NCBI GenBank assembly: GCA_016928555.1
Contig: JAFGKM010000051.1
Span: forward strand, 1 to 64,000
Reading direction: 5' to 3'
Origin: Candidatus Omnitrophota bacterium
GTDB taxonomy: Bacteria > Ratteibacteria > UBA8468 > B48-G9 > JAFGKM01
Length of the DNA: 64,000 nt
The number at the start of each line of letters is the position of its first letter. The first letter of the stretch is position 1. The notes beneath the pieces are model-generated. The model was not told the origin of the DNA. It did not search any database and saw only the letters and a program-made list of their open reading frames with translations. Positions 1 through 64,000 of this stretch are shown piece by piece. Position numbers and translations under genes: made by a program.

Positions 1-1008
1 GCAGTTATCCATCATCCACTCCATCTTTTCCGCCAGCGCAGGAGAGTTATCGGACTCAACAAGAACTCCGTTGCTGTCGTTGATTACCTCCGGTATGCCG
101 CCAACGCGCGTAGCCACAACAGGAAGTCCGCAGGATAGTGATTCCACAAGAACATTTCCGGAGGGTTCGTATTTGCTCGGAAGAACGAAAAAATCCGCGC
201 TCTGCATGAGTTTCGCTATCTCGTTTTTCGGCTTACTGCCCGGAAAACGGATTAAATTTTCAAGGGATAAGGAACGCACCATATTGATGTATCCTTCCTT
301 CTCTTCGCTTTCTCCTACAATATCCACGCTGAAGTCCTGCCTTTTTTCCCGCAGTATCTTACAGGCGTTGATTAAATTAGGGATGTTCTTTTTCGCCTGC
401 ATGGCAACGCATAGAACTTTTTTTGTTCCCGAGCGATTTTTCATTTCGGGAGCATAAAGGAAATAATCAGGGACTATGTTGCGCACAACTTCAAATTTTC
501 CGTTTATCCCGCAAGAACGAATTGCTTCTTCCTGCGCTTTGCTTACAGGCAGGATATATCCTGCGTTCTCCATCGCTATGCGCGCCCTCTTTAACTCGAA
601 CCTTCTCATAGTCCCGCGCATAAAACCGCTATAACCTTCTCTCAACACATAGGGGATGCCGTATTTTTTCCTGATGATATTTGCCGGTATCCCGGTCTTA
701 TAAACACAGGCGTTTAGGATATCGGGTTTAAAGTCCCGGGAGAGCAGTTTTTCAAAAGCCATAACCGTTCCTTTTACAAAGCTGGCATATGAGGACAGAA
801 AGGGAATATCCCTGTATGTAACCCTCAGCACCTGTAAGCCGTCCTGAGAATTGAATGCCAACCTGAACCTTTCTTTCTGTCCTCTTGCTCCGCTGACGTG
901 CATAACCATCACCTGATGAAATTTTGAAACCGCAAGCGCAGTCTCTTTTATAAATATCCCCCAGCTGTTTCCTTCGGGGAACATTCTTGTAACAAAAAGA
1001 ACTTTCAT
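1..1008 (-). CDS. Glycosyltransferase family 4 (partial, runs off the left edge)
   Basis: Manual reverse-strand translation from ATG at 1008: MKVLFVTRMFPEG...FFVLPSKYEPSGNVLVESLSCGLPVVATRVGGIPEVINDSNG; GT4 donor-binding motif; strongly similar to the next gene; absent from the ORF track because it has no stop inside the window. Confidence 0.9.
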   Translation of the reverse strand, partial: MKVLFVTRMFPEGNSWGIFIKETALAVSKFHQVMVMHVSGARGQKERFRLAFNSQDGLQVLRVTYRDIPFLSSYASFVKGTVMAFEKLLSRDFKPDILNACVYKTGIPANIIRKKYGIPYVLREGYSGFMRGTMRRFELKRARIAMENAGYILPVSKAQEEAIRSCGINGKFEVVRNIVPDYFLYAPEMKNRSGTKKVLCVAMQAKKNIPNLINACKILREKRQDFSVDIVGESEEKEGYINMVRSLSLENLIRFPGSKPKNEIAKLMQSADFFVLPSKYEPSGNVLVESLSCGLPVVATRVGGIPEVINDSNGVLVESDNSPALAEKMEWMMDNC

Positions 1009-2138
1009 CGTTTTTCCCTCTCTTTCAGGACCTTCTCATATATTGCCGCGAGTTGTCTTCCGATTGCATCGTAGGAATATTTTTTACGGGCATCCCGCGA
1101 TATTTTTTCCCTGTCATAGATATTACAGTTGTCCATAATCCATTCCATTTTCTCCGCCAGCTCCGGAGAGTTGCCGGATTCCGCAAGAGCTCCGTTGCTT
1201 TCGTTGATTACTTCGGGGATGCCGCCGACATTCGTAGCTACAACTGGCAGTCCGCATGACAAAGCTTCAACAAGAACATTGCCGGAAGGTTCATACTTGC
1301 TTGGAAGAACAAAAAAGTCCGCATTCTGCATCATTTTTGCTATCTCGTTTTTTGGCTTTTTCCCCAGGAAATGCACGGTGTTTTCAAGGGATTTTTGGCT
1401 CACCAGTTTTTTATAATCTTCCATCTTTTTACCTTCTCCGACAATATCAACGGCAAAATCGGTTCTCCGCATTCTTAGAATATTACAGGCATTAATTAAA
1501 TTAGGTATGTTTTTCTTGGGATGCATGTCTGCAACACAGAGAAATTTCTTTGTTCCTGAAAGGTTCTTAAGTTCAGACGCATGAAAGAAGTAATCAGGCA
1601 CGACATTGCGCACAACCTCAAATCTCCCCTTTATTCCGTAAGAACGGATGGCTTTTTCCTGCGCTGCGCTTACAGGCAGGATAAAATCGGCGTTTTTCAT
1701 CGCCACCCGGGCTCTTTTTACTTCAAACCTGTTCAAGGTTTTTCTCATATAGCCGCTATTGCCTTCCCTTAGAACATAGGGTATGCCGTATTTATTCTTG
1801 ATTATATTTGCCGCCACCCCCGTTTTATATACGCAGGCATTTATGATATCGGGTTTGAATCCATGTGAAACAAGCTCTTCAAACGCCATAACCGTTCCCT
1901 TTACGCGCCTTGCGAAAAATGAAACAAAACAGATTTGCTTGTATTTGAACCGAAGTATTTGCAAATTATCTTCAACGCTGAAAGCAAAGGTGAACTTCTC
2001 GTTCTGTTTCAAGTCTCCAGAACAGTGAATGACCGCCACTCTGTGAAATTTCGCAGCCGCAAGGGCGGTTTCCTTTATGAATACTCCGCTGTAGCTGTCT
2101 TTCTCCGGAAACATCTCCGTTATGAAAAGAATGTTCAT
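1005..2138 (-). CDS. Glycosyltransferase family 4
   Basis: ORF 377 aa; GT4 motif PSKYEPSGNVLVEALSCGLPVVATNVGGIPEVI; ATGA overlap with the next gene. Confidence 0.92.
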   Translation of the reverse strand: MNILFITEMFPEKDSYSGVFIKETALAAAKFHRVAVIHCSGDLKQNEKFTFAFSVEDNLQILRFKYKQICFVSFFARRVKGTVMAFEELVSHGFKPDIINACVYKTGVAANIIKNKYGIPYVLREGNSGYMRKTLNRFEVKRARVAMKNADFILPVSAAQEKAIRSYGIKGRFEVVRNVVPDYFFHASELKNLSGTKKFLCVADMHPKKNIPNLINACNILRMRRTDFAVDIVGEGKKMEDYKKLVSQKSLENTVHFLGKKPKNEIAKMMQNADFFVLPSKYEPSGNVLVEALSCGLPVVATNVGGIPEVINESNGALAESGNSPELAEKMEWIMDNCNIYDREKISRDARKKYSYDAIGRQLAAIYEKVLKEREKR

Positions 2139-2162
2139 TGTTAAATCCGAATTTTTAATTTC

Positions 2163-3326
2163 TTATAAACTTCCGCAGACTTCTTTGTAAACCTGCAGTG
2201 TCTCCTTTGCGGTTTTTTGCCACGAAAAAGATTTTACCCTCTCCAGTCCTTTATCTTGCAATTCCTGCCTTAATTGTCCGTCAGAAAGGACTTTTTCTAT
2301 TGCGGATGACAATTCCTCAACATTATACGGGTCAACCAGAATTGCGGCGCCGCCCGCCACCTCGGGCATTGAAGAGAGGTTTGACGTTATGACGGGACAT
2401 CCGCATGCCATGGCCTCAAGTATCGGAAGTCCAAAACCTTCATATAAGGACGGATACAGAGAAAGAGCCGCGCCGTTATAAAGATAAGGTATGTCATCAA
2501 GCGGAGTATATCCCGCCAAAATTATGTCGTCCCTGATATCCGGCGGCAGTTTGCCGAGTTTTTCAAAAAAATCTTCATAAAGCCAGCCTTTCTTGCCTGC
2601 AATCACGAGCTGATAATCTCCAAAACGTTTTTTTATTTTTTCAAAACTTGAAAGCACCCTAACGATGTTTTTTCTCGGATGGAGAGTACCTACGAAAAAG
2701 ATGTATTTCTTAGAAATCTTGTATTTTTCAAGTATATTTTCCTTTTCCCCTGCATTTTCAGGGATGTGGAATATGTCAGCGTCCAATCCAAGATATATCA
2801 CGCTTATTTTTGAAGGGTCTACGGCGAAGTATTTCATAATATCATTTTTCGTGGATTCGGAATCAGCTATGAGCATATCGGATTTCAATATTGACTCTCT
2901 AAGTTTTTTTCTGGTCTTTATGGACTTGCGGGGATAATGCCACTTATCGGTTTCGGGAACTACATGAATGAGGTCGTGGATGGTCGTAACGAGTTTTGCT
3001 TTCAGAGTTATGGGAGAGGCCGGATGTGGTATGTGTATAACGTCGGCGCCGCCTGTCAGAAGCTCTAAGGGTATAAGTTTTTCCGTGAGTAAGCGGACAA
3101 TTTCACTGGAGAACAGCTTTCCTGTAATACGGAAGTTCTTATGGCGTGAAAACCTTGATTTAATTTCCCTGTAATCTTTTATGAAATTGCGTGATTTGAA
3201 AAGATAGAGAAGATATGAGTTTTCGTCATCGATTTTTGCCAGGTTGTGTACAAGGCTGTATGTATATAACGATATGCCTCCCTTGCGTTTTGAAGCAGCC
3301 ATTCTGCAGTCAATTGCTATTTTCAT
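2163..3326 (-). CDS. Glycosyltransferase family 4
   Basis: ORF 387 aa; FFVGTLHPRKNI...PSLYEGFGLPILEAMACGCPVITSNLSSMPEVAGGAA. Confidence 0.92.
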   Translation of the reverse strand: MKIAIDCRMAASKRKGGISLYTYSLVHNLAKIDDENSYLLYLFKSRNFIKDYREIKSRFSRHKNFRITGKLFSSEIVRLLTEKLIPLELLTGGADVIHIPHPASPITLKAKLVTTIHDLIHVVPETDKWHYPRKSIKTRKKLRESILKSDMLIADSESTKNDIMKYFAVDPSKISVIYLGLDADIFHIPENAGEKENILEKYKISKKYIFFVGTLHPRKNIVRVLSSFEKIKKRFGDYQLVIAGKKGWLYEDFFEKLGKLPPDIRDDIILAGYTPLDDIPYLYNGAALSLYPSLYEGFGLPILEAMACGCPVITSNLSSMPEVAGGAAILVDPYNVEELSSAIEKVLSDGQLRQELQDKGLERVKSFSWQKTAKETLQVYKEVCGSL

Positions 3327-4254
3327 TTTTATGGTTTCTTTTCATTCTGCATTTAAGGAAAAGAAGCATTAAAAAAAGCCGCAGTTTTTTGCGGCGAAAC
3401 ATTCTTGTTCTACATTCTTTGAGATGTTTTATTCCAAGTTTGAAATTGCCTGTCTCAATGCATTGTGCGACGGAACTCAGCCTTAATTTATTGGCATACT
3501 CTCTAATATAATCCCGCTTATCAGAATTTGCGTTGTCATTCAAAAATTTTTCAATGTTTTCCACTGCCCTGTAGCCGTAGATTGCCCTGTTGGTTTTAGA
3601 AACGCTCCCGGGAATATCCATGTTATATAGCGCGCAGGGGCGTCTGCTGAAAACCACAGGATATTTGAGAGCAATTCTTACCCACATATCCCTGTCTCCG
3701 CCCTTGTTTACTCCCTCCGGGAACATCCCTGAAGAAGCAAAGACTGCTTTTGGTATTGCTGCTGCCGATGTGCATACAGGGGACGTTCCGTAGATGCACG
3801 ACCTGAAATAATCCGGAACAATGCCTTCCCATCCGTTATCTTCCGGAATTTCTCTGATATCGGGGTTCTTGATTCTGCCGTCATTATATTTTCTTAAATA
3901 TGCAGTTGCATAGAGACCCGCTCCGGGATACTTGTTTCTCAATCGCATTATTGTTTCAAGAAACTTTGGAGTCCACTCGTCATCGGCATCAAGGAAAGCG
4001 ACCAGATTTCCAGAGGACTCTCTTATTCCCATGTTTCTTGCGGCATGGCCTCCCGGAGAAGGGGACGGCCTGTTGAACAGCTTTATCCCGCTTTTCTGGT
4101 ACTCTGCGGCAATCCTTTCTCCTCCGTCGCTTGAAGCGTCATTCACTACTATAACCTCAAAGTCACTGAATTTCTGTGCAAGCACGGAATCTATGGCGCG
4201 GGCTATATACTCTGCCTTATTATAAAGCGAAATCACAACTGATATTTCAGGCAT
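3310..4254 (-). CDS. Glycosyltransferase family 2
   Basis: ORF 314 aa; PEISVVISLYNKAEYIARAIDSVLAQ...VVNDASSDG...FLDADDEW. Confidence 0.92.
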   Translation of the reverse strand: MPEISVVISLYNKAEYIARAIDSVLAQKFSDFEVIVVNDASSDGGERIAAEYQKSGIKLFNRPSPSPGGHAARNMGIRESSGNLVAFLDADDEWTPKFLETIMRLRNKYPGAGLYATAYLRKYNDGRIKNPDIREIPEDNGWEGIVPDYFRSCIYGTSPVCTSAAAIPKAVFASSGMFPEGVNKGGDRDMWVRIALKYPVVFSRRPCALYNMDIPGSVSKTNRAIYGYRAVENIEKFLNDNANSDKRDYIREYANKLRLSSVAQCIETGNFKLGIKHLKECRTRMFRRKKLRLFLMLLFLKCRMKRNHKNENSN

Positions 4255-4264
4255 TTTTATTCCT

Positions 4265-4933
4265 TTATTTTAACCCATTGGCATAATCGCGAACGGCGTT
4301 TATTAAAGAAACATCAAATTTTTCATTGTTATTATAAAATATAGCCCTTGTTAATTCCATTTTTTCGGCACAGAAAAGGTCTTTTCTTACATTTTCCTGA
4401 TACTCCTTGAATTTCGCCGGTGTTTTCCTTTTCTTTCTTGGGGGCAGTCCTCTTATTTTCCTTCTGTTCTGCACCGTGTCAAAGTCTGCTTCAACAGATA
4501 TGGTCAAGTCTGGATAAAAGAAGTTTTTTTTAACTGAATCCGGGATTTTTGCGAAAACGAGCTTTTTAAGAGACAATCTTCTTATAATTGCAAACCATTT
4601 AAAAAACCCCTCGTCGGACAGAATAAAATTATAATCCAGAGTGCGTGCCTTTTTTATTTTTATCTGCACTATAAGCCACTTTTTTAACAGGGTGAACATG
4701 TGTTTCAAGTCTCTCGGAATATGGAAAAATATGAGATACAGGGAAGCTATAAAAGATTTTGGAGCTGTTAAAATAAAGACGAAATAATCGTGCAAGGGTA
4801 CCTCGTAATCGGAAAGGTCAAAACATCTATAATCAGAGGAAAGATGTTTTAAAACCTCATTTTTAACATAAGTTTTGCCTGAACCGGATCTTCCGGCAAA
4901 ATCTATTATAAAGGGTTTGGTTTTATGCTCCAT
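4265..4933 (-). CDS. P-loop NTPase/kinase-like protein of unknown function
   Basis: ORF 222 aa; Walker A GRSGSGKT near the N-terminus; basic RRKIRGLPPRKKRK segment; inside a glycosyltransferase operon. Confidence 0.65.
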   Translation of the reverse strand: MEHKTKPFIIDFAGRSGSGKTYVKNEVLKHLSSDYRCFDLSDYEVPLHDYFVFILTAPKSFIASLYLIFFHIPRDLKHMFTLLKKWLIVQIKIKKARTLDYNFILSDEGFFKWFAIIRRLSLKKLVFAKIPDSVKKNFFYPDLTISVEADFDTVQNRRKIRGLPPRKKRKTPAKFKEYQENVRKDLFCAEKMELTRAIFYNNNEKFDVSLINAVRDYANGLK

Positions 4934-4934
4934 A

Positions 4935-5996
4935 TTATTCTTTCAACAGCTCACCGTATACGCTCAGGGTTTTCTCCGTCATATGAGAGACTGTAAAGTT
5001 TTTAACCGCATTGTCAAAGGCGGCGTTGGCAATGGACGAGGCGGCATCAGGGTTGGTGAGAATAAACCGGATTCTGTCCGCCAGCTGGTCCGTATTGCCG
5101 GGCTCAACAAGAAATCCCGTTTTGCCGTCTTCTATAAGTTCCGGCACGGCTCCGATGCCGGTGCCGATAACCGGCGTCTTTGACATCTGGGCTTCAGCCA
5201 CGGTTCTTCCGAATCCTTCCGGTTCAAGAGAAGGGACAACGAGAACATCCATGTTTTCAAGAGCTTCCCTTCCGTCCATGCGGACTATTTTTACGGCTTC
5301 GGCCATTCGGTTTTCCGATATCCGTTTTTCAAGTTCCGTCCTGTATCTTTCACTGCCGCTTCCTACTATGAGAACCTTGACGTTGAGGCCTTCTTCGCGT
5401 ACTTTTTTGACTGCCTCCAGAAAGAAGAAATGCCCTTTCCATGTGCTGAACCGCGCAATCATTCCTATTGTCGGAGTTTCCCTGTTCGTTTTTTTAATGT
5501 TTAGGAAAGCGACGTCAATTCCGTTGTATACGACGCGTATTCTATCCTCCGGTATCCGCAGGTATTCCACCGCGTAGTTTTTCAACGCTCTGCTCACCGT
5601 TATCACCAGATTTCCTTTTCCGACGGATTTGCTGTACCATCGGGCGGTATGGAAATTGTGAATGCTGGTGACCCACGGCATTTCAGGGAACGATTTCATA
5701 ACCCGGCAGGCAATCCAGCATGGGAAGCGGCTCTGGGCGTGAAGGATGTCCGGTTTTTCTTCTTCTGTTATTTTTTTCAGGCGGCGGCAGGCCGAGAAAA
5801 ACACGGCCGGATTTTTTCTCTCCATGGGAAGATTATGCCATTTAATCCCTTTTTCCTTTAATAGAGGGATAAACCTGCCGTTTCCGCTTACAACGACAAC
5901 TTGATGCCCGAGTGCCGAGGCCTTCAAAGAAAAATCGTATACGCCTCTTTCTATGCCTCCGAAATCCATTGAGGGGAGAACTCTGAGTATTTTCAT
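4935..5996 (-). CDS. Glycosyltransferase family 4
   Basis: ORF 353 aa; MKILRVLPSMDFGGIERGVYDFS...PSLEPEGFGRTVAEAQMSKTPVIGTGIGAVPELIEDGKTG. Confidence 0.92.
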   Translation of the reverse strand: MKILRVLPSMDFGGIERGVYDFSLKASALGHQVVVVSGNGRFIPLLKEKGIKWHNLPMERKNPAVFFSACRRLKKITEEEKPDILHAQSRFPCWIACRVMKSFPEMPWVTSIHNFHTARWYSKSVGKGNLVITVSRALKNYAVEYLRIPEDRIRVVYNGIDVAFLNIKKTNRETPTIGMIARFSTWKGHFFFLEAVKKVREEGLNVKVLIVGSGSERYRTELEKRISENRMAEAVKIVRMDGREALENMDVLVVPSLEPEGFGRTVAEAQMSKTPVIGTGIGAVPELIEDGKTGFLVEPGNTDQLADRIRFILTNPDAASSIANAAFDNAVKNFTVSHMTEKTLSVYGELLKE

Positions 5997-6000
5997 GGTA

Positions 6001-7017
6001 TTAAAGGTTGAAAAGGAGAGGCTGTTCTTTTTCGTCCATGATGAGCATGGCGGCTTTCAGCACCTGCTCGGGTTTGATTTTTTCAAGGCAGAGAAAATTT
6101 CTTCTGCAGTATTTTTTTGCCCTGCAGGGGAAACATTCAAGATTGCTGTGCACCACAATATTTTTTGTTCCAACGGGTCCGTACCTGTAGGGATTGCCGG
6201 GGCCGAATATGGCAACCACAGGGCACTTTGCCGCTCCTGCCAGGTGCATATAGTCAAGACTGCCCGTGATTAGCAGGTCCGCCCTGTCCATAAGGGCGGC
6301 CGTTTCCTTCATGCCTGCGCCTGAATAATTGTAAACATGGCCGCCGCCGATGAGCGCTTTTATTTTTTCCGAGTATCTCCTGCTTTTTTCCGGACCGGCA
6401 AGGATAACCGTCGTTCCGTAAATTTCCATGAGCTCCTTAGCCGCCTTTGCGAATTTTTCGGCGGGCCACGGTTTTCTTCCCGCGTCCGCTCCCGGAGCAA
6501 TGACGATAAATCTTTCCGAGCTTTTCACTCCGTCATTTTTCAGCCTCTCTGCCGCAGAATCCCTGTCCCGCGCCGTGACAGGGAAAAATACGCGCGGGGC
6601 GTCATCCCTGCCAAAGAAGGGTTCTATGAAATTCAGCGCAAGGTCTGACTCCATCGTGAAATTCTTGTCTGAGAAAAAATATTTCCAGAAAAAGGAAAGC
6701 CTGTATTTTCCCCGGAGGAAATAGGGCATGAGACGGCCTGAACCGAAGGACACGATTAAATCATATCTTCTTTTTCGCGCTTTTTTTAAAAACATGAAGG
6801 GGTTTCTGATGCTGTACGGGATGTAACTCCGGAAGAAAGGGTGTTCTGCGGCAAACTCAACCGCGGACGGACCTGCAACTATGTCCATCTCCGCCTCCCT
6901 GAAAGCTTCCTTTATCTTTTTTATAGACGGAGTCAGCAAAAGATTGCGGGCAAGCGAATCCGAGCCGATGACAAGGATTTTTTTTATTTTAATGTCTTTA
7001 ATATTTTTCGGGCACAT
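6001..7017 (-). CDS. ADP-heptose:LPS heptosyltransferase-like (GT9)
   Basis: ORF 338 aa; APGADAGRKPWPAEKFAKAAKEL...LLITGSLDYMHLAGAAKCPVVAIFGPGNPYRYGP. Confidence 0.88.
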   Translation of the reverse strand: MCPKNIKDIKIKKILVIGSDSLARNLLLTPSIKKIKEAFREAEMDIVAGPSAVEFAAEHPFFRSYIPYSIRNPFMFLKKARKRRYDLIVSFGSGRLMPYFLRGKYRLSFFWKYFFSDKNFTMESDLALNFIEPFFGRDDAPRVFFPVTARDRDSAAERLKNDGVKSSERFIVIAPGADAGRKPWPAEKFAKAAKELMEIYGTTVILAGPEKSRRYSEKIKALIGGGHVYNYSGAGMKETAALMDRADLLITGSLDYMHLAGAAKCPVVAIFGPGNPYRYGPVGTKNIVVHSNLECFPCRAKKYCRRNFLCLEKIKPEQVLKAAMLIMDEKEQPLLFNL

Positions 7018-8054
7018 TCTTCCGCCTCTCTGAGTTTATTGGATGAACGGCCGCCCGCCGTTTTTATCCTTTCATTTAGGGTATCAAGTCCGCATAATGG
7101 CAGGTATTCAGCATAACCTTTTTCGGCAAATTTTTCAATAGTAAGGTCAAATATTAGTTTTCTCCGCTTCTTTCTTTCCACTCCAAGGATTATGACGGGT
7201 TTGCCGCAGGATGCGGCTTCAGAAATCATGTTTACGCTGTCTTCCGTGACGATTATAAGGTCGCAGAGAGACAGCATTCCGGGGTAATGCGACGTTTCGG
7301 AATATCCGGGAAACTCGGAATATGCCGTTGAACGGCTCTCTTTCAAATAATTTTGAAGATAAAAGACAACTTCCATGCGCGTTCTTCTTGAGGTGGTATA
7401 CAGGAAAACGCATTCTTTTTCATTTTTATGCAGTGCATCCAGAAGCTTTTTTATAAAATTCAGGGATATACCGTAGTTCTGGTCGTCGCCGCCGATGACA
7501 ACCCCGACTTTTTTCTTGTCCGAGGGCAAGCGCATAATTTCTCCGAGCTTCATTTTTTCGTTCGCAAGAAAATCTTCGTTTATACGGTTGGTAGCTCCCA
7601 TCGTTACAATGAGATTGTTTAATCCTTTATTCTTTATTTTTAAATAATCGTGAAAAGGTATTACGAGAAAATCAAAAAATTTCAGGGGAACCATAGACGG
7701 CGTCATTATCTGGACTGAGGCGGTTTTGTCGGATGTCTTACCCAGAAGGAGGTTTACCGGTGCAAGTACCGAGCCGGCGGAGATGATAATGTCAAAATTT
7801 CTGCCTGCGATTGTTTTTTGTTCTTTCAGCAGGCGCATCAACAGCTTTTCCCCGGGGTTCCACAGCCTCAGACAGCATAAGAACGAAAGCAGTTTTCCCG
7901 AAAGGGGATGGGTTCCTTTCCTTGACGGCAGGCGGTAGGAAGGGCCTTTCAGAGATACCCTGAATATCTCTGTTTTTCCCGCAAGGGCTTCCGCTATTCC
8001 CATCGCCTGGTTCAGGTTGCCTTTGATGCCGTCGTCCAATACAAGTATGTCCAT
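6984..8054 (-). CDS. ELM1-like (mitochondrial fission ELM1 family) putative glycosyltransferase
   Basis: ORF 356 aa; LDDGIKGNLNQAMGIAEAL...GGDDQNYG...VTEDSVNMISEAASCGKPVIIL; in an LPS gene cluster. Confidence 0.75.
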   Translation of the reverse strand: MDILVLDDGIKGNLNQAMGIAEALAGKTEIFRVSLKGPSYRLPSRKGTHPLSGKLLSFLCCLRLWNPGEKLLMRLLKEQKTIAGRNFDIIISAGSVLAPVNLLLGKTSDKTASVQIMTPSMVPLKFFDFLVIPFHDYLKIKNKGLNNLIVTMGATNRINEDFLANEKMKLGEIMRLPSDKKKVGVVIGGDDQNYGISLNFIKKLLDALHKNEKECVFLYTTSRRTRMEVVFYLQNYLKESRSTAYSEFPGYSETSHYPGMLSLCDLIIVTEDSVNMISEAASCGKPVIILGVERKKRRKLIFDLTIEKFAEKGYAEYLPLCGLDTLNERIKTAGGRSSNKLREAEECARKILKTLK

Positions 8055-8080
8055 ATAAATATAGGGATTCTGGAAAGGCT

Positions 8081-8160
8081 AAATCCACCCTGACCCTCCT
8101 TTGCTAAAGGAGGGAAATTATTGTATCCCCCCTTTGGAAAAAGGGGAAATGGGGGGATTT
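8081..8160. repeat. Dispersed palindromic intergenic repeat (AAATCCACCCT..CCCTCCTTTGCTAAAGGAGGG..AAATGGGGGGATTT)
   Basis: Near-palindromic element; same 5' unit as 39991-40152; internal perfect hairpin CCCTCCTTT-GCT-AAAGGAGGG. Confidence 0.85.
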
Positions 8161-8181
8161 TTCCGCGTCACGTGTCATTAA

Positions 8182-8934
8182 TCAGCGGACTTCAAGTCCA
8201 TGTTCCCTGAAGTAATTTTTTATTTCCGCAATCGTGTATTTTCTGAAATGAAGGAGGGATGCGAGCAGTACCGCGCTTGCTTTGCCTTCCTTAACGATCG
8301 TTGACATATGTTCAAGAGTTCCAGCTCCTCCAGAAGCTATGACGGGAACGCGCACATTGTCGGCAACGGTTCTCGTCATTTGAATGTCGTAGCCTTTCTG
8401 CGTTCCGTCCATATCTATGCTTGTAAGAAGGATTTCTCCCGCGCCCAGGCCTTCAACCTTCTTTGCCCATTCCTTGACTTCAATGCCGGTCGGGGTTTTG
8501 CCGCTTTCTATGCACACTTCCCATCCGGAGGCGCTTTGTTTGCCGTCTATAGCCACGACTATGCACTGGCTTCCGAATTTTTCCGCGCCTTCTTTTATGA
8601 GCCCGGGGGTTTTGACCGCGGAGGTGTTTATTGAAATCTTGTCTGCGCCGGCTTTCAAAAGTTTTTCTATATCCTGCAGGCTTGTTATTCCGCCGCCCAC
8701 CGTAAGGGGTATGAAAACAACCTCCGAGACTTTCTTTACAACGTCAACCATTGTTTTCCTTCCTTCTATTGTTGCGCTGATATCAAGGAAAACAAGCTCG
8801 TCCGCTCTTTCCCCGCTGTAGAAAGCGGCGTGTTCAACGGGGTCGCCGGCTTCTATCAGGTTTTCAAAATGCACGCCTTTTACCACCCTGCCCTCTTTCA
8901 CGTCCAGACACGGAATTACTCTTATCGCAGCCAT
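8182..8934 (-). CDS. hisF: Imidazole glycerol phosphate synthase cyclase subunit HisF
   Basis: ORF 250 aa; [34 protein letters not shown]...[28 protein letters not shown]. Confidence 0.97.
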
Positions 8935-9542
8935 TTTCCCTCCAGAAAGTTTTTTAAGAAAAGGATGCCGGAATCGCCGCTTTTTTCGGGGTGAAACTGA
9001 ACACCCGCAATGTTTTCCCTCCTGACGGCTGAAACAAATTCGTTACCGTAAAAAGTTTCCCCGATTATAACCCTTCTGTTTTCGGGAGCGGGATAGTACG
9101 AATGTGCAAAATAAAAATATTCGCAGTCAGGGATGTTTTTGAAAAGAGTTTCGCCGGGGGATGAGATTTTCACTCTGTTCCATCCCATGTGGGGAATCCT
9201 GAAAGCCCTGTCTGCAAAACTGAATTTTTTTACGCCTCCCTTTATCAAGCCGAAGCCGCCGCAGCTGCCTTCTTCGCTGTGGGAAAAAAGAAGCTGTAGC
9301 CCCAGGCATATTCCGAGGAAAGGCTTACCTTCTTTTATTCCGGTTATGAGAGGCTCGATTATTCCGGATTCAGTCAGGCTTTTCATGCCGTCGGCAAAAG
9401 CGCCCACTCCGGGGAGGATGACAATAGCCGCTTTCTTCAGGTCTGCCGCTTTTTCTATGACAAACGGCTCTTCGCCGCAGGTTTTCACTGCCGTAAAGAC
9501 GCTGTGGATATTGCCGGCTCCGTAATTTACTATCCCTGTCAT
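8922..9542 (-). CDS. hisH: Imidazole glycerol phosphate synthase glutaminase subunit HisH
   Basis: [15 protein letters not shown]; intact catalytic Cys GICLGLQ and [13 protein letters not shown] at 9542 preferred over the ORF-track start at 9572. Confidence 0.96.
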
Positions 9543-9615
9543 GGTAGTTATGAAAATTTCAGTTATATGCAAACTTCGTTTGCGCTATACTTTGTTAGAA
9601 ATGGAATTAATACAG

Positions 9616-12600
9616 TTATTTATTTAAGTCTGCGTGATATTCCTGGAGACTTTTTACGCTGATTTTGTTTTCTTTCAGTTTTTTTATCGCAACCATTGTG
9701 GCTTTTGCCCCTGGAATTGTCGTTATAAGGGGAATATTTCTGTTTACGGCGATGTCTCTTATGGAAATGATGTCTTTTTTCGGCTTTTTGCCGGAAGGGG
9801 TGTTGATTATGATTGAAATCTGGTTGTTCTTCATGAAATCAACGACGTTCGGACGTTCTCCCTCGTAAACCTTGGGTATTATTCTTGCCGTTACGCCGTT
9901 CTCGTTAAGGATTTTGCCTGTTCCTGAACTTGCGAGAATCTCAAATCCTATGTCCTGGAAGCCTTTTGCTATGGCAACTACGGCTTTTTTGTCCTTGTCT
10001 TTTACGCTTATGAAGATTGTTCCGGAAACCGGAAGTTTCTGCCCCGCGGCGATCTGGCTTTTAGCGTATGCCATCTCAAAGGTTTTGTCCATTCCTATAA
10101 CCTCTCCGGTTGAACGCATCTCCGGTCCCAGAACCGCGTCTACTCCGGGGAATCTATTGAACGGGAAAACGGATTCTTTCACCGCAAAATAGTTGACGGA
10201 TATTTCTTTTGTGAATCCGAGTTCCTCAAGTTTTTTCCCCGTCATTATCTTCGTGGCGAGCTTGGCGAGGGGGACGGCTATCACCTTGCTTATGAAGGGG
10301 ATGGTTCTCGATGCCCTCGGATTGACCTCCAGCACGTATACCTTGCTGTTTTTGACGGCATACTGGACGTTTATGAGACCCTTGATTTTCAGCTCGAGGG
10401 CGAGTTTTTTTGTCGCTGTTTCAATCTCTTTCACGATTTTTTTGTCGAGACTGTATGTGGGAAGAACCATGGCGCTGTCGCCTGAGTGCACGCCCGCTTC
10501 TTCTATGTGCTCCATAATGCCGCCTATGACGCACTCTTCACCGTCGCATATGGCATCTGCATCCACCTCTATGGCGTCCTCAAGAAATTTGTCTATAAGG
10601 ACAGGCCTTTCCTGAGATACGTCCACGGCTTTTTGCATGAACGATTCAAGCGTTTCCCTGTCATATACTATTTCCATCGCCCTGCCTCCAAGGACATAGG
10701 ATGGCCTTACAAGAACGGGGTAGCCGATTTTTTCTGCTATTGCCGCCGCCTGCTCAAAGGATGTTGCCGTCCCGTTGGGCGTCTGTTTTAACGAGAGTTT
10801 TTCAAGCAGCTGCCGGAAGAGCTCCCTGTCTTCGGCGGCGTCAATGGCCTCGGGGCTTGTTCCGAGTATGTTGATTCCTTCTTTCTGCAGGGGGATGGCA
10901 AGGTTTAAGGGGGTCTGCCCTCCGAACTGGAGAATCACGCCTATGGGTTTCTCTTTTTCCACTATATTGAGCACGTCTTCAACGGTGATAGGTTCAAAAT
11001 AAAGCCTGTCCGACGTATCGTAATCCGTGCTTACGGTTTCAGGGTTGCAGTTGACCATGATGCTTTCGTAGCCGTCTTCCCGCAGAGAGAATGAGGCGTG
11101 CACGCAGCAATAGTCGAATTCAATCCCCTGGCCTATGCGGTTAGGCCCTCCTCCCAAAATAACAACCTTTTTCTTTTTCCCCTGAACTGCTCCGGAGTCA
11201 TGTTTTTCATTGGAGGAATAATAGTAGGGTTTTTCCGCAGGATATTCGCCGCCAACGCTGTCAACCGGCTTGAATACGGATGCAATGTTCTCTTTTTTTC
11301 TTTTTTCCCTCACTTCTTTTTCGGAGGAGTTCATAATGAAGGATATCTGCCTGTCGGAAAAACCCGATTTTTTGGCTTTCTCCAGTATTCCCGCAGGCAG
11401 TGCGTTTACGCCTGAATACCTGTAAAGTTCTTTTTCCATTTCAATAATCCCTTTTATGTTGTGAAGAAACCACGGGTCAATTTTTGAAAGGCCGTAGATT
11501 TCATCAACGCTCATGCCTGCAAGCATCCCGTAGCGCAGGTAAAAGAGCCGTTCATCGTCCGGGACGGATATTTTTCTCGCTATAAGCTCTTTCTCTTCTC
11601 CCGTGAATTGATGGTTTATGTCCCAGACGTCTTTTTTATCCGAACCGAGTCCGTACCTGCCTGTTTCAAGGGACCGCAGTCCTTTCTGAAGGGCTTCCCT
11701 GAAGTTTCTGCCGATGGACATTGCTTCACCTACGGCTTTCATGGATGTTGAAATCGTTTTATCCGCCGCCGGAAATTTTTCAAATGTGAACCTCGGGATT
11801 TTAAAGACGCAGTAGTCAACGGTGGGCTCCGCAAAACAGGTTGTCTTTCCCGTTATCTGGTTGTCTATCTCTTCCAGCGTCAACCCTACGGCAAGCTTTG
11901 TCGCTATTCTCGCTATGGGGAAACCCGTGGCTTTTGAAGCAAGGGCGGAGCTTCTGGAAACCCTTGGGTTAACTTCAATTATAACCACCCCGCCGTCTTC
12001 GGGGTTCACGGCAAACTGTATGTTCGCGCCGCCTACAACGCCGATTTTTCTTATGATTTTCTTTGAGAGGTTCACAAGGTTTGCGTATTCTCTAAGGCTT
12101 AAGGTCTGGGCAGGCGCCACAACTATGCTGTCGCCGGTATGTATGCCCATGGGGTCTACGTTTTCCATGGATGTGACCATTATTACGCTGTCGGCGCTGT
12201 CTCTCATAACCTCAAATTCTATCTCTTTCCAGCCGAGGACGGATTGTTCTATCAGCACCTCGCTTATCGGACTCGTGTCCAGGCCGAATTCAAGCTTTTT
12301 TTCAAGCTCTTCAATGTTGTAGGCGACGGAGCCGCCCGTCCCTCCGAGAGTGTAAGCAGGCCTAAGAACCAAAGGGAATCCGAGCTTTTTCCCTATCTCA
12401 AGTCCGTCTTTGAGGTTGTAGGCGAGCGCGCTTGCGGGAACTTCTATGCCGAGTTCGGTCATTGCGTTTTTGAAAAGCTCCCTGTCTTCCGCCATGGCTA
12501 TCGCGGATATGTCCGCTCCGATTACCTCTACGCCGTATTTTTCAAGGACTCCCTCTCTTGAAAGGAAGGTTGCGAGATTCAGCCCCGTCTGGCCGCCGAG

Positions 12601-12867
12601 CGTGGGCAGAAGCGCGTCCGGACGCTCCTTTTCTATTATTTTTGCGAGGAGTTCAACCGTCAGAGGTTCAAGATAGGTTATGCCGGCCATTTCAGGGTCG
12701 GTCATAATAGTCGCCGGGTTGCTGTTCACCAGAAGCACCTCATACCCCTCTTCCTTCAGCGATTTGCATGCCTGCGAGCCGGAATAGTCAAATTCGCATG
12801 CCTGTCCTATTATAATAGGTCCGGAGCCAATAATCATTATTTTTTTAAGGTCTTTTCTGTGAGGCAT
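9616..12867 (-). CDS. carB: Carbamoyl phosphate synthase large subunit
   Basis: ORF 1083 aa; [59 protein letters not shown]; duplicated ATP-grasp halves and C-terminal MGS-like domain. Confidence 0.98.
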
Positions 12868-12868
12868 T

Positions 12869-13894
12869 TTACCTTCCTTTTATCAGAGAGAAAAACTCTT
12901 TGAAATTGACATCCCGGGGCAGAAAGCTCGTAGACATCATCCTCATGTCCTCGTCATACTGCCCTTCCTCGGTATCATCGTTGATATTGACAAACCTTGC
13001 CGTTTTACCCGCAGATTTCTTTTCAAGGGACAGGCTGTGGCTTTGTTCCGTTATACAGCACCTGTTTTCCTTTGTGTCCGAGACAGGATGGTTTATGCCG
13101 TAATGATTCAGAATATCCCCGGAGATTTTTCTCCCCGAGGCAATGCCGGCGGCAAGATGCCCCGTCCCTGCTCCGAAAACGGGTATCCTGCCGAGGAATT
13201 TTTTTATAACTGAGGCGGCCTCCTCTATGACGGCCGGGTTTTCGGGTCCGGATGTGACGTATATTCCCGAGGCGCCGGCCATTATCTCGTCTCTTTCCGG
13301 CGCGCCCGGCGGGAAAAAAATCCAGTCAAACTCGGAATTTTTCAGCGCCGCGGTTTCGCTTTTCTTTACGCCGAGGTTGATGACGGCTATGTAAGGTCTG
13401 CCGGTTTTGAGAATATCCTGTTTCGTTTTGACCTGGGCGCAGGCAATGCCGGAGTTCTTCTTCATTTCTTTGAGAACCTTTTCGGTTTCAATGTCTGCCG
13501 GAGCGATTCCTGCCGCCATTCCCCTCCTGTTCCGTATTATCGCAGTCAGGTACTGCGTATCGGAACCTTCAAGCATTGATACGGGCTTGTCCTTCAGAAA
13601 ATCTGCCAGAGAACATTGCGCCCTGAAGTTGCTGTAAATCTCGCTGTATTCCGAGATTATCACCGCCGAGGGAAAAACCTCTTCCGTTTCCGTGTCCTCA
13701 TAGTTTATGCCGTAATTTCCTATGAGAGGATAAGTAAAACAGACTATTTTGCCGGAGTACTCAGGGGAGGTCAGAACTTTTTCGTATCCCACGACGCGGG
13801 TGTCGAAAACCAGCCTTCCCGTTTTAACGCCTTTTCCGGAAATAATAGTCCCTTCAAAAATTTCCCCGGTTTCAAGAACAATTTTGCCTTTCAT
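12869..13894 (-). CDS. carA: Carbamoyl phosphate synthase small subunit, glutaminase triad degenerate
   Basis: ORF 341 aa; N-terminal [29 protein letters not shown] is CarA-like; GATase motif reads [14 protein letters not shown] in place of IPVFGICLGHQ; C-terminal STSFLPRD in place of SxQxHPEA. Confidence 0.9.
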
Positions 13895-13898
13895 GATG

Positions 13899-15233
13899 TT
13901 ATAATTCCCTCTCTTTATCTTTTATCCTCTTTCCCGTAAAGCAGGAAAGGCATAGATGGTTTGCGGGCAGTCCTACTGCGCCTATGAAATCTTCAAGAGA
14001 GTTGTATCTCAGGGTATCGGCGCCTATCTTTTCCCGTATGCCCTCAAGAGAAAGCCTTTTGGCCGCAAGCTCCCTGTAAGAGCGGGTGGAGATGCCGTAG
14101 AAACACGGCGCTATGAGCGGAGGACAGGCTATTCTCACATGGACCTCTTTTGCTCCCGCATGCTTGAGTTCCATGACTTTGAACTGTATCTGCGTCCCTC
14201 TTACGATGGAATCGTCGCACAGGACTATCCTTTTCCCCTTGACGTTTTCTTTTATTACCGACAGTTTTATGCGGGCCTCCTCGTCCCTGCTTTCCTGTGT
14301 GTGCCTGGTATAGCTTCTGCTGGCGAACCTGTCCAGAAGAAAAACCTCCTGGTAAGGTATTTTTGACTCCTTGTGGTAGCCCAGTGCGCATCCTATGCCG
14401 GACATCGGGACCGGCGCAACTATGTCGGCCTCAATTTTTCCGTCTTTTTTCGCAAGCCTTGAACCGAAGTTTTCGCGGACCCTTATAACTGGTATGCCTT
14501 CAATTATAGAGTCGGTGGAGGCTATGTATGCCCATTCAAAAGCGCAGAATGCGGGATGCCCGTTTTTTACTCTGGCAAGAGTTTTTACGCCGTCTTTATT
14601 TATGAAGACGATTTCTCCCGGTTCAACGTCCCTGTGCAATTCCAAGCCCAGCAGGTCAAACGGCCTTGATTCGGACGAAACGGCAAACCGGTTTTTCCCT
14701 TTTCCAAGTATCAGCGGTTTGAAGCCGTAAGGGTCCCTTGCGGCATAAATGCCGCTTTTTGTGAGAATGACAAGACTGTAGGCGCCTTTAACTTTACTGC
14801 TCAGATTTGCTATCCCCGTAAGAAAGTCCTTTTCATAGGAGATTAATTTGCCGAGAAGTTCAATATCCGTTTCGCTGTTGAAAGAATGGCCTTTCTCTTT
14901 CAGCCCGGCTCTCAGCTTCTTTCCGTTCATTATGTTGCCGCTGAACGCTATTGCGAATTTTCCCATGCGGGATATTAAAAAAATGGGCTGGCGTTCTTTT
15001 AAGCTGACGTGCCCTATTCCCGAGAAGCCTTTCAGGCAGCGGATTTCATCTTCCGAAAAGGTATGCCTTACAAAACCCTTGTGGGTTGTAAGATAGATGT
15101 TCCCGGAACGGGTGGCTATTCCGCAGTATCTCTGTCCGCGGTGCTGAAGCTTGAAGATTCCGTAATAAACGTCTTTGGCCGCATTTTCCCTGCCGGCATT
15201 GTACAAACCGAAAATTCCGCAGTTCTCATCCAT
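13899..15233 (-). CDS. purF: Amidophosphoribosyltransferase with divergent glutaminase domain
   Basis: ORF 444 aa; MDENCGIFGLYN; LQHRGQ; PRPP loop IVLCDDSIVRGTQ intact; GHVR-type glutamine loop missing (GHVSLKERQP). Confidence 0.93.
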   Translation of the reverse strand: MDENCGIFGLYNAGRENAAKDVYYGIFKLQHRGQRYCGIATRSGNIYLTTHKGFVRHTFSEDEIRCLKGFSGIGHVSLKERQPIFLISRMGKFAIAFSGNIMNGKKLRAGLKEKGHSFNSETDIELLGKLISYEKDFLTGIANLSSKVKGAYSLVILTKSGIYAARDPYGFKPLILGKGKNRFAVSSESRPFDLLGLELHRDVEPGEIVFINKDGVKTLARVKNGHPAFCAFEWAYIASTDSIIEGIPVIRVRENFGSRLAKKDGKIEADIVAPVPMSGIGCALGYHKESKIPYQEVFLLDRFASRSYTRHTQESRDEEARIKLSVIKENVKGKRIVLCDDSIVRGTQIQFKVMELKHAGAKEVHVRIACPPLIAPCFYGISTRSYRELAAKRLSLEGIREKIGADTLRYNSLEDFIGAVGLPANHLCLSCFTGKRIKDKEREL

Positions 15234-15251
15234 TGTGAATTTTTCAGATTA

Positions 15252-16190
15252 TTAAATGTATTCTATGGTGCTGGGTGGTTTCGGCGTTATGTCGTAAACG
15301 ACTTTGACGACTTCCGGGACTTCTTCCAGAATCCTGTCGCGTATCTTGTAAAGAACGGGCCACGGAATCTTTGACGGCTGCGCCGTAAGCGCGTCTTTGG
15401 AATTAACGGCCCTCACGGCGATAATATCTCCGTAGACTCTTTTACCGTTTACCATTCCGGTGGCTCTGTCCGACATAAGAACGGCAAGAACCTGGAATAT
15501 GCTCTCGCCCGTTATGGCAGTTTCCACGATTTTGGTAGCCTTGCGGACTTTTTCAACCCGTTCGGGAGTAACCTCGCCTATTATCCTGGTAGCCAGCCCG
15601 GGGCCGGGAAACGGTTTTCTGTCGGCGAATTTTTTTGGCATGCCGAGTTTTTTTGCGACTTCACGGACCTGATGTTTATATATTTCCCTCAACGGCTCAA
15701 CTATTTTTAATCCGAAATGCGCCGGGTTTATTCCTATCTGCGAGAGCACGTTGTGCTGTGTTTTTATTCCTTTCTGCGTTTCGGCTATGTCCGCGGCTAT
15801 GGTCCCCTGTATGAGGAAATCCACGGAATAGCTCTTGACCGCCTGTCCGAGGGTTTTATAGAAGAGGTCCCGGAAAACTATCCTTTTTTCCTCTGGGTCG
15901 GTCTTGCCTTTTAAGCCATCAAAAAACTTGTCTTTGACATCCCATATCTGCAGTTCAATGCCCGCGTTATCAAAAAACTTCCGTATCTCTTCAGGCTCTC
16001 CCTCCCTCATGAGCCCGTCGTCGAGAAAAAGCACTATGATGTTGCCGCCGAGGGCTTTTCTGGCAAGCATGGCGCACGTCATGCTGTCGACTCCTCCCGA
16101 AACGGCTATAAGCGTCCTTTTTGTCCTGCTGATTTTTTTCTGAAGCTCTTCGGTTTTCTGGTTGATGAATTTTACGGCCGCAAAACTCAT
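15252..16190 (-). CDS. guaA: GMP synthase ATP-pyrophosphatase subunit only (GuaAb-like, no GATase domain)
   Basis: ORF 312 aa; TLIAVSGGVDSMTCAML; KPFPGPGLATRIIGEVTPER; C-terminal KPPSTIEYI; RBS AAGGAG upstream of ATG at 16190. Confidence 0.95.
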   Translation of the reverse strand: MSFAAVKFINQKTEELQKKISRTKRTLIAVSGGVDSMTCAMLARKALGGNIIVLFLDDGLMREGEPEEIRKFFDNAGIELQIWDVKDKFFDGLKGKTDPEEKRIVFRDLFYKTLGQAVKSYSVDFLIQGTIAADIAETQKGIKTQHNVLSQIGINPAHFGLKIVEPLREIYKHQVREVAKKLGMPKKFADRKPFPGPGLATRIIGEVTPERVEKVRKATKIVETAITGESIFQVLAVLMSDRATGMVNGKRVYGDIIAVRAVNSKDALTAQPSKIPWPVLYKIRDRILEEVPEVVKVVYDITPKPPSTIEYI

Positions 16191-16210
16191 GTTATTCTCC
16201 TTTACATTTA

Positions 16211-16295
16211 AGCGTATGGCGTATAGCGTTTAGCGTATAGTTAAAAGCTTTTAAGCTTCTAATTGTATTTTCTATGCGCTGTACGCTATCCGCTG
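16211..16295. repeat. Dispersed inverted GCGTATAGCG-type repeat
   Basis: Left arm AGCGTATGGCGTATAGCGTTTAGCGTATAG and right arm GCGCTGTACGCTATCCGCTG; second copy at 35882-35983. Confidence 0.75.
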
Positions 16296-16356
16296 TTTTT
16301 ATAAGGGGTTTCGTTTTATCAGCTTAGTTTCTCCATGGGGCGTTCTTTAAAGATTA

Positions 16357-16386
16357 ATTATAACATTCATGGAAACAGCGCGTCAA
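16357..16386 (-). promoter_or_regulatory. Sigma70-like promoter predicted for the guaA-purF-carAB-hisHF operon
   Basis: Reverse strand TTGACG (16386-16381), 18-bp spacer, TATAAT (16362-16357); upstream of guaA, overlapping the 3' end of lpxK. Confidence 0.6.
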
Positions 16387-17458
16387 AACCTTTTTTTCCT
16401 CCCGACAAATCCGTAAGAACGGCGTTAATCTTCAAATAAAAAAGAGGAATACCCTCGGGAAATTTCCCTTCCAGCTTGACATAATCCTTTTCAGTCGCAA
16501 CTATATAATCCGTTTTCTTTCTCATGAACAGGCCGGTCAATTCGGCAATGTCAAAATCCCTGTAATTGAAGTGGTCCGGATATGCGGCCGCATATATTCT
16601 GTCAGGCGACAATTTGAAAAGAAGATGGAAAAAATTCATGGGGTTACCTATTCCCGCCGCCGCAATAATCCTTTTTCCGCAGACTGAAGAGGCGGGAATT
16701 TCAATTTCGGAATTTTTCAGGCACTCAATCTCATAATCCATGACAAATACGGGCCTTTTGAACCGGTCAAGGTAAGATACAAGCGTTTTTCTCTCCTTCT
16801 CTCCTGCCATATACGGGTGCGTAAGCACAAAAACGTCCGCTCTTTTCAGTGAACCGAGCGGTTCTCTGAGCATCCCCGAAGGGATAACCCTTTTATTGTC
16901 AAAGGGGTTTGACATATCCAGCAAGAGAATGTCAGCATCCCTGTATATTCGGCGGGAATGGAATCCGTCGTCTATCACGGCCGTATCGCCGGGCCTATTC
17001 ATCTTTTCTTCCAGTTTTTTTATCTCCGCTGGATTTTTTGAGGCCAAATACAGTCCCGGGAAATTTCTGCCCATCATCCGGATTTCGTCGGCAGTTCTGG
17101 AAGAAGGCGCCGCCCCGGATGATAAAACGGCAATCCTGCGCCCTTTTTCCCTCAAGGTTTTGACCATGCCCATCACCATAGGCGTTTTTCCCGTACCGCC
17201 GGAAACAATGTTGCCTGCGCTTATGACCGAAAAACCGAATTTTTCAGGGGTAGTAAAAAGTCTCTTAAGGAAAATTGACGCAAGATAAAAAAGGGTGAAA
17301 GGAAGCAGGTATGCCGAAAGAATTTTAAAAAACAGCGATTTTCTGCGGAACAGGAACCTTCTATAGAAAAAATTAAAAAAGGGTCTGCTCGTTCTCAGAG
17401 ACGCGGTTTCCAAGAGGTATTTCAACTTTTCCGAATTCTCCATCGTATCCAGGTACAA
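16367..17458 (-). CDS. lpxK: Tetraacyldisaccharide 4'-kinase
   Basis: ORF 363 aa; SAGNIVSGGTGKTPMVMGMVKTLREKGRRIAVLSSG; DDGFHSRRIYRDADILLLD; N-terminus overlaps the upstream gene. Confidence 0.93.
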   Translation of the reverse strand: MYLDTMENSEKLKYLLETASLRTSRPFFNFFYRRFLFRRKSLFFKILSAYLLPFTLFYLASIFLKRLFTTPEKFGFSVISAGNIVSGGTGKTPMVMGMVKTLREKGRRIAVLSSGAAPSSRTADEIRMMGRNFPGLYLASKNPAEIKKLEEKMNRPGDTAVIDDGFHSRRIYRDADILLLDMSNPFDNKRVIPSGMLREPLGSLKRADVFVLTHPYMAGEKERKTLVSYLDRFKRPVFVMDYEIECLKNSEIEIPASSVCGKRIIAAAGIGNPMNFFHLLFKLSPDRIYAAAYPDHFNYRDFDIAELTGLFMRKKTDYIVATEKDYVKLEGKFPEGIPLFYLKINAVLTDLSGGKKGFDALFP

Positions 17459-18602
17459 TTTTTACTCTCCCTTTTCTGACCGCCCGTATCCCCTCAATGA
17501 TATTTTCGTCTATTTTGCCGTACATCTCTTCTTCGGGAATTTCAAGAAGAACGGACAGTTCGGTTCCGAACCGTTCGATAATTTCTTTATATTTGTTTCT
17601 TACAAGAACGGAATCAGGCTTTTTCCCAAGTATGCTGCCTATTATCTGGTCAAGGGGGACAAGTTTTTTGAAAGGGATGAACCTGTCGGGTTTTTCTCCG
17701 TATTTTCTGTCGGAGAGTTCACATACCCTGTTCATTACACCTATCGTGACCTTTCTTCCGCAGACCGGGCACAGATTGTTGTTTTTTCGCGTTTCCTCCG
17801 GGGAAAGGCACAGATTGCAGTTCCTGTGGCCGTCAAAGTGGTATTTTCCCTCTTCCGGGAAGTATTCAACGGTTGATAGGAATTTTCCGCCGTCCTTGCT
17901 TTTTAATATGTTTTTCAATCCGGGCAGGTCAAATTTTCCGCCGAATATGTTGGCTTCCCTTCCGATTTTAGCCGCCGAATGCGCGTCGGAATTGGAGATA
18001 AATGAAAACCTGTCCAGAGAAGAGACCATCCAGTTCATTGCCGGGTCGCTGCTCAAGCCCGTTTCAAGCGCAAAGATTTCGGAAGCCATGTCTCCGAAAC
18101 ATTCCTGGATGGAATCAAAACCGGAGTTGGAGCCGAAGAGGGAAAAATGGGGCGTCCAGATGTGGGCGGGTACCACGAATCCCTTTTCATCTGCGTCTTT
18201 TACTATTTTCACGAGCTCTTTCGCCTCCATCTGCAGTATCGGCCTGCCGTCGGCGTTTATGTCTCCGTAGCGCTCAAGCACTCTGTTAAGCTTATCGGCT
18301 CCGGCAAATGAGGAGAGAAAAAGGATGTTGTGTATTTTTTTCACCTTCCCTTTCTCGTCAAAAATGTTGCACGCTTCCCCCGTAAGGATAAAATCAATGC
18401 CTCCGTATTGATAAATGCCTTCCCTGTCAGTCTCCTTGAAGAGGTTGGTTAATTCGTGGAACCACAGAAAGTGGGTTATATCGCCGGTGCCGAGAAGGTT
18501 TATTCCTTTATATTTAGCCCAGCGCGCCAGTTCGGGTATCTCCATGTTTTTGCTTGTGGCGCGGCTGTATTTTGAATGTATGTGAAAATCCGCTATGTAC
18601 AT
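17373..18602 (-). CDS. PHP-domain protein, EndoQ-like endonuclease family
   Basis: ORF 409 aa; ADFHIHSKYSRATSKNMEIPELARWAKYKGI; Zn ribbon CNLC...CPVCGRK. Confidence 0.8.
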   Translation of the reverse strand: MYIADFHIHSKYSRATSKNMEIPELARWAKYKGINLLGTGDITHFLWFHELTNLFKETDREGIYQYGGIDFILTGEACNIFDEKGKVKKIHNILFLSSFAGADKLNRVLERYGDINADGRPILQMEAKELVKIVKDADEKGFVVPAHIWTPHFSLFGSNSGFDSIQECFGDMASEIFALETGLSSDPAMNWMVSSLDRFSFISNSDAHSAAKIGREANIFGGKFDLPGLKNILKSKDGGKFLSTVEYFPEEGKYHFDGHRNCNLCLSPEETRKNNNLCPVCGRKVTIGVMNRVCELSDRKYGEKPDRFIPFKKLVPLDQIIGSILGKKPDSVLVRNKYKEIIERFGTELSVLLEIPEEEMYGKIDENIIEGIRAVRKGRVKIVPGYDGEFGKVEIPLGNRVSENEQTLF

Positions 18603-19163
18603 TTATCCCGAACTCCCCTTTGAAATTTTAAAATGCGAGGGATTTGGATTTAATGCTTTTCTGCCCTTTTTTATCTTTTTGAATTCGGCATAAAGAAGTC
18701 CGTAAAGCTGTTCAAGCGACTGTGAAATGATTTTAGTCTTGCACACAACAGGTGCGAAGTTGGTATCTCCGGTCCATCTCGGGACTACATGCATGTGTAT
18801 GTGGGTCTTGAGGCCTGCGCCGGCGGCTCTGCCGATGTTGATGCCTATGTTGAAACCCTGCGGGTTAAGCACCTTTCCCAGTATTTTCACGGACGTTTTG
18901 ATGAGAAACATGAATTCCCTCTCTTCTTCAGGGCTCAAATTTTCAATCGTGCTTATATGCCTGTTGGGGACAACCATGATATGTCCGTTGTTATACGGAA
19001 ACAGGTTGAGTATCACGAAGCAGCGTTTTCCTCTGTATACGAGATAGTTTTTTTCGTCTCCGGCCTTTGCTTTGAGAGCTTTGCACAGGAAGCATCCCTT
19101 GGGCGGAATCTGCCTTATGTAAGCCAGCCGCCACGGCGCCCACAGGATATCTTTTTTATACAT
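18603..19163 (-). CDS. HIT domain protein (AP4A phosphorylase/hydrolase-like)
   Basis: ORF 186 aa; LWAPWRLAYI...CFLCKAL...HIHMHVVPRWTGDTNF. Confidence 0.9.
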   Translation of the reverse strand: MYKKDILWAPWRLAYIRQIPPKGCFLCKALKAKAGDEKNYLVYRGKRCFVILNLFPYNNGHIMVVPNRHISTIENLSPEEEREFMFLIKTSVKILGKVLNPQGFNIGINIGRAAGAGLKTHIHMHVVPRWTGDTNFAPVVCKTKIISQSLEQLYGLLYAEFKKIKKGRKALNPNPSHFKISKGSSG

Positions 19164-20541
19164 TTTTCAAAAATCCTTCCCTGTTTTCTTTCAGGTATTT
19201 CGCAAGGTCTCTTTTCCTGTTTTTAATTATACCATCAAGGACCATGCCTTCAAGCGCTTTTTTTGCTTCTCCGACTTTTTTCCCGGGCTGTATTCCGAGC
19301 AGTTCCATTATCGCGTAGCCGTCAAGCGCGAGACTGAAAGAGGTAAGCCTGTCTTTTCTGTTAAGCTCCTTTACCCTGTTTTCAAGAAGGGTAAGCTTTT
19401 CCATGGCGTTTTTTACCCTCGCGGGATTGTGGCTCGTCAGATCGGCTTTGGCGAGGGCGAAGAGAGGGCGCAGGTCTTTCCCGAGTTCCCTGATGAAACG
19501 CCTGAGTGCGTTGTCCGTGGGATTCTCTTTTGCCAGCAGGTGCGGCCTCAGGTGAAAACGTATCAGCCTGCCTATGTACCGGTTTTTTTCCTCCGGAATG
19601 TTCAGGCGGCGGCAGAGGGAATATGCCATTTTCTGCCCGACGAATTCATGCCTGTGGAAGCTTACCTTTCCCTTGTCCAGCATGAATGTTTTCGGCTTGC
19701 CGATGTCGTGCAGGAGAGCGGCCATTCTCAGATAAACGTCCTTCGTATGCCCGCTTACGTTGTCAAGCACCTTGAGAGTATGCGGAAAAAGTTCTTTGCA
19801 GGGTGCCGCCTGTTTTTCCTTCAGTCCGTGAACCTCCGGAAGTATAAGCGCAAGCGCGCCTGTCTCGTCAAGCAGATAAAATCCCCTTGAAGGCATGCGC
19901 GATTCGAGCATCTTCATTATTTCGTCAGATATCCTCTCCCTGCTGACGATTGAAAGACGGGAGACGTTTTTCCTCATGCCTTCCATCGTTTCTTTTTCTA
20001 TGTTGAACATAAATTTTGAAGCGAAACGTATGCCTCTGAGAATTCTCAGCGGGTCGTCATAAAAGGTCCTGTCCGGAGAAACGGGCGTTTTTATTATCTT
20101 CTTTTTTATATCCTCGCGTCCTCCGTAGAAATCAAGGATTTCGCCCGTTGCAAGGTTTTCGGCTATTGCGTTGACGGTGAAATCTCTTCTTGCGCAGTCC
20201 TCTTCTATTGTTGCCTTCCAAACGTCCGGCTTTCTTGAGTCTTCGGGATAGCTTTCCTTGCGGGCTGTCGCAAACTCAAGTTTGATTCCGGGGATTTCAA
20301 TCATGGCTGTACCGAATTTTCCGTAGAAAACGGGGGGTGGGAAGCGGTGCTCCCGGGCGAATTTCTTTGCGAACGACAGGGCATCCTGCTCCATAACTAT
20401 ATCAATGTCGCTGCTTTTCCTCCTGAGAAGCCTGTCCCTTATATAGCCGCCAACAAGGTAAACATGGATGCTGTTTTTTCCCGCAAAAATGCGGATTTTC
20501 TCAAGAATTTCCTCGGAAGCGCTCTCTCTTTTTCTTTTCAT
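19156..20541 (-). CDS. CCA tRNA nucleotidyltransferase/poly(A) polymerase family with HD domain
   Basis: ORF 461 aa; VYLVGGYIRDRLLRRKSSDIDIV; RRDFTVNAIA; LLHDIGKP. Confidence 0.92.
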   Translation of the reverse strand: MKRKRESASEEILEKIRIFAGKNSIHVYLVGGYIRDRLLRRKSSDIDIVMEQDALSFAKKFAREHRFPPPVFYGKFGTAMIEIPGIKLEFATARKESYPEDSRKPDVWKATIEEDCARRDFTVNAIAENLATGEILDFYGGREDIKKKIIKTPVSPDRTFYDDPLRILRGIRFASKFMFNIEKETMEGMRKNVSRLSIVSRERISDEIMKMLESRMPSRGFYLLDETGALALILPEVHGLKEKQAAPCKELFPHTLKVLDNVSGHTKDVYLRMAALLHDIGKPKTFMLDKGKVSFHRHEFVGQKMAYSLCRRLNIPEEKNRYIGRLIRFHLRPHLLAKENPTDNALRRFIRELGKDLRPLFALAKADLTSHNPARVKNAMEKLTLLENRVKELNRKDRLTSFSLALDGYAIMELLGIQPGKKVGEAKKALEGMVLDGIIKNRKRDLAKYLKENREGFLKNV

Positions 20542-20903
20542 TTTTCAATGCCTACGGCCGCTCCGTCAAGCTCTATTATTTCAACATGGGTATTCTTAAG
20601 CAGTTTTTTCAGCGGTTTTCTGCTTATCGTGCTTAATGCGGCCACCATGCTTTGACGGACGGCAAGGGTTTTACCAACCTTAACGGATGCGCCGTTTTTG
20701 CCCGTAATCAGCACGCCTATGTAACCATTTTCAGATTTGAAAAGACGGCCTTCGGCCGGCGTGCAGGTGAAAGCCGAAGGATCCTGCCGTACCGTGGAAA
20801 CCCTGAACCTTCTAAATTCCCCCTGTTCGTCGGGAACCTTTATGCTCCGTATTTCCACAAGTCTGCTTCCTACGCAAGAGTTGTTTTGTTTTATCCAATC
20901 CAT
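20538..20903 (-). CDS. Hypothetical protein
   Basis: ORF track 20538..20945 (TTG start); ATG at 20903 gives MDWIKQNNSCVGSRLVEIRS...; 4-bp ATGA overlap with the CCA enzyme gene; start uncertain. Confidence 0.55.
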   Translation of the reverse strand: MDWIKQNNSCVGSRLVEIRSIKVPDEQGEFRRFRVSTVRQDPSAFTCTPAEGRLFKSENGYIGVLITGKNGASVKVGKTLAVRQSMVAALSTISRKPLKKLLKNTHVEIIELDGAAVGIEK

Positions 20904-21014
20904 AAGTTTTCGGAGTGCTTTATATTTCCAAGAGTATAACAGCAATTCCCGAAAAAAGCAACCGTTCTTTTCCGCTTTTTACTTTTTTTTTCCGTCTAAA
21001 ATCAGTCCGCATAT

Positions 21015-21043
21015 TTGACAGTATCCCCCAAATTTAATAAAAT
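21015..21043 (+). promoter_or_regulatory. Sigma70-like promoter predicted for nusA-infB
   Basis: TTGACA (21015-21020), 17-bp spacer, TAAAAT (21038-21043); RBS GGAGGTG just downstream. Confidence 0.55.
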
Positions 21044-21061
21044 GATTGCGGAGGTGTTTTG

Positions 21062-22279
21062 ATGAATCGGGAATTGATTGTTCTGCTTGAATACTGGGAA
21101 AAAGAAAAGGGGATAGAGAAGAGTTTTCTTCTCAACGCCCTTGAGAGCGGTTTGTTGACCGTTTACCGGAAGAAGGCCGGGCTTGACGAGAATGTCAACA
21201 TAAAGATTGACCCCGAAACGGGGGACCTTAAGTTTTTAAACGCAAAAGGCGAAGAAATCCCGCCCCCGAATTTTCCGTGGGAGAGGATTGCCGCCCAGAC
21301 TGCAAAACACGTCATTATGCAGCGTCTTCGCGAAGCGGAAAAATCCACCGTTTATAACGAGTTTAAAAAACTTGAAGGTTCGCTTATAAGCGGCAGGGTG
21401 GAAAGGTTCGAGGAGAATAACATAGTGGTCTCGATAGGAAAGACCGAAGGACTGCTCCCGCATCTCCATAAACTTGAAAACGAACGTTTCAGGACGGGTA
21501 ACCCCATAAAGGCGTACATTATAGAGGTAAGAAAGCCGAACAGGGGCATGTACCAGGTGATTCTTTCCAGGACCCATCCCAATTTCGTAAAGGAACTGCT
21601 TGAAAATGAGATTCCCGAGATAAAAGACGGGACCATCAAAATAAAGTCTATTGCGAGGTTTCCGGGGGATATTGTTAAGGCGGCGGTTTTTTCAACGGAC
21701 GAAAAGGTGGATGCCGTGGGGACATGCGTGGGGGAGAAAGCCCGCAGGATAAAGAACATAATGAAGGAACTGAACGGCGAAAAGGTGGAAATAATACTGT
21801 GGGACAAGGACATAGGCAGGTACATAATGAACTCCCTGAGTCCCGCTTCAGGCAAAAGGGTAATTGTTGACGATAAGAAGAAGGAGGCGGTAGTGATTGT
21901 AGACGACGGCCAGCTCTTTCTTGCGATAGGCAAAAGGGGACAGAACGTGCGTCTTGCCTCAAAACTTACGGGGTGGAATATACGCGTCCTCAGAGAATCC
22001 GAATATAAGAGCGATGAAAAGCCTGCCGTGGGAATCATAGACGGGATTGACGAAAAAACCGCTCTTGAACTTGCAAAGTTCGGATACAGCTCAATAAAGT
22101 CACTCGCCGAGGCTGATGTTGACGAAATAAAAAAGATACCTGCCATAGGAGATAACCTTGCCCGGGAGATAGTTGACAGGGCGAAAAACTACAGGGAAAA
22201 GAAAAAGGAAGAAACTCGCGGGAGCGAAATCCCTGAAGGGCAGGATAAAGGCGGAGAGAAGGAAGAAATCGGAGAATAG
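21062..22279 (+). CDS. nusA: Transcription termination/antitermination factor NusA
   Basis: MNRELIVLLEYWEKEKGIEKSFLLNALESGLLTVYRKK; KH region VDDGQLFLAIGKRGQNVRLASKLTGWNIRV; ATG at 21062 directly after the TTG used by the ORF track. Confidence 0.95.
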   Translation: MNRELIVLLEYWEKEKGIEKSFLLNALESGLLTVYRKKAGLDENVNIKIDPETGDLKFLNAKGEEIPPPNFPWERIAAQTAKHVIMQRLREAEKSTVYNEFKKLEGSLISGRVERFEENNIVVSIGKTEGLLPHLHKLENERFRTGNPIKAYIIEVRKPNRGMYQVILSRTHPNFVKELLENEIPEIKDGTIKIKSIARFPGDIVKAAVFSTDEKVDAVGTCVGEKARRIKNIMKELNGEKVEIILWDKDIGRYIMNSLSPASGKRVIVDDKKKEAVVIVDDGQLFLAIGKRGQNVRLASKLTGWNIRVLRESEYKSDEKPAVGIIDGIDEKTALELAKFGYSSIKSLAEADVDEIKKIPAIGDNLAREIVDRAKNYREKKKEETRGSEIPEGQDKGGEKEEIGE

Positions 22280-22336
22280 CAAATACTAACCACTATTCAC
22301 TATCCACTGGCTTCATACACGGGGTAAAGGAAAAAA

Positions 22337-24643
22337 ATGAGAGTTCTTGAATTGGCAAAAAAATATAAACTGGGCAAAAATGAATTCCTTGAGATTATTG
22401 ACAGGAACGTGGGGATAAAAGGAAAGAAAACCACGAGCGGCCTGTCGGAAGCCGAAGTAAAAAGGATTGAAGAATATATAGGCAATAAGGTGAGAGAAAA
22501 ACTGTCCGCCCAGAAAGCGAAAACAGAGGCTCTTAAAAAAACCGAGGCTGGCTCTGAAAAGAAGGCGGCTCCGGCAAAAAAAGCGGCAAAGAAGGAAAAG
22601 CCCGTTAAAAAAGCCGGGAAAAAAGAAACGAAAGAAAAAAAAGAAACGAAAAAAAAGAAAGCCAAAAAAACTTTACCCGCAAAAAAAACTCCAAAAAAAG
22701 CTCCTGCAAAGAAACCTGAAAAAAAGAAGCCGGCTCCCGCCTCAGCAAAAGGGAAGCCTTCGGCTCCGCCCGAAGAAGCAAAGCCTGTTAAAGTCCCTGA
22801 AGCAAAACCCGTACCTGCCGCCGCAGTGATTTCCGAAGAGAAACCGGCCGTAGAAATAAAGGAAAAGAAGCCGGCTGTTAAGCCTGAACCGGCGAAAAAA
22901 ACCGTTTTGCTTGAAGGCTCGGAGAATATAAAACAGTTTTCAGAAAAGACAAATATCCCTTCCGCCGAGATAATAAAGTATTTCTTCCTGCAGGGGCTGG
23001 CGTTTAACGTCAACCAGCCGCCGGGCAGGGAAAATCTGGAAAAAGCATGCGAAGTTTTCGGGTTCACCCCGGAGTTCAGCAGGGAGGAAGTCCCTGCCGT
23101 CAAAAAGATTCCGGAGGAAGAAGAAGGCACCCTTCTTCCGAGGCCCCCCGTAGTAACCATTATGGGGCATGTTGACCACGGAAAAACAACAATACTTGAT
23201 ACTATCAGAAAGAGCAGGATAGCGGAAAAGGAGCACGGGCAGATTACGCAGAAGATAGGAGCGTATAAACTTGATTCCAAGAAGGGTTCAATCGTTTTCT
23301 TTGATACTCCGGGCCATGAGTCTTTCACTGCCATGAGGGCAAGGGGAACGCTTGTTACCGACATAGTAATCCTTGTTGTTGCCGCAGATGAGGGAGTGAA
23401 GCCGCAGACGGTGGAAGCCATAAACCATGCAAGGTCTGCAAACGTGCCTATAATCGTTGCGGTAAACAAGATTGACAAGCCGAATATAAATCCGGACAAA
23501 ATAAAAAAACAGCTGGCCGAATATCAGCTTGTACCGGAGGAATGGGGGGGCGACACCGTATTTGTAAACGTCTCAGGGGTTACCGGACAGGGCATAGACG
23601 AACTTCTTGAGATGATAATTCTAATGGGCGAGATGCTTGAGTTAAAAGCTACTCCCGAGGGCTGCGCCAAGGGCGTAGTCGTGGAATCTTTTATCGACAG
23701 ATCAAAAGGGCCGATTGTAAACGTGCTTATAAGAAAAGGGACGCTGAAATCCGGGGACCCTTTTATCGCAGGCGATGTCAGGGGCAGGGTAAGGGCGATT
23801 ATAGACGACTGGGGCAGGAAGATAGACAGCGCAGGCCCTTCAACCCCCGTTGAGATTCTTGGGGCAGGCGGCGTGGCTATCCCGGGAGAGAAATTCAACA
23901 CCGTAAAATCGGACAAGATAGCCAGGCAGATTTCCGAGGAAAGAAGGGAATCTTCGGGTTCGAGAAAGGAACAGGTTGTTAAAAAGGTGACTCTTCAGGA
24001 CCTTTACGATGAAATCCAGAAAGGCGAAGTGAAGGAACTGAAGCTTATAGTGAAAACCGATTATGCCGGAACAATAGACGCAATAAAGGACGTTATAGGC
24101 AAGATACCTTCAAACGAGGTGAAGATTTCCGTCATTCATTCGGAAACCGGGGCTGTTTCCGAGTCGGATGTACTGCTCGCCTCCGCTTCAAATGCCGTTG
24201 TTGTGGGATTCAACGTTCCGTTAAACCAGAAGGTTGAAGATATTGCGCAATCCGAAGGCGTGGAAGTAAGAACTTATAAAATAATATATGAACTCGCGGA
24301 AGACATTAAAAAAGCGGTTGAGGGGATGCTGGAGCCGGAAGAACAGGAAATACTTTCGGGACAAGCTGTTGTAAAGAAGGTTTTCCGTCTTTCGGACAAG
24401 TCGTCAATTGCCGGCTGTCTTGTGGTTGACGGGAAGATTGTGAGGAACTCCCTCGGAAAGGTTGTCAGGGGAGGAAGCGTGGTTTTCACGGGAACAATTT
24501 CAAGCCTGAAAAGATTCAAAGAGTCGGCTAAAGAGGTAAAACAGAATACGGAATGCGGAATAGGGATGGACAATTTCACGGATTTCTACGAAGGCGATAT
24601 AATCCAGTCCTATGTAAAAACTACGGTGGCTAAAAAACTTTAA
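22337..24643 (+). CDS. infB: Translation initiation factor IF-2
   Basis: ORF 768 aa; IF2_N-like start, Lys/Ala/Pro-rich linker, G domain [38 protein letters not shown]. Confidence 0.98.
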
Positions 24644-24644
24644 A

Positions 24645-24983
24645 ATGGAAGACTGCATTTTTTGCGGGTTAGCGTCCGGCAGGATTGAATGCGCAAAGGT
24701 TTACGAGGATGATAAGGCGATTGCCTTCCGCGACATAAACCCGCAGGCGCCGGTACATATCCTTATCGTTCCGAAAAAACATCTCGTAAAACTGCATGAC
24801 GCCAAAGACCCTCTCCTTCTCGGCGGATTGATGGAAATCGCATCAAAACTTGCGGTCGGCGAGGGAATTGCCGAAACGGGGTACAGGGTTGTCATAAATA
24901 CGGGACGGGATGCGGGACAGAGCGTTGAACATCTGCACGTTCATCTGCTGGGCGGCAGGAACATGAAATGGCCGCCGGGTTAG
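24645..24983 (+). CDS. HIT family nucleotide-binding protein (HinT-like)
   Basis: ORF 112 aa; DCIFCGLASG; SVEHLHVHLLGGRNMKWPPG. Confidence 0.94.
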   Translation: MEDCIFCGLASGRIECAKVYEDDKAIAFRDINPQAPVHILIVPKKHLVKLHDAKDPLLLGGLMEIASKLAVGEGIAETGYRVVINTGRDAGQSVEHLHVHLLGGRNMKWPPG

Positions 24984-25067
24984 GAACGAGCGAATAGCGA
25001 TAGTGAAAAGTGATAAGAAAAAGCAGAAAAAAACAAACTTGAATTTCAAAAGCATAAGTGCACTCCC

Positions 25068-25883
25068 ATGGTTAGAGAGATAAAAATAAGAAACGTGAAA
25101 ATCGGAGGAGGCGGCATTTTCTGCTTTATAGCGGGGCCGTGCGTCATTGAAGACGAAAAGACGGTCATGTATACAGCCGAAAGCCTGAAGAAAATATGCT
25201 CGGACGAGAATATCCCTTTTATATTCAAAGCTTCTTTTGACAAGGCGAACCGCTCTTCGGTCAAATCATTCAGGGGTCCCGGAATAGAGAAAGGCCTGCG
25301 GATACTGACCCGGGTCAGAGAGCTTTTTGACGTTCCTGTTACCACGGACGTGCATTCCGAAACACAGGTGAAAGATGCGGCCGATGCGGTAGACGTAATA
25401 CAGATACCGGCATTTTTATGCAGGCAGACAGACCTGTTGGTTGCAGCGGGTAAGACAAAAAAACCCGTTAACGTAAAAAAAGGGCAGTTTCTTTCCCCTC
25501 CGGAAGTGAAAAATGTAATAGAGAAAGTTGTCTCTACAGGAAACAGGAACGTGATTATTACGGAAAGAGGCACTACTTTCGGATACAATAATCTGGTTTC
25601 GGATTTCAGGGCGCTTCCGGTAATGAGGGGGTTCGGGTATCCGGTCGTGTTTGACGCCACTCACAGCGTTCAGGAACCGGGAAAGCTGGGGATAAGCTCC
25701 GGCGGCGACAGAAATTTTGTGCCTTATCTTGCAAAAGCCGCCGTTGCGGTGGGCTGCGACGGGATATTCGCCGAGGTTCATCCCAACCCTGAAAAAGCGC
25801 TGTCGGACGGGGCAAATATGCTTAACATGAAAGAAATCGCGGTTCTTCTTAAAAAACTCAAAGGGATATATTATGCCTTGTAA
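25068..25883 (+). CDS. kdsA: 3-deoxy-8-phosphooctulonate synthase
   Basis: ORF 271 aa; FIAGPCVIEDEKTVMYTAE; FKASFDKANRSSVKSFRGPGIEKGL; VFDATHSVQEPG. Confidence 0.97.
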   Translation: MVREIKIRNVKIGGGGIFCFIAGPCVIEDEKTVMYTAESLKKICSDENIPFIFKASFDKANRSSVKSFRGPGIEKGLRILTRVRELFDVPVTTDVHSETQVKDAADAVDVIQIPAFLCRQTDLLVAAGKTKKPVNVKKGQFLSPPEVKNVIEKVVSTGNRNVIITERGTTFGYNNLVSDFRALPVMRGFGYPVVFDATHSVQEPGKLGISSGGDRNFVPYLAKAAVAVGCDGIFAEVHPNPEKALSDGANMLNMKEIAVLLKKLKGIYYAL

Positions 25884-26874
25884 AAAAATGAACAGGAAGG
25901 AATCCCTGAAGTATGCAAGAAACGTGATTGACACGGAATGCAGGAATTTGAAGAAGGTGAGCAGTAAACTCGGAGACGGGTTTTTAAACGCGGTGGATGC
26001 AATATGTTCCTGCAGCGGCAAGGTAATCATAACGGGCATGGGCAAAAGCGGGATTATATGCAGAAAGATAGCCGCAACCTTTGCCAGCCTTGGGATACCG
26101 GCGGTATTTCTCCATCCCGGGGATGCCGTTCACGGGGACCTCGGGACCGTAACAGGGAAAGACGTGGTGATAGTTCTATCCAACAGCGGAGAGACCGAAG
26201 AAATTTTAAGGATACTGCCCGCGGTAAAAAAAATAGGGGCGGAAATAATATCTTTTACATGTTCGGGAAATTCATCGCTTGGCATGTACAGCAGCTGCGT
26301 CATTGAGACGGGAGAGATAGAGGAAGCCGATGTCTTCGGCATCATCCCCTCTTCAAGCACGACCTGCGCCCTTGTCCTCGGAGATGCGATGGCTCTGCTT
26401 ATAATGCAGATAAAGGGCATCTGTAAAAGAGATTTTGCATTCTTCCACCCTGCGGGGAACCTCGGAAGGCGGCTGATGCTTAGGGTAAAAGACGTAATGC
26501 ACACGGGCAGAAAAATCCCCGCGGTGGGAACCGGCTCAAAGATGACGGAAATTTTGAGGGAGATAACCAGGGTAAACCTCGGTTTTACTCTTGTTCTGGA
26601 CGATAAAGGACGAGTTGAAGGGATTATAACAGACGGAGATATAAGGCGGATACTGTGCAAGAAGGGCGTTCCTGCCGGAGAGCTTACTGCCCGCGAGTGC
26701 ATGACCGGAAACCCGAAGACGATTGACGGGGAAAGTTTGGCCGTGGAGGCACTCAGCATCATGGAAAAGTCCGAGATTACCTGTCTTGTCATCATGGGAA
26801 AGGACGGAAAGCCCGAAGGAATCGTCCATCTTCACGACCTGCTCGGCAAGAAGGAGTTTAAAATTGAATACTGA
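25873..26874 (+). CDS. kdsD: Arabinose-5-phosphate isomerase (SIS + CBS domains)
   Basis: ORF 333 aa; ITGMGKSGIICRKIAATFASLGIPAVFLHPGDAVHGDLG; CBS pair at the C-terminus. Confidence 0.95.
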   Translation: MPCKKMNRKESLKYARNVIDTECRNLKKVSSKLGDGFLNAVDAICSCSGKVIITGMGKSGIICRKIAATFASLGIPAVFLHPGDAVHGDLGTVTGKDVVIVLSNSGETEEILRILPAVKKIGAEIISFTCSGNSSLGMYSSCVIETGEIEEADVFGIIPSSSTTCALVLGDAMALLIMQIKGICKRDFAFFHPAGNLGRRLMLRVKDVMHTGRKIPAVGTGSKMTEILREITRVNLGFTLVLDDKGRVEGIITDGDIRRILCKKGVPAGELTARECMTGNPKTIDGESLAVEALSIMEKSEITCLVIMGKDGKPEGIVHLHDLLGKKEFKIEY

Positions 26875-27391
26875 CGCCGTTAAGAATGCCGGAAAGATAA
26901 AAATGGTCGTTACGGATATAGACGGGGTTCTTACGGACGGAAGGGTGTTTTTTATTGACGGGGCATTAAGCCGTTTCTTCAACATAAAAGACGGAGTTGC
27001 TTTTGTCCTGTTGAAGCTTTCAGGGATAAAGGCTGCCGTTATAAGCGGGAAGAGTTCCTCCGAATCCCAAAAAAGGCTTGAGGAGCTCGGCGTGGATTAT
27101 TACATGGAAGGTGTGGCGGACAAGCTTGCGGCGATTGAAGGGATTATTGAGAAGACAGGGATGAAATGGGAAGACGTCTGTTACGTAGGAGATGACCTTC
27201 CCGACTTGCCGGTTATGAAAAAGGCAGGGTTTTCAGCGGCTCCCCTTGACGCATGCGCCGATGTTAAGAATGCCGCAGACTATGTTTGTAAAAAGGAAGG
27301 CGGAAAGGGAGCTTTCAGGGAAACGGCCGAATTCATTTTAAGGGAGAGAGGGGTATGGGAAGAAATCCTGCAAAAGTTCTTATCATTGTGA
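26864..27391 (+). CDS. kdsC: 3-deoxy-D-manno-octulosonate 8-phosphate phosphatase (HAD)
   Basis: KMVVTDIDGVLTDGRVFFIDG; in-frame TTG start at 26864 with AAGGAG at 26851; the ORF-track start (26723) lies deep inside kdsD. Confidence 0.92.
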   Translation: MNTDAVKNAGKIKMVVTDIDGVLTDGRVFFIDGALSRFFNIKDGVAFVLLKLSGIKAAVISGKSSSESQKRLEELGVDYYMEGVADKLAAIEGIIEKTGMKWEDVCYVGDDLPDLPVMKKAGFSAAPLDACADVKNAADYVCKKEGGKGAFRETAEFILRERGVWEEILQKFLSL

Positions 27392-27927
27392 TGCTCCTTT
27401 TCCTTGCTCAGGGATGTTCGAGAAGCAGGGAACCGGATAATAAGGCGGATAAGCCTCAGGAAGAAATAACCGGTTTCAGCCTCAGGCAGTTTGCCGGGGA
27501 TAAGTCAAGTTTTACCCTGAAAGGAGAAAGCGCCGAAATTTCTTCGGGCGGCAGGACGACAATAGCCGCACCCGCGCTTTCATTTTCAACCGGCGCGGAA
27601 GTTATAGAGATAAACACCGGAAAGGAAGGACAGGGGGAGGTCAAGATTGTCCCTGACGAGAAAAAAGTTACTGCGGTTGTGATTACGGGAAACGTAAAAA
27701 TTATTTACAGGGATATAAAGACCGGAGCCGTCACAATGGAGGGCTCCTGCAGAAAACTTACTTATAAAGACGCCGAAAAAACTCTTCTAATGGAGGGGAA
27801 TCCCGTCATTAAAAGAGGGAAAAGCGTTTTTTCCGGCGACACCGTAATATACAGGTTCGACGAAAACACACTGGAAATAAAAGGCAATGTAAATGCGCAG
27901 ATACATACGGAAAAAGATGCTGATTAG
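27355..27927 (+). CDS. lptC: LptC-like LPS export lipoprotein
   Basis: Lipobox FLAQGCSRS; repeated LptC/OstA-like beta motifs (TLKGESAEIS, VKIIYRDIKTGAVTMEGSCRKLTY); immediately after kdsC. Confidence 0.7.
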   Translation: MGRNPAKVLIIVMLLFLAQGCSRSREPDNKADKPQEEITGFSLRQFAGDKSSFTLKGESAEISSGGRTTIAAPALSFSTGAEVIEINTGKEGQGEVKIVPDEKKVTAVVITGNVKIIYRDIKTGAVTMEGSCRKLTYKDAEKTLLMEGNPVIKRGKSVFSGDTVIYRFDENTLEIKGNVNAQIHTEKDAD

Positions 27928-28867
27928 TTTTTTCCTGCTCGCCTCCGCAGTTTATGCGGGAAATATTTCGGTATGCCTCTGGCGCGGAAGCAGTCCCGAC
28001 AGCGTACTGAATATCTATAAAAACAAATACCCGGGCAGAATCAGGGTTGTTTCTTACAAAGGACAGTCTCTGATTATCAATACGCTTGATATTGAGGATT
28101 ATCTTGCCGGCGTTCTTGCAAAGGAGATGGACTCTTTATGGCCTGCCGAGGCGTTGAAGGCCCAGGCGGTAGTCTCCCGCACTTTCGCTCTTTACACTGC
28201 AAAGGAAAACAAGGCGAAAAAACTTCCGTACGACATTGAAAATTCAATATTTCATCAGGTTTACGGCACAACCGGCTGTGAAAGGATAATAAAGGCGGTT
28301 AAAGAAACGGAAGGGGAAATTCTGACTTATCAGGGAAATACTTCCCAGGTTTTTTTTCACGCAAGCTGCGGAGGAGCCACGGCGAAAACATCGGACGTAT
28401 GGGGTGGAAACCGCAGCCACATTGACTCCGTTTCATGCATTTACTGCGCTGAATCTCCGTATTACGCATGGGAAAAGACCTTCTCGTCATACCAGCTCTC
28501 AAGGATTTTCCGCCGGGCATCTCCCGTTGATAAAATAACGGTCGAGGAGACGGACTGCTCGGGCAGGGTAAAGGCTTTGAAGATTTTTTCAAAGGATGGT
28601 AAAATGTACAATTTAACGGGGCATCAATTCCGCATGGATGTGAATAAATGCGCTTCAAAGGTGCTGTTTAACTGCCCCGACATACTACCGAGCACCAAAT
28701 TCAGGGTTCTGCAGACAGGCGATAGATTTGTCTTTCAAGGGGAAGGGTACGGCCACGGCGTGGGAATGTGCCAGTGGGGCGCAAGGATAATGGCCGAAAA
28801 AGGAGATAATTACATTAATATACTGCAATATTATTTTCCCTCGATGGAGATAACCGTGCTTGAATAG
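27893..28867 (+). CDS. SpoIID/LytB domain protein
   Basis: ORF 324 aa; signal peptide; IEDYLAGVLAKEMDSLWPAEALKAQAVVSRTFAL; GYGHGVGMCQWGA. Confidence 0.92.
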   Translation: MRRYIRKKMLISFFLLASAVYAGNISVCLWRGSSPDSVLNIYKNKYPGRIRVVSYKGQSLIINTLDIEDYLAGVLAKEMDSLWPAEALKAQAVVSRTFALYTAKENKAKKLPYDIENSIFHQVYGTTGCERIIKAVKETEGEILTYQGNTSQVFFHASCGGATAKTSDVWGGNRSHIDSVSCIYCAESPYYAWEKTFSSYQLSRIFRRASPVDKITVEETDCSGRVKALKIFSKDGKMYNLTGHQFRMDVNKCASKVLFNCPDILPSTKFRVLQTGDRFVFQGEGYGHGVGMCQWGARIMAEKGDNYINILQYYFPSMEITVLE

Positions 28868-28889
28868 CCTAAACAGGGAGGAGTAAGAA

Positions 28890-29183
28890 ATGGATATGCG
28901 GATTTATTCTGCTGTGGAGATTGACAAGAGGTTTGAGGAATACATAAAGGAAAAATTTGAACGGCTGCAGAAATTCATTTTTGACGAGGGGACTGCCGAA
29001 TTCCATATAAAGAAAGAAGGCCCCATGTACATAAGCGAAATCAGAATCCATTCCAAAAACAACGACATTTTCCTTAAAGAAAAGGACAACGACCTGAACA
29101 AAAGCGTTGAGATTCTTTTTGACAGGGCGAAAAGACAGGTAAGAAAAGTTCACGATAAGGTGGTTGACAGGCCGTACAGGTAA
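28890..29183 (+). CDS. hpf: Ribosome hibernation promoting factor (HPF/YfiA family)
   Basis: ORF 97 aa; EKFERLQKF...EIRIHSKNNDIFLKEKDNDLNKSVEILFDRAKRQVRKVHDK. Confidence 0.85.
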   Translation: MDMRIYSAVEIDKRFEEYIKEKFERLQKFIFDEGTAEFHIKKEGPMYISEIRIHSKNNDIFLKEKDNDLNKSVEILFDRAKRQVRKVHDKVVDRPYR

Positions 29184-29211
29184 AGAGCAAAAATCATACT
29201 CCCTCACTGCT

Positions 29212-29354
29212 TGTCATTGCGAGGCGAAGCCGAAGCAATCTCAATAAAAAGGTTGGGATTGCCGCTGAATATTCACCCCCTCCTTTTATCCTCCCCCCTC
29301 GAGGGGGAGGAAGATAGGTGGGGGGGGGGCAATCTTTTCCGGCTCGCAACGACA
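29212..29354. repeat. Composite/nested intergenic palindromic repeat
   Basis: Outer arms TGTCATTGCGAGGCGAAGCCGAAGCAATC and GCAATCTTTTCCGGCTCGCAACGACA; inner CACCCCCTCC..CCTCGAGG..GGTGGGGG palindrome with a G10 run. Confidence 0.8.
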
Positions 29355-29388
29355 AAAAGCGTCGGTTCGGGGTAAAGGAGAAGAAGCG

Positions 29389-29862
29389 ATGAAGATAACG
29401 GATTTTTTGAAGGAGGACTGCGTATTAATCGGTGTAAAAAGCAAGGATAAAAAGGGAGCAATTTCGGAGTTGCTGGAATTGCTCAAGGAAAAGAAACACA
29501 TTAAAGACAGCCAGGATATTCTGGATAACGTGATGGAAAGGGAAAAACTCGGCTCTACCGGCATAGGCCAGGGCATAGCTGTTCCCCATACCAAGACGGA
29601 ACAAATTGAGGACCTCGTCGGGGCGGTTGGGATTTCCGACGACGGGGTATCCTTCGACGCACTTGACGGAGAACCCGTACACATAATCTTTCTTATACTT
29701 GCTCCGACAAAGTCAATCGGGCTTCATCTGAAAGCCCTTGCCAAGATAGCCCGTCTTCTGAAGGATAAGACGTTCCGGAACGCTCTGCGCAAGTCAACCT
29801 CGGCTTCCGAGGTGGCAAGAATTATAAGGGAAGACGAAGAAAAGCTGAACCTGTCTTCCTGA
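29389..29862 (+). CDS. PTS sugar transporter subunit IIA (PtsN/fructose-like)
   Basis: ORF 157 aa; DNVMEREKLGSTGIGQGIAVPHTKTEQIEDLVGAVG. Confidence 0.93.
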   Translation: MKITDFLKEDCVLIGVKSKDKKGAISELLELLKEKKHIKDSQDILDNVMEREKLGSTGIGQGIAVPHTKTEQIEDLVGAVGISDDGVSFDALDGEPVHIIFLILAPTKSIGLHLKALAKIARLLKDKTFRNALRKSTSASEVARIIREDEEKLNLSS

Positions 29863-29874
29863 AAAAACTGAAAA

Positions 29875-31590
29875 ATGAAACAGATAAAAGGAATAGGCGT
29901 TTCTTCGGGCGTTGCAATCGGCAAGGCGTGGATATGGGAGAATTCCCTTTTGAAAGAGCCCGAATATGCAATAGACGAATCTTCCGTGGATGTTGAGGTG
30001 CAGCGTTTTAACAAAGCCTTGGAGTCTACCGAGATTCAAATCAGGGAGATGCAGAGAAATTTTGAAAGGCAGGTGGGCAATCAGTATTCCGACATTTTTT
30101 CTTTTCATCTGGCTTTTTTAAAGGACGCCGTTCTCAAGAATGAAACGGAAAATATAATCCGGGACGAAAAGATAAACAGTGAGAGCGCCCTTACGAAAGT
30201 CATACAGAAACTGGGCAGGGAATTCAGGAAAAAAGAGACGGATTTTTTCAAGGACAGGAGAAGAGACCTTCTTGACGTAATTGAAAAAATAGTTCTCAAT
30301 CTAAGGGGTTCCTCATCAGCCAGAATAAAAACGTTCAAGGACGAGATAATCGTTGCCAGAGATTTATCCCCGAGCCAGACCGTTTCGCTGGACAAGAACC
30401 GCGTTATCGGCTTTGTTACCGAGATAGGCAGTGAGACTTCCCATGCGGCAATAATCGCAAAAGCGCTGGAGATACCGGCTGTCGTGGCCGAAAATGCGGC
30501 CGGCGAGATAAAAAACGGCGACGCCGTCATTGTAGACGGAACTGCCGGCATTGTGATTGTAAATCCAGTAAAAGAGGTTGTTGATAAATACAGGGGGAAA
30601 AAGAAAGAGATTTTCAGGATGAAGGAAAGACTTCTGCAAATAAAGAACCTGCCATGCCAGACGCTGGACGGAAAGAGGGTGCATCTTCACGCCAACATAG
30701 AGCTCCCGGAAGAAGTTGAGACCGCAAAAAAATACGGCGCAGAGGGGATAGGGCTTTACAGGACCGAATACCTTTATCTGAACAGGAAAGACCTCCCTTC
30801 GGAAGAGGAGCAGTTTCTTGCTTATAAAAATGTTGCCGAGAAAATTGGTGCGGGAAAGCCGGTTATCATCAGAACTATTGATATAGGCGGGGACAAGTTC
30901 ATCTCTGCCCTGCCCGCCACTGTAGAGCTGAATCCCTTCCTCGGCTGGAGAGGGATACGCTTCTGCCTTGAAAGAAAGGATATATTTAAAATACAGCTTA
31001 GGGCAATACTGAGAGCGGCAGTCTACGGAAATCTTAAAATAATGTTTCCGATGATTTCGACGATAGAGGAAATAAGAGCCGCCAAGAAAATGCTTCAGGG
31101 CGTCAAAGCGGAGATGAAGAAGGAGAAAAAGAGATTCAACGGCAAGATTGAAGTCGGAATAATGGTTGAGACGCCTTCGGCGGCGCTGATAACTGATAAA
31201 TTTGCCGGGGAATCGGATTTTTTCAGCATTGGCTCCAACGACCTTGTTCAGTACACCCTTGCCGTTGACAGGGGCAACGAGAAGATATCGCACCTGTACC
31301 AGCCGTGCCATCCGGCGGTCCTGAAACTTATAAGGATGACCGTTGAAAACTCGCGCATGAGAGGTATCTGGACGGGACTGTGCGGAGAGATGGCTTCCAT
31401 TCCGGAGATAGCCTGCCTTCTTGTGGGTACCGGCGTTGATGAATTGAGCATGGCCCCGGGAGCGATACCTGCGGTAAAAGAGAAGATACGCTCCGTGCAT
31501 TACGGAAAACTTAAGGAAATTGCGGAAAAAGTTCTTGTGTTTGACACGCACGAAAAGGTTTACAACTATCTTTTAAGAGAAATTAAATGA
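29875..31590 (+). CDS. ptsI: Phosphoenolpyruvate-protein phosphotransferase (EI)
   Basis: ORF 571 aa; GFVTEIGSETSHAAIIAKALEIPAVV; GIGLYRTEYLYL; DFFSIGSNDLVQYTLAVDRGN. Confidence 0.97.
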   Translation: MKQIKGIGVSSGVAIGKAWIWENSLLKEPEYAIDESSVDVEVQRFNKALESTEIQIREMQRNFERQVGNQYSDIFSFHLAFLKDAVLKNETENIIRDEKINSESALTKVIQKLGREFRKKETDFFKDRRRDLLDVIEKIVLNLRGSSSARIKTFKDEIIVARDLSPSQTVSLDKNRVIGFVTEIGSETSHAAIIAKALEIPAVVAENAAGEIKNGDAVIVDGTAGIVIVNPVKEVVDKYRGKKKEIFRMKERLLQIKNLPCQTLDGKRVHLHANIELPEEVETAKKYGAEGIGLYRTEYLYLNRKDLPSEEEQFLAYKNVAEKIGAGKPVIIRTIDIGGDKFISALPATVELNPFLGWRGIRFCLERKDIFKIQLRAILRAAVYGNLKIMFPMISTIEEIRAAKKMLQGVKAEMKKEKKRFNGKIEVGIMVETPSAALITDKFAGESDFFSIGSNDLVQYTLAVDRGNEKISHLYQPCHPAVLKLIRMTVENSRMRGIWTGLCGEMASIPEIACLLVGTGVDELSMAPGAIPAVKEKIRSVHYGKLKEIAEKVLVFDTHEKVYNYLLREIK

Positions 31591-31601
31591 AGGAGGCTGC
31601 G

Positions 31602-32645
31602 ATGTCCGGAAGAGTCACTTCGGAAGAAATCAAAAAACTGGATAGGCGGGATATGCTGGGAAAGCTTAAGGGGTTTTCCCTGCAGTGTGAGGAAGCCTAT
31701 TCCCTGCCGGCCCCTGCCCTTCTCCCGGAAAAGGATTTCAACAGGATTATATTCTGCGGCATGGGAGGTTCCGCAATCGGAGGGGATATTATAAATGCGC
31801 TTGCTTTTGAGAATTCCCGGATACCGTGTTTCGTAAACAGGGACTACTGCCTGCCTTTTTTTGCCGACGGCAAAACGCTCGCAGTAATCATAAGCTACTC
31901 CGGCAATACCGAAGAGACTCTTAGCGCTTTGGAAAAAGCGAGGGAAAGGGGATGTCCCGTCGTGTGTATAACAAGCGGAGGACAGGTTGAGAAAATTGCG
32001 TCTTCGGATAAACTGCCGCTGGTAAAGATACCCGGAGGATACCCTCCGAGATGCGCAATGGGATATTTGTTTTTCCCCTGCTATAAAATATTGAGCGCTC
32101 TGGGCGTTTTGCCGGAGCTTGATGCCTCGATTTTTAACCGCATAAGGCGCTGGTCCGAGGATTTTTTCCCTGAAAATGAAAAAAGTCTTGCAAAAGGCGC
32201 CGCCTTGAAGTTCTACGGAAAGATACCGCTGATTTATTCGGGCGCGAGGTTTCTGCCCGCCTTGACAAGATGGAAAACGCAGATTGCGGAGAACAGCAAG
32301 TCTTTTGCATTCATTAACGTTTTTCCCGAGATGAATCACAACGAGATTATGTCATGGCGCTATCCTGACTGGTTTATCGCCAGATCCGTGCCGGTTTTCA
32401 TAACTTCGGAGAAAGAGCATCCGAGAACTGATAAGCGTTTTAAAATAACGAGAGAAATAATATCCGGTGTAAATACTGATATTCTTGACTTGAGGACGGA
32501 GGGAGACAGCCTGCTGGAGGAGATTTTTTACCTGATTGTGCTCGGAGACTGGATAAGCTTCTATCTTGCGGTTCTTAACGGCGCAGACCCGACAGAGATA
32601 AACGGAATAGACCTTTTGAAAAAAAGAATGGGAGGAACTTCATGA
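31602..32645 (+). CDS. Bifunctional phosphoglucose/phosphomannose isomerase (SIS domain)
   Basis: [39 protein letters not shown] at 31602 preceded by AGGAGG preferred over ATG at 31587. Confidence 0.88.
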
Positions 32646-33778
32646 ACAACTCGTATCTTTTTACTTCAGAATCGGTTACGGAAGGGCATCCTGACAAGAT
32701 ATGCGACCAGATATCGGACTCAATACTTGACGAAGTTCTGAAACAGGATAAAAACGGGCGGGTGGCTTGCGAATGCCTCACCACGAGAGGGCTCATTTTT
32801 GTAGCCGGAGAGATAGGCACAAAGGGATATGTGGATATTCCCGCTGTAGTCAGGCAGCTGCTCGCAGAAGTGGGGTATACGGAACCTTCTTACGGTTTCC
32901 ATTTTGATGCCAGCGCAGTCATCACTTCAATACAGAACCAGTCTCCGGACATAGCGCTTGGCGTTGACAAGGGAGGCGCCGGCGACCAGGGCATGATGTT
33001 CGGGTACGCCTCCGACGAAACTGATGAATTTATGCCAATGCCCATATCCCTTGCGCATAAGCTTGTGAGGCGGCTTGCCGGAATCAGAAAGGAAAAAAAA
33101 CTTGATTACCTCCGGCCTGACGGCAAATCGCAGGTTACCGTGCGCTATGAAAACGGCGTACCCCGAACGGTAGAAAGCGTTGTCCTGTCAACACAGCACA
33201 ATCCCGGGATTCCTCAAAAGAAGATAAAAGACGACCTGACAGAGCTGGTTATAAACAGGGTTGTTCCCGCAGGCATAAGAAGCAGGAAGATGCAGATTTT
33301 TGTCAATCCCACCGGAAGGTTTATCATCGGAGGACCGCAGGCCGATACAGGCGTAACAGGGAGGAAAATAATCGTAGATACTTACGGCGGCGTAGGGAGC
33401 CACGGAGGGGGCTGTTTTTCCGGCAAGGACCCGACAAAGGTGGACAGGTCGGCTTCATATATGGCAAGATACCTTGCAAAGAACATAGTCGCTTCGGGGC
33501 TTGCAAAAAAATGCGAGATACAGATTGCCTACGTCATAGGCATGAAACAGCCGGTCTCCATTATGGTGAATACTGAAAATACCGGCGCCGTGCCTGACAG
33601 TGCCATTGTCCGGCTCATAAAAGACAATTTTGACCTTTCGCCCGGCGGCATCATAAAGAAGCTTGACCTGCGCAGGCCCATATATAGGAGGACTGCCTGT
33701 TACGGACATTTCGGGAGAGAGGAAGATGGGTTTGCCTGGGAGAAAAAAGACTCGGTTAAGATATTCCGGAAAGGATAA
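32642..33778 (+). CDS. metK: S-adenosylmethionine synthetase
   Basis: ORF 378 aa; [55 protein letters not shown]. Confidence 0.98.
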
Positions 33779-33828
33779 TTTTACCCGCCTCCGCAGAAAC
33801 CCGGAAATAAGAAGAGATATAGCAGTTC

Positions 33829-34464
33829 ATGGAACATTTTTACTTAAGCAGGACACAAAAGACGGACAAAAAACCGCTGACAATCGGGATAACGGGCATA
33901 TTCGGCTCAGGCAAGACAACGGTTGCCGGAATCTTCGGCAGAGAAGGAATCCCCGTTATCTCATGCGACGCAATAGTCCACCGCCTTCTTAAAAAGAAAA
34001 ACATCCTGGGAAAAATACGGAAGCTGTTCGGCGAATCTGTTTTTGAAGGAGGAATGCTTGACAGAAGAAAAATGGGGAAATTAATTTTTTCCAGCAGTTC
34101 AAAGAGAATCGCGCTGGAGAAGATGCTTCATCCGCATGTCTTTAAAGAGATAGAAAAAAGAAAACTTGACTATGCCGGTAAAAGTGATATAATAGTAATA
34201 GAAGTTCCTTTGCTCTTCGAGACCAAATCAGAAATCCTGTTCGATAAAACGGTTGTCGTTTCCTCTTCTCCGAAGGAAATCAAAGAACGGCTGAAAGGAA
34301 AATTCAGCGAAGAGGAAGTAGCAGAAAGATGGAACAACCAGCTTCCATTGAGCGAAAAAGAAAAAAAAGCCGATTACATTATCCGTAATTCCAATGATAA
34401 AAGTGCCGGACGGCAGGTGCATCTTCTTATCGAAAAACTTAAAAGCGAAATTATTTCCGGCTGA
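33829..34464 (+). CDS. coaE: Dephospho-CoA kinase
   Basis: ORF 211 aa; IGITGIFGSGKTTVAGIFGREGIPVISCDAIVH; EVPLLFETK. Confidence 0.93.
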   Translation: MEHFYLSRTQKTDKKPLTIGITGIFGSGKTTVAGIFGREGIPVISCDAIVHRLLKKKNILGKIRKLFGESVFEGGMLDRRKMGKLIFSSSSKRIALEKMLHPHVFKEIEKRKLDYAGKSDIIVIEVPLLFETKSEILFDKTVVVSSSPKEIKERLKGKFSEEEVAERWNNQLPLSEKEKKADYIIRNSNDKSAGRQVHLLIEKLKSEIISG

Positions 34465-34602
34465 AACACGCCAAGCATTTCAACGTACAATTCAGGATTT
34501 ATTAAACGTTTATTAAAGCAATCCAGTATTCATAAAACAAAATCACACTTCTTCACGGTTTAAGAAATCCGGAGAAGGGTTCAGTATAAAGGAGGAATCA
34601 TA

Positions 34603-35877
34603 ATGGAAGCAATAAAGGATGTGGACATTGCGGCGCTGAGGAAACTTACTATCCCGAAACTTCAGGGCATAGCAAAAACCCTCAAGGTTGACGGCGTGAG
34701 CAATCTGAGAAAGGAAGAACTGATTTATAAGATTATGGAATCCCAAACCCAGAGGGAGGGGCTTTTGTTCGGCGAGGGCGTTCTGGAAATTCTTCCGGAC
34801 GGTTTCGGATTTCTGCGCTCGCCAAACTATAATTACCTTCCGGGTCCGGACGATATTTACATTTCCCCGTCCCAGATAAAGAAATTTGCTTTAAAAACCG
34901 GCGACACGGTTTCGGGGCAGATAAGGCCGCCTAAGGACAACGAAAAATATTTTGCGCTCCTTAAAGTGGAAAGAGTAAATTCCGAACCGCCCGAAAAGAT
35001 TCAGTTCAGGGTTCCTTTTGAAGAGCTGACGCCTATTCATCCGGATAAACGGTTTATTCTTGAGACCACCTCCGATGAGATAACCACAAGGGTTATAGAC
35101 CTTGTTACGCCCATTGGAAAGGGGCAGAGAGGGCTCATCGTATCGCCTCCGAGAACAGGCAAGACCGTCATTCTCCAGAAGCTTGCAAACGCAATAGCGG
35201 CAAATACTCCCGACGCGCATCTGATTGTCCTGCTCATAGCGGAAAGGCCGGAGGAGGTAACGGAGATGAAGCGCCTCGTCCGGGGCGAAGTAATCAGCGC
35301 AACTTTCGACGAATCTCCCGAAAGGCACACCCAGGTTGCCGAAATAGTAATGGAGAAAGCCAAACGGCTCGTGGAGCACAAGAAGGACGTTGTGATACTT
35401 CTCGACAGCATTACCCGGCTTGCGCGGGCATACAACGTTCTTGTGCCTCATACGGGCAAGATTATGACAGGCGGACTGGAGTCAAACGCTCTGGACAAGC
35501 CGAAAAGATTTTTCGGTGCGGCAAGAAACATAGAAGAAGGAGGAAGCCTTACCATTATAGGCACGGCGCTGATAGATACGGGAAGCAAAATGGACGACGT
35601 GATTTTCGAGGAGTTCAAAGGCACCGGCAATATGGAAATAAACCTTGAACGGAAGCTTTCCGACAGAAGGACGTTTCCCGCCATTGACATCAACAGGTCC
35701 GGTACAAGAAGGGAGGAGCTTCTTGTGGACGCCCAGGAGCTTCAGCTGGTGTGGCTGTTCAGGAAGGTTCTTGCTCCGCTGAATTCCGTTGAAGCGATGG
35801 AACTGCTTATAGCGAGGATGAAAGGCACAAAGTCAAACATAGAGCTTCTTCTTGCCATCAAAGCCCAGACGCAATAA
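34603..35877 (+). CDS. rho: Transcription termination factor Rho
   Basis: ORF 424 aa; [56 protein letters not shown]. Confidence 0.98.
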
Positions 35878-35881
35878 ACTT

Positions 35882-35983
35882 CAGCGTATAGTAGAAAATA
35901 CAGCGTATAGCGTTTAGCGTATAGTGGAGACTTAGCGTGGAGCGTTTATTTAAAAATACGCTGTACGCTATACCCTATACGCC
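35882..35983. repeat. Dispersed inverted GCGTATAGCG-type repeat (second copy)
   Basis: CAGCGTATAGCGTTTAGCGTATAGT ... ACGCTGTACGCTATACCCTATACGCC; same arms as 16211-16295. Confidence 0.75.
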
Positions 35984-36000
35984 GCTTTTAATCTTGCCAT

Positions 36001-37077
36001 CTATGCCAGCAGTGCTTCAAGATTCACGTGTTTTTCTATAAGCTTCCGCGCCATATCTATCTTTTCAGCGTCTTCTTCTGTTATTTTCACAACAAGCTCA
36101 TGTATCAGGGAAGCCGTTTCATACGTTCCCTCGGAAACTATGATTGTCGGGATATCGTATTTTTTAATCAGGTCAAGAATGCTCTTGTGAGGATAAAGAC
36201 CTCCCGTAAGGACCAGCGCCCTGATTTCGCTTTCAGAAAAGCTTTCTATGGCGGCAAGTATCATATCCTCCCTGTCTCCGGGCGTAACGAGCAGGGAGTC
36301 CTGTTTAAAATAGTCCAGCGCATGCCTGGCAGTCATCGCTCCTATAACTATGTTTTTGATCTTAATATTAAAATTTCCTGCACCTGACAGTATTTTTCCG
36401 TTAATGCATTCGCATATCTGATGAAGATTGGGCTGTAGAAGCGAAGCGGCAAAAGGGATTGCTCCGAGCAGGGGAATGCCTATCCTGCCAAAGCCTTTCC
36501 GCAGATATTTTTCAACTATCTGCTGTTTCTCCGGTATTATCTTATTAACGACAACTCCCTTTACGGGAACTCCCTTATCTTTAAAAAGAGAGAGATTGAG
36601 GGAAACTTCATCAATGGGTTTTCCTATGCCGCCTATGGATATTATGATTACGGGAGTTTCAAGAATGCGCGCGACTTCCGCGTTGCTCATGTCAAAAACA
36701 GCGCCTACGCCGGCATGGCCCGTGCCTTCAACAACCACAACGTCCGCATCCGCCGAGATTTTACCGTACGCCGCCTTAATCTGTTCTTCAAGAGCACCTT
36801 TCTGCGGGTTGTCCAGATACTCCCTTGTAAATCCTCCTTCAACCGCAACCGGATTCAGGTTTTTCCAGTCTGCCTTTATCCCGCACACCCTCTGCATCAA
36901 AACGGCGTCCTTGTCAACCTTGACTCCGTCTACTATAAGGTATTTCTGCCCGACCGGCTTCATGAAGCCGACTTTTTCGAAATATTTCTTCAGGGTAAGC
37001 ATCAAGCCTATGCTGAAAACTGTTTTGCCGTCATTCTGCCGCGTAGATGCTATGAAAATTTTTTTTGTCGCGCCCAT
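36001..37077 (-). CDS. AAA_26/BioD-like P-loop protein with DRTGG domain (phosphotransacetylase N-terminal-like)
   Basis: ORF 358 aa; KKIFIASTRQNDGKTVFSIGLM; VVVVEGTGHAGVGAVFDMSNAEVARIL; C-terminal DRTGG-like region. Confidence 0.8.
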   Translation of the reverse strand: MGATKKIFIASTRQNDGKTVFSIGLMLTLKKYFEKVGFMKPVGQKYLIVDGVKVDKDAVLMQRVCGIKADWKNLNPVAVEGGFTREYLDNPQKGALEEQIKAAYGKISADADVVVVEGTGHAGVGAVFDMSNAEVARILETPVIIISIGGIGKPIDEVSLNLSLFKDKGVPVKGVVVNKIIPEKQQIVEKYLRKGFGRIGIPLLGAIPFAASLLQPNLHQICECINGKILSGAGNFNIKIKNIVIGAMTARHALDYFKQDSLLVTPGDREDMILAAIESFSESEIRALVLTGGLYPHKSILDLIKKYDIPTIIVSEGTYETASLIHELVVKITEEDAEKIDMARKLIEKHVNLEALLA

Positions 37078-37184
37078 GCCTAATATATTAGCAAATTTTT
37101 CTGCGTGTTACAAAAACATTATGTGTTTGACAGGTAAGATTTTTAATAGTAAGCTTTTCACATTTAGTGTGTCAGGGATATAAG

Positions 37185-38282
37185 ATGAACGTATTTACCG
37201 TAATTTATTTAGCGTCGTTTCTTATGGCGTGCGTGAATTATATTTTAAACATTTCCCTTGCGCTCTTTCTTGCGCAGGTGAAACAGGCGGGGCCTTTCAT
37301 AATCGGGCTTGCGGGGTTTACGGGAAATGTCGCGTTTACTGCGGGGACTCTCCTGCTCGCGCGCTACTCGCAGAGAAAGAAAACATCCGTCTTTATCTAT
37401 GTCCCGGCCGGAATTGCGCTTCTTTACCTGCTGATTCGTTTTTCACCCATGCCCCTTATTTTCCTCTTTCTTTTTATTGCCGGTGCCCTGTATGCTTTTT
37501 TCTGGCCGGCCGTGCAGAGATGTTTTAAAGAGCCGGGGGATGAGCTTCACATCGGGATATACAACCTTGCATGGTCGGGGGGAGTAATATGCGGCGCTTT
37601 TTCCGCCGGTATGCTTTATGCGCTGAATTATACCGCCCCTTTTATCACTGCCTTTATCCTTTCCGCCTGCGCTTTTTTTCTGATTGTACTGTCAAGGGCG
37701 GAACTTCTTGCACTTAATAAGTATTCCGAAAAGGAGGAAAGCGAAAAAAGACTGCCGGCGGAAACGGTAAAAGAAGTGCGCCTGCTAAATTTCCTCCATT
37801 TCTTCGCCGCAAGCTCGATTTTTTTCCTGTATCCGAAGCTGGGGCTTGAACGTGGCTTCTCCCCGCAGTTTATCGGCTCTGCGGCGGGCATTCTTCTTAT
37901 CTGCCGGTTCGTTGTCTTTTCGCTTCTTATAGACAAGCCTATGATTATGCATCCTGCAAGGTTTATTATCTCATGCTTCCTGTTTTTTGTCAGCTGCTGC
38001 CTCACAGGCTTGGGAGGCCAACCGTATGCCGTTATAGCGGGCGTGGCAATACTGGGCGCATCAGGAGCGGTTTCCTACCATAACAGCCTGCTGATGCATA
38101 TAAAGCACGGCCTGAAAACTGAAATACACGAAAGCATTATAGGGATGGGGGCGCTTTCGGGAGCTCTGGTAACGGGACTGCTCGGGCAGATTCTCAATCT
38201 CCCCGTCGCTTTTGTCCTTGTCGGCGCGGGCATCCTGCTTGCCGGTGTATGGCACAGCAGAAAATATCTTTCACGAAGATAA
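37185..38282 (+). CDS. MFS family transporter
   Basis: Multiple hydrophobic TM segments; MNVFTVIYLASFLMACVNYILNISLALFLAQ; start at 37185 preferred. Confidence 0.8.
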   Translation: MNVFTVIYLASFLMACVNYILNISLALFLAQVKQAGPFIIGLAGFTGNVAFTAGTLLLARYSQRKKTSVFIYVPAGIALLYLLIRFSPMPLIFLFLFIAGALYAFFWPAVQRCFKEPGDELHIGIYNLAWSGGVICGAFSAGMLYALNYTAPFITAFILSACAFFLIVLSRAELLALNKYSEKEESEKRLPAETVKEVRLLNFLHFFAASSIFFLYPKLGLERGFSPQFIGSAAGILLICRFVVFSLLIDKPMIMHPARFIISCFLFFVSCCLTGLGGQPYAVIAGVAILGASGAVSYHNSLLMHIKHGLKTEIHESIIGMGALSGALVTGLLGQILNLPVAFVLVGAGILLAGVWHSRKYLSRR

Positions 38283-38285
38283 AAT

Positions 38286-39188
38286 TTATGCTCCGGTAAA
38301 CTCGGGGAAGTTCTTTTTCCATTCCCGGTAAAGGTTATTTTCTTCGGTTTCCGTCATGTTTTTTCTCAAAGGCTCTCTCGCACAGCCGGCGTCTATGCCC
38401 CTGAATTTCAAGGCCGTCTTCCATGCTTCCATTCCGCCGTATTTCTTGAGAAGAGAGACTGCAACCGTAACCCTTTCCTGGAGTTCCATGGCTTTCTTTA
38501 TATCTCCCGCAATAAAATTTTTGTATATGCCCGTAAAAATCTCGGGCAAGACATTCTGTGTGGAGCCGATTGAGCCGGAAACTCCCATTGTCAGTGCCGG
38601 CAAGAACATCTCGTCCGGTCCGGAAAGCGCAATCCATTTGCCTTCCGCCTTCAAAAGCAAATCCTGGAGTATGTACATATCGGGATTGGTGTATTTAAGT
38701 CCTATGATGTTTTTTATGCCGCGAAGCCTTAGTATATCCTCGTTTGAAAGAATGACGCCGGTTGTTCCGGGTATATAGTAAATCAAAAAGGGAAGAGACG
38801 TGCTTTCGGCCACTCTCTTATAGTAGTCAAAAATCTCTTTGAATCCGATTTTGTAGTAAATGGGGGGGATTGAAGACACTGCGTCAAGCTTCATTTTTTC
38901 CGCATGCCTCGCAAGATCAATGGCGTTTTTCGTATTAAGGATTCCGCCGACATGGGTGATAAGGCGTACCTTGCCGCCCGCCTCTTCCCTTACCGTTTCA
39001 ACCACCAGTTTTCTTTCATCCACGTCCATGGAAGGGCCTTCTCCCGTTCCCCCGCATATGTAAAGTCCATCAATACCCTTTTTTATCAAAAACCTGACAA
39101 GGTTTTTCAGCCGCGTCCTGGATATCCTGCCTTCTTTATCGAAAGGCGTCAAAAGTGCCGCATAGACTCCGCAAAATTTGTTTTTCAC
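38286..39188 (-). CDS. DapA/NanA-family aldolase (dihydrodipicolinate synthase/N-acetylneuraminate lyase superfamily)
   Basis: ORF 300 aa; LLTPFDKEGRIS; YICGGTGEGPSMDVDERK; LIYYIPGTTGV; GLKYTNPD. Confidence 0.88.
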   Translation of the reverse strand: MKNKFCGVYAALLTPFDKEGRISRTRLKNLVRFLIKKGIDGLYICGGTGEGPSMDVDERKLVVETVREEAGGKVRLITHVGGILNTKNAIDLARHAEKMKLDAVSSIPPIYYKIGFKEIFDYYKRVAESTSLPFLIYYIPGTTGVILSNEDILRLRGIKNIIGLKYTNPDMYILQDLLLKAEGKWIALSGPDEMFLPALTMGVSGSIGSTQNVLPEIFTGIYKNFIAGDIKKAMELQERVTVAVSLLKKYGGMEAWKTALKFRGIDAGCAREPLRKNMTETEENNLYREWKKNFPEFTGA

Positions 39189-39226
39189 CTGTTTTCTCCC
39201 TTAAAAATGTATACAAATTATCATGT

Positions 39227-39976
39227 TCAGACAGTTCTGTCAAAAAAAACAGCCGTTGAATTTTGATACCGCTTTCCGTAGAGTTTTGCGTTGTAGGGGG
39301 CGCGCCTGCCGGTGCATTTTTCCCTCGGGCAGAGCATACAGCTTTCAAAGGCGGTCCCGGTCGGGAACAGCAGGCCGGATACGGATTTTGAAGGGAGCAT
39401 CAAGAAGCTTTCCGTCAGAACCACGCCGGCGGTTTCTTTCACGTTGCCCATCATTTTAAAAAAAGGCTTCTGTTCTTCTATCGGCCAGTCCTTGAGGGAG
39501 CCGGGAGCCATCCTTGCAGATTTCTTAAGGCCGTAAGTTTCCTTAATGTAATCGTAGAGAAAAGTTACGGCAGATTCAAGGGCCGACTGCTTGATATGGT
39601 CGGCGAAATAAGAAAAAAACGGGTCGGTATAATTTTTTGACCACTCCTCAAGCTCTGCTCCGCATGTTATGACATATAAAAACACCCTGTGAGCTTTTTC
39701 AAGGTTTACGGTTAACACCCTGCTTTTGAAGGTTGTTTCACCGATAACCACGCTGTCTTCCGTTCTGCCGTTGATATATTCAATCCTGTAAACCGCTTTT
39801 GGCGCTCCCTTCAGCTCCGCCTCGGCGGCCATCTTTAAAATTAAATCGTATTCTTCGCTGTCCTGGGGTATTTTCAGTTTTTCCGCGGCCTTTACGGCAT
39901 CAACCTTAAAGGGAATATTGTTTAAAAAAAAGAGTCCGCCGTTGCAGATAACGTTTATATTATGGGAAATAGGCAT
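39227..39976 (-). CDS. Standalone B12-dependent methionine synthase activation-domain protein
   Basis: ORF 249 aa; YGLKKSARMAPGSLKDWPIEEQKPFFKMMG; LTESFLMLPSKSVSGLLFPTGTAFESCMLCPREKCTGRRAPY. Confidence 0.82.
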   Translation of the reverse strand: MPISHNINVICNGGLFFLNNIPFKVDAVKAAEKLKIPQDSEEYDLILKMAAEAELKGAPKAVYRIEYINGRTEDSVVIGETTFKSRVLTVNLEKAHRVFLYVITCGAELEEWSKNYTDPFFSYFADHIKQSALESAVTFLYDYIKETYGLKKSARMAPGSLKDWPIEEQKPFFKMMGNVKETAGVVLTESFLMLPSKSVSGLLFPTGTAFESCMLCPREKCTGRRAPYNAKLYGKRYQNSTAVFFDRTV

Positions 39977-39990
39977 TTTGTGTTCCTGTC

Positions 39991-40152
39991 AAATCCACCC
40001 TAACCCTCCTTTGCTAAAGGAGGGAACCTCCAAATCCACCCTAACCCTCCTTTGCTAAAGGAGGGAACCTCCAAATCCACCCTAACCCTCCTTTGCTAAA
40101 GGAGGGAACTGTTTAGTCCCCCTTTGATAAAGAGGGAATTAAAGGGAGATTT
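39991..40152. repeat. Tandem triplicated 41-bp unit plus inverted distal arm
   Basis: AAATCCACCCTAACCCTCCTTTGCTAAAGGAGGGAACCTCC at 39991, 40032 and 40073, followed by CCCCCTTTGATAAAGAGGGAATTAAAGGGAGATTT. Confidence 0.95.
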
Positions 40153-40157
40153 GTTCA

Positions 40158-40772
40158 TTATAATTCTTCAAGAAGTTTGACGGTTTTTACCGCGGTCTGC
40201 CTTTTGTCAAGCCGGCTGAATTTTTCAACCCTGCCGTCCTTGAGGATAAAAACAACCTTTGAGTCTTTACCTTTGAGGAAATCAGGGGTGTCTGCCACAA
40301 TCAGGTCAAGTTTCTTTTCTTTCAGTTTCTCCCCTGCGTTTTTAAGTATATCCGAAGTTTCCAGGGCAAACCCTACTACTGTCTGATTTTTTCTTTTAAT
40401 TCTGACTGCCTCTTTGAGTATGTCCGGATTGGGGACAAGTTTAAGTTCCCATGCCTTTTTCCGTTTCAGCTTTCCCCTGTGTTTTTTCGCAGGCCTCCAG
40501 TCGCTGACCGCCGCGGTCATGATAAGAGCGTCTGCCTTCGGAAACCGTTTCAGTATTTCTTTCCGCATTTCTTCCGCAGTCTCCACGCGCAAAAGTCTGG
40601 CTTTACCCGGCGGCTTAAGATGTGTCGGTCCGCTGACAATAACAACACTGTGCCCTTTTTTCAGGCATTCTTCAGCAATGAGATACCCCATTTTCCCCGT
40701 GGAAGGATTGCTGATAAATCTCACGGGGTCAATGTATTCCCTTGTGGGTCCCGCGCTTATCAGTATTTTCAT
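40158..40772 (-). CDS. coaB: Phosphopantothenate-cysteine ligase, standalone CoaB
   Basis: ORF 204 aa; ILISAGPTREYIDPVRFISNPSTGKMGYLIAEE; ALIMTAAVSDWRP; LVPNPDILKE; no CoaC domain. Confidence 0.92.
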   Translation of the reverse strand: MKILISAGPTREYIDPVRFISNPSTGKMGYLIAEECLKKGHSVVIVSGPTHLKPPGKARLLRVETAEEMRKEILKRFPKADALIMTAAVSDWRPAKKHRGKLKRKKAWELKLVPNPDILKEAVRIKRKNQTVVGFALETSDILKNAGEKLKEKKLDLIVADTPDFLKGKDSKVVFILKDGRVEKFSRLDKRQTAVKTVKLLEEL

Positions 40773-40798
40773 TTATCCCTAACCTTTTTTCTTTCTGC

Positions 40799-40840
40799 AT
40801 CCCTGCCTGCTATCCGCAGGGATGACAGAAAGCGTCACTT
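40799..40840. repeat. Dispersed hairpin repeat copy 1
   Basis: CATCCCTGC..GCAGGGATG hairpin; 24-bp AAGTGACGCTTTCTGTCATCCCTG (reverse strand 40840-40817) shared with 59163-59186. Confidence 0.75.
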
Positions 40841-41941
40841 CTTGGCCGCCCATTCAAGCTCCGCTTCTATAAAGCCGTCTATTTCCCCGTCCATTACCGC
40901 TTCAACGTTTCCCGTTTCAAATCCTGTCCTGTGGTCCTTGACCATGGTGTAAGGACAGAAGACATAAGACCTTATCTGGCTTCCCCACTCTATCTTTTTC
41001 TGCGTCCCCCTTCTTTCAGCTTCCGCTTTTTCCCTTTCTTCCAGTTCGCGCTGGTATAAACGGCTTTTAAGAAGCTTCATAGCAATCTCCCTGTTCTTGA
41101 ACTGGGAGCGTTCATTCTGGCACTGAACGACTATGCCCGAAGGAACGTGCTTTATCCTTACCGCGGTTGAGACCTTGTTTACGTTCTGCCCCCCTGCCCC
41201 GCCGGCCCTGTATGTGTCCATCTCAATATCGTCCTCTTTGATTTCAATGTTTATATCCGTCGGCACCTCGGGTATTACGTTTACGGCGGCAAAACTTGTA
41301 TGCCTGCGCTTGTTTGAATCAAAAGGAGAGATTCTTACGAGGCGGTGGACGCCGTTCTCGCCTTTAAGGTAGCCGTAGGCATAGGCGCCCGATATGATAG
41401 CCGTAACCCTCTTCAGTCCGGCCTCCTCGCCCGGCAGAAAATCAACCACATTGACTCCGAAATTCTTGCCTGCGGCCCATTTGCTGTATAATCTCCACAG
41501 CATGCTTGCCCAGTCGCATGCCTCGGTTCCTCCCGCTCCGGCATGCAGTTCTATGATGGCGTTTTTTGCGTCTTCCTCGGCTGTCCACATAAGCTTTATT
41601 TTAATCTTTGCAAGGGATTTATCTATATCCGCAATTATAGAGGTGCCTTCTTTTTCCATTTCGATGTCTTCATCCGAGGAGAGAAGCTCTATTATGGTAT
41701 TCAGGTGTTCAAGCTTCTTTCCTATTTCCTCGGTATCCGCAAGTTTTCCGCTCAGGGAATTCCACCTTTCCATTTTTCCCCTATCGTCGCGCGGGTTCCA
41801 GAACCCTTTTTTCTTGCGCTCCTCTTCAAGGGCGGAAAACTCGGCGCGCGCCTCCGTGATTCCGAACGTCTCTTTAATCTTCTCAAAGACTGCCGACAAC
41901 TCGGAATGTTTATCTTTCATCCGGCTTATTTCGACTCTCAT
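40835..41941 (-). CDS. prfB: Peptide chain release factor 2 family
   Basis: ORF 368 aa; [45 protein letters not shown]; alternative ATG at 41920; no programmed frameshift needed. Confidence 0.95.
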
Positions 41942-42920
41942 TTATTTTTCTCCATGCGGCCTCCGTCAGCGGCTTAAGCCCTTTTTCCGCAAGGGCTGAA
42001 ATAAAACAGACCTCTTTGAATTCTTTTTTGAAGATTTCAATGTTTTCTTTTGATGAGTGAATATCCGTCTTGTTGCCCGCTATAATCTCGGGTTTTTCCG
42101 ACAGGCTTTTGCTGTATTTCTCAAGTTCCTTCCTTATATTATAATAGTTTTCAAGCGCGTCAGGAACGGATAAATCCACCATGTGAAGGAGTACCTTTGT
42201 CCGTTCAATGTGCCTGAGGAACTGATAACCCAGCCCTTTCCCTTCCGACGCTCCCTCTATAAGGCCGGGTATATCGGCTACGACAAAACTCCTTCCTTCC
42301 CCGAGTCTGACGACTCCGAGATTGGGCGCAACGGTCGTAAAAGGATAATCCGCTATCTTCGGCTTTGCGGATGAAACCTTTGATATGAGCGTGGATTTTC
42401 CGCTGTTGGGATATCCTATTATCCCCACGTCTGCAAGGAGCTTAAGTTCAAGTTTAAGATATCTTTCCTGTCCGGGCGCTCCTTTCGTCGCTGTTCTCGG
42501 AGCCTGATTAGTGGATGATTTGAAAAATGCGTTGCCCCTGCCTCCCTTGCCTCCTTCGGCGGCAATGAAACTTGCGCCGTCATGCGCAAGGTCCGTCAGA
42601 AAAAGATTTCCGCTTTCTTTGATTTCTTCAATAACCGTGCCTACAGGCAATGGGATTACGAGGTTTTTGCCCGACTTGCCTTCCTTGTTTTTTCCGCTTC
42701 CGTGTCCGCCGCTCTCAGCGCTGAAATGCTTTTTGTAATGAAAATCAATCAGCGTGTGTATATTTTTCTCAGCCGTAAAAATTATATCGGCTCCCCTGCC
42801 TCCGTCTCCGCCCGACGGACCTCCTCTGGGAACAAATTTTTCCCTTCTGAACGCAACGCATCCGTTGCCTCCGTCGCCGGCTTTTACCCATATCTTCGCT
42901 TCGTCTATAAATTTAGCCAT
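41910..42920 (-). CDS. obgE: Obg/CgtA GTPase
   Basis: [58 protein letters not shown] at 42920, just after uvrC, preferred over ORF-track start 43103. Confidence 0.96.
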
Positions 42921-42921
42921 G

Positions 42922-44208
42922 TTACGCCTTTTTTTCCGCTGCAAAACGCACGTCTTTAACCCGCAGTTTCCGGTGGTATGAAACCGCGAACCTGTGGGCT
43001 TCGTCTCTGACCGCCTGCAAAAGATGAAGCTCGGGAGAATCTTCTTTGAGCCGCAGAGGGGTTTTCCCCCCGGGCAGGTACACATCTTCTGCCCTTTTCG
43101 CAAGGGATACCGCCGGAACCGCCGCCTTCATCTTCCGCAGGGTTTTTACCGCCGCGTTTAACTGCCCCCTGCCTCCGTCGACAAGTATCAGGTCCGGAAT
43201 TTCTTTTCTTTCCTCTTCAGAGTCAAACCTTCTCATCAAAACCTCTTCAATCATCCTGCAGTCGTCTATCCCCCCGGACCAGCGTATCCTGTATTTTCTG
43301 TAATTGCATTTATCAGCCGCCCCGCCTTTGAAAGACACCTTGCCTGCAGTGGCATAAACGCCGGATATGTTGGAAACGTCATATCCTTCAATATGATACG
43401 GGATTTTTCCCAGTTTCAGGGTTTTACCGAGCTTCTCAAGGACGTTGCTTTCACTGTACAAAAGCAGGGATTTTTCATCTCTGAGAGGAAACCTTCCGCG
43501 CATATCTTCAAGCATAAAAAGCCGTTTTTTTATCTCCTGCGCTTTTTCAAAGTCAAGGTTTTTAACCGCGGCCGCCATCTGTCTTTTCAGTTTTTTTGCA
43601 AACTCTCCGTAGTTTCCTCTGAAGAAGGCGGCCATTCCCCGCACGATATCCCCGTACTCCTTTTCGGATATCTTCCCCCCGCACGGGCCCGAACACCTGC
43701 CTATATGATACTGGGTGCACAGGCGGACCTTTTTCCTGTCCAGATTATGCCGGCAGTTTCTGACCGGATAGTACCTCCTGATAAATTTTATTATCCCTTT
43801 TAGCAGTTCAACATTGGTGAAAGGCCCGAAATAAAGAGATCTTCCGTCTTTTTTCTCCCTGACAATCAGCAGGGACGGGAATTTTTCCGCGGTTATCTTG
43901 ACCAGAGGATAACTTTTATCGTCTTTCATGTCCACGTTATACTTTGGCCTGTGCTTTTTTATCAGGCTGTTTTCCAGTATCAGTGCTTCGGCTTCCGAAG
44001 CGGCGGGGATGATGTCAAAATCCGCTATGTTTTCCGCAAGAGAAGGGTTTGCGGAGCCGCTTGGACGGAAGTACGAAGCTATCCTTCTTTTCAGGGACAC
44101 GGCTTTGCCTATGTATATGACAGAGCCTTTTCTATCCTTCATGAGATACACGCCGGGTATATCGGGCGTATCACCCAGTTTTTCCGGTATCTTCCGCTTT
44201 CTTTTCAT
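42922..44208 (-). CDS. uvrC: UvrC family excinuclease subunit, shortened
   Basis: ORF 428 aa; GIY-YIG PGVYLMKDRKGSVIYIGKA; UVR motif; RNase H-like part EGYDVSNISG, DLILVDGGRGQLNAA, RDEAHRFAV; no HhH tail. Confidence 0.92.
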   Translation of the reverse strand: MKRKRKIPEKLGDTPDIPGVYLMKDRKGSVIYIGKAVSLKRRIASYFRPSGSANPSLAENIADFDIIPAASEAEALILENSLIKKHRPKYNVDMKDDKSYPLVKITAEKFPSLLIVREKKDGRSLYFGPFTNVELLKGIIKFIRRYYPVRNCRHNLDRKKVRLCTQYHIGRCSGPCGGKISEKEYGDIVRGMAAFFRGNYGEFAKKLKRQMAAAVKNLDFEKAQEIKKRLFMLEDMRGRFPLRDEKSLLLYSESNVLEKLGKTLKLGKIPYHIEGYDVSNISGVYATAGKVSFKGGAADKCNYRKYRIRWSGGIDDCRMIEEVLMRRFDSEEERKEIPDLILVDGGRGQLNAAVKTLRKMKAAVPAVSLAKRAEDVYLPGGKTPLRLKEDSPELHLLQAVRDEAHRFAVSYHRKLRVKDVRFAAEKKA

Positions 44209-44485
44209 CCGGTTTTTTTTCTTCGCCTCCGGGCGCCTCTTTTTTCAATTCGTCAACATAATTCAACTGCAGTTCGGCGATAACTCCGGTCAGCATCTTC
44301 GACTCGGCATCCGTGAGGTTGCCCTTTGTTTTTTCCCTGAGCATCTCGGTTATGTCAATAATCTGCTTCGCGAGCTCAAGGTTCCGCTCAACCTTTCCCG
44401 TAACGGGATTGGGAACTTTTCCAATCGCCTGCCATCCCCATCCTGCAAAAAACGTAACGACGAAATTAAACAGTCCTTCAGACAT
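44171..44485 (-). CDS. DUF1844 family protein
   Basis: ORF 104 aa; LAKQIIDITEMLREKTKGNLTDAESKMLTGVIAELQLNYVD. Confidence 0.8.
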   Translation of the reverse strand: MSEGLFNFVVTFFAGWGWQAIGKVPNPVTGKVERNLELAKQIIDITEMLREKTKGNLTDAESKMLTGVIAELQLNYVDELKKEAPGGEEKKPDEKKAEDTGKTG

Positions 44486-44543
44486 CGCTGCCCTCCTTGA
44501 TTTTTTTTAGTTAATTATAACATACCCGTACAGGATTGGCATT

Positions 44544-45164
44544 TCAGGAACCGGCAAGCGTGCTTGCTATTTTGTATGCCATGGGATAGATTAAACCGAA
44601 TCCGCCTAGGAATAAGAATGCGAAGACGAGCATGAATCCGTATCTTTCCAGCTGTTCGTACCGGTAACGGATGTTTCCCGGAAGAAAAACGCCGAGTATC
44701 CTTGAGCCGTCAAGGGGAGGTATGGGTATAAGATTAAAGAAAGCAAGAACGAAGTTTATTATGCCTCCGAAGAAGAAGACGTCTTTAACAATGCCCGCCG
44801 TGAAGTTTTTTGACAGGAGCGCCAGTATCGTCCCGAGAATGATGTTGCTGGCAGGCCCCGCAAGCCCCACAGTGAGCATCCCCCTGTCGTGGTCCCTGAA
44901 ATTTAAGGGGTTTATGGGAACGGGCTTCGCCCATCCGATAATGAACAGCCTGCCGCCGGTAAACACAGAGGCTACAATCAAAATCAGCGGAAGAAGAACG
45001 GTGCCTACCGGGTCTATATGCGGTATGGGATTAAACGTCAATCGCCCCAGAAGGCGGGCCGTGTCATCCCCGTTAAGGTATGCCACATACCCGTGGCAGA
45101 ACTCATGCACGATAACCGAGAAGAAAAGTATAAACAAAAAGATTACCAGATAGATTGCCTGCAT
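44544..45164 (-). CDS. Site-2 protease family (M50) membrane metalloprotease
   Basis: ORF 206 aa; VHEFCHGYVAYLNGDDTA; NLIPIPPLDGSRIL. Confidence 0.92.
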   Translation of the reverse strand: MQAIYLVIFLFILFFSVIVHEFCHGYVAYLNGDDTARLLGRLTFNPIPHIDPVGTVLLPLILIVASVFTGGRLFIIGWAKPVPINPLNFRDHDRGMLTVGLAGPASNIILGTILALLSKNFTAGIVKDVFFFGGIINFVLAFFNLIPIPPLDGSRILGVFLPGNIRYRYEQLERYGFMLVFAFLFLGGFGLIYPMAYKIASTLAGS

Positions 45165-45165
45165 A

Positions 45166-46686
45166 TTACCCCTTTATGTTTTTAATTCCTATGAGGGCGC
45201 TCAAGGATAAAAAATAGACTAAAGCCGCTGTAATTATACCTGAAAAGAGCACGGCAGGCAAGGAACAGAGTCCGGAAACCTGATTTTTAAAGGCATATGC
45301 CGCAAGCCCCATAATTGCGGAGGAAAGAAAGGTTTTCCGAAAAAAAGGCGCCGCTTTCCGGAAGTCAAACCGGAGGTGTTTTCTGTTAAACAGAACCGCA
45401 AGAAGAATGAAGTTAGAGATCCCCACGGCGGAAGTTGCAAGGGCAATTCCGTTATGCCCCATGAACCTCATAAGCGCAATATCCGCAACAAAATTTACCA
45501 GTATGCTGATTAGTCCGACCTTAACCGGCGTTGCGGTATCCCTGCGGGCGTAAAACGCCCTGGTAAGGACGGATACGCCGCCGTATCCCAGCAGTCCTAT
45601 TGCATAGAAGGCAAGCGGCGAAGCGGCGAGGGGTACGGATGCGGCGCCGAACATGCCTCTTTCAAAGAGGAAAGAAACTATCTCCGTTCTAAATATAACC
45701 AGCCCGAACGTGAAAGGAATCAGCAGTATTGCAAGCATGCGGAAAGAAAAATCAAGGTTTTTAATAAATCCTGCGTGGTTTTGGGAAAAGGCATCTTCTG
45801 AAAACCACGGCAAAACAGCCGTTGAAACGGCAATGGCGAAAACTCCGAGAGGAAGCTGGAATATCCTTGTGCTGTACCAGAGCCCCGATACCGCTCCTTC
45901 GTAAAGGAGGTTTGCGAGCGTCATGTCGACAAGGATATTTATGGGCGCGACAGCCACTCCGATAACGGCAGGCGCGAGAAGTTTCCCCATCAATTTTACA
46001 ACGGGATGGGTAAAGTTGCAGTTGAACCTTATTCTGTACCCCCTTTTAAGTACGGGTATAAGGGTAAAAAGGAACTGCCCTGCCCCGCCAATGACAACCG
46101 CCGCGCATAAAACGAATATCCTGTCCTGAACTGCACCTCCGAAAAACGGGATGAAAAGAAAGAGAGCCGCAATCCACACAACGTCCAGTATGACCGGAGA
46201 GAGAGACGGCAGAAGGAATATCTTATGGGCGTTCAGGACGCCCATGTTGAGAGCGGTAAGCGATATAAATACAAGATACGGAAAAGTGAAACGGAGCAGA
46301 GTCCACGTCCACCACCACTTTGAATTTTCGCTTAACAGCGAAGAAGAAAGAAAGCTTGCGCCGAGCGCCGCGATAAAAAGGGCAATTGTTGCAAAAAGGG
46401 ATAAGGTGAAACATATGTTGAATATTTCAGTCCCTTCCTTTTTCCTTGCGGGCCCGCCGGCCGCATATTCGGTGAAAACAGGTATGAATGCGGCATTTAA
46501 CGCGCCTTCCCCGAGAAGCCCCCTGAAGAAATTGGGTATCATGAAGGCGATGAGGAATGCGTCGTATATATAAGTGGTCCCGAAAAAATTAGCGGTTGAA
46601 ACTTCTCTTGCAAGCCCGAATACCCTCGCTATTATTGTGCCGAGGGAAATCAAAGATACCGCCCGCAATATCTTTTTTGAACTCAT
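45166..46686 (-). CDS. murJ: Lipid II flippase MurJ
   Basis: ORF 506 aa; FGLAREVSTANFFG; LLGEGALNAAFIPVF; TM-rich. Confidence 0.95.
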   Translation of the reverse strand: MSSKKILRAVSLISLGTIIARVFGLAREVSTANFFGTTYIYDAFLIAFMIPNFFRGLLGEGALNAAFIPVFTEYAAGGPARKKEGTEIFNICFTLSLFATIALFIAALGASFLSSSLLSENSKWWWTWTLLRFTFPYLVFISLTALNMGVLNAHKIFLLPSLSPVILDVVWIAALFLFIPFFGGAVQDRIFVLCAAVVIGGAGQFLFTLIPVLKRGYRIRFNCNFTHPVVKLMGKLLAPAVIGVAVAPINILVDMTLANLLYEGAVSGLWYSTRIFQLPLGVFAIAVSTAVLPWFSEDAFSQNHAGFIKNLDFSFRMLAILLIPFTFGLVIFRTEIVSFLFERGMFGAASVPLAASPLAFYAIGLLGYGGVSVLTRAFYARRDTATPVKVGLISILVNFVADIALMRFMGHNGIALATSAVGISNFILLAVLFNRKHLRFDFRKAAPFFRKTFLSSAIMGLAAYAFKNQVSGLCSLPAVLFSGIITAALVYFLSLSALIGIKNIKG

Positions 46687-48113
46687 TTCTTCTGTCTCAG
46701 AAGGGGGAAAAATATCACTTCCCTGATGGAAGGAGAATCCGTCATAAGCATAACGAGGCGGTCAATCCCTATCCCGAGGCCACCTGCCGGCGGCATGCCG
46801 TATTCAAGCGCTTCAACGTAATCCTCGTCGACCGTTTTTTCCCTGTTTCCCGAAGCGTTACCGAGGGCTTCTACAAACCTTTTATGCTGTTCGACCGGGT
46901 CGTTGAGTTCCGAGTACGCGTTTGCGACCTCAAGCCCTCCCATGAAAAGCTCGAACCGCTCGGTCATCCCCGGATTGCCGGGACAGGATTTTGCAAGAGG
47001 GGATACTTCCGCGGGGTATTCATAGATGAAAGTCGGGTTTACGAGGTTCGGCTGAATTTTTTTCTTGAAAAGCGCGTCAAGGACTTCATATTTGTCAGTT
47101 TTGTCTTCCTCGGTTATTTCAACTCCGAGTTCCTCCGCTTTTCTTATTATTGCATCTTTATCTTTCCAGTCTTCAACCCCGAGAGATGAAAAAATCTCTG
47201 TCCATTTAATCATTTTCCACGGCAAAGTCAGGTCAATTTTCATTTTCTGGTATTCAATCGCAAGCCCGTTGTTGATTTTCTCCGCGAGCATGGTAATCAG
47301 CGATTCGGTTATCTCCATCATCTGTTTGCAGTCCCCGTAGGCGGAGTACAGCTCAAGCATTGTGAACTCGGGGTTATGAAGAGGCGAGATGCCTTCGTTC
47401 CTGAAGGAACGGTTAATCTCATATATCCTTTCAAAATTTCCCACAAGGAGACGTTTAAGGTAAAGTTCCGGCGCAATCCTGAGGTAAAGGTTCATATCCA
47501 GCGCATTGTGGTGCGTGATGAAAGGCCTTGCGTCAGCCCCCCCCGCTATGGGATGCATCATGGGCGTGTCAACCTCTATGAAATCCCTCTTGTTCAGAAA
47601 TTCCCTTATGTACTGGAGTATTTTCACGCGCTTGTTAAAGACTTCTTTCGCCTCGCTGTTCATTATAAGGTCGAGGTAGCGCTTCCTGAATCTTATTTCC
47701 ACATCCTTGAGCCCGTGCCATTTTTCAGGGAGCGGATTGAGGGATTTTGAAAGTATGGAAAGATGTTTTATCACGATTGTAAGTTCGCCTGTTTTTGTAC
47801 GGAAAACATCTCCCTCGGCGCCTATTATGTCTCCGATATCAAGATTTTTAAATATGGATAATTCCGCTTCGCTGACAGCATTCCTTTTAAAATACAGCTG
47901 TATCTTTCCCGTGCTGTCCTTTATGTCAAGGAAGGAAGAGCCGCCGTGTTTCCTTACGGCCATAATTCTTCCGGCTGCTTTAACGTCTGTTTCGCCTTCG
48001 GTTATAAGCGCAATGTCTTTTTTGGAAAAAGCCCTTCCGTAAACGTCGACTCCCTGCTTTTTTAATTCCTCAAGCTTTTCAACTCTCTGGCTGCGTATAT
48101 TTTCTTCACTCAT
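46683..48113 (-). CDS. lysS: Lysyl-tRNA synthetase, class II
   Basis: ORF 476 aa; FIEVDTPMMHPIAGGADARPFITHHNALDMNLYLRIAPELYLKRLLVGNFERIYEINRSFRNEG. Confidence 0.98.
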   Translation of the reverse strand: MSEENIRSQRVEKLEELKKQGVDVYGRAFSKKDIALITEGETDVKAAGRIMAVRKHGGSSFLDIKDSTGKIQLYFKRNAVSEAELSIFKNLDIGDIIGAEGDVFRTKTGELTIVIKHLSILSKSLNPLPEKWHGLKDVEIRFRKRYLDLIMNSEAKEVFNKRVKILQYIREFLNKRDFIEVDTPMMHPIAGGADARPFITHHNALDMNLYLRIAPELYLKRLLVGNFERIYEINRSFRNEGISPLHNPEFTMLELYSAYGDCKQMMEITESLITMLAEKINNGLAIEYQKMKIDLTLPWKMIKWTEIFSSLGVEDWKDKDAIIRKAEELGVEITEEDKTDKYEVLDALFKKKIQPNLVNPTFIYEYPAEVSPLAKSCPGNPGMTERFELFMGGLEVANAYSELNDPVEQHKRFVEALGNASGNREKTVDEDYVEALEYGMPPAGGLGIGIDRLVMLMTDSPSIREVIFFPLLRQKK

Positions 48114-49389
48114 CTTCTTTATCCCCTTCCAGCTTCCTTATTTTAACAAGCCGCACTTTTTTGGTGTCGGCTTCCTGTATGGCGAACTCATAGCCGTTAT
48201 AAACAAAACTTTCGCCTTTAACGGGAAATTTTCCGAGCCGGTCAAGCACAAAACCCGCCACGGTCTCAAATTCCCCTTCGGGAATATCCAGTCCTATCTC
48301 TTCGTTGACTTTTTCAATCTCCATCCCGCCGGATACAAGGAAGCTTCCGTCCTCCTGCAGATGGAGCTCCTTGACTTCCTTTTTGTACTCGTCGGAGATT
48401 TCACCCACGATTTCCTCCACAAGGTCCTCCATGGTGACAAGGCCGGCGGTGCCCCCGTATTCGTCCATGACTATCGCCATCTGCATCTTCTTTTCCTGGA
48501 GCTCCTTCATCAGTTCGCTGACTTTTTTGCTCTCGGGTACGAAATAAGGCTGGCGCATGAAATCTTTTGCTTTTACCTGAACCGGCTGTCCCGAGTTTTT
48601 TACCTCGTGCGCCACAATGTCCTTTATGTAAACTATGCCGGATATCCGGTCAATATTGTCTTTGTAAACGGGAAGTCTCGAGTATCCTTCCCGCGCAATT
48701 ACGTTGGTTACTTCCTCCATAAGATTTTCTTCTTTTACCGCGACGATGTTAACCCTGGCCGTCATGATTTCCCGAACCATTTTGTCGCCAAGTTCAAATA
48801 TGCTGTCAATCATGTCGCGCTCTTCTTCCTCAAGAATGCCTTCCTCTTCGCTCGCGATTATCATAGCCTTGAGGTCCTCCTCGGTCAAAACAGGAATGAT
48901 TGATTCCAGCTTCGCTCCGAAAATCCTGACAAAGAATTTGGAAAAAACAAGCAGTATTTTTATAAGCGGCGTGAAAATAACGCAGAAGAATTTTAAGGGG
49001 TTTGCAAAAAGATAAGCGGCCGCTTCAGCGTGTTTTTTTGCAAAGCTCTTGGGGATGATTTCTCCAAAGACAAGGATAAGAAAAGTCATTATGCCCGTGA
49101 CAATGGCGGCGCTGAAAAGATGGTAATACCTGTAGCTCAAAGATGCCGCCATGACCGAAGCGGAAATGTTTACTATATTGTTTCCGACAAGGGCGGTAAC
49201 CAGAATCTTGTTCGGGTTTTCAAACCAGAACCTCAGCCGTTTGGCCTTCTTTTCGTCTTTTTCCGCGATTTTCTGGAAATGATGCCGGCCGAAAGAGATA
49301 AAAGCGGTTTCCGATGCGGAAAAAAATGCGGACATCAATATGAATATGCCTATGGTTATAAGATATAACAATAAATCGGGTTCGTTCAT
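48106..49389 (-). CDS. Hemolysin family protein (DUF21/CNNM + CBS + CorC_HlyC)
   Basis: ORF 427 aa; MSAFFSASETAFISFGRHH; EREMIDSIFELG-type linker; MDEYGGTAGLVTMEDLVEEIVGEI. Confidence 0.93.
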   Translation of the reverse strand: MNEPDLLLYLITIGIFILMSAFFSASETAFISFGRHHFQKIAEKDEKKAKRLRFWFENPNKILVTALVGNNIVNISASVMAASLSYRYYHLFSAAIVTGIMTFLILVFGEIIPKSFAKKHAEAAAYLFANPLKFFCVIFTPLIKILLVFSKFFVRIFGAKLESIIPVLTEEDLKAMIIASEEEGILEEEERDMIDSIFELGDKMVREIMTARVNIVAVKEENLMEEVTNVIAREGYSRLPVYKDNIDRISGIVYIKDIVAHEVKNSGQPVQVKAKDFMRQPYFVPESKKVSELMKELQEKKMQMAIVMDEYGGTAGLVTMEDLVEEIVGEISDEYKKEVKELHLQEDGSFLVSGGMEIEKVNEEIGLDIPEGEFETVAGFVLDRLGKFPVKGESFVYNGYEFAIQEADTKKVRLVKIRKLEGDKEDE

Positions 49390-49961
49390 TTTATAAGGTA
49401 GTTACTCCATTTTTGCAGGTAAGCTTCGGGATTTTCGGAAAACGCCTTTTTGTAAGCAAGGAATGCTCTGATGAAACTTTCAAGCACTTCATGCTTTTCA
49501 ACGGGCCTGCCGGCAATCTCCTTCATTGAAACCCTTTCCCGGCCGTCTCCGGCAGCGTTGTTGACGTTAATTCCGACGCCCGCTATATAAACCCCCTGTT
49601 TTTTTAATATAAGTATGCCGGATATTTTCCTGCCGGAAGTTATTATATCATTAGGAAGCTTGATTCTGCAACTTATCCCGTATGTTTGTAAGGATTCAAC
49701 AATGGACAAAGAGAGAATTTCCGAAAGAAAAAGAGAGAATCTTCCTTCTTCAAGTATCCATGAAAAATAAAGACCGCCCGGCGGAGAAAACCATTTCCTG
49801 CCGTACCTGCCCCTGCCTTCAAACTGTTCTTCGGCGCATATTATGCCGTTTTTACCTTTCGCCAGAAGCTTCTCCGCCTCTTCCATCGTGGAGGATACGC
49901 TTCCGAAGATGTAAACCGGAATTCCGCATATTTCCTTGCTGTGTTTCATTTCTTCCGTCAA
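49386..49961 (-). CDS. birA: Biotin-[acetyl-CoA-carboxylase] ligase
   Basis: ORF 191 aa; EEQFEGRGRYGRKWFSPPGGLYFS; KLPNDIITSGRKISGIL. Confidence 0.9.
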   Translation of the reverse strand: MTEEMKHSKEICGIPVYIFGSVSSTMEEAEKLLAKGKNGIICAEEQFEGRGRYGRKWFSPPGGLYFSWILEEGRFSLFLSEILSLSIVESLQTYGISCRIKLPNDIITSGRKISGILILKKQGVYIAGVGINVNNAAGDGRERVSMKEIAGRPVEKHEVLESFIRAFLAYKKAFSENPEAYLQKWSNYLIK

Positions 49962-50695
49962 AATTTATCCGCAGTTTCTTGCAATACCATTCCGATGCCT
50001 TCCATCGTGAGATGTCTCCGCACTTTTTTGCCGTGCCTGATACGGTTTTTCAGGATACCGCTCCCTCCGCCGGTTAAAACAAGCACGGCTGAAGGGCGCC
50101 TGCGGAAGGATATATCGAGAATATTGTTTACGGCCCCTTCCATTCCGTATTTGAGCCCTCCGAATACGGCTTCGTTCGTATCTCTGCCAGGGAATTTAAC
50201 GCCGGCAGGCCTGATATCTTTTATCATCGCCGTATTTTTCAAAGAATTAACCCATAATTCCGCGCCGGGGAGTATCGCTCCTCCCAGAAAGCCTTCTTTT
50301 TCTGAGGCAATATCGACTGTTAAGGCCGTTCCTATGTCAACAACAATAACCGGCGAGCCGAAAATTCTGATTGCGGCTTTGCAGTTTAACATTCTGTCAA
50401 TGCCCGCCTTTTCAGGATTTTTGATTTTGAGCGGAATGCCGCAATTCTTATGATTGATAAGCATAACCCGTTTTCCGAATGAGTCCCGGAATTTGCTTTT
50501 AATAGCTGAATTCAAGGAGGGGACTACCGAAGCCATGCCTATCAATTGAGGTTTTATTTTCTTCCATCCCGCGGGAATATCGGGAATGAGACTGCCTTTG
50601 CGCGGAAAGGTATAAATCTCTTTTAGTTTACCGTTTTTGAAAAGGCCCAGCTTTATCCTGCTGTTTCCGGCCTCAATACCGATTGTATACATCAT
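49958..50695 (-). CDS. coaX: Type III pantothenate kinase
   Basis: ORF 245 aa; IGIEAGNSRIKLGLF; VVDIGTALTVDIAS; GGAILPGAELWVNSL. Confidence 0.93.
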   Translation of the reverse strand: MMYTIGIEAGNSRIKLGLFKNGKLKEIYTFPRKGSLIPDIPAGWKKIKPQLIGMASVVPSLNSAIKSKFRDSFGKRVMLINHKNCGIPLKIKNPEKAGIDRMLNCKAAIRIFGSPVIVVDIGTALTVDIASEKEGFLGGAILPGAELWVNSLKNTAMIKDIRPAGVKFPGRDTNEAVFGGLKYGMEGAVNNILDISFRRRPSAVLVLTGGGSGILKNRIRHGKKVRRHLTMEGIGMVLQETADKF

Positions 50696-50719
50696 CCCTT
50701 CATTTATTCCAGGCTTTAT

Positions 50720-51454
50720 TTACTTGGTATGCTTGTAATAGTCTTCGGGAACACTGCTTACAATCTCGTTTATGGCGTTTTCCAGCATTATCATGACGGC
50801 TTTTTCCATCGGCGTGTTCTGATAGCTCTCAAATCCCGCCCCGAGCGCCACTCCTCCTATAACTCCCCCTCCTATTAACCCAAGGCTGGATTTTGAAGAA
50901 TAACCTTCAACCGTGCCGCTCTTCAGTATTCTTCTCGTCCTGACGTCTACGAGCCGGATGCTTGCCGCAATGTACGCTTCTTTCTTTGATACCTTTACTC
51001 CGCCGCCTATTTTCCATGGAAGCGGTATCACAACCCCTCCGCCGCTTTTGCCCTGGTAGTCCGGTTCAAATGCCGTGATGGCTCCGGTCAGGAGAATGTC
51101 GGCGGTTTCAAAAGTTCCCTTTTCCGGAGCGTTGGCCGCCCATCCGCTCTGTCCCAGTTCATACTCGCCCTTTATATCCTGAAGGGCTGCGCTTTCAAGG
51201 ACAATGAACCTGTTTGTCTTAAAAAGCGCGTCAATAATCATCTCCTGCATGCCGTCGCCTATCCTTCCGTACGCTCTGCCTGCCTTAACGTCAAAATTGC
51301 CGACCGTAATTCTCGCCTTGGGACCCTCGTAAGCGGCAATTTCCGTAACAGACGCCCCTCCGGTCGTAACCTTTGTTTTCACTCCCGTATCGGATGTCGC
51401 GCACGAAGCGCACAAAATTATCATTGCCAGACTGAACAAATATTTCCTGAACAT
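50720..51454 (-). CDS. CsgG/HfaB-like lipoprotein
   Basis: Lipobox LCASCATSDTG; ARITVGNFDVKAGRAYGRIGDGMQEMIIDALFKTNRFIVLE; ATG at 51454. Confidence 0.82.
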   Translation of the reverse strand: MFRKYLFSLAMIILCASCATSDTGVKTKVTTGGASVTEIAAYEGPKARITVGNFDVKAGRAYGRIGDGMQEMIIDALFKTNRFIVLESAALQDIKGEYELGQSGWAANAPEKGTFETADILLTGAITAFEPDYQGKSGGGVVIPLPWKIGGGVKVSKKEAYIAASIRLVDVRTRRILKSGTVEGYSSKSSLGLIGGGVIGGVALGAGFESYQNTPMEKAVMIMLENAINEIVSSVPEDYYKHTK

Positions 51455-51549
51455 AATGCCCTCCCTTTCCAATAAATATACCACCGACCGCTTTTTTTTG
51501 CAATATGCGCAGATTTGACGGGATTTTAAGAGAGTGTAAAATATGAGTC

Positions 51550-51807
51550 ATGAAAATATTATATGTGCTTACGGTGATTTTTATATCGGCCATGATAGGT
51601 ACGGCGCTGAATGAACTTCTCCTTCTTCTGGTGCCGGGGCACTGGCCTGCTTATGAAATACTGGCATCTTCCTTAAGCCCCGCGTGGAGGGTGGAAGAAC
51701 TGGACGTTATCGTGGCAACTTTCAACTTCGGGGTTGTTTTCAATTTCAGCATCCTTACCCTTCTGGGTATAATCACGGGATGTTTTTTAAGCCTGCGCAA
51801 ATTATAA
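51550..51807 (+). CDS. Small membrane protein, DUF4321-like
   Basis: ORF 85 aa; two TM helices; FNFGVVFNFSILTLLGIITG. Confidence 0.65.
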   Translation: MKILYVLTVIFISAMIGTALNELLLLLVPGHWPAYEILASSLSPAWRVEELDVIVATFNFGVVFNFSILTLLGIITGCFLSLRKL

Positions 51808-51880
51808 GAACAGAAGGATGTTTCAGGAAGAAAAAGTATTGGCAATATGAACCGGCAATTACGGGTGCCATTTTTTCGGT

Positions 51881-52828
51881 CTAGAAGCTATAGCCGTATT
51901 TTTTTCCGAATTCCATAAGGTCATCGTAAGAGGTAATGCCTGCGGTCGTGCCGATGGCGGTGGCGGTCTTAGACCCCGTAAGGTTTGCCAGCATCCCGCA
52001 TTTTTCAAAGGAAAATCCCCTGATTATGCCGGCGATGAACCCTGCGGCAAAGGCGTCCCCGCAGCCGGTCGTATCCACGACGTCAATATCCAGGGCCTTG
52101 AACCTGAAAGATTCTTTTTTCCCGCTGCATATGAAAGCCCCTTCCTTTCCCATTTTCAAGCCCACGTTCTTCACGCCTTTGTCCATGAGAAATGCCGCTA
52201 TATCCGCCGGACTCTCTCTACGCGTTATCATTCTTGCCTCTTCTATGCTCGGGAGGAAGTAGTCAACGTACGGCAGTGATTCTTCAACCAGCTCCATCCA
52301 CCTGCCGGTGGAATCCCATGCGGTGTCAAAGCAGGTTACGAGCCCCGCCTCTTTTGCTTTCCTGAAGGTTTCCGCAAGGGGCTTGCCGTCAAAACCCGGC
52401 ATGAGAAATGTTCCCGCGATGTGCAGAAGCGGGAACTTTTTCATACGGCTGAAATCAATGTCTTCCAGCCTAAGGTCCCCGTTTGCCCCGGTAGAATGGA
52501 TAAACGACCGTTCTCCGTCGGAATGAATGAGGACAATCGTTCCCGATGTTGTTTTATCCCTGCTTATTTTAATTCCTTCCACGTCAAGCCGCTCTTGTCT
52601 AAGCTTGTTTATAACAAATCTTCCGAGTTCGTCATCGCCTACCTTACCGATGAGCGAAACCTCCGTACCGAGTTTTCTTAATATTACGCCCGTATTGGAA
52701 GCGCATCCGCCGATATGAAGTTCCGTCCGTTCAGTCAACGTCAGTTTTCCCCTTTCGGGGATTTTTTCTATGGGTTTCCCGAGAAAATCCGCGACAATGA
52801 TGCCCAGGCAAAGAGCCCTGTTTTCCAT
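51881..52828 (-). CDS. PfkB family carbohydrate kinase
   Basis: ORF 315 aa; HIGGCASNTGVILRKLG; VVDTTGCGDAFAAGFIAG. Confidence 0.92.
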   Translation of the reverse strand: MENRALCLGIIVADFLGKPIEKIPERGKLTLTERTELHIGGCASNTGVILRKLGTEVSLIGKVGDDELGRFVINKLRQERLDVEGIKISRDKTTSGTIVLIHSDGERSFIHSTGANGDLRLEDIDFSRMKKFPLLHIAGTFLMPGFDGKPLAETFRKAKEAGLVTCFDTAWDSTGRWMELVEESLPYVDYFLPSIEEARMITRRESPADIAAFLMDKGVKNVGLKMGKEGAFICSGKKESFRFKALDIDVVDTTGCGDAFAAGFIAGIIRGFSFEKCGMLANLTGSKTATAIGTTAGITSYDDLMEFGKKYGYSF

Positions 52829-52843
52829 CTCATCCTCCGTTGT

Positions 52844-53761
52844 TTAACCGCAACTGCATATTTTTCCGGCAGAGCCCGCGATGCCGAGTTCTTCGGCAAT
52901 AACTTGAACGGCCGCTTTATAAACTTCTTCCTGCGCAAGTTTCAGAGACCTGTCTATGCTGTTTTCATACGGCTTGCGAACCGCAGTGCCTATGTTAATC
53001 TTGGCGATGCCGGCTTTTATCCCTTCCCTGATAAACTCCTTTTTTATACCTGTCCCTCCGTGTAAAACCAGAGGGATGTTTACTGCCGATTCAACCCTCT
53101 CTATGTGTTTGATATTCAGCCGCGCTTCGGGTTTCTTTATGTCTTTCAATGAAGATTCTATGGCGCCGTGTATATTGCCTGCCGCAACCGAAAGCCAGTC
53201 AACCCCTGTTTCCTCCGCAAAGCGGAGCGCTTCATCAGAGTCGGTAAAACCCTTTCCGGACGAAAAGATTTCTTCGTACGGGAGCAAAGGGCCGGCTTCA
53301 TGCCCCAAAACAGCTCCAAGTTCCGCCTCAACGGGTATGCCGTATTTGTGGGCCGCAGCGACAACCTTTTTCACCGCGGAGATATTCTCTTCGAGAGAAA
53401 GGCGGGAGCCGTCAACCATAACGGACTGGTATCCGAGAACAAGGGCTTCATTTATTATGCCCATGTAATCCACCCTTTTCCCGTCTTCGTCAATTACGGG
53501 CACATGGTCTAAATGAAGCCTTATATGCGGCTCGCTTCCCGCCAGGGAAATAAACTCTTTATAAACCGCCGATGGACTTTCCGCTTTGAATTTCATCCAC
53601 TCTAAACGCGCAACCTCTATCAGTCCGAAAATACGGGTGTCTTTTATCGCTTTTACCAGAGGTTCCATGAGAGGAAGGTAGGGAACGTTAAACGCAGGGA
53701 TTACCGTTCTGAGCTTCCATGCATTCTTCACCGCTTCCGCCGTTGTTATTTTGGATTTCAT
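52844..53761 (-). CDS. Class II fructose-bisphosphate aldolase family
   Basis: MKSKITTAEAVKNAWKLRTVIPAFNVPYL; HLDHVP; VPVEAELGAVLGHE; PLVLHGGTGI; start 53761 preferred. Confidence 0.9.
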   Translation of the reverse strand: MKSKITTAEAVKNAWKLRTVIPAFNVPYLPLMEPLVKAIKDTRIFGLIEVARLEWMKFKAESPSAVYKEFISLAGSEPHIRLHLDHVPVIDEDGKRVDYMGIINEALVLGYQSVMVDGSRLSLEENISAVKKVVAAAHKYGIPVEAELGAVLGHEAGPLLPYEEIFSSGKGFTDSDEALRFAEETGVDWLSVAAGNIHGAIESSLKDIKKPEARLNIKHIERVESAVNIPLVLHGGTGIKKEFIREGIKAGIAKINIGTAVRKPYENSIDRSLKLAQEEVYKAAVQVIAEELGIAGSAGKICSCG

Positions 53762-53859
53762 AGCATTATTATATTTTATAACCCTGTTTTTCTCAAATGA
53801 TAATTGAGGCTTTGAATTTTTGTTTTGCCGTTTTGAAGAAAAAACTATAAAATACAGCA

Positions 53860-54324
53860 ATGAACAAATGGATGGCGGAGGCGGTCAGGGAGGCTTTTTC
53901 GGGCATGCGGAAAAACGAAGGCGGACCGTTTGGAGCTTTAATTGTGAAAGACGGCAAAGTTGTTTCAAAAGCACATAACAGGGTTCTAAAAACCAACGAC
54001 CCTGCGGCGCACGCGGAGATACTCGCCATAAGGAAAGCGTCAAAAAGACTCGGCAGGTTCGACCTTTCGGACTGTGAAATATATTCCACCTGCGAGCCCT
54101 GCCCGATGTGCATGGCGGCGATACTCTGGGCGCGTATAAAAAAGCTCTGCTACGGCTGTACCAAGAAGGATGCCGAAAAGACAGGATTTGACGACAGGCG
54201 GTTTTACAATGTGATAAATATAAAGAACGATAAAAAACTGCTTGTGAAAAAGCAGATAGACAGAAAATCATGTCTTGCCCCGTTCAGGGAATGGGACAAA
54301 AAACCCGATAAAATCATCTATTAG
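53860..54324 (+). CDS. Nucleoside/guanine deaminase (CDA fold)
   Basis: ORF 154 aa; HAEILAIRKA; EIYSTCEPCPMCMAAILWARI. Confidence 0.92.
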   Translation: MNKWMAEAVREAFSGMRKNEGGPFGALIVKDGKVVSKAHNRVLKTNDPAAHAEILAIRKASKRLGRFDLSDCEIYSTCEPCPMCMAAILWARIKKLCYGCTKKDAEKTGFDDRRFYNVINIKNDKKLLVKKQIDRKSCLAPFREWDKKPDKIIY

Positions 54325-54367
54325 CTATGACAATGCTCTGTTTTAGAGATATATAAAACCCTGCTGA

Positions 54368-55687
54368 ATGGAAGGAAAGACGCCGGTGAGAAAAATATAC
54401 ATAAAGACATACGGGTGCCAGATGAATTTCTATGATTCGGAAAAGATAAAGGCGCTCATGGTGAAAAAAGGCTATGGAATTGCGGATTCACCCGGGGAAG
54501 CGGATTTTATTGCCGTTAACGCTTGCAGCGTCAGAAAACACGCTGAAGACAGGGCAATGGCGTTTTTGAGCTCGCACATGCCGTTAAGGAAAAAAGGCGC
54601 CCGTCTATGCCTCCTCGGATGTACAGCGAACCTTTACGGGGAAGATATCCTGAAGAAGCATCCTTTCATTGATATCGTATGCGGCGCCGGCAATTATGAG
54701 CGCCTTCCTGAAATGCTCGGAAACACGAAAAGAAAAACATGTTCTGCGGGGGAAAGCGAAAATCCTTTTATAGAAGACCCTGTTATTGCATGCGGAGATA
54801 TCTCGGCTTTCGTAACGGTAACCAAGGGATGCGAAAATTACTGTTCTTACTGCGTCGTGCCTTTTACGAGGGGGAAACTGGCAAGCAGGAAACCCAGCGA
54901 CATATACGCTGAAGTTCGATCTCTCGCGGGACGGGGCGTAAAAGAGATTGTTTTGCTGGGCCAGAATGTCAACGAGTACGGGAAGGACTCCGAAGCGCGG
55001 TTTACGGACCTGCTTGAAAAGATACACAACATTGAAGGGATATTGAGAATATGGTTTCTTACCTCCCATCCGAAGGATATTCCGGACGAACTCCTGCTAT
55101 CTTTCAAAAATCTGCCAAAGCTGTACAGGCATCTCCATCTTCCCCTTCAGTCAGGTTCAGACAGGTTGCTTCTGCTTATGAACAGGAGATATACTCTCGC
55201 ACGGTATCTTGAAATCATAAAGCGTGCGCGGGAGATTGCTCCTGACATTACAATAACCTCGGATATAATAACAGGCTTCCCTTCTGAAACGGAGAAGGAT
55301 TTTGAGGATACCGTTTCGGCGGTAAAAAAAATTGAGTTTGACGACCTGTTCATATTCAAATACTCGGAAAGGCCCGGCACGGCGGCTTCCGGAATGCAAA
55401 ATGACGTTCCTCAGAAAGAAAAAGAGAGGAGGCATAAGGTTTTGCTTGATATTCAGGAAGATATATCGCTGAAGAGGAATACCCTGTTTAACGGCAGAAC
55501 CGAAAATGTTTTTGTTGTTAAGCCGAGCACCAAGAAAAACGGATGTTTCATGGGCAGGAGCGAGGGGAATAAATCCGTCATTTTCAGGGCTTCGCATTCC
55601 GCGCCCGGCACGCTTGAATCCGTAGTTTTCAATTATGCGGACCGCCGGTACCTTTTCGGTGCTTCATGCGGTGGGAATGATAAATGA
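54368..55687 (+). CDS. miaB: tRNA-2-methylthio-N6-dimethylallyladenosine synthase
   Basis: ORF 439 aa; KTYGCQMNFYDSE; GCENYCSYCVVPFTRG; LPLQSGSDRLLLLMNRRYT. Confidence 0.95.
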   Translation: MEGKTPVRKIYIKTYGCQMNFYDSEKIKALMVKKGYGIADSPGEADFIAVNACSVRKHAEDRAMAFLSSHMPLRKKGARLCLLGCTANLYGEDILKKHPFIDIVCGAGNYERLPEMLGNTKRKTCSAGESENPFIEDPVIACGDISAFVTVTKGCENYCSYCVVPFTRGKLASRKPSDIYAEVRSLAGRGVKEIVLLGQNVNEYGKDSEARFTDLLEKIHNIEGILRIWFLTSHPKDIPDELLLSFKNLPKLYRHLHLPLQSGSDRLLLLMNRRYTLARYLEIIKRAREIAPDITITSDIITGFPSETEKDFEDTVSAVKKIEFDDLFIFKYSERPGTAASGMQNDVPQKEKERRHKVLLDIQEDISLKRNTLFNGRTENVFVVKPSTKKNGCFMGRSEGNKSVIFRASHSAPGTLESVVFNYADRRYLFGASCGGNDK

Positions 55688-56135
55688 AGATTATTGTAAT
55701 CAAACCCAGCAGAACGCTTAAAATGATTTTATCGGTTTCCAGCTTTTCTTCAATGCGCCTGCCTTCTTCAACAATTTCAATTGTTTCAGCATGAATGTCC
55801 CTTTCTCCGTAATGAAGGGGACAGTGGACATTGTATATTCCGGAAACTCTGACAATGTCGCCTTTCACCCTGTATCTGCCGAGGTTTTTAACAAGCCCCT
55901 TCTGCCGGGAGTCAAGCACGATCCCAATGAAAAAATCTCCGTCTTTGACGTTTACCCAGTATGTTTCCCCGTCGCCCATAATATCGCCGACCGCCTCTCC
56001 TTTCACCTCAACTTTCTGACCTTCGTACCTGTCTGCTTCCTCAAAAAGTTTATGCATGGGCACAATCTCCGAAGCATACGCCCGGCAAGACAGTATTGAG
56101 AGAAACAGTAAAACCTGCATGTGTTTTATTTTCAT
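55629..56135 (-). CDS. Hypothetical exported/membrane protein with OB-like domain
   Basis: ORF 168 aa; signal peptide; YEGQKVEVKGEAVGDIMGDGETYWVNVKDG...RYRVKGDIVRVSGIYN; C-terminal TM; tail overlaps the convergent miaB 3' end. Confidence 0.6.
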   Translation of the reverse strand: MKIKHMQVLLFLSILSCRAYASEIVPMHKLFEEADRYEGQKVEVKGEAVGDIMGDGETYWVNVKDGDFFIGIVLDSRQKGLVKNLGRYRVKGDIVRVSGIYNVHCPLHYGERDIHAETIEIVEEGRRIEEKLETDKIILSVLLGLITIIFIYHSHRMKHRKGTGGPHN

Positions 56136-56200
56136 TTTCTATTCCCATAAAACAGTGCGATAAATCCGTCAGTCCGCCTAAGCTTTGTGGCGGAGCACCG

Positions 56201-57700
56201 CTACTGGGGGCTCTTCAACGAAAGAATGAATTTAAAAAGCACGAAAACAGATATGAACTCAAGCCGTCCCAGCCACATCTGCATAATGTAAACTATCTTT
56301 AATCCGTTGGGCATTAGAGGGGAAGTAATGCCCATGGAAAGCCCGACGTTTGCCGTTGCGGAAACCGATTCAAACAGGGCAGGAAGGAAAGGATACCCGT
56401 AAAAACTGCCTATGACTCCCCCGGCAAGATAGACCGCAACGTACAAAATTATTATTATGGCCGACATCTTTATGTGGTTGTCCTCAACCGATATGTCCCT
56501 GATGTGGTGAAACCTCTCTACAATAACTGCGGATTCCGGGGACGTAAGAATCCTGATTTCTTTTTTTATCCCTTTGAAGAAAAGCCCTATCCTAAGTATT
56601 TTAATGCCGCCCGCCGTTGAGGAGGAACTGCCTCCCAGCCCCATCGCAAGGATTATTCCGAGAAGAGCGAGAGGGGGCCAGAAATAAAGAAAATGCTGAA
56701 CGGTTATGTTTGAATAACCCACTCCCGTATGTGCGGAAATCAACTGGTAAAAAGCTTTGCGGAAAAACGGCACGTACCCCGGAAACGGAAACTGCATTAT
56801 GAATCCGATGCAGACAAGAGAAAACAGCGCCAGTATGCTGAACATATAAACCTTAAGTTCAAAATTTCTGACAAGTTCATGCGGCCTGCCTGTCCATACC
56901 GCGTAATGAACGCCGAAATTAACTGCTCCCAGAAGAAAAATCATAGCCGTGACTATTTCTATCGCAGGACTGTGATAGTAGAGGATATTCTGCGACTGGA
57001 CGGCAAATCCCGCCGTATCCCATCCCGACATAAAAAGGCATATTGAATGAAATAACGCCCTGCCGGGGGAAATGTCGCGCAGAAGGTTTATAAATAAAAG
57101 AATTGAAGTTCCTATAACCAGGTAGGTTAAGCTTACCAGCCATATAAACCTTGCCGTCTGTATGATGTTCGGCATGATTTTTTCTTCGCGCGCCTCGCCG
57201 ACATAAACCTTGAATGCGCTTCCTCCCTTTACGAAAAGCGTGAGGGCTACGAGAATTATTCCCTGCCCGCCTATGAAGCACATGAAGTGCCTCCAGAAAT
57301 TGTAGGCGTAAGCCATGTGGTCAACGTTGTTCACCAGAACAAGTCCTGTTGTGGCAAAAGCGCTCATGGCTTCAAACAATGAATCCAGATAACTGTTGTA
57401 GTGCCCTGAAAGATACAGAGGAATTGCGCCGAAAAACATTGCCATTACCCATGACAGGGCGACAAGGCTCATTCCCTGGCGCCAGTTAAGGTCGCGTTCC
57501 TCGTTGAATTTAAGAAGGATGAGGCTCCCGGCACAAAGGCATATCAGGGAAGAGAGGATGAAATCAATTGAAGGCGCCCATTCCATATTTATTACGCCGA
57601 CAAAAACAGGCACGAGCATCACTATCCCCATGCCGTATATCAGCCTGCCGAGATAATGCAGAATGGAGCTTACATCCTCGCGGGAAAAATGGGGTATCAT
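56201..57700 (-). CDS. trkH: TrkH/KtrB-type potassium uptake membrane subunit
   Basis: ORF 499 aa; AMSAFATTGLVLVNN; LMSGWDTAGFAVQS; SAHTGVGYSNITV; ATANVGLSMGIT (four pore-loop-like repeats); GLGGSSSSTAGGIKILR. Confidence 0.94.
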   Translation of the reverse strand: MIPHFSREDVSSILHYLGRLIYGMGIVMLVPVFVGVINMEWAPSIDFILSSLICLCAGSLILLKFNEERDLNWRQGMSLVALSWVMAMFFGAIPLYLSGHYNSYLDSLFEAMSAFATTGLVLVNNVDHMAYAYNFWRHFMCFIGGQGIILVALTLFVKGGSAFKVYVGEAREEKIMPNIIQTARFIWLVSLTYLVIGTSILLFINLLRDISPGRALFHSICLFMSGWDTAGFAVQSQNILYYHSPAIEIVTAMIFLLGAVNFGVHYAVWTGRPHELVRNFELKVYMFSILALFSLVCIGFIMQFPFPGYVPFFRKAFYQLISAHTGVGYSNITVQHFLYFWPPLALLGIILAMGLGGSSSSTAGGIKILRIGLFFKGIKKEIRILTSPESAVIVERFHHIRDISVEDNHIKMSAIIIILYVAVYLAGGVIGSFYGYPFLPALFESVSATANVGLSMGITSPLMPNGLKIVYIMQMWLGRLEFISVFVLFKFILSLKSPQ

Positions 57701-57840
57701 TTTTTAATAATAACCGCCATGTAGATTAAAAAGCAGACTATTGCGGCGGCGCTGAATGTGATGAACGGATAGATAAGCTCAAAAGTCACGCCGATAATCC
57801 ATCTGTAAGTGATTCTCAGGTATTTTAGAAGCCGCTCCAT
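57697..57840 (-). CDS. 47-aa single-TM membrane protein between trkA and trkH
   Basis: Manual translation: MERLLKYLRITYRWIIGVTFELIYPFITFSAAAAIVCFLIYMAVIIKK (A-run is AAA in codons GCC GCC GCA, giving 47 aa); start ATG overlaps upstream trkA stop, TGA overlaps trkH ATG; missing from the ORF track because of length. Confidence 0.7.
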   Translation of the reverse strand: MERLLKYLRITYRWIIGVTFELIYPFITFSAAAIVCFLIYMAVIIKK

Positions 57841-58508
57841 TACTTATCCGTCACCTCTCCTATAAGCGATTTAAACAGAAGCGATTCGTTCTCTACTTTT
57901 GTTATTGCGATAACCTCGTCTTTTTCCTTGAGAACCGAATTGTTGCGCGGTATCGTTATCTCCCCGTTTCTTATTATGGCGACGAGAACGGAATCTTCGG
58001 GAAGCTCTATGCTGCCGACCGCTGTGTTTATTACTGGAGAGGTTTCCGGAAGGTCAACCCTCACTATTGAAAGGTTTCCGCGCTTGAAAGTAAAAAGGGT
58101 TATGAAATCGTCCCAGCTTACCTCATCCTCTATAACCTTGGCTATAATGGCGGTACTGCCTATGGCAACGTCCACGCCCAGCTGGTAAAATATCTTCTCG
58201 TTTTTCGGGTCGTTTACCTTTGCCACCGTCCTTTTGACATGGAAGATATCCTTTGCAATCTGGCAGATGACGAGGTTGTCCACATCGCTGCCCGTAACGG
58301 CCGCAACGATATCGGCCTTGTTTATCCCCGCCTTTTTCAGGATATTCGTATCACAGCCGTCTCCGCCCATGACAAGAATATTTATTTTTCCCGCGAGCTT
58401 TTTCCCTATCTCCGGGTCTTTTTCAATAAGCGTTACGTAATTGCCCGCGCTTAAACGCTCTGCAAGGTTGTAGCCTACATTTCCTCCTCCGACTATTATT
58501 ATATTCAT
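57840..58508 (-). CDS. TrkA/KtrA-type RCK protein (TrkA-N + TrkA-C)
   Basis: ORF 222 aa; MNIIIVGGGNVGYNLAERLSAGNYVTLIEKD; TGSDVDNLVICQIAK. Confidence 0.93.
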   Translation of the reverse strand: MNIIIVGGGNVGYNLAERLSAGNYVTLIEKDPEIGKKLAGKINILVMGGDGCDTNILKKAGINKADIVAAVTGSDVDNLVICQIAKDIFHVKRTVAKVNDPKNEKIFYQLGVDVAIGSTAIIAKVIEDEVSWDDFITLFTFKRGNLSIVRVDLPETSPVINTAVGSIELPEDSVLVAIIRNGEITIPRNNSVLKEKDEVIAITKVENESLLFKSLIGEVTDK

Positions 58509-59149
58509 GATATCTTCAAGACCTTTTTCACTTTTTTAAGAGAAGAAAGCTTAACAACGCCCACTATTATATCCCCTTTCTCAAATGCCGTTTTTTCCTC
58601 GGGGATAACGGGTTCCTGGCCTCTTACCACGGTGACAACCTGAAACTCTCCCGGCATATTTAGCTCCTTGACGGTCTTTCCCGAATAACCGCCCGTATCC
58701 TTTATTTCCAGAAGGCTTACCTTATTGCTTTCAAACATGTACGTAGTAAAATTCCGTTCTATAATCTTCTCCCTGAGCAGTGTTGCGAAGATGGAGGTAC
58801 TGTTTACGGGGTCCACTCCGAGGTTCCTGTAAACCTCCGCTTTACCTATATCCGATACCCGCGCTACAACCTTGGGGACGTTGAAAACCTTCTTTGATAT
58901 CTGCGCAATCACTATATTTGTATTGTCATTGCTCGTGGTCACCGCCACCGCATCCGCTTTTTCTATCCCTGCTTCTTTCAATACATCCATATCAAGGGCG
59001 TCGCCCACGATTGAAAACCCGTTGAAGTTATCGCCCACCTTGGACAGGTTTGCCGCTTCCCTGTCAATCACGACCACGTTATGGTCGTCCTGAAGCAGGT
59101 TTGCCAGATAAGACCCTATTTTCCCGCAGCCCACGATTATTATATACAT
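58505..59149 (-). CDS. TrkA/KtrA-type RCK protein (TrkA-N + TrkA-C)
   Basis: ORF 214 aa; MYIIIVGCGKIGSYLANLLQDDHNVVVIDRE; TTSNDNTNIVIAQISKK; ATGA overlap with the second trkA. Confidence 0.93.
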   Translation of the reverse strand: MYIIIVGCGKIGSYLANLLQDDHNVVVIDREAANLSKVGDNFNGFSIVGDALDMDVLKEAGIEKADAVAVTTSNDNTNIVIAQISKKVFNVPKVVARVSDIGKAEVYRNLGVDPVNSTSIFATLLREKIIERNFTTYMFESNKVSLLEIKDTGGYSGKTVKELNMPGEFQVVTVVRGQEPVIPEEKTAFEKGDIIVGVVKLSSLKKVKKVLKIS

Positions 59150-59162
59150 GATATTAAGGCAA

Positions 59163-59250
59163 AAGTGACGCTTTCTGTCATCCCTGTCCCAGCCTAATAC
59201 AAATAGGGATAAACTTAGCAGGGATTCGGAGTAAAAAAAGTTTACCCTAT
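59163..59250. repeat. Dispersed hairpin repeat copy 2
   Basis: AAGTGACGCTTTCTGTCATCCCTG identical to the prfB-end copy; downstream partial AGGGAT/AGCAGGGATTC arms. Confidence 0.65.
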
Positions 59251-59261
59251 ATTATACTCCC

Positions 59262-60164
59262 TTATTCAATAATTTTCCATTCCGTGCGGCCTCCGGGGGA
59301 AAAGATGCGGACGTCTCCGCTCAACTTTTCATCGGTTACAGCTTTTTTAACGGCGCAAACGGCTTCTTTTATATTCCTGAAGTCGGCAAAAAAAGCAACC
59401 GAAGGGCCTGCCCCGCTGAGGCATGCGCCGATTATATGAGGCGATATTTCACGGGTAAGAAAACCTTCAAGATGCGGTATGAGCTTTCCTCTGTACGGCT
59501 GATGAAGCTTATCGCAGAGGCCAATCTTTAAAAGATTAAGGTCTTTTATAAAAAATGATGAGCACAGCATTCCGTAGCCGGCAATGTTATACACCGCATC
59601 GGAAAACGGAACTTTTTTCGGAAGCACATCGCGGGCAGATTTTGTTGAAAGGCCTTCCGCAGGAATAAAAACTATAATTCTGAGTCTTTCGGGAGCAGGC
59701 GAGGCAACTATGGGGCTTCCTGCAGGTCCGCCTATGGCAAAACCCCCGTAAAGAGAGGCCGCAAGATTGTCAATGTGCCCTTCAAAAGGAAGCGATAGCT
59801 TCAGAATTTCCGTTTTGCTTATCTTCCTGCCGCCAAACAGGAATCCCGATATAACTCCGGCAAGGACTACCGTTGCACTGCTTCCCAGCCCCCTTTTGAA
59901 AGGTATCCTGTCCCTGATTTCAATTGCTGCGGGAAAAGCTTTTCTGCCGGAATGCTTCAGGCCGGCTTTGAATGCGTCGGTGAAAAGGTCAAGGACCATA
60001 CCCGATGACACTGAAAGGCATGCTTTCGAAAAACTTATTTCCGTTCTGCCTGATTTTGAAACTGTGAATTCGTTGTAGACTTTCAGGCTAAGGCCCGCGC
60101 AGTCAAAACCGCTTCCCATGTTTCCTATGCTGGCAGGCACTCTGACATGAATTTTTTCAGCCAT
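59262..60164 (-). CDS. thrB: Homoserine kinase (GHMP family)
   Basis: MAEKIHVRVPASIGNMGSGFDCAGLSLKVYNEF; PFKRGLGSSATVVLAGV; ATG at 60164 with upstream GAGGTG preferred. Confidence 0.93.
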   Translation of the reverse strand: MAEKIHVRVPASIGNMGSGFDCAGLSLKVYNEFTVSKSGRTEISFSKACLSVSSGMVLDLFTDAFKAGLKHSGRKAFPAAIEIRDRIPFKRGLGSSATVVLAGVISGFLFGGRKISKTEILKLSLPFEGHIDNLAASLYGGFAIGGPAGSPIVASPAPERLRIIVFIPAEGLSTKSARDVLPKKVPFSDAVYNIAGYGMLCSSFFIKDLNLLKIGLCDKLHQPYRGKLIPHLEGFLTREISPHIIGACLSGAGPSVAFFADFRNIKEAVCAVKKAVTDEKLSGDVRIFSPGGRTEWKIIE

Positions 60165-61374
60165 TATCACCTCTTCCCAGCAGTTTATTGATAAACGTGT
60201 TATCCTCAACAAGGCCGTAAGATCCGCTGGCGCAGGCGGTCTCGTCAAAAGTTTGGACGCTGTCCGGCTCCTTAAGCGGATTGTATATCATGAAAGGCAC
60301 GGGTTCCGGAGAGTGCGCTTTAGTGAAAACCGGCGTATAGTGGTCGGGCAGAAAAGCCATCGCGGTATTTTTAATGTTGATTCCTTTCAGGATATTTCCG
60401 GTTAGCCTGCGGTCTATGTCCTCAATGCACTTTACCTTTAGGCGGGCATCTCCTTCATGGCTCGCTTCATCCGGCGCTTCCACGTGGACGTAAACAAGGT
60501 CGTGGTTTTCAAGAGCCCTTATGCATCCTTCGGCTTTGCCTTCATAGTTTGTGTTGTAAAGCCCTGTCGCCCCTTGTACGTTGATAATGTCAAACCCCCC
60601 GTACAGGCCAAGCCCCTTTATCAGGTCCACGGCAGATATTACCGCTCCCTTAATGCCGAACCTTTCCTGAAAAGTTTTCATCGCCGGTTTTTTTCCCGGC
60701 GACCACGGCCAGAGCATGTTGGCCATATCCTTTCCGGCTTTTGCTCTTGCTATATTTACGGGATGTTTTTCCATGATGCGCTCCGAATCATCTATGATTT
60801 TGTTCAGAAGCCCGGCGGTCTCTTTTGCCTGTTCATTCTTTGGTTTTACGAAAAGTTCTTTATAGGGGATTCCCGTATAGTCATGCGGAGGATAGCATTT
60901 CACATCCGGAGAAAATCCGCCTTTTAAAACAAGAAGATGCCTGTAGCTTACCCCCTGATGGAAAACTATCCTGTCGGACCCGAGTTTCTCGTTGGCATAT
61001 GCAATAAGGACGGATGCTTCTTCCGACGATATGTGTCCGGCAGAGTGATTTTTTATCTTTCCGTCTTCCGATACGCATATCGTATTGCACCTGAAAGCGA
61101 CATCCGTTCCGTCCAGAGGAACGTTCATTGCGGCCGCTTCAAGGACACCCCTTCCGTGAAAATGCTCAATCGGGTCATATCCGAGTATGGAAAGGTTGGC
61201 CACGGCAGAGCCGGTGGAAAAATTCCGCGGTATGGTCCTGAAAAGCCCGCATCGCGATTTTTTCGCCAGCCCGTCTATATTGTCTTTTTTTGCCGCCTGC
61301 AGAGGCGTCTTCCCGCCGAGTTCTTCCATCGGCCTGTCTGCGGCGCCGTCCATTATTACTATTATGTATTTCAT
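60157..61374 (-). CDS. apgM: Archaeal-type 2,3-bisphosphoglycerate-independent phosphoglycerate mutase family (ApgM)
   Basis: ORF 405 aa; MKYIIVIMDGAADRPMEELGGKTPLQAAKKDNIDGLAKKSRCGLFRTIP; HVEAPDEASHEGD; LPDHYTP. Confidence 0.92.
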   Translation of the reverse strand: MKYIIVIMDGAADRPMEELGGKTPLQAAKKDNIDGLAKKSRCGLFRTIPRNFSTGSAVANLSILGYDPIEHFHGRGVLEAAAMNVPLDGTDVAFRCNTICVSEDGKIKNHSAGHISSEEASVLIAYANEKLGSDRIVFHQGVSYRHLLVLKGGFSPDVKCYPPHDYTGIPYKELFVKPKNEQAKETAGLLNKIIDDSERIMEKHPVNIARAKAGKDMANMLWPWSPGKKPAMKTFQERFGIKGAVISAVDLIKGLGLYGGFDIINVQGATGLYNTNYEGKAEGCIRALENHDLVYVHVEAPDEASHEGDARLKVKCIEDIDRRLTGNILKGINIKNTAMAFLPDHYTPVFTKAHSPEPVPFMIYNPLKEPDSVQTFDETACASGSYGLVEDNTFINKLLGRGDNG

Positions 61375-61388
61375 GAAAGCCTCAATAA

Positions 61389-62762
61389 TCAGCGCGGGAA
61401 TTTTTTGCGCAGCAGATTTTTAAATTCCGCATAATCGCTTTCCATGGTCGCAAAATCCTCCCTCACGCCGTCAAGCCCTGAAAGCGAGAAAGGCAAAGGC
61501 GGTTCAAGATTCAGCAGAGCCCTGATTTTTTCCGGGAACTTGGCGGGATCTGCGGTTTCTATGCATACAACGGGCGAAGAACAGTCATCCTTTTCCGCCG
61601 CCCTTATTCCCACCGCGCCGTGCGGTTCTATCAATATCCCGCAATTTTTAAAGTATGCCGTTATGGTTTCGTCCACCTCTTTTTCGGTAACGGAATACGA
61701 CGAAAAATCCGTTCTCATTTTTTTCATGTCGGGCTGTATCTTCAGGACTCCCTTTTTCAATACCGTTCCGATTTCATCCCTCTCGTCTGTCAACCAGCCG
61801 CCGTAAATGTCCATGAGGCGCGACAGGTTGCTGGGATGCCCTACGTTCATTGCATTGGAACTGCACTCCCTTGACGGCACAACGGGTTTATAGACGCCGG
61901 TTTCCATGAATTCGGGAAACTCGTCGTTTTCATTCACTGCCGCAATGAATTTTTTAACGGGCAGTCCCATTTTTTTTGCAAAGACTCCTCCCATAATGTT
62001 GCCGAAATTGCCCGAAGGCACTGAAAAAACAACCTCGTCCTTTTTCAGGCGGGAGTATGCGTAAAAATAGTAAACTATCTGCGGCATGAGGCGTCCGAAG
62101 TTTATTGAGTTTGCCGAAGTGAGCCCGAGACATTCCAGTTCGCTGTCGTTGAAAGCGCGTTTTACAATCGCCTGGCAGTCGTCAAATTTACCTTTTACGG
62201 CAACGGGAAAGACGTTGTCTCCCAGGGTTGTCATCTGTTTTCTCTGCCTTTCCGTAACTTCTCTAAAAGGAAAAAGAACAACAACATTCGTATTATCCAG
62301 CCGGTGAAAAGCATTTGCCACTGCGCCGCCCGTATCGCCCGAAGTTGCGACCAGAACAGTCAGTTTTCTGCTCTCTCTGCTCGCGAAATACTGCATGAGT
62401 TGTGCCATCATGCGCGCCGCAAAATCTTTAAACGACGCGGTAGGGCCTTTGGTAAGCCAGAGGATGTAAAGATTATCTCGGACGTATTGAACGGGAACAT
62501 CAAAGTTGTAGGCGGAAACGGCCATTTTTCCAAGAAGCTCACGGGGTATATCCTCACCCAGAAACTTTTTCATTATAGTGCAGGCGATGTGCGGATAATC
62601 CATTCTGTCGAAAGCGGATATTTCTTTTTTTGAAATTACGGGCATTTTAACCGGCATATAAAGGCCGTAATCGGGCGCCTGCCCTCTCAAAAGCGCTTCG
62701 CTGAAATCAACTTCCGACGATTGTCTGTTCGTACTTCTGAATAAGATTCTTTCCATGTTCAT
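61389..62762 (-). CDS. thrC: Threonine synthase
   Basis: ORF 457 aa; LWLTKGPTASFKDFAARMMAQLM; VATSGDTGGAVANAF; SANSINFGRLMPQIVYYFYAY. Confidence 0.96.
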   Translation of the reverse strand: MNMERILFRSTNRQSSEVDFSEALLRGQAPDYGLYMPVKMPVISKKEISAFDRMDYPHIACTIMKKFLGEDIPRELLGKMAVSAYNFDVPVQYVRDNLYILWLTKGPTASFKDFAARMMAQLMQYFASRESRKLTVLVATSGDTGGAVANAFHRLDNTNVVVLFPFREVTERQRKQMTTLGDNVFPVAVKGKFDDCQAIVKRAFNDSELECLGLTSANSINFGRLMPQIVYYFYAYSRLKKDEVVFSVPSGNFGNIMGGVFAKKMGLPVKKFIAAVNENDEFPEFMETGVYKPVVPSRECSSNAMNVGHPSNLSRLMDIYGGWLTDERDEIGTVLKKGVLKIQPDMKKMRTDFSSYSVTEKEVDETITAYFKNCGILIEPHGAVGIRAAEKDDCSSPVVCIETADPAKFPEKIRALLNLEPPLPFSLSGLDGVREDFATMESDYAEFKNLLRKKFPR

Positions 62763-62831
62763 TGCCTTTTAAAATTGAATTGTATTATAATAACATAAAA
62801 CCCGCGCATCCGGTAAAAAAAGGAAGCGTTT

Positions 62832-63821
62832 ATGAAGAGGCTGAAAATCTTACAGGCAGGCTTGGGAGGATTCGGGAAAAGCTGGGTTAAAATCATCGGC
62901 GAATCGGGTGAATGGGAACTTGCAGGCATAGCAGATGTAAACAGGGAGAACCTTGATGGAGCTGCTAAGGAATACGGAATACCTGCTGAAAAGTGTTTTA
63001 CCTCTTTCGATGAGGCAGTTAAAAAAACAGAGCCTTCGGCGCTGTTGAACGTAACGCCTCCCGAATTCCATAAGGGACTTTCAATAAGAGCGTTCAAGGC
63101 AGGGCTTGATGTGCTTGTTGAAAAACCCCTCTCTGATAATATGAAGGATGCCGAGGAAATGGTTGCATCTGCCGAGAAAACCGGAAGAAAATTTATGGTG
63201 AGCCAGAATTACAGGTATAGAAGCCGGCCGAGGACATTAAAGAAACTGCTTGACGAGGAAATTGCGGGAAAAATAAGTTACGTCAAGGTTGATTTTCAGA
63301 AAATGGCGGCATTTTCCGGATTCAGGGCGGAAATGGATTACCCTCTCCTTATTGACATGGCAATTCATCATTTTGACCTGATGAGATATATAACGGGAAA
63401 GAATCCGGTCAGGATTTACACCGACAGCTGGAACCCTTCATGGAGCAGGGCAAAGGGGGATGCCGCCTTTAATATTATGATTGAGTTTGCCGGCAATATC
63501 CATCTTTCTTATTCAGGAAGCTGGGTCAGCGCGGGAAAAGAAACCTCATGGGACGGCACGTGGGAAATCTACGGCGAAAAAGGTACGCTGTCATTGCAGG
63601 ACGGAACAATATTTTTTATTACTGAAAAGGGTATGAAAAAAATCTCTGCGTTGAAACTTGAAAGGGAAGACAGATATATGGCGCTTTATGAATTTTATTC
63701 CTCAATAAAGGAAAATCGGGAACCGGAAACCAGCGGGAGGGATAACCTCAACAGCCTGTCCATGGTCTTTAACGCGTTAAAATCGGCAAAGAGCGGACAG
63801 GCGGTTGCATTCTGCAAATAG
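62832..63821 (+). CDS. Gfo/Idh/MocA family oxidoreductase
   Basis: ORF 329 aa; QAGLGGFGKSWVKII; VLVEKPLSDNMKDAEEMV; DMAIHHFDLMRYITG. Confidence 0.92.
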   Translation: MKRLKILQAGLGGFGKSWVKIIGESGEWELAGIADVNRENLDGAAKEYGIPAEKCFTSFDEAVKKTEPSALLNVTPPEFHKGLSIRAFKAGLDVLVEKPLSDNMKDAEEMVASAEKTGRKFMVSQNYRYRSRPRTLKKLLDEEIAGKISYVKVDFQKMAAFSGFRAEMDYPLLIDMAIHHFDLMRYITGKNPVRIYTDSWNPSWSRAKGDAAFNIMIEFAGNIHLSYSGSWVSAGKETSWDGTWEIYGEKGTLSLQDGTIFFITEKGMKKISALKLEREDRYMALYEFYSSIKENREPETSGRDNLNSLSMVFNALKSAKSGQAVAFCK

Positions 63822-63897
63822 AAAGCGAAAGGGAAAATACGCACTCCTCCCATTCCGATTTTACTTATTATTCTGAAGGAAAGACATAAAACGCCTG

Positions 63898-64000
63898 CTA
63901 TTCTTCAACCCTTAGAAGTACGGTGGGCTTTTTGATGAAGGCAAGCTTGTCTATCTCGCTTATGGCATCCCTCATGGATTTTTCTTTCGCCCTGTGGGTA
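63898..64000 (-). CDS. hom: Probable homoserine dehydrogenase C-terminus (ACT domain), partial
   Basis: Reverse translation THRAKEKSMRDAISEIDKLAFIKKPTVLLRVEE-stop, resembling the end of Hom; adjacent to thrC/thrB. Confidence 0.65.
   Translation of the reverse strand, partial: THRAKEKSMRDAISEIDKLAFIKKPTVLLRVEE

Follow-up and report, generated by a model that had tools for sequence, protein, structure and literature searches.

A Second PurF That Has Lost Its Glutamine Site, and Its Place in a Probable Ammonia-Dependent Operon of Candidatus Ratteibacteria

Introduction

Free ammonia is scarce in cells, and for this reason glutamine amidotransferases are usually considered to require a glutaminase. 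What, then, is the role of an amidophosphoribosyltransferase homolog that keeps the catalytic cysteine of its glutaminase and its phosphoribosyl pyrophosphate (PRPP) site, and has lost the site at which glutamine is bound? Such a protein, of 444 amino acids, is encoded on the reverse strand at 13899..15233 of the stretch of DNA analysed here (the window), which comprises 64,000 nucleotides of contig JAFGKM010000051.1 from a genome of Candidatus Ratteibacteria (assembly GCA_016928555.1). We refer to the gene as purF' and to its product as PurF'. A sequence-only reading of the gene had suggested that glutaminase activity may be weak or absent and that ammonia may be used instead. It could not be seen from the window that this is a second PurF, since the canonical purF lies outside it.

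Results

Loss of the Glutamine Site

PurF' passes the TIGR01134 purF model (352.9 bits against a cut-off of 350), and one ortholog from the Omnitrophota falls below the same cut-off at 318 bits. An AlphaFold2 model of the protein (m43645bde9758, 20 homologs; pLDDT 87) has 1ao0 as its best match in the PDB, with a TM score of 0.88; pLDDT is low at residues 301-310, which form the flexible loop.

Profile alignment with the Bacillus subtilis PurF (1ao0/1gph) places GHVRYataggggyENVQP against GHVSL--------KERQP, so that the glutamine-loop stretch GHVRYATAGGGGYENVQP of 1ao0 is represented in the window protein by GHVSLKERQP, with eight residues deleted at HVSLK (residues 75-79; 14997..15011, reverse strand). 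The same alignment places AHNGN of the B. subtilis protein against AFSGN (14934..14948, reverse strand), in which the oxyanion Asn is replaced by Ser. In the Escherichia coli enzyme the glutamine loop is formed by R73-E84, Arg73 and Thr76 bind a glutamine analogue, and the ammonia channel is walled on one side by Tyr74 and Ile335 (PMC7953260). Because residues of this loop are deleted, PurF' lacks both the glutamine pocket and that wall of the channel.

A residue audit of 24 PurF' and 30 canonical PurF sequences extends these changes to the whole clade; B. subtilis PurF and E. coli CarA served as references in our comparisons, and the PurF results were cross-checked by PDB alignment. The equivalents of Arg73, Tyr74, and Thr76 are deleted in all 24 PurF' sequences and present in 29-30 of the 30 canonical ones, and the oxyanion Asn, which is N in 30/30 canonical proteins, is S, T, or A in every PurF'. 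The absence of the Arg73-type residue, the shortened loop, and the loss of the oxyanion Asn had all been noticed in the initial reading, and each proves to be a property of the clade. On alignment, no other part of the loop was seen to provide counterparts of the lost residues; the loop is merely eight residues shorter. The reading had also listed the Asp of NSETDIE among the residues retained, which holds for the window protein but for only part of the clade, 8 of 24 sequences having the Asp127 equivalent.

Other features of the family persist, as had been noticed for the N-terminal cysteine and the PRPP motif. The codon for Cys5, equivalent to Cys1 of the mature enzyme, follows MDEN at 15219..15221 (reverse strand), and the cysteine is kept in all 23 PurF' sequences that cover the region. 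The PRPP loop CDDSIVRGTQ is encoded at 14190..14219 (reverse strand); DDSIVRGT and the Arg342 and Lys349 equivalents occur in 24/24, and the four Fe-S cysteines are likewise retained. The Asp of the PDS(S/G) motif has become hydrophobic (F, M, or L) in 24/24, the channel-wall position Ile335 is T, L, or M, and the phosphoribosyltransferase (PRT) flexible loop, NRYVGRTF in canonical PurF, has been rewritten as DRFASRSY (14310..14333, reverse strand, in the window) or RYADRSY.

Distribution, Phylogeny, and Selection

Full-length or nearly full-length PurF' is found in 23 of 35 Ca. Ratteibacteria genomes, at 60-77% identity, with fragments in at least two more (G024 and G033). Across 85,462 species genomes, a scan that relied on two short peptide patterns and may have missed more distant forms placed it mainly in Ca. 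Ratteibacteria, with two occurrences in Myxococcota and one each in Elusimicrobiota and Omnitrophota; in the phylum of the Omnitrophota member, three of the 386 genomes surveyed carry it. Whether these proteins make up a defined group, a question left by the initial reading, is settled by the tree, in which PurF' forms a single clade (support 100/100) separate from that of the canonical Ratteibacteria PurF (100/98).

Canonical PurF, about 40% identical to PurF', was detected in 18 of the 23 Ratteibacteria genomes that bear PurF'; PurF' is a paralog beside the canonical enzyme and therefore in most genomes is not the sole PurF. Among the incomplete genomes of this set, canonical purF was not detected in G007, G010, G019, G022, and G032, but these five absences among 23 mostly metagenome-assembled genomes are, by our hand judgement, near what incompleteness would give and hence are not significant as proof of function.

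Purifying selection on PurF' is strong, with a dN/dS of 0.07-0.10 in the three pairs that were informative (a fourth was too close to inform) versus 0.10 for canonical PurF. With approximate domain boundaries, identity within family f1 is 75-89% for the PRT domain of PurF' versus 67-85% for that of canonical PurF, making the former the more conserved, and 62-83% versus 65-80% for the glutamine amidotransferase (GATase) domain (for example, 71 versus 71% and 64 versus 66%). Sequencing error or a pseudogene can be dismissed, given the occurrence of the gene in 23 genomes, a deletion common to 24/24 sequences, and the low dN/dS. So can a chimera or contamination, as both PurF copies group with Ratteibacteria relatives and are found together repeatedly in the phylum.

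A second PurF is also seen in Bathyarchaeota (L094-L096), where it lacks both the N-terminal Cys and the glutamine loop, has intact PRPP motifs, and stands beside a canonical PurF. It appears to be an independent glutaminase-dead PurF.

Operon Partners without Glutaminase

In the window, purF' belongs to an operon with the order guaA'-purF'-carA'-carB-hisH-hisF, in which the gaps from guaA' to hisH are successively 18, 4, 1, and 43 bp, with an overlap between hisH and hisF (all on the reverse strand). carA' (12869..13894) encodes a carbamoyl-phosphate synthetase (CPSase) small subunit whose catalytic Cys has become Gly (FGAGTGH) and whose catalytic His and Glu are lost. Its neighbor carB (9616..12867) encodes a full-length large subunit of 1,083 amino acids; the two are separate genes, not a single fused polypeptide. 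The same Cys is Gly or Ala in 13/13 second CarA copies checked, with His and Glu mostly lost, as against 23/23 canonical CarA of the phylum that retain Cys and HPE, the canonical copies of the phylum having served as the cross-check on the CarA residues. The dead copies lie together on one side of the CarA tree (97/94), on long branches, and selection on CarA' is relaxed, though the protein is not free of it (dN/dS 0.22 versus 0.065 in canonical CarA).

The product of guaA' (15252..16190; 312 amino acids) consists of the PP-ATPase domain of GMP synthetase, without the glutaminase domain. Open reading frames of this form, about 300-380 amino acids long, occur in 31 of 35 Ratteibacteria genomes, and none of the operons read has a dedicated GATase subunit gene for GuaA'. 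By the residue roles given in PMC10526850 and PMC4673825, most copies of GuaA' retain the SGGVDS PP-loop, the equivalents of Asp371/Glu374, Lys386, His389, and Asn390, and the C-terminal KPPxTIE; the HHN of the lid loop is changed to QHN, altering a catalytic His, and the GDxRTY segment has been lost. The remaining genes are hisH (8922..9572), with intact glutaminase motifs (GICLGLQ, HPE), and hisF (8182..8934). Another genome of the genus (G001:C74, L167) retains guaA' and hisHF but has recently lost, from between guaA' and carB, the genes purF' and carA' together with roughly 247 residues at the start of carB.

The glutamine-dependent counterparts are encoded elsewhere in the genome, at G000:C46, in the order purL-purQ-purF-carA-carB(N)-pyrG-guaA. 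The canonical purF (G000:C46:29598-30914) has intact glutamine-site motifs and is accompanied by a canonical carA and a full-length guaA (525 amino acids). The carB of this operon is an N-half of about 545 amino acids (G000:C46:26693-28321; L014 8703-10580). Relatives also have a split CarB in the canonical operon, with the C-half either adjoining the N-half or sitting beside guaA'. No separate C-half was found in G000, where the window carB may therefore take its place.

Ammonia-Linked Neighbors in Other Lineages

In two Omnitrophota genomes a gene for glutamate dehydrogenase (GDH) separates guaA' from purF', with the orders guaA'-GDH-purF'-carA'-carB in L089 and DUF1846-hisF-guaA'-GDH-purF'-carA'-carB-purL-nagB in L232. 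In the Ratteibacteria family f4 it adjoins guaA', in clusters of the form hisF-[carA'-carB]-guaA'-GDH from which hisH is absent. The operons of L089, L232, and L236 likewise have no hisH, and HisH was not found in genomes G030 or G032. In L236 the order is carB-purL-hisF-guaA'-purF'-DUF1846, preceded by a candidate glutamine synthetase (assigned by eye), and the operons of some lineages have purL without purQ. The window operon has no adjacent GDH and does hold the intact hisH. In L232, TrpE was considered as a further ammonia-only member and rejected, since trpE is followed there by a trpG-like gene whose GVCLGHQ motif is intact.

Genome G032 yielded PurF', a Cys-less CarA, and GuaA' as its only representatives of these families, and may be incomplete; as the canonical genes sit together in a single operon, genomes with the dead set alone could simply be missing it. 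The PurQ of G032 keeps its Cys, so not everything there is glutaminase-free.

Several other associations were seen. In two f4 loci (L054 4033-8459 and L055), purF' is followed by gatB, gatA, and purS, and in L054 also by purL (names assigned by eye), an arrangement that reads as a purine/amidation operon. In Elusimicrobiota and Omnitrophota, a DUF1846 gene adjoins or lies within the guaA'/purF' operon (L088 9309-10832, assigned by PF08903; L232 13172-14710 and L235 9557-11101, assigned by similarity). nagB, for glucosamine-6-phosphate deaminase, adjoins the operon in L232 (1005-1763; TIGR00502), and a similar protein is encoded in L235 (11077-11838); this reversible enzyme could be an ammonia-using counterpart of GlmS.

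Discussion

A Predicted Ammonia-Dependent Parallel Set

From residues and gene context, we consider it probable that PurF' is a glutaminase-deficient amidophosphoribosyltransferase isozyme that would make phosphoribosylamine (PRA) directly from PRPP and free ammonia, within a parallel set of ammonia-dependent enzymes. The loss of the glutamine pocket in PurF', taken with the loss of glutaminase by its operon partners, points to such a set, and the fixation of the former throughout the clade beside an intact PRPP site, together with the state of carA' and guaA' and the linkage of GDH in Omnitrophota, agrees with the early suggestion that glutaminase activity may be weak or absent. In each member (guaA', purF', carA', and carB, joined in other lineages by hisF without hisH, purL without purQ, and GDH) the acceptor (synthase) domain would be kept and the glutaminase function gone. 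As enzymes of purine, pyrimidine/arginine, and histidine synthesis are brought together, the donated amide nitrogen is the factor they have in common. With less assurance, though still on balance, we favor a wider proposal: that Ratteibacteria and some Omnitrophota possess a dedicated ammonia-only operon of parallel PurF, CarAB, and GuaA (in some lineages also HisF, PurL, and GDH), whose glutaminases were lost together and which is a switchable alternative to the glutamine set of the same genome. The cell would then change between the glutamine set (purF-carA-carB N-half-pyrG-guaA, G000:C46) and the ammonia set with its nitrogen supply. We infer that ammonia provides the nitrogen in vivo, that PRA is formed, and that the two sets are switched with nitrogen supply.

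The chemistry has precedents. E. coli PurF Cys mutants are still active with ammonia (PMC3261824), the ATPPase subunit of GMP synthetase alone uses external ammonia (PMC10526850), and bullfrog CPS I has kept its catalytic triad and lost its glutamine-binding residues (PMC7657897).

The window operon speaks against this reading in having an intact hisH and no adjacent GDH. Against use of ammonia only stands the catalytic cysteine, which would be free to drift and yet is invariant (23/23), in a GATase domain about as conserved as that of canonical PurF. The retained cysteine and the conserved domain would suit a different donor, the Cys hydrolyzing another amide or PurF' borrowing a glutaminase such as HisH, whose motifs are intact in the window operon, with ammonia still channeled to PRPP. 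We regard this as distinctly improbable: Tyr74 of the channel wall is deleted and Ile335 replaced by T, L, or M, and a partner hisH is missing from the operon in L089, L232, and L236 and from the guaA'-GDH clusters of f4.

Replacement of the PDS Asp in 24/24 PurF', together with the change of HHN to QHN in GuaA', means that substrates may differ. The main alternative, unlikely though a case can be made for it, is that the proteins have been recruited to another pathway, in which PurF' would move the phosphoribosyl group to a different nucleophile and GuaA' would amidate a substrate of another kind. The usual coexistence with canonical PurF, the rewritten flexible loop (DRFASRSY or RYADRSY), and the loss of GDxRTY from GuaA' would fit such a change, but the PRPP-loop residues and the flexible-loop Arg/Lys are all kept, and carA'-carB, purL, hisF, and gatAB form no single new pathway, sharing only an amide-nitrogen step. 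That coexistence, in 18/23 Ratteibacteria genomes with PurF', would also be expected if PurF' and CarA' entered mixed oligomers with canonical PurF and CarAB and tuned them, and the relaxed evolution of CarA' (0.22 versus 0.065) is what a scaffold could show. A purely regulatory part is very hard to credit, however, given that the PRT active site is intact in every PurF', and at the sensitivity used no canonical PurF was detected in G032 or the genome of L089 (either may be incomplete).

Relation to Known Systems

The nearest parallel to the ammonia-dependent set is the crenarchaeal PurF', also a second PurF beside a canonical one and near purine genes, with a glutaminase judged non-functional (PMC3261824), for which an ammonia-dependent PRPP aminotransferase was proposed (Brown et al. 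2011, PMC3261824). That protein lacks the N-terminal Cys, whereas in the present PurF' the Cys never varies and it is the glutamine loop, with the oxyanion Asn, that has been lost; here carA and guaA partners are also without glutaminase. The ammonia-dependent CPS I of tetrapods, including the bullfrog form, similarly has a GATase part that is structural and cannot use glutamine, but it is a eukaryotic urea-cycle enzyme, whereas CarA' is bacterial, forms a subunit of its own, and is encoded in an operon for nucleotide and amino-acid synthesis. With B. subtilis-type PurF (1ao0, 1gph; TIGR01134), PurF' shares the fold (TM 0.88), N-terminal Cys, Fe-S cysteines, and PRPP site, but not the glutamine loop, oxyanion Asn, or PDS Asp. 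GuaA' resembles the archaeal GuaAb, the ATPPase of two-subunit GMP synthetases, in being a separate PP-ATPase protein with most catalytic residues kept; it differs in being bacterial, in its QHN lid loop, and in standing beside a full GuaA in many genomes. Single-domain NAD synthetase (NadE type N) is another glutaminase-free amidating enzyme, using free ammonia in vivo (PMC3376133), but belongs to a different family. Table 1 of a 2012 survey of ATP-dependent amidotransferases has no glutaminase-free GMP synthetase or CarAB arrangement (PMC3376133), and our literature search returned no papers on ammonia-dependent amidophosphoribosyltransferases or glutamine-amidotransferase pseudoenzymes. Given the precedents of crenarchaeal PurF' and ammonia-dependent CPS I, what is new is that the loss is coordinated over a whole operon.

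Why a Cys should be invariant where the glutamine pocket is gone is a puzzle of its own. If the ammonia-dependent reading is true, the 2011 proposal of an ammonia-dependent PurF would become directly testable. The shedding of glutaminase by at least three enzymes of one operon at once, in a genome that also has a complete glutamine-dependent set, would then amount to a natural experiment on the direct use of ammonia nitrogen in biosynthesis.
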